From a virus, in the IMG/VR virus record IMGVR_UViG_3300042691_023285, positions 1 to 25,439 of that record: a stretch of DNA of 25,439 bases. One strand, given 5' to 3'. Positions 1-25,439 of this stretch are shown in pieces. Position numbers and translations under genes: made by a program. Numbering within the stretch: position 1 is the stretch's first letter; each line of letters opens with the position of its first letter. The notes beneath the pieces are model-generated. The model made no database searches. It had not been told where the DNA came from and saw only the letters and a program-made list of their open reading frames with translations.

Positions 1-399
1 ATCCGCTACGTCCTCGACATCGACACGATCAGGGACACCTCCTGGATGGAACGGGTCATCCGGCTAGATTCATTCAACGCCCTGCCGTTGCCGTTGAAAT
101 TCAAGCACGATACTAAATGGTTCAGCTTCACTCAGTCAATCGACACGCTAGGCATCAACACGTATTCAGGTATTCAGGTTTGGGATTCGGTGACCATACA
201 CCATTACACCCAAAAGAGGCGGTTTAAGGACTTGTTCCAACCACGCGAAACGATGGTTTATGCCGAATTTTCAAGCCCGTATGCCCGTGTGGACGGGATG
301 CACAGCGTAACAATTCGGCAAAAGCGGAAATTCTACGAAAAACCTTGGGTTTGGGGACTGGCAGGCTTTGCAATTTCAACCGCCATTTTCGCGAAGTAG
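1..399 (+). CDS. Partial hypothetical protein with C-terminal membrane segment, next to holin
   Basis: The reading frame is open from the first base, so the gene begins upstream; an internal ATG at 46 is not needed as the start. About 132 residues are visible. The last ~20 residues (KPWVWGLAGFAISTAIFAK) are hydrophobic after a basic stretch (RQKRKFYEK), so the C-terminus is probably membrane-inserted. The rest is rich in aromatic residues and has no motif I recognise. It lies 65 bases before the holin on the same strand, and small proteins with a C-terminal hydrophobic tail are common beside holins in Bacteroidota phages. A role in lysis, for example spanin-like, is inferred from position only. 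Confidence 0.6.
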   Translation: MRYVLDIDTIRDTSWMERVIRLDSFNALPLPLKFKHDTKWFSFTQSIDTLGINTYSGIQVWDSVTIHHYTQKRRFKDLFQPRETMVYAEFSSPYARVDGMHSVTIRQKRKFYEKPWVWGLAGFAISTAIFAK

Positions 400-464
400 T
401 CGAATTTCCGTAAACTAATCGCGTACAAAGGCGTTATTTTGCTTGAAAATCAGAGGCAAAATCT

Positions 465-1061
465 ATGAATGATACAGCGACACCGACCAATCCTTGCGAA
501 AGTGGCATGATTTCACAACCTTTGCGAAAGTCAAAAGAACCAAGTTCGCCCATGTACTTCGCATCAATTGGTGATTTCGTCACCACAATAATGAAGGTCA
601 ACGTTGCATCCTTCGCTAGTTCGGTGATGTTCGCCATTGCAGGGTTCGTAACGGGCTACGTCTATCACGATGCGTACGCGGTGACGACCTTGATTTGCTT
701 GTTTGGTTTGGATCTCGTTACGGGCATCTACGCCTCCTACATTCGCAAGGCAGATGAGGAGGAACTGGAGGAAGGTCTAAAGACGTTCGTACTCGCCATC
801 CAATCACGCAAGCTGCTACGTTCGTTTATCTCAATGACCTTTCACCTAGCCCTGCTTTCCGTGGCGTGGCACGTTTCCAAATCTCAGGACATTTTTTCCT
901 TTCTGCCTGGCTTGCTTGTTGGTGCTATCTTTGGCACTCAGCTAGTCAGCATCTCGGAGAACCTATACAAGGCGAAGGTCATCAAGTCGGCAGTCTTTGA
1001 AACGCTCATGGATGCCATCGACCTCAAGAAGATTCTTGCCAAGCGCAAGCCCAAAGCATAG
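465..1061 (+). CDS. Phage holin (phage_holin_4 type)
   Basis: This 198-residue protein should sit in the inner membrane and permit release of the endolysin. After a polar N-terminus of about 45 residues there are hydrophobic segments at about 48-70, 75-93, 120-137 and 145-162. The motif LFGLDLVTGIYAS followed by a charged loop and SRKLLRSF resembles the D-x-x-T-G and S-R-K features of the phage_holin_4 family common in Firmicutes and Bacteroidota. The N-terminal cytoplasmic extension is longer than usual. The start at 465 has a Shine-Dalgarno-like AGAGG a few bases upstream. A terminator follows the gene. No endolysin is adjacent on the visible side; the upstream partial gene may belong to the same lysis unit. 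Confidence 0.72.
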   Translation: MNDTATPTNPCESGMISQPLRKSKEPSSPMYFASIGDFVTTIMKVNVASFASSVMFAIAGFVTGYVYHDAYAVTTLICLFGLDLVTGIYASYIRKADEEELEEGLKTFVLAIQSRKLLRSFISMTFHLALLSVAWHVSKSQDIFSFLPGLLVGAIFGTQLVSISENLYKAKVIKSAVFETLMDAIDLKKILAKRKPKA

Positions 1062-1100
1062 CCCCTTCATAGTTTCCTTAGTAGCTTTCATTTTGTCGTT

Positions 1101-1127
1101 TAAGCCCTGAGCAATCGGGGCTTTTTT
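1101..1127 (+). terminator. Intrinsic terminator after holin
   Basis: AAGCCC (1102-1107) pairs with GGGCTT (1118-1123) and a run of T follows. It closes the plus-strand holin unit. Confidence 0.75.
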
Positions 1128-1135
1128 CATGCACG

Positions 1136-1158
1136 AAAAAGGGCGACATGAGCCGCCC
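1136..1158 (-). terminator. Intrinsic terminator for the minus-strand appendage genes
   Basis: Read on the minus strand, GGGCG (1158-1154) pairs with CGCCC (1145-1141), followed by five T (1140-1136). It lies 25 bases beyond the stop of the last minus-strand gene, so the convergent units each have their own terminator. Confidence 0.7.
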
Positions 1159-1183
1159 CTAACCGAAAATAAACACCCTTATT

Positions 1184-1438
1184 TTATGGCTTCCCGTGAG
1201 GGAGGCCGTGTTCGTCAAGTATCTCAACGCCGACCATGCGCGGCAAGTTGTTAATCACGGGGTCAGGCATACCAACCGCCTGAAAAGGCACTCCGATGTA
1301 ATTGCTCATGCCATCCGTGACATAGCAGAAGGTCTGAGTGCCTGCCTTGAATGCAGGGAAGAACTCGAATCCTTGCGGTGGCTCGTTGGTGTTGAGAACC
1401 GCGCTTGTCATGTACTGGTCGTTGATTTTTACTATCAT
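1184..1438 (-). CDS. Hypothetical protein, last gene of appendage operon
   Basis: An 84-residue soluble protein without a motif I recognise. Its ATG overlaps the stop codon of the preceding 384-residue gene as ATGA (1435-1438), a sign of translational coupling. It ends just before a minus-strand terminator. A small gene coupled to fibre-like genes could be a fibre chaperone or a minor tip component, but nothing in the sequence shows this. Proline and glycine content is high and there is no membrane segment. Confidence 0.6.
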   Translation of the reverse strand: MIVKINDQYMTSAVLNTNEPPQGFEFFPAFKAGTQTFCYVTDGMSNYIGVPFQAVGMPDPVINNLPRMVGVEILDEHGLPHGKP

Positions 1439-2589
1439 GGCTTCTTCAAAATTGGGGGTTTGATTTCAGCAAAATAGGCTGTTTGCGGCATGAGGTCAGG
1501 GTAAAAATTCACCGTGCCGTCATGGGTCGAAAGGGACGTGTATAGCAGCACCCAAGACGCCTGATTGTCACTGGAATAATGATATGTCACCGTGTAAACG
1601 CCTGGTGCGGTCAATCGGCTACGAATCATCATGTGCATCATGTTATTGTTTGCAACACCAACAGATGCCTTGTTTACGTTGAACTCAAATATTTCAATGG
1701 AGTTTGTAAATAACGAAATGCAGTACCTGACCCGCGAATATCTGTTAGCCGTGGTATCGCTAGTGCTGCGGTCATTCATTCCGATGTTGAAACGCCCGGT
1801 ATAGTTCCATTGAGCAGGGACGTATATCATGTCCCATTCGCCTGCAACAGGGTCACCATAGATGCAGTTTCCAAGACCTGAACCAAGATTTGCCGTACCC
1901 TTCAAAGCTTGATCCGTGTGCAGCATCATGTCTGCAAGTTCGACTGCGTTTTCCTTGAATGACATGGTGCGCGGATAGTAATAACTCAGGCTGTTGAACG
2001 CTACGGGGTTAGCGATGCCGTCAGCCGTCAACTCGATGGACGCGGCTAGTGCGGCATTGGTCGGCACGATGGACACGTACAACTTATCCCCTTGGGTCAG
2101 CGTCAGAGGGAAGGTCAGAGGCGTTATCAATGCCCCGTTCTGATACACGGTGTAACTTGCCACGTTTGTAGTAGCCACAGCCGTAGCGGATGCGGTCGCG
2201 CCTACACGGTGGAATGATTTGTACTGGTTTCCGCTCGCGTAGTTAAACGTGATAGTGCTAGATGCACCGCCCGATGTCGAAGTGAACAAGTACGCCCCGA
2301 TGCCCGTCAGAACGTCCGCAAGGTCAGCCGCACCGATGCTAACCGCGTCAACCGTTACATCCAGGATGTCGGCAAAGGTGAAGAATCCGCTCTCACCGTC
2401 ACGGGTAAGCATCCGGATAGCTGCGTCCGCGTCCGTGAGTGCCACGGTTGACGAAAGCCGCTCGATGTTGACGGGCGTTCCAATCTTCCCGTTGTAGTCG
2501 AGGAATACTTCGCCCGTGGTCGTGTCGCTGTCAGAGATTGCTAGGCTGTTCAGCGTGGTATTTATCGCAATGTTGACCTGCCTGCTCAT
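1435..2589 (-). CDS. Putative virion appendage protein with shared N-terminal anchor domain
   Basis: 384 residues. Residues 1 to ~103 are clearly homologous to the whole of the next gene upstream (2586-2900) and to the N-terminus of the 626-residue protein (2905-4785). Shared landmarks are TTLN, SDTTTGEV, ALTDADA and GESGFF. The remaining ~280 residues are rich in Thr, Ser, Asn and aromatics and contain no enzyme motif, typical of beta-rich fibre or receptor-binding parts. The N-terminal domain probably attaches the protein to the virion and the unique C-terminal part probably contacts the host; this is inference from architecture. The start is coupled to the upstream stop by ATGA. Confidence 0.6.
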   Translation of the reverse strand: MSRQVNIAINTTLNSLAISDSDTTTGEVFLDYNGKIGTPVNIERLSSTVALTDADAAIRMLTRDGESGFFTFADILDVTVDAVSIGAADLADVLTGIGAYLFTSTSGGASSTITFNYASGNQYKSFHRVGATASATAVATTNVASYTVYQNGALITPLTFPLTLTQGDKLYVSIVPTNAALAASIELTADGIANPVAFNSLSYYYPRTMSFKENAVELADMMLHTDQALKGTANLGSGLGNCIYGDPVAGEWDMIYVPAQWNYTGRFNIGMNDRSTSDTTANRYSRVRYCISLFTNSIEIFEFNVNKASVGVANNNMMHMMIRSRLTAPGVYTVTYHYSSDNQASWVLLYTSLSTHDGTVNFYPDLMPQTAYFAEIKPPILKKP

Positions 2590-2900
2590 GCGGTGAAGAT
2601 GTAGGGTGCAACATTGGTGATTAGCGCGGACAACGTGGCGTTGACCTGTGCTACCCCGTCTATCTTGAAGTAGTCCAGTTCCGCAATCTTGAAGAATCCC
2701 GTTTCACCCGTGGGGGTTTTGAGTTTGATCAAGGCGTTTGCGTTTGTGAGTGCAAGTGTGCTGCTCTCGCGCTCGTAACTGAACCCGTAGCCGACCACAC
2801 CAAAGAAGTCGAAATTAACCTCTCCGCTTGTCGTGTCGCTGTCGGTGATTCTGCAATAATTCAGGGTCGTATCGACCTCTATTTGTACTTTCCGTGCCAT
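2586..2900 (-). CDS. Stand-alone copy of the shared anchor domain
   Basis: 104 residues that consist only of the domain found at the N-termini of both neighbours (TTLN, ITDSDTTSGEV, ALTNANA, GETGFF, ending in YIFTA). It is closer to the copy in the 384-residue protein than to that in the 626-residue protein. Two readings are possible: it is a functional adaptor that assembles with the two larger proteins, or it is an appendage gene that lost its C-terminal part. The clean ATGA overlap with the downstream gene, the four bases between the upstream stop and its ATG, and the intact frame favour a functional gene. Confidence 0.62.
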   Translation of the reverse strand: MARKVQIEVDTTLNYCRITDSDTTSGEVNFDFFGVVGYGFSYERESSTLALTNANALIKLKTPTGETGFFKIAELDYFKIDGVAQVNATLSALITNVAPYIFTA

Positions 2901-2904
2901 GTTA

Positions 2905-4785
2905 TTATTGGTCTTCGCGTGTGTTAATTGTGCCGATGACGTATGTCGGGTTCCCCGTTACAGACCTGACTGCAAGCGTGATGAGGTCGCCCGGTTGCAA
3001 GGTGACTTCCTCCGCGTTGTACTCTCCATTCCCGAAGTGGTGGTCAAAATTTCCCGTTTCACCCAATGGAAAGGTCGCAATTACTTGGTCTTCCGTGGAG
3101 TAGGTTACGGTTGTTGCCACCTTATCCCAAACGGATGACGAAGATGACGAAGGAATTAAAAAGTTTGGATTACCTGCAAGCACACCGTTCCTGATGAGGT
3201 AGAACACCACAGGGTTGTTGTGCTTGCAAGCGCCGGACACGCTCAGGAGGTTGATTACCGACTGGTTGCTCCTGCTGCCGTAGTAGAGCGTGTTCCGGAC
3301 AGAGAACAACACCTGCAAATTGGTTGAGCCTGTCGTGGTGATTGTGTTTGTGTACGAAATCCTCGGCCCGTGGAGAACCTTTTGCCCTTCGATGAATCCG
3401 CTATAACTGCCGACCTTAACCGAAACGTCCGTTGTTCCGCCCGTTGAATAAGCCGCCATCGTGAACGGGTAGGATGGATTGCCGAATGAAGTATCGGTGA
3501 GCGTGTTGGGAAGTCTGAGTGTGTGAACGGTCACGAAGTCGGGGTTGTTTCCGGCAGGCGTGACCTCTATTTGAAACGTAATTGCACCGAAACCAAGGTA
3601 TTGGATGCCGATCTGGAAGACGTTGCCCGTCTGTTTGTTCAGCAGCACACCGCTAGGATTGGTCGATGGGTCACCTGAACCGTCCAACCTGTCACCGTTC
3701 CATTGGGTCTGCGGATACCACGTTTCGGTGGCTGCCGCACCTGCCTTTGTCTGCACGATGCTTGCCGATGACCCCGTGCCGTTGGCGTTGAAGGAGTAAG
3801 CCCCTGCTGTTGTTCCTACTGAGTTACGGACAAAAACAACCGTTGCACCTGCTGCGTAGGCTTCCCAACCTGCATACGTGCCGACTGAGATTTCATAGAC
3901 TGTTCGCTGAATGTTGGCAGAGTTTGTGACTGCGATGGTGTATGCCGTGTCATTCAAGGTGATAATAACGCTGCCTGCCACGGTTGCGCCAACGGTCACG
4001 GTCAGCGTTCTTACTTCCCTTACGCCTCTGCGGCTGTAAAGGATGCCGAATGAAGTGCCGTTATAGCCGAAATAAACCCCGTCTTCCGCATGGCCGAATC
4101 CTGCCACCACGATAGTAGATGCAGCAGGGGTTGAGAATAAGCCCGTGAAGCGTCCTACAACGCCCTGACCTGCGCGGTAACGCAAACGCTTCCGGCTCTG
4201 AATTGTTCCGAAGCTGCCTGCGCCTGCACCAGTGGAAACCTTGAAGCTGCTGTTCTCCGTGGTCGCACCGCCCGTTCCGCTTGTGGTCGTGCGCTGCAAC
4301 TGCGAGTTGATGCCGTAAACGCCATCCGCTTGCAGGATTGGCGTTAGGTTTTCGGTGTGGATTGATCCGAACGGCAAACGAGGCGAGTGGACAGCTACTT
4401 CCAGGTGGCCTTCGGAAGTCACCGCGAACGGGCGAGCATTTCCACCATCATCGACACCCGTCAGTTCGGTATTCTGAATGAACATGTAGCCGTTGACGGA
4501 AGTCAGGAAAGCCGCAAGCGTTGCGGTGGCGGTAACTACCCCGTCAATGGTCAGGGATTGGATTTCAGCAACGGTGAAAAAGCCCGTTTCACCACCATCG
4601 GGAAATTGAAGGCTCATCAAGTGCGCTGCGTTGGTCAGGTCGTTCAGACCGTTTTCCTTGTTGTACTGGAACCCCCCGTAGCCGCCCTGATACTGATTGT
4701 TGATTTCGCCCGTGGTCGAATCGTAATCCAATACCTCAAGGCGTTGGGTGGCCGTAGTCACCGTCACTTTTATTTTCCTAGCCAT
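2905..4785 (-). CDS. Putative virion appendage/fibre protein with shared N-terminal anchor domain
   Basis: 626 residues from the ATG at 4785; a TTG two codons upstream is possible, but the paralogues begin MARK/MSRQ exactly here. Residues 1 to ~104 are the shared anchor domain (DSTTGE, LTNAAHL, GETGFFTVAEI). The middle part is rich in Gly, Thr, Ser and Ala. Around residues 360-440 there is a stretch GNVFQIGIQYLGFGAITF followed by VHTLRLPN and NPSYPF, which I recall from structural proteins of marine tailed phages. No enzymatic motif is visible. It is the first gene of the minus-strand unit, and a GAAATTTG box lies just before the start. It is probably a host-contact structure; the exact position in the virion is unknown. 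Confidence 0.62.
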   Translation of the reverse strand: MARKIKVTVTTATQRLEVLDYDSTTGEINNQYQGGYGGFQYNKENGLNDLTNAAHLMSLQFPDGGETGFFTVAEIQSLTIDGVVTATATLAAFLTSVNGYMFIQNTELTGVDDGGNARPFAVTSEGHLEVAVHSPRLPFGSIHTENLTPILQADGVYGINSQLQRTTTSGTGGATTENSSFKVSTGAGAGSFGTIQSRKRLRYRAGQGVVGRFTGLFSTPAASTIVVAGFGHAEDGVYFGYNGTSFGILYSRRGVREVRTLTVTVGATVAGSVIITLNDTAYTIAVTNSANIQRTVYEISVGTYAGWEAYAAGATVVFVRNSVGTTAGAYSFNANGTGSSASIVQTKAGAAATETWYPQTQWNGDRLDGSGDPSTNPSGVLLNKQTGNVFQIGIQYLGFGAITFQIEVTPAGNNPDFVTVHTLRLPNTLTDTSFGNPSYPFTMAAYSTGGTTDVSVKVGSYSGFIEGQKVLHGPRISYTNTITTTGSTNLQVLFSVRNTLYYGSRSNQSVINLLSVSGACKHNNPVVFYLIRNGVLAGNPNFLIPSSSSSSVWDKVATTVTYSTEDQVIATFPLGETGNFDHHFGNGEYNAEEVTLQPGDLITLAVRSVTGNPTYVIGTINTREDQ

Positions 4786-4787
4786 GC

Positions 4788-4797
4788 CCAAATTTCG
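4788..4797 (-). promoter_or_regulatory. Start-proximal -7-like box of the appendage operon
   Basis: On the minus strand CGAAATTTGGGC directly precedes the ATG at 4785. It resembles the Bacteroidota -7 element (TAnnTTTG), but no convincing -33 element lies at the usual distance. If used, the mRNA would be leaderless or nearly so. Confidence 0.3.
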
Positions 4798-4815
4798 TAA
4801 ATTTTTTCGGATGGA

Positions 4816-4846
4816 TTTGGATATTTCTGCAGCGGTTGTATCTTTG
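4816..4846 (+). promoter_or_regulatory. Bacteroidota-type promoter (TTTG-N19-TATCTTTG)
   Basis: TTTG at 4816-4819 and TATCTTTG at 4839-4846 are separated by 19 bases, matching the -33 and -7 consensus of the Bacteroidota primary sigma factor. Transcription would start near 4849-4852 and meet a strong terminator about 100 bases later, so it drives a short RNA and, with readthrough, the replication operon. Confidence 0.7.
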
Positions 4847-4848
4847 TG

Positions 4849-4957
4849 GTGTCGAGATGAGTAGAGCCGTCAAGACACCAACATAGGCTACGTTCAAGCA
4901 ACACCATAGCCCCAAGTTCGGAAAGAAGCTCTACGCTTTTCGACTTGGGGCGTTTTT
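4849..4957 (+). ncRNA. Candidate structured small RNA or attenuator leader
   Basis: A perfect promoter and a terminator define a transcript of about 105 bases. Its 5' part forms a hairpin, TGGTGTC (4847-4853) with GACACCA (4874-4880); the first bases may be lost depending on the exact start. Its 3' part is the long terminator hairpin. The loop of the first hairpin contains GTAGAGC (4861-4867), which is exactly complementary to GCTCTAC (4928-4934) in the loop of the terminator hairpin, allowing a loop-loop contact. TGGTGT can also pair with ACACCA at 4901-4906. A nine-codon ORF starting at 4857 overlaps the first hairpin, so a leader-peptide attenuator for the downstream operon is an alternative. 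Confidence 0.5.
4909..4957 (+). terminator. Long intrinsic terminator before replication operon
   Basis: GCCCCAAGT (4909-4917) pairs with ACTTGGGGC (4943-4951). The stem continues inward as CGGAAAG with CTTTTCG after a one-base bulge, giving about 16 pairs around a 10-base loop. GTTTTTATTTT follows. It is the longest terminator stem in the window. Confidence 0.8.
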
Positions 4958-4970
4958 ATTTTGGACTATT

Positions 4971-5222
4971 ATGAAAACAATTTATGTAATCGAGGCGACT
5001 TATGACGGGATTTCAGGCGCAATCCTAGCCTTTGAAACCGAGGCAAACGCAAGAGGAATTTGCAAAGAACTTGAGGTGCTGCCTTTGATTGAATTTGACG
5101 TTAAGGCGGTCAAAGTGGTTGATGCTGAGATTGATGAAGTCAGCGAGCAAGCAAAGAAAGTACTTGAAAAACTTCGCGAAAACCGCAAGTTAGCAGGGAT
5201 GAAGTCAAATTCTAACTTGTGA
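4971..5222 (+). CDS. Hypothetical 83-residue protein, first gene of replication operon
   Basis: A small protein with a mixed alpha/beta N-terminal half and a charged, helix-prone C-terminal half (residues ~55-75, AEIDEVSEQAKKVLEKLREN). I recognise no family. It starts 14 bases after the terminator T-run and a TATTTTG box lies just upstream, so its mRNA may have a very short leader. The stop is three bases before the ATG of the DUF1376-type gene, indicating one operon. Base composition is AT-rich, like the 5' half of the next gene. A role in replication control is possible from position only. Confidence 0.6.
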   Translation: MKTIYVIEATYDGISGAILAFETEANARGICKELEVLPLIEFDVKAVKVVDAEIDEVSEQAKKVLEKLRENRKLAGMKSNSNL

Positions 5223-5225
5223 TTT

Positions 5226-6086
5226 ATGGCGAAGACTGACGATTTTTGGTTCAAGTTTTTCCCTCAAAAATGGATGTCCGGCACGGCATTTATGAATTAC
5301 GAGGAACGGGGGCTATTCATCACCTTGCTTTGCTTTCAGCATCAATCAGGAAGAATCCCTGAAAAAACCATTAGGTTTCTAGTAGGTTCTGATTCGGTTC
5401 ACGTTTGGGATTCCGTCAAGTCAAAATTTGAAATTGACGAAGACGGCTACTATTACAATCCGTTTTTGGAAGAACAAATAGGTGAAAGGCTGAAATTCAA
5501 CGCTTCACGCATTGAAAATGGCAAAAAAGGTGGTCGACCGAAAGGTGAAACAAAAGCTACCGATAACCTAGTGGTTAACCTAGACGATAACCTACCGAAA
5601 ACCTATCCTAACTCTAACTCTATATCTAACTCTTATTCTGAAATTATAGATAATTCAGAATCTAGTATTATCAGTATAGGGGGGATGCAAGGGGGGAATG
5701 ATTTCAGCGAAGACTACCAATCTCAGGCGGTGCTTTACCGCGAGTTCCTGAATGCCTACGGTGACTTTGGCAGGCAGCAAAAGCGCGGAGCAATCGAGCA
5801 ATCATTGATGGATGCCGTCCGGAGGCTCAAAGATATGCGACCCGAAAGGAGTTGGGAAGAATGCGCCTACTTGCTTATCTTTCAAGCCAAGGCGGCTTTT
5901 GAGGTTGATCGCAACGGCAACGTGAGCAAACGCCTAAACCCCGAAACGTGGCTGCAAAACCGCATCTACGAAACCAACATCGAGGCGGTCAAGATGCCGA
6001 GCAAGAAATCAAGTATCGAATCCATGGACGAAGCAATCCGCAACGTCTTGACTAAACATATCCAAGAAACGGAGGCAAATCAATGA
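5226..6086 (+). CDS. Replication initiator-like protein with DUF1376 domain
   Basis: 286 residues. Residues 4-105 match the DUF1376 pattern: aromatic FWFKFFPQKW, then YEERGLFITLLC, IPEK, a W-containing helix, and a basic GKKGGRPKG end. This domain is typical of phage replication proteins with a winged-helix-like N-terminus. A low-complexity Asn/Ser linker follows (~113-150), then a helical domain (~165-286) containing W-x-x-C and LNPETWLQN. The architecture resembles lambda O-type initiators: DNA-binding N-part, origin in the linker, C-part contacting the helicase loader. The linker DNA carries iterons and a palindrome. The 5' half is visibly AT-richer than the 3' half, suggesting a hybrid gene. 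The stop overlaps the next start as ATGA. Confidence 0.65.
   Translation: MAKTDDFWFKFFPQKWMSGTAFMNYEERGLFITLLCFQHQSGRIPEKTIRFLVGSDSVHVWDSVKSKFEIDEDGYYYNPFLEEQIGERLKFNASRIENGKKGGRPKGETKATDNLVVNLDDNLPKTYPNSNSISNSYSEIIDNSESSIISIGGMQGGNDFSEDYQSQAVLYREFLNAYGDFGRQQKRGAIEQSLMDAVRRLKDMRPERSWEECAYLLIFQAKAAFEVDRNGNVSKRLNPETWLQNRIYETNIEAVKMPSKKSSIESMDEAIRNVLTKHIQETEANQ
5564..5661. other. Candidate phage replication origin inside the initiator gene
   Basis: TAACCTA occurs at 5564, 5576 and 5588, and AAACCTA at 5599, giving spacings of 12, 12 and 11 bases. CTAACTC follows at 5608, 5614 and 5626. Then comes an AT-rich stretch with the inverted repeat ATTCTGAA (5635-5642) and TTCAGAAT (5654-5661). The fourth iteron is in a different codon phase from the first three, so coding constraint alone does not explain the repeats. 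Two inverted copies, TAGGTT, lie 11 bases apart at 5372 and 5383. Confidence 0.5.
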
Positions 6087-6892
6087 TAACCAAGGAAGAA
6101 TCAATGGAATTGGTGGAAATCCTCAACCGCGCCCGTAAAGCATTGGGGCAGTTCGTGGACAATACCAACGACTTCGCAATCACAGCCGACTTCAACGAGT
6201 TCCTGACCATCGCCAAGATGTTCCCCGACTTCGGCAAGGCTGAATTTACCACGGGAATCACCAATGCGTTCTACAAAAAACGGGAAGTGCAGACGCAGGC
6301 CGGAATTGATCCGAACAAAGTCCACCTCAACCCGTCCGATGTCAAGGCACAGCTTCACACGATGCTCGCAGCCAAACGAGCGCAGACCCAAGCCAACACG
6401 CCACAGCTAGAAGCACCCAAGCCCGTGAACCTGGAAGGCGAAGAATGGCTAGATGCCAACTTCGCGCAAGCATGGGCAAACAGCAAGCCTTACGGGATGT
6501 CGTTGTTTCCCCCGATTTGGTCTAAAAACGTATTCCCGTCACAATCCCAAGTCGCGGCAATCGCCAAACGCCTTGCATCAATGCCGGAGTTCCACGAAGG
6601 GCGCAAAGAAAATGCTCGTAGGATGACCTTAGATGAAATGATAAAGGATTTGAACGCGAGTATCAAGGTCGGGGGAGTTAATGAATTGTACACGTTCCTA
6701 GAGCCAAATGAGGACTATCACACGAAAGAAAGCCGTGAACGTCTGCAAGCCCGCATCGATAAGCACAATTCCACCAAGTCGAACAAGCTGAATTGGCAAG
6801 CGGAAGAAACCTACCACCGCAGCAAGTTGGTGGCGATGGTACGCACCTACGGCTACATCATGGAAGAAACAAATTGGGGCGAAGGAAAATGA
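6083..6892 (+). CDS. Hypothetical protein of replication operon
   Basis: 269 residues. The N-terminal third is helical and charged; a Gln/Ala/Pro-rich linker lies around 108-125. A second domain with W, F and P clusters (SLFPPIWSKNVFPSQSQ) follows, and a basic helical C-terminus ends it. I recognise no family. It overlaps the DUF1376-type gene by ATGA and the PP-loop gene by ATGA, so it is translated in step with both. In lambda-like phages the gene after the initiator often encodes a helicase loader, but no Walker motif is visible here, so that role is not supported by sequence. G+C is close to the window average. Confidence 0.62.
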   Translation: MITKEESMELVEILNRARKALGQFVDNTNDFAITADFNEFLTIAKMFPDFGKAEFTTGITNAFYKKREVQTQAGIDPNKVHLNPSDVKAQLHTMLAAKRAQTQANTPQLEAPKPVNLEGEEWLDANFAQAWANSKPYGMSLFPPIWSKNVFPSQSQVAAIAKRLASMPEFHEGRKENARRMTLDEMIKDLNASIKVGGVNELYTFLEPNEDYHTKESRERLQARIDKHNSTKSNKLNWQAEETYHRSKLVAMVRTYGYIMEETNWGEGK

Positions 6893-7752
6893 AAACGATG
6901 AACAGCATCAGCGGTGGCCGAACATCCGCATACATGGCAGCGCATTTGCCTGCCGACATCAATGTTTTTGCAGCCGTCTGCATGGACAACCCATTAGCTA
7001 AAATCAAGGATGCCGGGCTGCTTTCAGCTTGCCGCAAAAAGTTGGAACGTTACGATGATCGGTTCGGTGAGTTTATCGGATCTGCCGAAGACTCAAAGAC
7101 CTTTCGTGTCGTGCTTGACCTTGAGCAGATGATTGGCAAGGAAATTATTTGGGTAAGAGGCGAGTCATTTGAGGCAATGGTAAACCGAAAAAAAAGCCTG
7201 CCAAATCAGGAATGGAGGTTTTGCACAACATTTCTAAAAATCAGCCCGATTGCCGAATTTATTTTTGAAACAATCGGTGAAAAGGTCATTAACCGCCAAG
7301 GCATTAGGATAGACGAAGCCCAGCGCATCAAGGCAGAAGGACACCGGACTCAAGCTATCGACATCCAAATCGGCAATTATGCCAACGGTAATCGCAAATG
7401 GCTGAATTTTGAGTTTGCAGAAGCAGCCTATCCGCTTGTATTTGATGACGAAGGCAAGCTTGACCCGATAAAGAAAGCTGAAATCTACCAATGGGCGAAC
7501 GGCTCAGGGCTTGATTTCCCCAAAAGTTCAAACTGCCAGTTCTGCTTTCACAAATCAGTAGCAGAACTTATCGGAAACAATGCCGAAAACCCCAAAATAT
7601 TTCAAGCAGCCCGTGAAATGGAAGAATTAAGGCCAAAGGGGTCGATGAAGAAAGACTATCCAATCTCAAAAATCCAACGGCTGCAAGTGCCACCGATTCA
7701 ACTTTCATTTTTTGGCGGTGATTCTTGCGAATCCGGATTTTGTCACGACTAA
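6889..7752 (+). CDS. PP-loop protein of the PAPS reductase family
   Basis: 287 residues from the ATG at 6889, which overlaps the upstream stop as ATGA; the frame is open further upstream, but that part shadows the previous gene. The PP-loop SISGGRTSA lies at residues 6-14 and binds the phosphates of an adenine nucleotide. Further family-like features are WRFCTTFLK (C112), GIRIDEAQR (138-146), NCQFCFHKS with C216 and C219, and a Cys pair at 280 and 285. Phage members of this family are usually annotated as phosphoadenosine phosphosulfate reductase, though their true substrate is mostly unknown. The gene is AT-richer than its flanks. Proximity to a Mom-like gene suggests a part in nucleic acid modification, which is inference. 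Confidence 0.7.
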   Translation: MKTMNSISGGRTSAYMAAHLPADINVFAAVCMDNPLAKIKDAGLLSACRKKLERYDDRFGEFIGSAEDSKTFRVVLDLEQMIGKEIIWVRGESFEAMVNRKKSLPNQEWRFCTTFLKISPIAEFIFETIGEKVINRQGIRIDEAQRIKAEGHRTQAIDIQIGNYANGNRKWLNFEFAEAAYPLVFDDEGKLDPIKKAEIYQWANGSGLDFPKSSNCQFCFHKSVAELIGNNAENPKIFQAAREMEELRPKGSMKKDYPISKIQRLQVPPIQLSFFGGDSCESGFCHD

Positions 7753-7789
7753 ATTTTTTCCTATTTTCAACCACTCAAAAAACACGACA

Positions 7790-8209
7790 ATGAGCGAAAA
7801 GGTATCAATGGCTTGGCATGAAAGTAAACTTCAAGCCTACAAAACGAAGATTCAGAGGCTAGAAAAGCGCATCGCTAACATGGCAGACCAGTACGTCAGT
7901 CAGGAACGGCTGACGGATCAATTCCGCGAAAGGTGCAACACGTACCAGGAAGAAACACGCCTCAGAATCGAGGAAGCCGAACACTACCGCAGGGAATTGC
8001 AGCGCATAACGGACATGATGCAGGCCAAAGAGCCAACCGTAGGCAGAATCTACGCCAAGTACATCACCGCGCCTAGCCGGATTGATGCCTGCGAGCGAAA
8101 GTGGATTCCAGAAGTCGGCAGCAAGGCATACGAGGACATGGAAATTGTCCCCAAAGGAGGCATCGCCAAGCCCTACTGCGAAATCGTGGAGGCTCTGAGG
8201 GTCAAATGA
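7790..8209 (+). CDS. Coiled-coil hypothetical protein upstream of mom-like gene
   Basis: 139 residues from the ATG at 7790 (MSEKVSMAWHESKL). A longer in-frame start at 7712 would overlap the PP-loop gene out of frame and is unlikely. The start has the A-rich context ACACGACAATG seen before other genes here. Residues ~12-85 form a long charged helix with heptad character (QRLEKRIANMAD, RRELQRITDMM), followed by a compact C-terminal part with GRIYAKYI and ACERKW. Unlike the genes on both sides, its G+C is ordinary. The stop overlaps the Mom-like start as ATGA. It is not a zinc finger, so it is not an obvious equivalent of the Mu translational activator Com. Confidence 0.62.
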   Translation: MSEKVSMAWHESKLQAYKTKIQRLEKRIANMADQYVSQERLTDQFRERCNTYQEETRLRIEEAEHYRRELQRITDMMQAKEPTVGRIYAKYITAPSRIDACERKWIPEVGSKAYEDMEIVPKGGIAKPYCEIVEALRVK

Positions 8210-8880
8210 AAAATTACTCAGTAAAGCGAATCGAAACTTGGGAAACCAAGGAATGGCTACTTAAAAAGCACTATGCAAGGCGAATACCGCCAATTGAACA
8301 TGCTTTTGGAGTGTTTGACGAAAACCTAATTTGCCAAGGTGTTTGCACTTTTGGAACGCCAGTAAGCCATACGCTTAGATCGGCATTTGGGGATGAATTC
8401 AAATTGTTTGAACTTAATCGGCTTGTGCTTAATGAAGGGCATGAAAAAAATCTGACTAGTTTTTTTGTAGGTCAATGCCTAAAAATGATTCCATCACCTT
8501 GCATTATTGCTAGCTATGCTGATACCTCAAAAGGACATCATGGGTTTATTTACCAAGCTACAAATTGGGTTTATACAGGCTTATCAGCACCTTTCAAGGA
8601 CTATTATATTCGTGGGATGGAGCATTTGCATAATGGAACAATCATGGATATGTCAAGAGGTCAAGAAAATAGAATTCAATGGCTGCGTGATAAGTTTGGA
8701 GATGATTTGATTATGATTGACAGACCACGAAAGCACAGGTATTTTTATTTTGTCGGTGACAAACGGCAAAAAAAACAAATGGCAAAGCTACTTCCTTATT
8801 CGGTTGAGCCTTACCCAAAAGGGGAAAATTCACGGTATGATGCGTCCTATCAGGTTGCAACACAAGGCAGACTATTCTAA
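8206..8880 (+). CDS. mom: Mom-like DNA adenine modification enzyme (GNAT fold)
   Basis: 224 residues from the ATG at 8206. It matches the pattern of the phage Mu Mom family: FELNRLVLNEG, then NLTSFFVGQCLKMI, then IIASYADTSKGHHGFIYQATN with NWVYTG shortly after. Mom converts adenine in DNA to N6-methylcarbamoyl-adenine and protects phage DNA from many restriction enzymes. The C-terminal part carries basic stretches (RPRKHRYFYFVGDKRQKKQ) suited to DNA contact. The gene is strikingly AT-rich compared with TerS downstream, as expected for a recently acquired gene. It is coupled to the coiled-coil gene by ATGA and its stop overlaps the next start as TAATG. Known Mom genes are tightly controlled, and the coupling may serve this. 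Confidence 0.8.
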   Translation: MKNYSVKRIETWETKEWLLKKHYARRIPPIEHAFGVFDENLICQGVCTFGTPVSHTLRSAFGDEFKLFELNRLVLNEGHEKNLTSFFVGQCLKMIPSPCIIASYADTSKGHHGFIYQATNWVYTGLSAPFKDYYIRGMEHLHNGTIMDMSRGQENRIQWLRDKFGDDLIMIDRPRKHRYFYFVGDKRQKKQMAKLLPYSVEPYPKGENSRYDASYQVATQGRLF

Positions 8881-9035
8881 TGAGCATCGAAATCACAATC
8901 AAGGCGGTTAAGGCTGAGATTGACGCGGAAACAAAGCTGCTGAAAAAGACATGGCCTACCGCGAAGTTGAAAGTCGAAACAATCGAGGTGAGCAAACGCG
9001 GTATCGTCTATCTTCGTATATTCGAAACGACATGA
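8880..9035 (+). CDS. Small basic hypothetical protein (51 residues)
   Basis: The ATG overlaps the stop of the Mom-like gene as TAATG and the frame reads 51 residues to a TGA at 9033-9035. The N-terminus is SIEITIKAVKAEID; the protein is rich in Lys, Glu, Ile and Val and probably forms a helix followed by strands (KLKVETIEV, GIVYLRIFET). Its stop overlaps the next ATG as ATGA. The two overlaps with neighbours support a real gene despite its size. A longer ORF in another frame starting at 8951 is less likely to be used over its first 27 codons. Function unknown. Confidence 0.55.
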   Translation: MSIEITIKAVKAEIDAETKLLKKTWPTAKLKVETIEVSKRGIVYLRIFETT

Positions 9036-9133
9036 AGCCACCTGCATACAGCGAACTGGACTATGCCGTGACCCTTGCCGCGTTGATCGGCAGCGTGATC
9101 TACCTTCCGAAGCGACACCCGATTTGGAATTGA
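9032..9133 (+). CDS. Tiny putative membrane protein (33 residues)
   Basis: The ATG overlaps the preceding stop as ATGA. The peptide has a polar N-terminus (KPPAYSELD), one hydrophobic segment (YAVTLAALIGSVIYLP) and a basic end (KRHPIWN), consistent with a single membrane helix. The same frame is open from an ATG at 8951, but that start would overlap the whole 51-residue gene. It is the last gene before the TerS promoter, whose -33 element lies inside its final codons. Function unknown. Confidence 0.45.
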   Translation: MKPPAYSELDYAVTLAALIGSVIYLPKRHPIWN

Positions 9134-9152
9134 GTGCAAATGCGTAAATTTG
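9123..9152 (+). promoter_or_regulatory. Promoter of the packaging genes
   Basis: TTTG at 9123-9126 and TAAATTTG at 9145-9152 with 18 bases between them match the Bacteroidota consensus. Transcription would start about 15 bases before the TerS ATG at 9169. Confidence 0.65.
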
Positions 9153-9168
9153 GGCAAACCTCAAAGCT

Positions 9169-9564
9169 ATGGAAATCGACAAAATTCAACGTCTTAAAAG
9201 ATTCGAGCCGAAGAAAGCGGCAATGTTGCAAGCACTAGAAACAAATCTAGGCAATGTCACCGTTTCCGCACCGTTGGCAGGCATCGAGCGCACTACGCAC
9301 TACGTATGGATGAAGGAAGACCCCGACTACGCGGAAGCGGTTAATGAGTTGAAAAACGTGGCGGTGGACTTCTACGAAAAAGCCCTGCACGAACGCATCA
9401 AGGCAGGAAGCGATGCAGCCGTCATCTTCGCCCTGAAAACCCAAGGCCGCAGCCGTGGGTGGCAGGAAAGGCAGGAACTTAAGGTCGAGCATAACTATTC
9501 GGAACTCAGCGATGAGGAAATCGCAGCCGAAATTGCCAAGCGCACGCAGCCGGGGGAAGAGTGA
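9169..9564 (+). CDS. Terminase small subunit
   Basis: 131 residues. The helix-turn-helix-like part GNVTVSAPLAGIERTTHYVWM followed by EDPDYAEAVNE (about residues 28-61) has the W-x-x-x-D-P-x-[FY] signature of phage TerS DNA-binding domains. A helical middle with AAVIFALKTQGRSRGW (84-99) and an acidic C-terminus follow; the latter may contact TerL. TerS recognises the packaging site and loads the large subunit. The gene is preceded by its own promoter and its stop overlaps the GTG start of TerL (GTGA), the usual TerS-TerL coupling. Confidence 0.75.
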   Translation: MEIDKIQRLKRFEPKKAAMLQALETNLGNVTVSAPLAGIERTTHYVWMKEDPDYAEAVNELKNVAVDFYEKALHERIKAGSDAAVIFALKTQGRSRGWQERQELKVEHNYSELSDEEIAAEIAKRTQPGEE

Positions 9565-11597
9565 ACCGCACCGAAATGATTCAGTTGCTCGCTTTGCTTG
9601 ACGAGCAGGAGCGAAGAAAACCGTGTTGGTTGCCCATGCGGTCAGACCCCAACCGTCCCGACATCGTGCTTCCTCAGGGCATGGCGTTTGACACAAAGGC
9701 ATCAATTGTAGGATTTGGCGGTTCTGCAGGAGGTGGGAAAGGTCTTGCGCTTGACACGCCAATACCTACGCCTGCAGGATGGACTACAATGGGCAATCTT
9801 CAGGTAGGTGACTTTGTATTCGATGAGCAAGGCAAACCCTGCAAGGTCGTTTATACCTCAGAAATCAATAACCGCCCATGCTACCGCCTTACTTTCGATG
9901 ACGGCTCTACCATCGTGGCGGATAACGTGCATCGGTGGCATACATTCAGTGATGAAGAGCCAACCTTCAAAGTCCGCGAAACGTCCGAATTGATAGGCGG
10001 TAAGTGGAAAATAACCCGACCCCTGCAAATGGATGTTGTGCGGATCAATTCCATCAAGCCAGTTAAAAGCGTTCCGACTAGGTGCATTCAGGTCGATTCA
10101 GAAAGTCACCTATTCCTTGCCGGAAATGGCTTGATACCAACGCACAACACGCAGGTCATCATCGGCAAGATGCTGCTTCAAGCTGACAACGGCATCATTT
10201 ACAGGAAGCACTACGCGGATTTTGAAGGCATCGAGCGTGCATTCACCTCAATCATCGGCAGCAAGTATATCAAGCGAGGCACGACTTATATGGTAGAGCC
10301 TCCTACGGGTGACAGGAAGATAACGGCAAAGCGGATTCTTTTCGGGTCGCTTGACAATGAGGCAAAGGACAGGGAAAAGTACCAAGGCCGCGACTACGCC
10401 TTCATTGCCTTTGATGAGGTCACGCAGATGAGCCGCGAAACCGTTGAATACCTGATGCAATGGAATCGCTCGGCTGACAAGTCGCAGCAATGCCAAGTAC
10501 TGATGACGTTCAACCCACCGACACGCCCCGAAGGGCTTTGGGTCAAGGATTATTTCGCCCCGTGGCTCAACAAGTCGCATCATTTGTACGGAAAGGTAGA
10601 AAGCGGTCAGGTCTTGCACAGGGTCGCAATACCAACAGCAGACGGGCAAAGTTCTACCTTTCATTATTTCGATGAGGCGCAAATCGTGACCCACAACCCC
10701 GTGACGGGCGCGGAACTCAAACGCTCACTACCGACCCGATCAATCACCTTCATCCGGTCACGCCTTAGCGACAACCTTTACTTGCGCGACACCGACTACG
10801 AGGCCGCCTTGCTAGGTTCATCCGACCCGAACATGGCTAGGGTCATGCTTGACGGTGACTTCGATGTTGATTTCAAGGACGGCATTCTCAGCGTGTTCAA
10901 GCCGCAGCATTGGCAGGTATCAATCGAGCGTTTCAAGCGGTTGGAGCAGTTGCCTACGGGCGTGCCTGATGTCGTTTCCATTGACGCAGCCAAGGGCGGT
11001 GACGATGATATGGTCGTGCAGCTAGGATATCGTGTGGTTGAGCAAGGGCAGCCGACCAAGTACATCTATCCGCAGGCTCTCAAGGTCAGGGGTGGTCTTG
11101 TCAGCACCCACGAACTGCAATGGCAATGGATCATAGCCAACGTGCCGCACCTCCTGGATGCGCGGTTGTTCGTTATCGACATTGTGGGCGGTGCAGGGGA
11201 AACGCTAGCAGCGTACATCGAAAACGAGGTGCAAGCACGCCACGGCAGGAAGAAACACGTTATCCGGTTCAAAGGTGGGGCTAATTCTAACTGGCGATCA
11301 ATTCACGATTGGGACACGGGAAAATCAAGCGTAGGCGCAATGTCCTACGCCAACGACATCACCGCAGCATGGCACACGGCATCGGCAGCACAGCAGCACA
11401 CCGAAACGTGCATCTTCCCCGATGATGAATTGCAGCGGCAATGCCTGAGCCGGAACTTTCAAAACACGGACGCGAATTACAAACTTGAGCCGAAGGAGCG
11501 GTTCTCCCAACGCCTAGGACGCAGCCCCGACAACGCAGACGCATACTGCATGGCCGCAATCGGATTGCATCGCTACCTCAACACCTTCGGGCGGTAA
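9561..11597 (+). CDS. terL: Terminase large subunit interrupted by a mini-intein
   Basis: 678 residues from a GTG start. The packaging ATPase/nuclease cuts concatemers and pumps DNA through the portal. Walker A reads GGSAGGGK at 53-60, is broken by the intein at 61-196, and continues with T197-QVIIGK; splicing would restore GGSAGGGKT and give 542 residues, normal for TerL. Walker B is FIAFDEV with D284-E285. The nuclease part shows SIDAAKGGDDD (D475), FVIDIVGG (D540) and a late acidic residue in DNADAYCMA (D660). Because the intein splits the ATP-binding loop between Lys and Thr, the precursor should be inactive for packaging. The next genes are unrelated small ones instead of the portal. Confidence 0.88.
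   Translation: MNRTEMIQLLALLDEQERRKPCWLPMRSDPNRPDIVLPQGMAFDTKASIVGFGGSAGGGKGLALDTPIPTPAGWTTMGNLQVGDFVFDEQGKPCKVVYTSEINNRPCYRLTFDDGSTIVADNVHRWHTFSDEEPTFKVRETSELIGGKWKITRPLQMDVVRINSIKPVKSVPTRCIQVDSESHLFLAGNGLIPTHNTQVIIGKMLLQADNGIIYRKHYADFEGIERAFTSIIGSKYIKRGTTYMVEPPTGDRKITAKRILFGSLDNEAKDREKYQGRDYAFIAFDEVTQMSRETVEYLMQWNRSADKSQQCQVLMTFNPPTRPEGLWVKDYFAPWLNKSHHLYGKVESGQVLHRVAIPTADGQSSTFHYFDEAQIVTHNPVTGAELKRSLPTRSITFIRSRLSDNLYLRDTDYEAALLGSSDPNMARVMLDGDFDVDFKDGILSVFKPQHWQVSIERFKRLEQLPTGVPDVVSIDAAKGGDDDMVVQLGYRVVEQGQPTKYIYPQALKVRGGLVSTHELQWQWIIANVPHLLDARLFVIDIVGGAGETLAAYIENEVQARHGRKKHVIRFKGGANSNWRSIHDWDTGKSSVGAMSYANDITAAWHTASAAQQHTETCIFPDDELQRQCLSRNFQNTDANYKLEPKERFSQRLGRSPDNADAYCMAAIGLHRYLNTFGR
9741..10148 (+). 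other. Class 3 mini-intein in terL Walker A
   Basis: 136 residues (G61-N196 of the ORF). Block A is LALDTPIPTPAGW with Gly, not Cys or Ser, at position 1. Block B ends DNVHRWHT, giving H64 and W66 of the intein (block B positions 10 and 12). Block F is TRCIQVDSESHLFLAG with C115. Block G is LIPTHN followed by Thr, giving T134, H135 and N136. The Trp-Cys-Thr set is the signature of class 3 inteins, which use the block F Cys as first nucleophile. Only about 40 residues separate blocks B and F, so there is no homing endonuclease. Confidence 0.88.
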
Positions 11598-11625
11598 AAT
11601 TATTTTTCGATTTATTTTTTTTGCT

Positions 11626-11659
11626 GCGTGTTGCTTTTCCGAAATAGGTCGTATATTTG
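11626..11659 (+). promoter_or_regulatory. Promoter of first small-gene cassette
   Basis: GTTG (11630-11633) and TATATTTG (11652-11659) with 18 bases between fit the Bacteroidota consensus. GCGTGTTGCTTTT (11626-11638) and AGGTCGTAT (11646-11654) recur almost unchanged at 14390-14419. The expected leader is about 20 bases. Confidence 0.7.
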
Positions 11660-11681
11660 CCTCAGTTAAACGACTACGACA

Positions 11682-11852
11682 ATGGAAAAACTACTCAACA
11701 AATGGCAAGCGGAGGCGGATACCTTGTATGCCGAAATTCAGGACATCAGCATCCCTACCGCAATCGTGAGGCGCAAACTCGCCAAGCTGACGCAGCTAAA
11801 CGAGTGCATTGCCGATTTGCTGCAAGCTATCTGCAAGGAGGCGAAGCCATGA
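11682..11852 (+). CDS. Small helical hypothetical protein (56 residues)
   Basis: ATG at 11682 follows the promoter and the context CTACGACA. The peptide MEKLLNKWQAEADTLYAEIQ and onwards is almost entirely helix-prone and ends CKEAKP. The stop overlaps the next ATG as ATGA. It begins MEK-L like the first gene of the second cassette (14446), but otherwise the two differ. Function unknown. The strong promoter and coupling support it as a real gene. Confidence 0.6.
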   Translation: MEKLLNKWQAEADTLYAEIQDISIPTAIVRRKLAKLTQLNECIADLLQAICKEAKP

Positions 11853-12043
11853 CACGGGAAGAACTGATAGCGGACATCCTCAAGGGGCTGACGGACATAG
11901 AATACAAGTTGGCTGATTTGATGTCTGTGCCAACAAAGACGGAGGGTTGTGAAGACCTTGCATTGTTGGTTGCTGATCTTTATGGCGACTTGACAATTGC
12001 AATTTACAGAGCCACCCAAAAGATGAAGGAGGTGCAGCCATGA
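11849..12043 (+). CDS. Small acidic helical hypothetical protein (64 residues)
   Basis: Start at 11849 is fixed by a canonical AAGGAGG eight bases upstream and by the ATGA overlap; the frame is open further back but that part shadows the previous gene. The sequence (TREELIADILKGLTDIEYKL and onwards) is helical and acidic with a C-terminal amphipathic helix (YRATQKMKEVQP). It overlaps the next start as ATGA. Function unknown. Confidence 0.58.
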   Translation: MTREELIADILKGLTDIEYKLADLMSVPTKTEGCEDLALLVADLYGDLTIAIYRATQKMKEVQP

Positions 12044-12240
12044 CCTTGCCATGCTCAACAGACTACGACCGCCCACACTACTCCCACGAAACATGCGCTG
12101 AGTGCGGCAATGACGCAGAGGGCGGATGGGTCGGCAACAATTGGATCTGCAATTGGTGCTATGACATCCACGACTACACCGAGCCGATGCGCGACGAGTG
12201 CGAAGAAGATGAAGAACAGGAGGTGCAAGATGAGAATTAA
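12040..12240 (+). CDS. Small zinc-ribbon-like protein with acidic tail
   Basis: 66 residues. Two CxxC pairs, CAEC (residues 19-22) and CNWC (37-40), are spaced as in a zinc ribbon or rubredoxin-like knuckle, and the last 15 residues are nearly all Asp, Glu and Gln. AAGGAGGT lies six bases before the ATG. Such small zinc proteins in phages can bind nucleic acid or host proteins; the acidic tail rather suggests a protein partner or DNA mimicry. It recalls the size and Cys pattern of Mu Com, the activator of mom translation, but it lies 3 kb from the Mom-like gene and this link is only a thought. It sits in the first moron-like cassette. Confidence 0.62.
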   Translation: MTLPCSTDYDRPHYSHETCAECGNDAEGGWVGNNWICNWCYDIHDYTEPMRDECEEDEEQEVQDEN

Positions 12241-12418
12241 CCTAATCCCAATCCTGCTATCCTTTGGCTGCATCTACTTGTTCGGCTGCATGGTCGAACT
12301 GGAGTTGAATGCTGCGTATTGGTCGATGCCCGTTAAGGTGGTCATTGGTAGCGTTGCTGCCGGGTGCGCTGCCTTCTGGGTGTTGGTCTTGGTTAAATTC
12401 AGAAATTGGTTCGACTGA
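12230..12418 (+). CDS. Small membrane protein with two helices
   Basis: 62 residues from the ATG at 12230, with AGGAGGT just upstream; it overlaps the previous gene by 11 bases. Hydrophobic segments lie at about residues 4-21 (INLIPILLSFGCIYLFGC) and 34-56 (VKVVIGSVAAGCAAFWVLVLV), and the C-terminus is KFRNWFD. It should be an inner membrane protein, perhaps acting in superinfection exclusion or as a lysis accessory; membrane proteins are frequent products of morons. Nothing specific is recognised. A longer frame back to 12110 only shadows the zinc-ribbon gene. Confidence 0.6.
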   Translation: MRINLIPILLSFGCIYLFGCMVELELNAAYWSMPVKVVIGSVAAGCAAFWVLVLVKFRNWFD

Positions 12419-12419
12419 T

Positions 12420-12716
12420 ATGGACAAGTTGCAGCAGATCAAAATAGCTACATTGAAAGGGCAATGGCTACGCATCCAAACGCAGACTAAGGCGGTAATC
12501 GTGCGCCCTTTGCAGGTGGGAAGCTTGGGCGCGAACCGATACGCCTTTGATGGGATTGTCGCATACCGTGACGGGCAAAAAGTCGAGCGGTTTTATTTGG
12601 ACGAATTGCTACATTTGCAACTCCATGAGTTCAAAGTCGGCTCAAACCATACCGACCTCCTGAACCGCATGGCTGCATCCTTCGTGGATGAGCCCGTGCG
12701 GTGGAAACCAACATAA
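12420..12716 (+). CDS. Hypothetical protein, last gene of first cassette
   Basis: 98 residues from the ATG at 12420, immediately after the TGA of the previous gene. It looks like a small beta-rich fold (QWLRIQTQTKAVIVRPLQVG, RYAFDGIVAYRDGQKVERFY) with a helical C-terminus. No family recognised. A perfect terminator follows 35 bases after its stop, closing the cassette. Confidence 0.6.
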   Translation: MDKLQQIKIATLKGQWLRIQTQTKAVIVRPLQVGSLGANRYAFDGIVAYRDGQKVERFYLDELLHLQLHEFKVGSNHTDLLNRMAASFVDEPVRWKPT

Positions 12717-12750
12717 GGCATTGTCGTTATTTTTCCATACTTGATTGAAG

Positions 12751-12787
12751 ACAGCCCCTCACCGCACGGTTTGGGGCTGTTTTTTTG
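12751..12787 (+). terminator. Intrinsic terminator closing first cassette
   Basis: ACAGCCCC (12751-12758) pairs perfectly with GGGGCTGT (12773-12780), followed by six further T. It separates the small-gene cassette from the portal unit. Confidence 0.85.
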
Positions 12788-12801
12788 CGGTGAAAAATCC
12801 G

Positions 12802-12809
12802 TTAATTTG
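12802..12809 (+). promoter_or_regulatory. Start-proximal -7-like box before portal unit
   Basis: GTTAATTTGC lies five bases before the ATG at 12815 and directly follows a terminator, so transcription must restart here. A -33 element at normal spacing is not convincing. Confidence 0.35.
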
Positions 12810-12814
12810 CAAGC

Positions 12815-12937
12815 ATGGCAAAAAGATTAACCCAATGGCTTGAAAGTGCGTGGTCTACCGCGTGGTCATTCCCTGCATACCTCGCAGGAATGGCAGTCAA
12901 GGCATTGAAAGACGGATGGAAGGCAGGAAATCTATGA
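12815..12937 (+). CDS. 40-residue protein coupled to portal
   Basis: The frame MAKRLTQWLESAWSTAWSFP and onwards reads 40 residues and its TGA overlaps the portal ATG as ATGA (12934-12937). It contains four Trp, a central helix (AYLAGMAVKALKDGWKAG) with amphipathic character and net positive charge. It is the first gene after the terminator, so it heads the portal transcript. It could be a translational regulator of portal synthesis or a small membrane-associated peptide; no family recognised. The portal frame is open upstream to 12850, but reading from there would overlap this gene out of frame. Confidence 0.55.
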   Translation: MAKRLTQWLESAWSTAWSFPAYLAGMAVKALKDGWKAGNL

Positions 12938-14313
12938 GTTACCGCGAAAAGATGGAGCGTGTGCGCTCAGAGGCGTTGCAACCCCAAAAGGAGAAAGCCT
13001 ATTACAGCAATTCAGGCTTCCTTAACCGCCTACCGATGCAGCAGGACGGCATTACCGCCTTGTTTGCAAACCTCTACGGAGGGCGTTCGGACATGGGATT
13101 AAGCAACCCACGGGAATCATTGGATGCGTACCGCCAAATCTTCCGCAACATCCCCCAATTCGCGGATGTTGTGAGCCGGAAGCGCGACATGATCGGCAAC
13201 CCAATCATCGAAGCGGACGATACGAAGTGGGCTGACGAGATGAATGCGTGGCTTGCTCAGTTGTCGAGCATAGGAGAGGTGGAGAACCCCTACGGTTACG
13301 ACAAAGGTATCTCCTGCCTGCTCGACCAACTCATCGAAATCATGTACGTTGACGGGTCGGGCTTCACTACCTTCCTGGACAACCAAGGCAAAGACCTTGT
13401 GAAGGGCAAGTTAGGCGGTGTGCGTGTGCATGACAGCCAACGCTTCCATTACGAGCAGTCGGCAGCAGCGCAGGACGTTTACGACTTGTGGTATTGCCGT
13501 AGGGGCATTGATGAGGTGATGACGGCCAAGGCTAAGGACTACTTCAAGGCTTTGCAGTTTGACCGGACGCAATGGCTTTGGGGCAAGCCGTTGGCCTATC
13601 ATTCTGAGTTTGTTCTGAGGTTATTCCTTGTGGCTACTGGCGCACGCGAGCAGGCCAACGCACGCATGGGCGCACCGCTTGAATTGACCATGTTTGGGTT
13701 TTCGCTGCCTACCGCCCTAGACCCTGCCATGTACTCGATGATGACGGATGACGCTAGGAACTACGCCAATCAAGCCGCCAACGCATACAAGGAAGCCATT
13801 GCAAACAAAAATACCAAGCTGAATGCAGGCGTGGACGTTGTTGGTGTTGCTCCGGCAAACATGACCATATCAAGCCACAGCTACGGCAAGGATGCCCAAA
13901 GCCCTCCTAACTTCCAACTTGAAGCACCTATGTACCTGCAATGGGCAGCAAGTTCGTGGGGCTACCCGTTGGCATTGATCGGCATGGATTCAGGCGGTGA
14001 CGGTTTGGGAAGTCAGAAGTATGCCTATGCAGCGGCCACGGCCAACCTCGCAGCGGCCACCTCGCAGATTTATCTGAGCCAAAACATCATCCAACCTTTG
14101 ATTGACCGCAGGATGCTTGACGAGCGCACAACCGCCCCGAAAGGCTACCGGATCGTGTGGTCAGGCAAGACATTGGAAGACCAAGCGAAGGAATCCGAAA
14201 TCAAGAAGATGGAGGCTGAAACAGCGAAGACCACAATCGAGGCATGGGCTAGTGCCTTGATGAACCTTAGCCCACAAGAGCAGCAGACCTTCCGTGAACG
14301 GCTGAAGATTTGA
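12934..14313 (+). CDS. Portal protein
   Basis: 459 residues from MSYREKMERV at 12934. The ATGA overlap and an AGGA four bases before the start select this over the more distant 12850. The portal forms the dodecameric channel for DNA packaging. Portal-like traits are the N-terminal part with FRNIPQFADVVSRKRDMIGN, the beta-rich middle, and the long helical region LGSQKYAYAAATANLAAATS followed by QNIIQPLIDRRM, plus a charged helical C-terminus (KESEIKKMEAETAKTTIEAW). The position before a MuF-like gene and a capsid protease is the standard order. Overall it resembles portals that pair with MuF proteins, but I cannot assign a precise family. Confidence 0.7.
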   Translation: MSYREKMERVRSEALQPQKEKAYYSNSGFLNRLPMQQDGITALFANLYGGRSDMGLSNPRESLDAYRQIFRNIPQFADVVSRKRDMIGNPIIEADDTKWADEMNAWLAQLSSIGEVENPYGYDKGISCLLDQLIEIMYVDGSGFTTFLDNQGKDLVKGKLGGVRVHDSQRFHYEQSAAAQDVYDLWYCRRGIDEVMTAKAKDYFKALQFDRTQWLWGKPLAYHSEFVLRLFLVATGAREQANARMGAPLELTMFGFSLPTALDPAMYSMMTDDARNYANQAANAYKEAIANKNTKLNAGVDVVGVAPANMTISSHSYGKDAQSPPNFQLEAPMYLQWAASSWGYPLALIGMDSGGDGLGSQKYAYAAATANLAAATSQIYLSQNIIQPLIDRRMLDERTTAPKGYRIVWSGKTLEDQAKESEIKKMEAETAKTTIEAWASALMNLSPQEQQTFRERLKI

Positions 14314-14327
14314 GGTTTTGAGGTTGT

Positions 14328-14357
14328 AGGGCGGTGTCTAGCGATGCCGCCCTTTTT
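14328..14357 (+). terminator. Intrinsic terminator after portal
   Basis: AGGGCGG (14328-14334) pairs with CCGCCCT (14347-14353), followed by T. It lies between the portal gene and the second small-gene cassette. Confidence 0.75.
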
Positions 14358-14389
14358 GTTTGGAAAAATATTTTAAAAATAATTTCACC

Positions 14390-14424
14390 GCGTGTTGCTT
14401 TTTGCTGAAAAGGTCGTATCTTTA
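14390..14424 (+). promoter_or_regulatory. Promoter of second small-gene cassette
   Basis: GTTG (14394-14397) and TATCTTTA (14417-14424) are 19 bases apart. GCGTGTTGCTTTT (14390-14402) is identical to 11626-11638, and AGGTCGTAT (14411-14419) to 11646-11654, so both cassettes share one promoter type. Confidence 0.68.
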
Positions 14425-14445
14425 CGTCATCAATAAACCAAGACA

Positions 14446-14799
14446 ATGGAAAAGCAACTCATCATCGACACCTTCAACGCAGACCGCGAGTACTTCATGG
14501 GCGAAGTTGCCAAGATGGTATCCACCGCAGAAGTGGCTTGTACAATCAATGGTGTTGCCAAGGCAGCAATGACATCATTGGTTTCAGAGCAAGGTCTTCA
14601 GTCTGTTGCAGATGAACTTCGTTTCTTTCCAAAGAAGGACACGATGGAGGCCGTGAAAGATACGTGGTCGGCTATCCTTGGTGAAATCATGGCAACTACG
14701 CACCCGAAAATGAGCCGGAAGGTTGATGCAAGCCTTGCAAAAATGGACTTGAAGTACGACCAACAGCAGCGCATTTACAAGCGCATAATGACCCGTTGA
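14446..14799 (+). CDS. Hypothetical helical protein, second cassette
   Basis: 117 residues, beginning MEKQLIIDTFNADREYF. It is predicted to be mainly helical, with a basic C-terminus (DQQQRIYKRIMTR). No family recognised. The start context is CCAAGACAATG, like other starts in this phage, and it follows a strong promoter by about 22 bases. It is inserted between portal and MuF-like genes, where most phages have no extra gene, and lies between two terminators, so it is probably an accessory gene and not part of the virion. Confidence 0.6.
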   Translation: MEKQLIIDTFNADREYFMGEVAKMVSTAEVACTINGVAKAAMTSLVSEQGLQSVADELRFFPKKDTMEAVKDTWSAILGEIMATTHPKMSRKVDASLAKMDLKYDQQQRIYKRIMTR

Positions 14800-14826
14800 A
14801 ATTAAATCAATCTCAAAAATACGACT

Positions 14827-15039
14827 ATGAAAACGACATTCTTCATTTACGACCTCAAAGACAATCAGAACCGCCCAATTGTTGACACAAACCTAGACAA
14901 CCGCAGCATGGATATGCTTGGATCAATGGACGGATGGGATTCAGCATCAGAGGCGCAGCAGGTAATTGAAGCGAACGGATGGCAGGAATCCTGTGCGGTG
15001 TATGAATACGATGAGCCTACATTCGATGATTTTAAGTAA
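14827..15039 (+). CDS. Hypothetical acidic protein, second cassette
   Basis: 70 residues, acidic, with N-terminal beta character (KTTFFIYDLKDNQNRPIVDT) and a Gly/Trp/Glu-rich second half ending in FDDFK. No family recognised. The ATG follows AAATACGACT, an A-rich start context. A terminator follows 24 bases after the stop. Its negative charge could suit an inhibitor of a host nucleic-acid-binding protein, but that is speculation. Confidence 0.58.
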   Translation: MKTTFFIYDLKDNQNRPIVDTNLDNRSMDMLGSMDGWDSASEAQQVIEANGWQESCAVYEYDEPTFDDFK

Positions 15040-15062
15040 CCAAATCCAACCTCACAACTCCG

Positions 15063-15089
15063 ACCCACCCTAACAAGGTGGGTTTTTTG
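15063..15089 (+). terminator. Intrinsic terminator closing second cassette
   Basis: ACCCACC (15063-15069) pairs perfectly with GGTGGGT (15077-15083) around a 7-base loop; five more T follow. The MuF-like gene starts 15 bases later. Confidence 0.85.
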
Positions 15090-15100
15090 TTTAATTTCGC
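15090..15100 (+). promoter_or_regulatory. Start-proximal -7-like box before MuF-like gene
   Basis: TTTAATTTCGC ends three bases before the ATG at 15104 and directly follows a terminator. It resembles the boxes at 12802 and 16133. Confidence 0.3.
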
Positions 15101-15103
15101 AAT

Positions 15104-16099
15104 ATGACCCCACAAGAAGAAAACCGCCTTGCAGACGAGGCGAACATGCGGATACCCGACACGAAGGCTATCACGGCTTCCGTCCTCATTGAGTTGGTGA
15201 AGCTAGCCGATGCGTACATTGACGCGGTGATTGCCGAGTTGCCGAAGGATGGCAAGTACGAGGCGAAGCAGTATGATTGGGGCGTTAAGCCGAAGGAGTG
15301 CGCTTGTGGTGGCAAGCATGTTCACGTAGTCGAGAAGGCCCAGTATTACACGCCTCGCAAGGTATCCGAGATTGAAAAGCTATTTCGGCAAATCGTGGGC
15401 AGTTCGGTTGTCGAGGCGTTGTTGGATGATGAGGCATTGTGGCTTGCAATGGCGGCAGGTGCAGCGGATGACGGTGAAGGCAGCCCGTTGTTTAAAGGTC
15501 GTTTGATGATGGCCGACAAGACGGGCGCATGGGCTTACGAAAGGGCAAAGCAGCAATGGGACAAGCGATTCGCGCAAATGGGCGCAACATGGGGGCAGGA
15601 AAACCCGATTGCATCAAGTCGGATGGTCATAACGCAGGAGATGCCGTGGTTACGCAAGATGAACACGGAGGGCTATACGTTGATGGTGGACAAAATAAAG
15701 CTGCAATATTTGCCCGATATTAAAAACCTAATCAACCAAAACGCCCTAGACGGTGTGCCGTGGAATCAGATCGCGTCAAACCTCCGCAAAGAGATGCAGT
15801 TCGGCAAGCGTTGGGATTGGGTGCGGTTGGTCAGGACGGAAATGGGCATGGCAAGCCGCAAGGCTACGCTAGAACAGTACGAGGACATGGGCGTTCCAAA
15901 GGTGGAATGGTCAACAAGCAGGGCAGGGGATGTATGCGACATCTGCGAAGGCTACCGCGGCAACAGCTACTTCCTGGACGAAGTGCCAGACTACCCACAC
16001 CCTCAATGCCGCTGTGTCCTTTTGCCATCATGGGGCAAGCCGAAGCCGATGCCGCAGACAACCGTGCAGCGTTTGCCGAAAGTTCCAATCGAGCAGTAA
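15104..16099 (+). CDS. MuF-like minor head protein
   Basis: 331 residues. The C-terminal part has the hallmarks of the phage Mu gpF/SPP1 gp7 family: RTEMGMASRKATLEQYEDMG, then CDICEGYRG, then HPQCRCVLLPSW (about residues 245-312), where Cys and His residues may bind metal. The N-terminal two thirds are helical with a CACGG segment near residue 65. MuF proteins are minor capsid components that act at the portal vertex in head assembly and may enter the host with DNA. The order portal - MuF - protease supports the call, although here two accessory genes separate portal and MuF. No toxin domain is visible at the C-terminus. Confidence 0.75.
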   Translation: MTPQEENRLADEANMRIPDTKAITASVLIELVKLADAYIDAVIAELPKDGKYEAKQYDWGVKPKECACGGKHVHVVEKAQYYTPRKVSEIEKLFRQIVGSSVVEALLDDEALWLAMAAGAADDGEGSPLFKGRLMMADKTGAWAYERAKQQWDKRFAQMGATWGQENPIASSRMVITQEMPWLRKMNTEGYTLMVDKIKLQYLPDIKNLINQNALDGVPWNQIASNLRKEMQFGKRWDWVRLVRTEMGMASRKATLEQYEDMGVPKVEWSTSRAGDVCDICEGYRGNSYFLDEVPDYPHPQCRCVLLPSWGKPKPMPQTTVQRLPKVPIEQ

Positions 16100-16131
16100 T
16101 AAAAAATATTACGCACGATTTGGTTTTATGC

Positions 16132-16140
16132 GTAAACTTG
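16132..16140 (+). promoter_or_regulatory. Start-proximal -7-like box before protease gene
   Basis: GTAAACTTG ends four bases before the ATG at 16145. TTTG at 16119-16122 is too close to serve as a usual -33 element. Confidence 0.3.
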
Positions 16141-16144
16141 CAAC

Positions 16145-17197
16145 ATGCAGCATGTACCGCACTATCTCGAAGGTAAAGTAATATCGGATATTACATCCTA
16201 TGAGGTATCTCACGCCTCGATTAACGGTGCTTTCAAGTTCACCAACAAGGCTCTTTCTGGCGAAGAGTTGGACGAGGCAGGCATCGAGCAAGGCGCGGCA
16301 GGCAAGTGGTACGTGGTGAAAATGGCAGGGTCGGAAGTTGACCGACATCGTGAACGCTTTACTTTGGAAGTACTTCAAAAGTATGCTGACGACATCAACC
16401 GCAATGGATCAACATTCAATTTCGGTCATACCTCCGACAACCTCATCGGCAAAGTCACCAAGGCATCCGTCATGGGTGGAGATTTGGTGGGCTATGTTTG
16501 GGTGGATGATTTGGCCGTGATGCCGAACCAACCCAAGATGAGCGTTAACCACGCCATCGAGGTAGGTATCATCAAGGAAGTGAGCGTAGAGGTTAGCGGT
16601 CTGCTTCGGTCTGCTGCCAAAAACGAGGACGGCTATGCTACAGAATGGGAGTATTTCTTCGACCCGTCACGCCCAGAAGCTACCGAGTTCCACGGTCTAG
16701 CATTGGTCAAGCGTGGCGCACAGCGTGGCGCGGCTCTCAGCGTTAAGGCGTTGGACGGGAAGCCCGAACCGACCCCACAACAAGCATCTAAAACCATTAG
16801 AGATATGAAAGAAGTGTTTATTGTCAACGGACAGAAACACGCATTGACCGCCAAGGCTGAGGGCAACGAGATTGTCTTTGATGCCGAATCAGTCAAGGCG
16901 TTGGAAGTCGCTATTGCGGCAGTTGAAAAGGAAGCGGTCAAAACAACCGAACTGACTAACCAATTGTCCGCTAAGTCGCTTGAAATCGAAGCCCTCCGCG
17001 CTCCGTTCGAAGCCGACATCATCAACGGGGAAAAGGCACTTGAACTGCCCGAACCTGACCGCATGACATTGGAAGCCGTCAAAGGCTTGACCACTACCGA
17101 ACTACTCAGCAAGGCAAAGGCAGTTACCGACAAGGTAGCCACCAAGTCCGTTGTTGAACCTACTACTATGTCCACTAAATTGCCCTGGCAGGCTTAA
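16145..17197 (+). CDS. Prohead protease with C-terminal scaffold-like region
   Basis: 350 residues. Residues ~1-200 look like a phage capsid-maturation serine protease: GSEVDRHRERFTLEVLQ, FNFGHTSDNLIGKV with candidate His95, EVSVEVSG with candidate Ser147, and EFHGLALVKRGAQRG with His183. Residues 221-350, after a Pro/Gln-rich linker, are Glu/Lys/Ala-rich and coiled-coil prone (VKALEVAIAAVEKEAVKTTE), as expected of a scaffold. In-frame ATG 16805 (M221) at the domain boundary could give a separate scaffold product, as known for several phages with nested protease/scaffold genes. It ends five bases before the next gene. Confidence 0.65.
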   Translation: MQHVPHYLEGKVISDITSYEVSHASINGAFKFTNKALSGEELDEAGIEQGAAGKWYVVKMAGSEVDRHRERFTLEVLQKYADDINRNGSTFNFGHTSDNLIGKVTKASVMGGDLVGYVWVDDLAVMPNQPKMSVNHAIEVGIIKEVSVEVSGLLRSAAKNEDGYATEWEYFFDPSRPEATEFHGLALVKRGAQRGAALSVKALDGKPEPTPQQASKTIRDMKEVFIVNGQKHALTAKAEGNEIVFDAESVKALEVAIAAVEKEAVKTTELTNQLSAKSLEIEALRAPFEADIINGEKALELPEPDRMTLEAVKGLTTTELLSKAKAVTDKVATKSVVEPTTMSTKLPWQA

Positions 17198-17202
17198 ATA
17201 CA

Positions 17203-17685
17203 ATGGCAGAAACTTTTATTTACCCACGCCCTAACTCTGCGCAGGGCTTTTATAGCGCAAATGACGTGTTCCGCGTTATGCCGACCAACGTCATCCAATC
17301 CACTACCCCTGCTGCTGCTGCTGCATTGCCGCAAGTTGCCGCTGTCGTACAAGAGTTCACCTCAGCAGACCGTTACGCGGTTGACTGCGTGTGCGGTGGC
17401 ACGATCAAAAAGATTGGCGACACCTACGGATGGTTGATGAAAGACGAGAAAGTGTCCACCGCTGCCGCTTACGCCATCTCCGGCGAAATGCGCTGCTTGC
17501 AGGATGCCGCTTCCGTTCCTGCCGTTGGTGCTGATGCTTACATCATCGCTGCTAGCTGCCTCGTTACACACGACAGCGCAGGCAACGAGTACATCGGCAA
17601 ATTTTCAAGCGTTGCGTTGACCAATCCGACTGGCTTGCCTGCCGGAACATACGCAGACGTTATCCTCATGCAATCTGAACTCTGA
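17203..17685 (+). CDS. Hypothetical protein upstream of capsid, possible head decoration protein
   Basis: 160 residues with Ala-rich N-terminal part and beta-rich remainder (GGTIKKIGDTYGWLMKDEK, AYIIAASCLVT, TYADVILMQSEL). The position between protease/scaffold and the capsid gene is where many phages encode a capsid-stabilising decoration protein, which also fits the size and beta content. I do not recognise a family, so this is placement-based. The start context ATACAATGGCAG recurs at 22077. It is followed 15 bases later by the capsid gene. Confidence 0.5.
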   Translation: MAETFIYPRPNSAQGFYSANDVFRVMPTNVIQSTTPAAAAALPQVAAVVQEFTSADRYAVDCVCGGTIKKIGDTYGWLMKDEKVSTAAAYAISGEMRCLQDAASVPAVGADAYIIAASCLVTHDSAGNEYIGKFSSVALTNPTGLPAGTYADVILMQSEL

Positions 17686-17700
17686 TAATCTCTGACAGAA

Positions 17701-18744
17701 ATGTTTAACAACGAAACCCTATATGTTGCATTGCAGTCGGAGATTGCAGACAACAACGAAGTAGCCAAGCAATTCAGCGAAGACATCCTCGGCAACGATG
17801 AAGTCAAGCGCGAAAAGGCCATCGAAAAGGTCAACGCTAAGTTGAACCTGATGGACGACTTTTTCAGCGGTCGCGCACTCAGCGAAGCCGCTTACAAGTC
17901 GGTGAATTTCCCGACAACCCACAAGTCAAGCGGTGCGCTCAACAGCAGCAGCTTCCGCATTGATGCCATCGAATCGTGGTTCAACACCCAGCAGATTGAC
18001 ACCAAATGGATGCAGATGTTCCGCACGGTGTCCGCTTCCGGTGTGAGCGAAATCGAGTTGGTGGATTGGCTTTCCAAGGTAGTACATAAGGAGTACCAAG
18101 ACGGTGAGCAGATCAAGGGCGAACCGCTCGGCCAAAACGCCTTTGACCGCCTTGGCGCAAAGCGTTTCGGTGGTGCTGCCCTCCTGCTCCGCAGGTTGAC
18201 CATTTCGCAAGCCCGTTACAACTTGCAGAACATCCTGATGAGCCATCAGATGCGCGAGTTGTCAACGAAGGCCGACCAAGCCTACACCGCCATCGCAGGT
18301 GCAACTCCGGCGGGCACTACCGCCTTTGCTGTGAGCATCATTAACTCCGTAAATAAAGGCGTTGTTGACCTTTGCACAAGCATGGCAGCCGCAGGTTACG
18401 ATGTCAACGATGACACCCCGATGTTCTTCTTGTGTCATGGAAGCCACAAGTCGGCTGTATTGTCCGCCTTCGACACCCTCGCAGGTGACAACGGCTCGAA
18501 CATCCGCCTTCGTTACAACGTGACCCCTGTGTTCACCTTCAATAGCAACTACCCTGCTGACTTGCTCGGTGTGGACTATGGCAAGCTGATCGTTCCAGGT
18601 ATCAAGAACATTTACGGAAACTTCGAGAATGCCCGTGTTGAAGAGGTTCGCACCCCTAGCAAAGACGCTAGCGAGATTGTGTACCAATACTACTGCAACT
18701 GGAAGGTTGAAGGTGACCAAATCCAACGTGTGGACATCGCCTAA
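17701..18744 (+). CDS. Major capsid protein
   Basis: 347 residues, a normal size for an HK97-fold capsid subunit. The N-terminal ~55 residues are helical and charged (NDEVKREKAIEKVNAKLNLM), like a scaffolding or E-loop region. The body contains AIESWFNTQQIDTKWMQMFR, a spine-helix-like stretch LLLRRLTISQARYNLQNILM, and a C-terminal domain with MFFLCHGSHKSAVLSAFDTL and an ending rich in beta strands. There is no specific motif that proves the fold; the call rests on size, composition and position after protease and before neck genes. Its stop overlaps the next ATG (TAATG). Confidence 0.68.
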   Translation: MFNNETLYVALQSEIADNNEVAKQFSEDILGNDEVKREKAIEKVNAKLNLMDDFFSGRALSEAAYKSVNFPTTHKSSGALNSSSFRIDAIESWFNTQQIDTKWMQMFRTVSASGVSEIELVDWLSKVVHKEYQDGEQIKGEPLGQNAFDRLGAKRFGGAALLLRRLTISQARYNLQNILMSHQMRELSTKADQAYTAIAGATPAGTTAFAVSIINSVNKGVVDLCTSMAAAGYDVNDDTPMFFLCHGSHKSAVLSAFDTLAGDNGSNIRLRYNVTPVFTFNSNYPADLLGVDYGKLIVPGIKNIYGNFENARVEEVRTPSKDASEIVYQYYCNWKVEGDQIQRVDIA

Positions 18745-19034
18745 TGAGCGGTTTCACTTATCCTAAGAAAAGCGTGCGTGAGGGCTATGGCAACATGGCT
18801 TTCACACGCGCCAATCTTTGCCTACTTCATGAAGGCAAGGGCGTGAACGGTCAATGCGTGGGCAATATGATGCCTGACGCTGAGATTGCTCACTTGTTCG
18901 GATGCTCGGCATGGGAGGTTTCCTACGCACGCAAGCACTCCGCATATTGGGAGCATTACCCCGTTCAAAGTGATGCGCTAGAATCAAAAGAACCAACGCT
19001 CGCAAAAGGGCGCAAATCCAAAAAAGACCAATGA
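18744..19034 (+). CDS. Hypothetical protein with possible helix-turn-helix
   Basis: 96 residues, coupled to the capsid gene by TAATG and to the following gene by ATGA. The middle part, PDAEIAHLFGCSAWEVSYAR (about residues 44-63), has the pattern of a helix-turn-helix of the type found in small DNA-binding proteins. The C-terminus is basic (LAKGRKSKKDQ). A DNA-binding protein between capsid and decoration genes is unexpected. It could be a regulator or a protein bound to packaged DNA. Evidence for function is weak. Confidence 0.5.
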   Translation: MSGFTYPKKSVREGYGNMAFTRANLCLLHEGKGVNGQCVGNMMPDAEIAHLFGCSAWEVSYARKHSAYWEHYPVQSDALESKEPTLAKGRKSKKDQ

Positions 19035-20209
19035 TTACCGTAACGGTTGACTATATTGACGGTAGCAATATCACAAATGATATTCGCTGCATCGACCCTG
19101 CAATGATTGTGCCGGGCAGCATTCGCCCTAGCACGGTCAACACCACGGGTTCTGCCTGCATCATGGAGGTGCTTACGTGGGATGGGAATATTCAGAACTA
19201 CCGCGCTGTGCGTTGGGTTTTGACCGACACCTTTACCACGATTGTAGCAAGCCTCAACCTTGTGGCCGTCACCCTCGCAAAGGTGAACGGTGAAAGCGTC
19301 ACGGCTGACCTTCGCGGACTTGACCCGTCCATGATTGTCCCCGGCACGATGCGCCCTCTCACGGCAAACAACACGGCTACGGCTGCTGTTCTTTCTGTGC
19401 TTACTTGGGACAACAACACCTTTACAAAGAAGGCTGTTGAATGGCAATTGTCCGGCACGTATGCCGCCACGAAGACCGCCATCGAACTTGCAGAGCGCAC
19501 CGCCAACCAATTCGCACCGCCATACGCAGCCGCAACGGGAACTGACACCTACGCTCTTACCCTTGTTCCTGCAATCACCGCCTACACAACGGGCGTACCT
19601 TTCTACTTCCAAGTTGCCAACACCAACACGGGCGCATCCACGTTGAACGTGAACGGGCTTGGTGCTAAGGCTTTGGTCAAAGGCGCATCCACCGCCCTTG
19701 CAGCTTCTGACCTGACGGTAGGTAAAATCTATCAGGGCGTGTATGACGGAACGAGGATTCAAGTCAGCGAACTGCCTGCTTCTAGCGGTGGTTCTGACCC
19801 TTGGACGGAAGTTACGGTAACGCTGAGTGCTGCTGCTTTGGCTACGTGTGGGGTAACTCCAATTGAATTGAAGGCCGCTCCTGCCGCAGGTTCTTATTAC
19901 GAGTGGGAAATCATCATCAAGAAGCCGGGAGCATCGAACATATCCGCAGGTACGGTTGACTATTGGATGATTGGAACTGGAATTTACAACGGTGCATTGT
20001 TTGAGCCGCTGACATTCCAGAACGCTTTCCAAGGTGTTATCAGCGCATCATCCTTCGCGGTTGGCAGTTCTGTTGCAGGTACAGCGGCATATTCGACCCT
20101 GCAAACCACGGCAGACACGTTGATTTTCGGGTCGTTCAACGGCAACAATCCTACGGCTGCTGTTGGCGACATGACCGCAATCGTCCGCACGAAGACACGC
20201 ACGTTCTAA
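19031..20209 (+). CDS. Virion protein with tandem duplicated N-terminal domain
   Basis: 392 residues. Residues ~3-73 and ~77-148 are an internal duplication: both carry DPxMIVPGxxRPxTxN, then VLTWD, then AVxW. The middle (~165-245) resembles a repeat of phage tail fibre and collar proteins: GTDTYALTLVPAITAYTTG followed by NTGASTLNVNGLGA and a VYDGT segment. The C-terminal ~130 residues are beta-rich, starting with WTEVTVTLSA. Such modules usually form trimeric fibres or surface decorations. The position after the capsid gene suggests a head fibre or capsid decoration that might bind host surfaces or mucus; this is inference. The start overlaps the previous stop (ATGA). Confidence 0.6.
   Translation: MITVTVDYIDGSNITNDIRCIDPAMIVPGSIRPSTVNTTGSACIMEVLTWDGNIQNYRAVRWVLTDTFTTIVASLNLVAVTLAKVNGESVTADLRGLDPSMIVPGTMRPLTANNTATAAVLSVLTWDNNTFTKKAVEWQLSGTYAATKTAIELAERTANQFAPPYAAATGTDTYALTLVPAITAYTTGVPFYFQVANTNTGASTLNVNGLGAKALVKGASTALAASDLTVGKIYQGVYDGTRIQVSELPASSGGSDPWTEVTVTLSAAALATCGVTPIELKAAPAAGSYYEWEIIIKKPGASNISAGTVDYWMIGTGIYNGALFEPLTFQNAFQGVISASSFAVGSSVAGTAAYSTLQTTADTLIFGSFNGNNPTAAVGDMTAIVRTKTRTF
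19037..19474 (+). repeat. Internal domain duplication in virion protein
   Basis: Two ~70-residue units (about 19037-19249 and 19259-19474) encode DPAMIVPGSIRPSTVN and DPSMIVPGTMRPLTAN at the same relative place. The divergence between units shows an old duplication. Confidence 0.7.
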
Positions 20210-20231
20210 CGACCCTAACCCTAGCTGACCA

Positions 20232-20747
20232 ATGGCACAACTTGTAGAACTGACATCCGCCCAACTCTTCACCGTTGTTACCGCAGCAGGTGACGGGAGT
20301 GGTCGTATCGGACGTTGGACGGTTGATGCGTTGGTCAGCTATATTCAGCTTCTTCCGTCCTTCATGCAGCCGTTGACGCTTGCGTACAATGAGTGCGTGA
20401 CGCTTCTGACGGGCGTTGGGCTGAATCCTGCAAGCCTGACAGATCAACAAGCCGCAGACGCAACCTATGCGATGGCATTTGCTGCCGCTTATCGTTTGTT
20501 GCTAGTTGACGCGGCAGGGGCGACCACGCTTCCGGCTGAGAACTTCGTCACGGCAAGGCAGGAGTTCGGGCAACGTGTGACTATCTTCTACCAACTCGCA
20601 GGCAAGCACTACGATGCGGTTGGAGTACCGAAGACTAGCAACCCTTATTACGACTACGCGAAATGGGAAGGCTCTTTTGATATTGTCACCCGTGACGATG
20701 CAACGCAAGGCTACCCCTACGGCAATTCATTCACAACCATACCATAA
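20232..20747 (+). CDS. Putative head-tail connector protein
   Basis: 171 residues, mostly helical, with Ala-rich helices (QQAADATYAMAFAAAYRLLL) and an N-terminal segment that could wrap around a ring. The position after the capsid-associated genes and before the tail terminator-like gene is where adaptor proteins (gp6-like) are encoded. No motif confirms it. The gene starts 22 bases after the previous stop and ends five bases before the next start. Confidence 0.45.
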   Translation: MAQLVELTSAQLFTVVTAAGDGSGRIGRWTVDALVSYIQLLPSFMQPLTLAYNECVTLLTGVGLNPASLTDQQAADATYAMAFAAAYRLLLVDAAGATTLPAENFVTARQEFGQRVTIFYQLAGKHYDAVGVPKTSNPYYDYAKWEGSFDIVTRDDATQGYPYGNSFTTIP

Positions 20748-20752
20748 GATAA

Positions 20753-21124
20753 ATGGCAAAGTCTATCGCTTTGAACGTCACCGCCACCGCTACCGACACC
20801 GCTATCAGCGGAAATAACAGCGTGGCAGGATACTTGGAACTCATCAAAACCAAGACCTACACCTACTTTAACGAGCGGCAATTCACCCTGACCACGGGCG
20901 CGGCTGCTCTCAACGTGTGGCCTACGGGGAACTTCACGGGCTTCCTGAATTTCCTCATCATCGTGCAGGATTATTCAAGCACGACGAACGCCTACGTCAC
21001 CGCTGTGATTGACGCAGATACCGAACGATTTGGTGACATCGGGGCTTTCCAGGCGAACACTTCCCTCACCTTGCAATCCGCGCACGGTGCAGACGTTACG
21101 GTGATTGTCGTAGCCTACCAATAA
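20753..21124 (+). CDS. Hypothetical beta-rich virion protein
   Basis: 123 residues rich in Thr, Ala and beta-branched residues, with strands such as NFLIIVQDYSSTTNAYVTAV and VTVIVVAYQ at the very end. This points to a small beta-sandwich, perhaps a head decoration or neck component. I recognise no family. It is tightly packed in the neck operon, with one base between its stop and the next ATG. Confidence 0.55.
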   Translation: MAKSIALNVTATATDTAISGNNSVAGYLELIKTKTYTYFNERQFTLTTGAAALNVWPTGNFTGFLNFLIIVQDYSSTTNAYVTAVIDADTERFGDIGAFQANTSLTLQSAHGADVTVIVVAYQ

Positions 21125-21125
21125 G

Positions 21126-21560
21126 ATGAAGGCAGGGGCAAAGTTGGATGATTCGGGCTTCAAAATGAAGGTTCGGCAATTGAAGCAGCTTGATAAGATG
21201 TTCAAGCAACTGCCATCCCACTATGCCAACTTCTTTAAACGCAACATGGTTGATTGGGAGTTGAACTATGGCTTGGATAACGAGCATATTGGGCGCATCT
21301 CTCATAACTTAGCGGATTCGGTTGGTGTTGCTGACTTCCCCTACGGTGCAACGGTCATCATCAACAAGACGGGCATCGCACCTTATGCCGGATACGTCAA
21401 CAACTGGACAAAGGCTAACTATGGTGACTTCATCATCGGGCTTGCTTACAAGCGTCTGAACAAAGAGATGATGCACCTAGTTAGGGTCGAGTTCCACCGT
21501 GCGGCCAACAACATCGAATCCGGCAAGTCCTACATTTACCGCAACCCATTCTACTCCTGA
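21126..21560 (+). CDS. Putative neck / tail completion protein (HK97 gp10-like)
   Basis: 144 residues with a basic helical N-terminus (KMKVRQLKQLDKMFKQLP), a central part containing TGIAPYAGYVNN that resembles the Y-A-x-x-V segment of HK97 gp10 family proteins, and a C-terminal helix. Proteins of this family join the head and tail of siphophages and myophages. Size and position before a tail terminator-like gene agree. Its stop overlaps the next start (TGATG). Confidence 0.42.
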   Translation: MKAGAKLDDSGFKMKVRQLKQLDKMFKQLPSHYANFFKRNMVDWELNYGLDNEHIGRISHNLADSVGVADFPYGATVIINKTGIAPYAGYVNNWTKANYGDFIIGLAYKRLNKEMMHLVRVEFHRAANNIESGKSYIYRNPFYS

Positions 21561-22069
21561 TGGCAACGGTCAGCAATATAAACCTGATTGGCGAACTGAA
21601 GGAGTTGATACCGCAGTACATCCGCGGCTATTTGGTCAACAATTCAGCTAACAAGCCGATTTTTGACGTGCAAGCGGTCAACCTTGGGGAGTTCTCAGCA
21701 TCGCCAAAGTCGCTCATCAACGTGTACGATTGGCGTATTGAGGACGTACCGCAAGAATCGGGCATCTGCCGTGAACGTCAGGCGGTCTATTTCTCCGTTG
21801 CCATCCGCAAAATGGACGGGGTAGGCTCACAATTCGACCTGCAGGCAGGCTATATTCGTGCTATATTTGCAGGCAAGGGAGTAATGCTGAACACGTTTAG
21901 CGGCACTTTCAACGGAGGTTCTTTCACAGATAAAAGGCTGAGTTACTTCGGCTTGTTTGATTTCAGGATTTCGCAGATGCGCGAGGTGTATAGCCAAAAC
22001 ACCGCCTATTACATCTTCTCAGTCGTTTGCAAAGTCCAATTCAAAAATAGATTCAACCCATTAACATAA
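21560..22069 (+). CDS. Putative tail terminator protein
   Basis: 169 residues. The alternation of helices and strands and the position directly before the tail tube gene fit the tail terminator that caps the growing tail. Landmarks are ELKELIPQYIRGYLV at the N-terminus and YYIFSVVCKVQFKNRF at the C-terminus. No family-specific motif is seen, so the call is by gene order. It is coupled to the previous gene by TGATG. Confidence 0.42.
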   Translation: MATVSNINLIGELKELIPQYIRGYLVNNSANKPIFDVQAVNLGEFSASPKSLINVYDWRIEDVPQESGICRERQAVYFSVAIRKMDGVGSQFDLQAGYIRAIFAGKGVMLNTFSGTFNGGSFTDKRLSYFGLFDFRISQMREVYSQNTAYYIFSVVCKVQFKNRFNPLT

Positions 22070-22076
22070 TTATACA

Positions 22077-23024
22077 ATGGCAGTACCTACGACCTACACA
22101 GGGCAGACGATTGACAGCACCGATATTCGGATGGGCAAAAATGCCTACGTAGGTGCTTTCGACATTAACATGTACTATCCCGCAGGCAAGACATGGGCGA
22201 AGACAGCAGGCGTGTTCTGCGTTGTCCGCAGCGTGACGGGCTTGACACTTGCACCTATCACCGAAGTTCAGGCAATGGGCATCGGCAAGAACGTGAAGGA
22301 AATCACCCAAGGCGTACAATGGGAAGGTTACTCCTTCGAGGTGTATGGCAACGCCAAAGGAATCTACCGTTGGTTGGCTGATACCGACCCTGAGAGCCTT
22401 TCCGTGGCGCATGACTACCAATACCCCGACAAGCCGCTGTTCTTGTTTGAGCATGTTTACGACCCCGAAGCAGGCACAATCGCATCTAGCCGATTGATCC
22501 CCTACGCAATCGCTCGTCAGGGAGAATTTGCAGGTCTTGAGCCGGATGCGGAAACCTTCACCACGCTTGAATTCTACAACCGTGACAGCACCGACTACCC
22601 TGTTCGCACCTTGAAGGAAAACCATATTTGGGTTGCTGAAGGTTGGTATGATAACGGTGTGGTTATCAACGCTGCCGCCCCTTCAGGTGCTCTCGCTGCC
22701 TTCGTCCTCGGCACGGGCAACGAGAGCAACGCAACGCCTAACCCACCCGTTCCGGTCATCATTGATGACAGCAAGACGGGCGCGGCCAAATACATGTACG
22801 TCTTTGTGAATGGCGTGGACGTGACCTCTACTGTGACCTACAACACGGGTACTAAGACCGTTACCTTCCCGTCCAACGTTGCCGACATGTCGCGACTTGT
22901 GATTATCTACGCTGTTGACCTGAGCAGCGGCACGGTTGTGCCTCCGCTATGGGATGAAGGCGTACTCACCACGGAAGAAGAGCAGACGCTGTTCTCATGG
23001 GAAGACGCAGGCTGTTTGGCCTAA
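22077..23024 (+). CDS. Putative major tail (tube) protein
   Basis: 315 residues. The N-terminal ~200 residues (MAVPTTYTGQTIDSTDI and onwards) have mixed beta character expected of a tail tube subunit; residues ~205-290 (INAAAPSGALAAFVLGTGN to SRLVIIYAVDLSSG) may be an extra Ig-like or beta-sandwich domain, as tube proteins often carry at their C-terminus. The call rests on position as the last gene of the plus-strand morphogenesis block and on size. Chaperone and tape measure genes, normally next, do not follow: a terminator and an opposite-strand gene do. It follows the preceding stop by seven bases. Confidence 0.5.
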   Translation: MAVPTTYTGQTIDSTDIRMGKNAYVGAFDINMYYPAGKTWAKTAGVFCVVRSVTGLTLAPITEVQAMGIGKNVKEITQGVQWEGYSFEVYGNAKGIYRWLADTDPESLSVAHDYQYPDKPLFLFEHVYDPEAGTIASSRLIPYAIARQGEFAGLEPDAETFTTLEFYNRDSTDYPVRTLKENHIWVAEGWYDNGVVINAAAPSGALAAFVLGTGNESNATPNPPVPVIIDDSKTGAAKYMYVFVNGVDVTSTVTYNTGTKTVTFPSNVADMSRLVIIYAVDLSSGTVVPPLWDEGVLTTEEEQTLFSWEDAGCLA

Positions 23025-23040
23025 TAGTAACCTAAAAAGA

Positions 23041-23073
23041 AAAAGCCCTGTGCAAACGCATGGGGCTTTTTTG
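23041..23073. terminator. Bidirectional terminator between convergent tail genes
   Basis: AAAAGCCC (23041-23048) pairs with GGGCTTTT (23063-23070). A-runs before and T-runs after the stem allow it to end transcription from both sides. Confidence 0.82.
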
Positions 23074-23098
23074 TTTTTGGGATGGTCGTACTAGAATT

Positions 23099-24811
23099 TC
23101 ACCAAAGTGTAACGCTTCCATATTGGGCGGTGCAAACCTCGGCAGGTTCACCCTCGACTAGCTGCTGAATTGTTGCCGCCTTGATGCCCACCGCACCTCC
23201 AATCTCCATGTCCACGCTGATAATCTCGCAGATGACCGACACGTAGGGCGGTGAAAGCGACACGACACGCACAACGTCACCGGGCATGAGCGTTAAGCCC
23301 ATTTGGGGGGTCACGTTGAAGCTGATGACCGTCTGAGCCTGCCTTCCGTAGAAGTGCCTCCGTTTGTATGTTTCAGCGAGCCACCGCGCCTCCTGCAATG
23401 AAATCGGGAACTTGTAGAAGTGGGCGTTTGCCACGACCTCAACTAGTTCGCTTGTGGCGTTGAGCCTGAAATCCTCAGTCCACGACCCACCGAAGGTATT
23501 AGAGCGGCTATCATGCCCGTATTGCAAGGTCAGGTAATTGATTGCCTCGCTTGTGCCTTCGATGGTGATGCCATCCGCTAGGATGTCGCTAGTGGTCTGA
23601 ATCGGCCACACGTTGTTATCGTCAATGTAGGGGCTGACTAGGGTTATCAATCCATCTGGCGTAATTGCAAGCGTGCATGATACGTGCTTGAGAACCCATT
23701 GTGCAAGTGCTGCCGTGTCTAGCGGTAATTCAGATCCGCGCTTGTCCCACACCTTGTTGTCCGGATTCGATGCGTCCACGTACACGATGAAGGTCTTGAA
23801 GCGTTGGGCTAGTTCCTCGAACTTTGACCAAAGGATGCGGACGGCAGGCTGTAACTGAGGCAAGTCCCCCCAATTGCTCAGAAGTCCTTTCTCAAGCAAG
23901 TTGTAAGCAATGGCCACGGGGTTTCCCTTATACGCCACGCCTACCTCAAATTCTATAACCGTGTCCGTGCCATCGTCACCCGTCCAGGCGGTTTTGTCAA
24001 TCGTGATTGTCGGGCTTGTGAGGTCTAACAACTTGCTACCCGTGTAGGCTTGATTGTCGGGGTAGGTGATGGTGTAGTTGGTGGCATCCCTGAATTCGAT
24101 TCGGTACACGCCCAATTTAGCCCCCGTGAGTATGTTAATGGAAGTCAGTGATACCGTGCCTGCCTCCTGCTTGAATGCAGGTTGAGGCCGTCCGTTTGAA
24201 TCCCATTTGACCAACCCGTGAAACACGCAGAAATCACCGCCCACGGCTGTCAGGTGTGCCGCCTGAGTGGTGAACGTGCTGCCGTCACTCGATGCCGTCA
24301 TGCCGCTGAAATGCTCGTAAGTGACGGGTTTCCTGATCGCATCCCAAAGACTGCCCCTAGCCTTGATGACCGTGCGCCCCTTGGTTTCCGTAGGTCTGCC
24401 CACGATGCGGCCTTGGAACATTTCGATAGGGTTACCTACCGTGACATTGGCGTATATCCTGACCTGACCCTGTTCGATGTCCTCCGCCCGTAGCCCGTAC
24501 CCGTTCTGAAATGTCGCTAGGTAGCCGTCCGAATTGAGCAATTCAAGGCTAAGGTCGATGGGCAGACCATCGAACAACTCATCACCTGCGAATCGTGGCT
24601 TTTGCATCGAATACGTCACACGCCCAAGCAACCTGTCCGTGATGTCGAAATCGTAGGTGTTGAATGCCGTGTCGTAAATCGGGAAGCCCCCTGCATCCGT
24701 GCCCGTCTGCGCCTTTGCCGACACAATCAGCCGGACAATAGGCTTGATAAAAGGGGCATTCATTTGATAGAGTGCCGTTGAGCGTTGGAGGTCTAGGTCG
24801 AGGACGTGCAT
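23099..24811 (-). CDS. Putative distal tail / tail hub protein
   Basis: 570 residues. The N-terminal part has FPIYDTAFNTYDFDITDRLL and a segment typical of baseplate proteins; the C-terminal half includes INYLTLQYGHDSRSNTFGGS and SFNVTPQMGLTLMPGDVVRV, a pattern I associate with tail-tip hub proteins of siphophages. No peptidase or lysozyme motif is visible. It would sit at the tail tip and link the tube to host-binding proteins. It is encoded opposite to the tail tube gene, which is unusual. The start at 24811 follows a terminator and a GTAAATTCG box; an alternative ATG lies 16 codons in (24763). Confidence 0.5.
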   Translation of the reverse strand: MHVLDLDLQRSTALYQMNAPFIKPIVRLIVSAKAQTGTDAGGFPIYDTAFNTYDFDITDRLLGRVTYSMQKPRFAGDELFDGLPIDLSLELLNSDGYLATFQNGYGLRAEDIEQGQVRIYANVTVGNPIEMFQGRIVGRPTETKGRTVIKARGSLWDAIRKPVTYEHFSGMTASSDGSTFTTQAAHLTAVGGDFCVFHGLVKWDSNGRPQPAFKQEAGTVSLTSINILTGAKLGVYRIEFRDATNYTITYPDNQAYTGSKLLDLTSPTITIDKTAWTGDDGTDTVIEFEVGVAYKGNPVAIAYNLLEKGLLSNWGDLPQLQPAVRILWSKFEELAQRFKTFIVYVDASNPDNKVWDKRGSELPLDTAALAQWVLKHVSCTLAITPDGLITLVSPYIDDNNVWPIQTTSDILADGITIEGTSEAINYLTLQYGHDSRSNTFGGSWTEDFRLNATSELVEVVANAHFYKFPISLQEARWLAETYKRRHFYGRQAQTVISFNVTPQMGLTLMPGDVVRVVSLSPPYVSVICEIISVDMEIGGAVGIKAATIQQLVEGEPAEVCTAQYGSVTLW

Positions 24812-24815
24812 GTAG

Positions 24816-24824
24816 CGAATTTAC
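24816..24824 (-). promoter_or_regulatory. Start-proximal -7-like box before tail hub gene
   Basis: GTAAATTCG on the minus strand ends four bases before the ATG at 24811 and directly follows a terminator. It matches the boxes at 12802, 15090 and 16132. Confidence 0.33.
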
Positions 24825-24853
24825 GAAAAAAGCCCCACCATGCGGCAGGGCTT
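24825..24853 (-). terminator. Intrinsic terminator upstream of tail hub gene
   Basis: On the minus strand AAGCCC (24853-24848) pairs with GGGCTT (24835-24830), followed by T. It ends the unit of the DUF4494-like gene. Confidence 0.75.
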
Positions 24854-24896
24854 CAAAGAACGCAATCAATCCTAATACTGAGCTATTCGATTTCGT

Positions 24897-25313
24897 TCAT
24901 ACGACCTCCCCTATTTTTGACTTGATGACGCTGCTGATTTCATAAGGCACTAGCCATTCTTTAAGATGGTCGCGTGTGCGCTCTCCGACTTCGTGGTCGT
25001 CATTGGCGTTGACGAGTAGGTACATTGCCACCTTCTTCGGTTTCTCGCCTTCTTCGCTTGCTTCATACTCGACTTTCACCTTCCAAAATTGATCGGTGTC
25101 ACCGTACATGACGCATTCTTCAATCTTCGACCTGGAAGCCGCGAACATGGCTAGTTCTTTGATGCTGTCGTTGCCCTCGTAGTGCTGCAAGACTTTCGCC
25201 TCGCACTCGGTGAACGTCATTGCATCCACTAGCAGATGCTCCGTTGCAGGCTTGATAAGCCCGTTGTCTGACATCGCCAAGCCCTTGGCCTTGGCTTCGA
25301 AATATGCTTTCAT
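24897..25313 (-). CDS. DUF4494-like protein
   Basis: 138 residues from MKAYFEAKAKGL at 25313; a more distant in-frame start at 25376 would overlap the upstream gene. Features I associate with DUF4494 are EHLLVDAMTFTECEAKVLQH, a W-x-K-V-K-V segment (FWKVKVEYEASEEGEKPKK) and VAMYLLVNAND, with a C-terminal YEISSVIKSKIGEVV. This family of unknown function occurs in Bacteroidota and their phages. The two similar halves (F-x-K ... LVDA and W-K-V-K ... LVNA) suggest an internal duplication. It is followed by a minus-strand terminator. Confidence 0.6.
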   Translation of the reverse strand: MKAYFEAKAKGLAMSDNGLIKPATEHLLVDAMTFTECEAKVLQHYEGNDSIKELAMFAASRSKIEECVMYGDTDQFWKVKVEYEASEEGEKPKKVAMYLLVNANDDHEVGERTRDHLKEWLVPYEISSVIKSKIGEVV

Positions 25314-25323
25314 GTTTCTGTGA

Positions 25324-25439
25324 TTAGTATTTGAGGCTGACTTTTTCACGCCTGCGGAAGTTGTAAATATCCTCAATCAAGGTGATATATTGCTCCTTGT
25401 CGCTGCAATTCGTCAGCGCGGACGGATTCAACTCTAGCT
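25324..25439 (-). CDS. C-terminal end of a hypothetical protein (partial)
   Basis: An open frame enters from the right edge and ends at TAA 25326-25324. The visible 37 residues (ending YNFRRREKVSLKY) are charged and helical. The stop lies ten bases before the DUF4494-like ATG, so both are probably in one operon. Too little is visible to name it. Confidence 0.5.
   Translation of the reverse strand, partial: LELNPSALTNCSDKEQYITLIEDIYNFRRREKVSLKY

Follow-up and report, generated by a model that had tools for sequence, protein, structure and literature searches.

The terminase large subunit of a likely Bacteroidota phage is split at Walker A by a probable Gly1 class 3 mini-intein

Introduction

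Class 3 inteins are defined by a WCT triplet at positions B:12, F:4 and G:5 together with the lack of a nucleophile at A:1 (PMC3196547, PMC5050341). The roles of the catalytic triad and of the WCT residues, and with them the splicing mechanism, have been worked out for Mch DnaB1 (PMC7664689), splicing of Msm DnaB-1 has been studied experimentally (PMC5222942, PMC6195587), and class 3 mini-inteins of comparable size are known to splice (PMC5222942). In mycobacteriophages, the terminase large subunit (TerL) hosts inteins more often than any other protein, and TerL1-c, -d and -e are reported as class 3 (PMC5050341). Intein-bearing TerLs are also on record for crAss-like phages, whose hosts are Bacteroidetes (PMC7886860).

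Here we analyzed a 25,439-nucleotide stretch of phage DNA (IMG/VR record IMGVR_UViG_3300042691_023285), hereafter the window. Sequence comparison and structure modelling lead us to conclude, with high confidence, that a class 3 mini-intein without an endonuclease domain, predicted from its class to be spliced out, separates Lys from Thr in the Walker A motif of its TerL.

An insert that splits the TerL Walker A motif

The TerL open reading frame (9561-11597, plus strand) starts with GTG and remains open over 678 codons. Its product matched Terminase_6N (PF03237) and Terminase_3 (PF04466) above the Pfam cut-offs, as well as phrog_2 (8.5e-24) and phrog_979 in PHROGs, and it is directly preceded on its 5′ side by a TerS-like gene (9169-9564, phrog_4044). 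The host protein is a Terminase_6N-like TerL combining a terminase ATPase, Walker A included, with a nuclease. Three parts were delineated.

9561-9740, plus strand: TerL N-extein, residues 1-60, ending in ...GFGGSAGGGK (alignment with empty-site TerLs)
9741-10148, plus strand: class 3 mini-intein, 136 residues, Gly1 to Asn136 (sequence, profile and fold matches)
10149-11597, plus strand: TerL C-extein, beginning with Thr+1 (the Walker A Thr, 10149-10151), followed by the remaining ATPase and the nuclease, stop included (Pfam and PHROG matches)

The Walker A motif reads GFGGSAGGGK60, 136 inserted residues, then T197QVIIGKMLL, which places the insert exactly between Lys60 and Thr197 (GGSAGGGK/T, where the slash marks the insertion point). 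In three TerLs with blastp matches to the exteins the site is uninterrupted, reading YGGAAGGGKT in L028 (Bordetella phage BPP-1) and L029, and YGGGAGGGKT in L031. Because these homologous TerLs carry the same motif without interruption, the boundaries at 9741 and 10148 are exact. The open reading frame and the empty-site TerLs bear out the original prediction that an insertion at 9741-10148 lies in the TerL Walker A loop and separates Lys from Thr in the P-loop. Insert and TerL are not strongly different in GC content.

Class 3 signature and fold

The insert is in frame, devoid of stop codons and encodes 136 residues (GLALDTPIPTP...LIPTHN), within which the following positions were assigned.

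9741-9743, plus strand: Gly1, non-nucleophilic, intein position 1 (translation)
9879-9881, plus strand: Cys47, equivalent of Msm DnaB1 Cys48, the partner in a reported redox disulfide (alignment)
9921-9938, plus strand: block B, with Asp61 (B:7), His64 (B:10) and Trp66 (B:12; 9936-9938) (aligned with 6BS8 and 6RIX)
10083-10085, plus strand: Cys115 (F:4), predicted initiating nucleophile (alignment)
10140-10148, plus strand: block G, with Thr134 (G:5; 10140-10142), His135 (G:6) and Asn136 (G:7) (translation and TIGR01443)

Gly1 leaves position 1 without Cys, Ser or Thr, as in class 3 inteins, and alignment with 6BS8 and 6RIX gives a complete WCT triplet (Trp66, Cys115 and Thr134), accompanied by His64 at B:10, the terminal His135-Asn136 and Thr+1. 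The Trp, Cys, Thr and His-Asn positions are those originally claimed, and the numbering given with them (C115, 136 residues, about 542 residues after splicing) is correct. At 136 residues, with no homing endonuclease between blocks B and F, the insert is a mini-intein. Relatives of at least 300 residues carry a LAGLIDADG-type block (LLQGLMDTDG) that is absent from the window insert, in agreement with the earlier statement that no endonuclease is left, and no endonuclease domain was named by hmmscan in the intein or in the other window gene products searched.

The best phmmer matches in the PDB were Mch DnaB1 (6RIX, 6RIY) and Msm DnaB1 (6BS8), which align over residues 2-136 with E-values from 1.7e-33 to 2.8e-32. 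Far weaker matches were obtained for the class 1 intein gp41-1 (6QAZ, 1.2e-5) and for its variant with a grafted WCT triplet (6RIZ, 8e-8). NCBIfam TIGR01443 (intein C-terminus) was above its cut-off on the insert. The Pfam intein and Hint models stayed below threshold, which we attribute to the coverage of these models. An AlphaFold model covering the insert plus ten flanking residues of either extein reached a mean pLDDT of 90.6, and the seven top Foldseek hits of this model were all chains of 6RIX, 6RIY and 6BS8 (43-46% identity, target TM-score of about 0.9, 1.7e-13), so that its HINT fold is closest to class 3 structures. Taken together, the phmmer value of 1.7e-33, the TIGR01443 match and the Foldseek value exclude a chance match.

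Proposed splicing route and alternatives

By analogy with its class, Cys115 would attack the Lys60-Gly1 bond to form the block F branched intermediate, from which the N-extein would be transferred to Thr+1. Cyclization of Asn136, assisted by His135, and an acyl shift would then yield a ligated TerL of 542 residues with an intact P-loop (GGSAGGGKT). Since ATPase activity requires both P-loop residues that flank the insert, TerL is expected to be dead as an ATPase in its unspliced form of 678 residues, by analogy with the P-loop intein of RadA to which PMC6195587 refers.

A quite different outcome would be an insert that no longer splices, in a gene that is either a pseudogene or encodes a TerL working with the domain retained. 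Decayed class 3 inteins do exist, as illustrated by Arth_1007, which has broken catalytic residues and is inactive (PMC3196547). In the window intein, however, every catalytic residue and both splice junctions are intact, the 678 codons are still open in the TerL frame, and the motor protein whose Walker A motif is interrupted is an essential one; we therefore consider a dead intein very improbable. Reassignment to class 1 with a misplaced start, or to class 2, is harder still to defend and strikes us as barely credible. The lack of a nucleophile at position 1 is a property shared with class 2, yet class 3 is indicated by the WCT triplet, by Cys at F:4 and by Asp at B:7, the best sequence and fold matches belong to that class, and a shifted start would break the exact K/T junction defined by the empty-site TerLs. 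We thus retain a class 3 mini-intein that would be spliced from TerL, the class originally proposed, given that all defining sequence features are present and that the solved structures closest to it belong to class 3.

Relatives and position 1

A tblastn search with the 136 residues retrieved 487 isolate-phage records, all below 60% identity and many annotated as TerL. In IMG/VR, pattern scans located GK before a GLALDTP-type start in 21 contigs and before an ALALDTP-type start in at least 120. From all fetched loci, the window included, 129 inserts were extracted; one of them (L063) had been mis-cut at a chance SN within an endonuclease-bearing intein and was left out, giving a set of 128 (127 plus the window).

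All 128 inteins, most of which lie in TerL-like open reading frames, have a complete WCT triplet and Thr or Ser at +1. The two counts that follow are biased by the pattern scans, both of which required GK plus Ala or Gly: the junction was GK/T or GK/S in 124 of the 128, and position 1 was Ala in 103 of the 129 inserts, Gly in 22 (the window and 21 others) and Cys, Pro, Asp or Arg in one each. GK/T or GK/S was still the commonest junction among loci found through protein similarity alone (L003-L014). This residue is freely variable in isolate phages as well, being Leu in L030, Pro in L021, Asp in L025 and Arg in L026. Gly1 thus fits a class without constraint at this position. A tree of 121 rows placed the window in a group of 18, of which 17 have Gly1 (SH-aLRT 91), and the Gly/Ala label required four changes; this tree is built on 110 columns with few firm forks and was used for broad grouping only. 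The original prediction had singled out Gly1: the residue is indeed there, but it is not special, as 21 other inteins share it and most of them form one lineage with the window.

Several loci retrieved along the way merit mention in their own right. The TerL intein of Acidovorax phage ACF1 (L020, MZ547449.1) has a full WCT triplet yet Cys1, a mixture of class 1 and class 3 features. In IMGVR_UViG_3300028888_000260 (L002:3001-3480), a 160-residue Gly1 class 3 mini-intein splits DYK/T in a 458-residue open reading frame that, by eye, resembles a PD-(D/E)XK nuclease, suggesting that class 3 inteins may interrupt a nuclease active site too. The same class 3 intein type occurs at Walker A GK/S of cellular helicases, in an Actinomycetota DnaB (L013), which has an apparent second intein further downstream, and in a helicase-like protein of Ktedonobacterales (L014). 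Finally, the product name "DarB-like antirestriction" given to the intein-bearing TerL of L030 (OP947166.1) and to other INPHARED matches is apparently spurious.

Probable endonuclease loss and persistence

Within the same TerL family, five loci (L032, L039, L042, L045 and L046) have Gly1 inteins of 364-373 residues at the same site with the endonuclease block LLQGLMDTDG, and L050 has a 151-residue Gly1 mini-intein that is 49% identical to that of the window. Such relatives suggest that the ancestor was an endonuclease-bearing homing intein that invaded GK/T or GK/S of phage P-loop ATPases and whose endonuclease was later lost. Thirteen of the 128 inteins are shorter than 180 residues and free of endonuclease, and the mini/full label changed 13 times on the tree for these 13 minis, which, within the weak resolution of the tree, points to repeated independent losses and not to a founding mini-intein lineage. 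As TerL would be restored only by exact deletion, the intein presumably persists after losing its endonuclease. The viral contigs searched held nothing close to the C-extein, nor did isolate phages yield a close relative when searched with the portal and capsid region.

A possible redox link

In Msm DnaB1, oxidation produces a Cys48-Cys118 disulfide that halts splicing (PMC6195587). The window intein has both cysteines, Cys47 and Cys115 aligning with Msm Cys48 and Cys118. Although Cys48 was termed non-conserved by the authors of that study (PMC6195587), a Cys occupies the Cys47-equivalent position in 114 of the 128 class 3-type inteins of our retrieved set, window included; we found no earlier description of this wide conservation in the cited class 3 literature.

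A regulatory role of the TerL intein, such as the timing of packaging originally suggested, is conceivable but speculative. Specifically, the intein could double as a redox-gated packaging switch, a Cys47-Cys115 disulfide stopping splicing and holding TerL in an inactive form until reducing conditions return in the cell. The mechanism demonstrated for Msm DnaB1 (PMC6195587) and the recurrence of the cysteine in phage-type inteins speak for it. Against it, all C48 mutants of Msm DnaB1 are inactive (PMC6195587), so that conservation may be structural or catalytic and not regulatory, and an additional Cys34 in the window intein could change the redox chemistry. On balance we judge such a switch unlikely. 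The wider idea, that phage class 3 P-loop inteins share the cysteine pair as a tie between packaging and the redox state of the host and were kept as post-translational timers or sensors after endonuclease loss, seems to us slightly more doubtful again. The conservation of the redox-partner cysteine across phage class 3 inteins nonetheless makes regulated packaging directly testable.

Host and neighboring genes

The host is likely a member of the Bacteroidota, as first proposed: a DUF4494 protein (24897-25376, minus strand) had a match in Bacteroides only among 14 control genomes. Matches to the Bacteroidota promoter pattern TTTG-N15-24-TANNTTTG occurred in the window at about chance frequency (2 seen against 1.05 expected), and TANNTTTG alone was only mildly enriched (20 against 12.9 expected); neither was relied upon. 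Upstream of TerL, the window encodes a Mom-family protein (8101-8877, plus strand; PF25680, E-value 2.1e-35), Mom being a DNA-modification function known from phage Mu, and, shortly upstream of this gene, a phosphoadenosine phosphosulfate reductase-like protein (6793-7752, plus strand; phrog_424, 2.5e-24).

Comparison with known systems

The window intein is not new in kind, as both P-loop Lys/Thr inteins of TerL and class 3 phage inteins have already been published. Its closest solved counterparts, Msm DnaB-1 and Mch DnaB1 (6BS8, 6RIX and 6RIY), share with it the WCT triplet, the DxxH block B, the PTHN end and the same fold, and align over its full length. They reside in DnaB and not in TerL, are slightly larger (139 and 145 residues against 136), and differ from it by its Gly1 and at the level of overall sequence, identity being 43-46% in structural alignments. 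With Msm DnaB-1 in particular, it has in common the P-loop insertion (PMC6195587) and the redox-partner cysteine (Cys47 and Cys48, respectively), whereas the +1 residue is Thr in the window and Ser in Msm DnaB-1. The mycobacteriophage TerL1-a intein likewise separates Lys from Thr in a TerL Walker A motif, although its host belongs to another TerL family, terminase_1 (PMC5050341). The Gly1 TerL inteins from IMG/VR described above have in common with it the TerL family (blastp of exteins), the GK/G1 junction and the WCT triplet, all as in the window; L050 differs by a longer linker and the other five by the LAGLIDADG-type endonuclease that they retain.

To these systems the window adds a compact mini-intein of class 3 (136 residues, Gly1) whose phage probably infects Bacteroidota. 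The retrieved set shows that class 3 inteins at GK/T or GK/S of TerL-like open reading frames are common in uncultivated phages. Class 3 has few representatives among engineering tools, and compact natural examples are of use.
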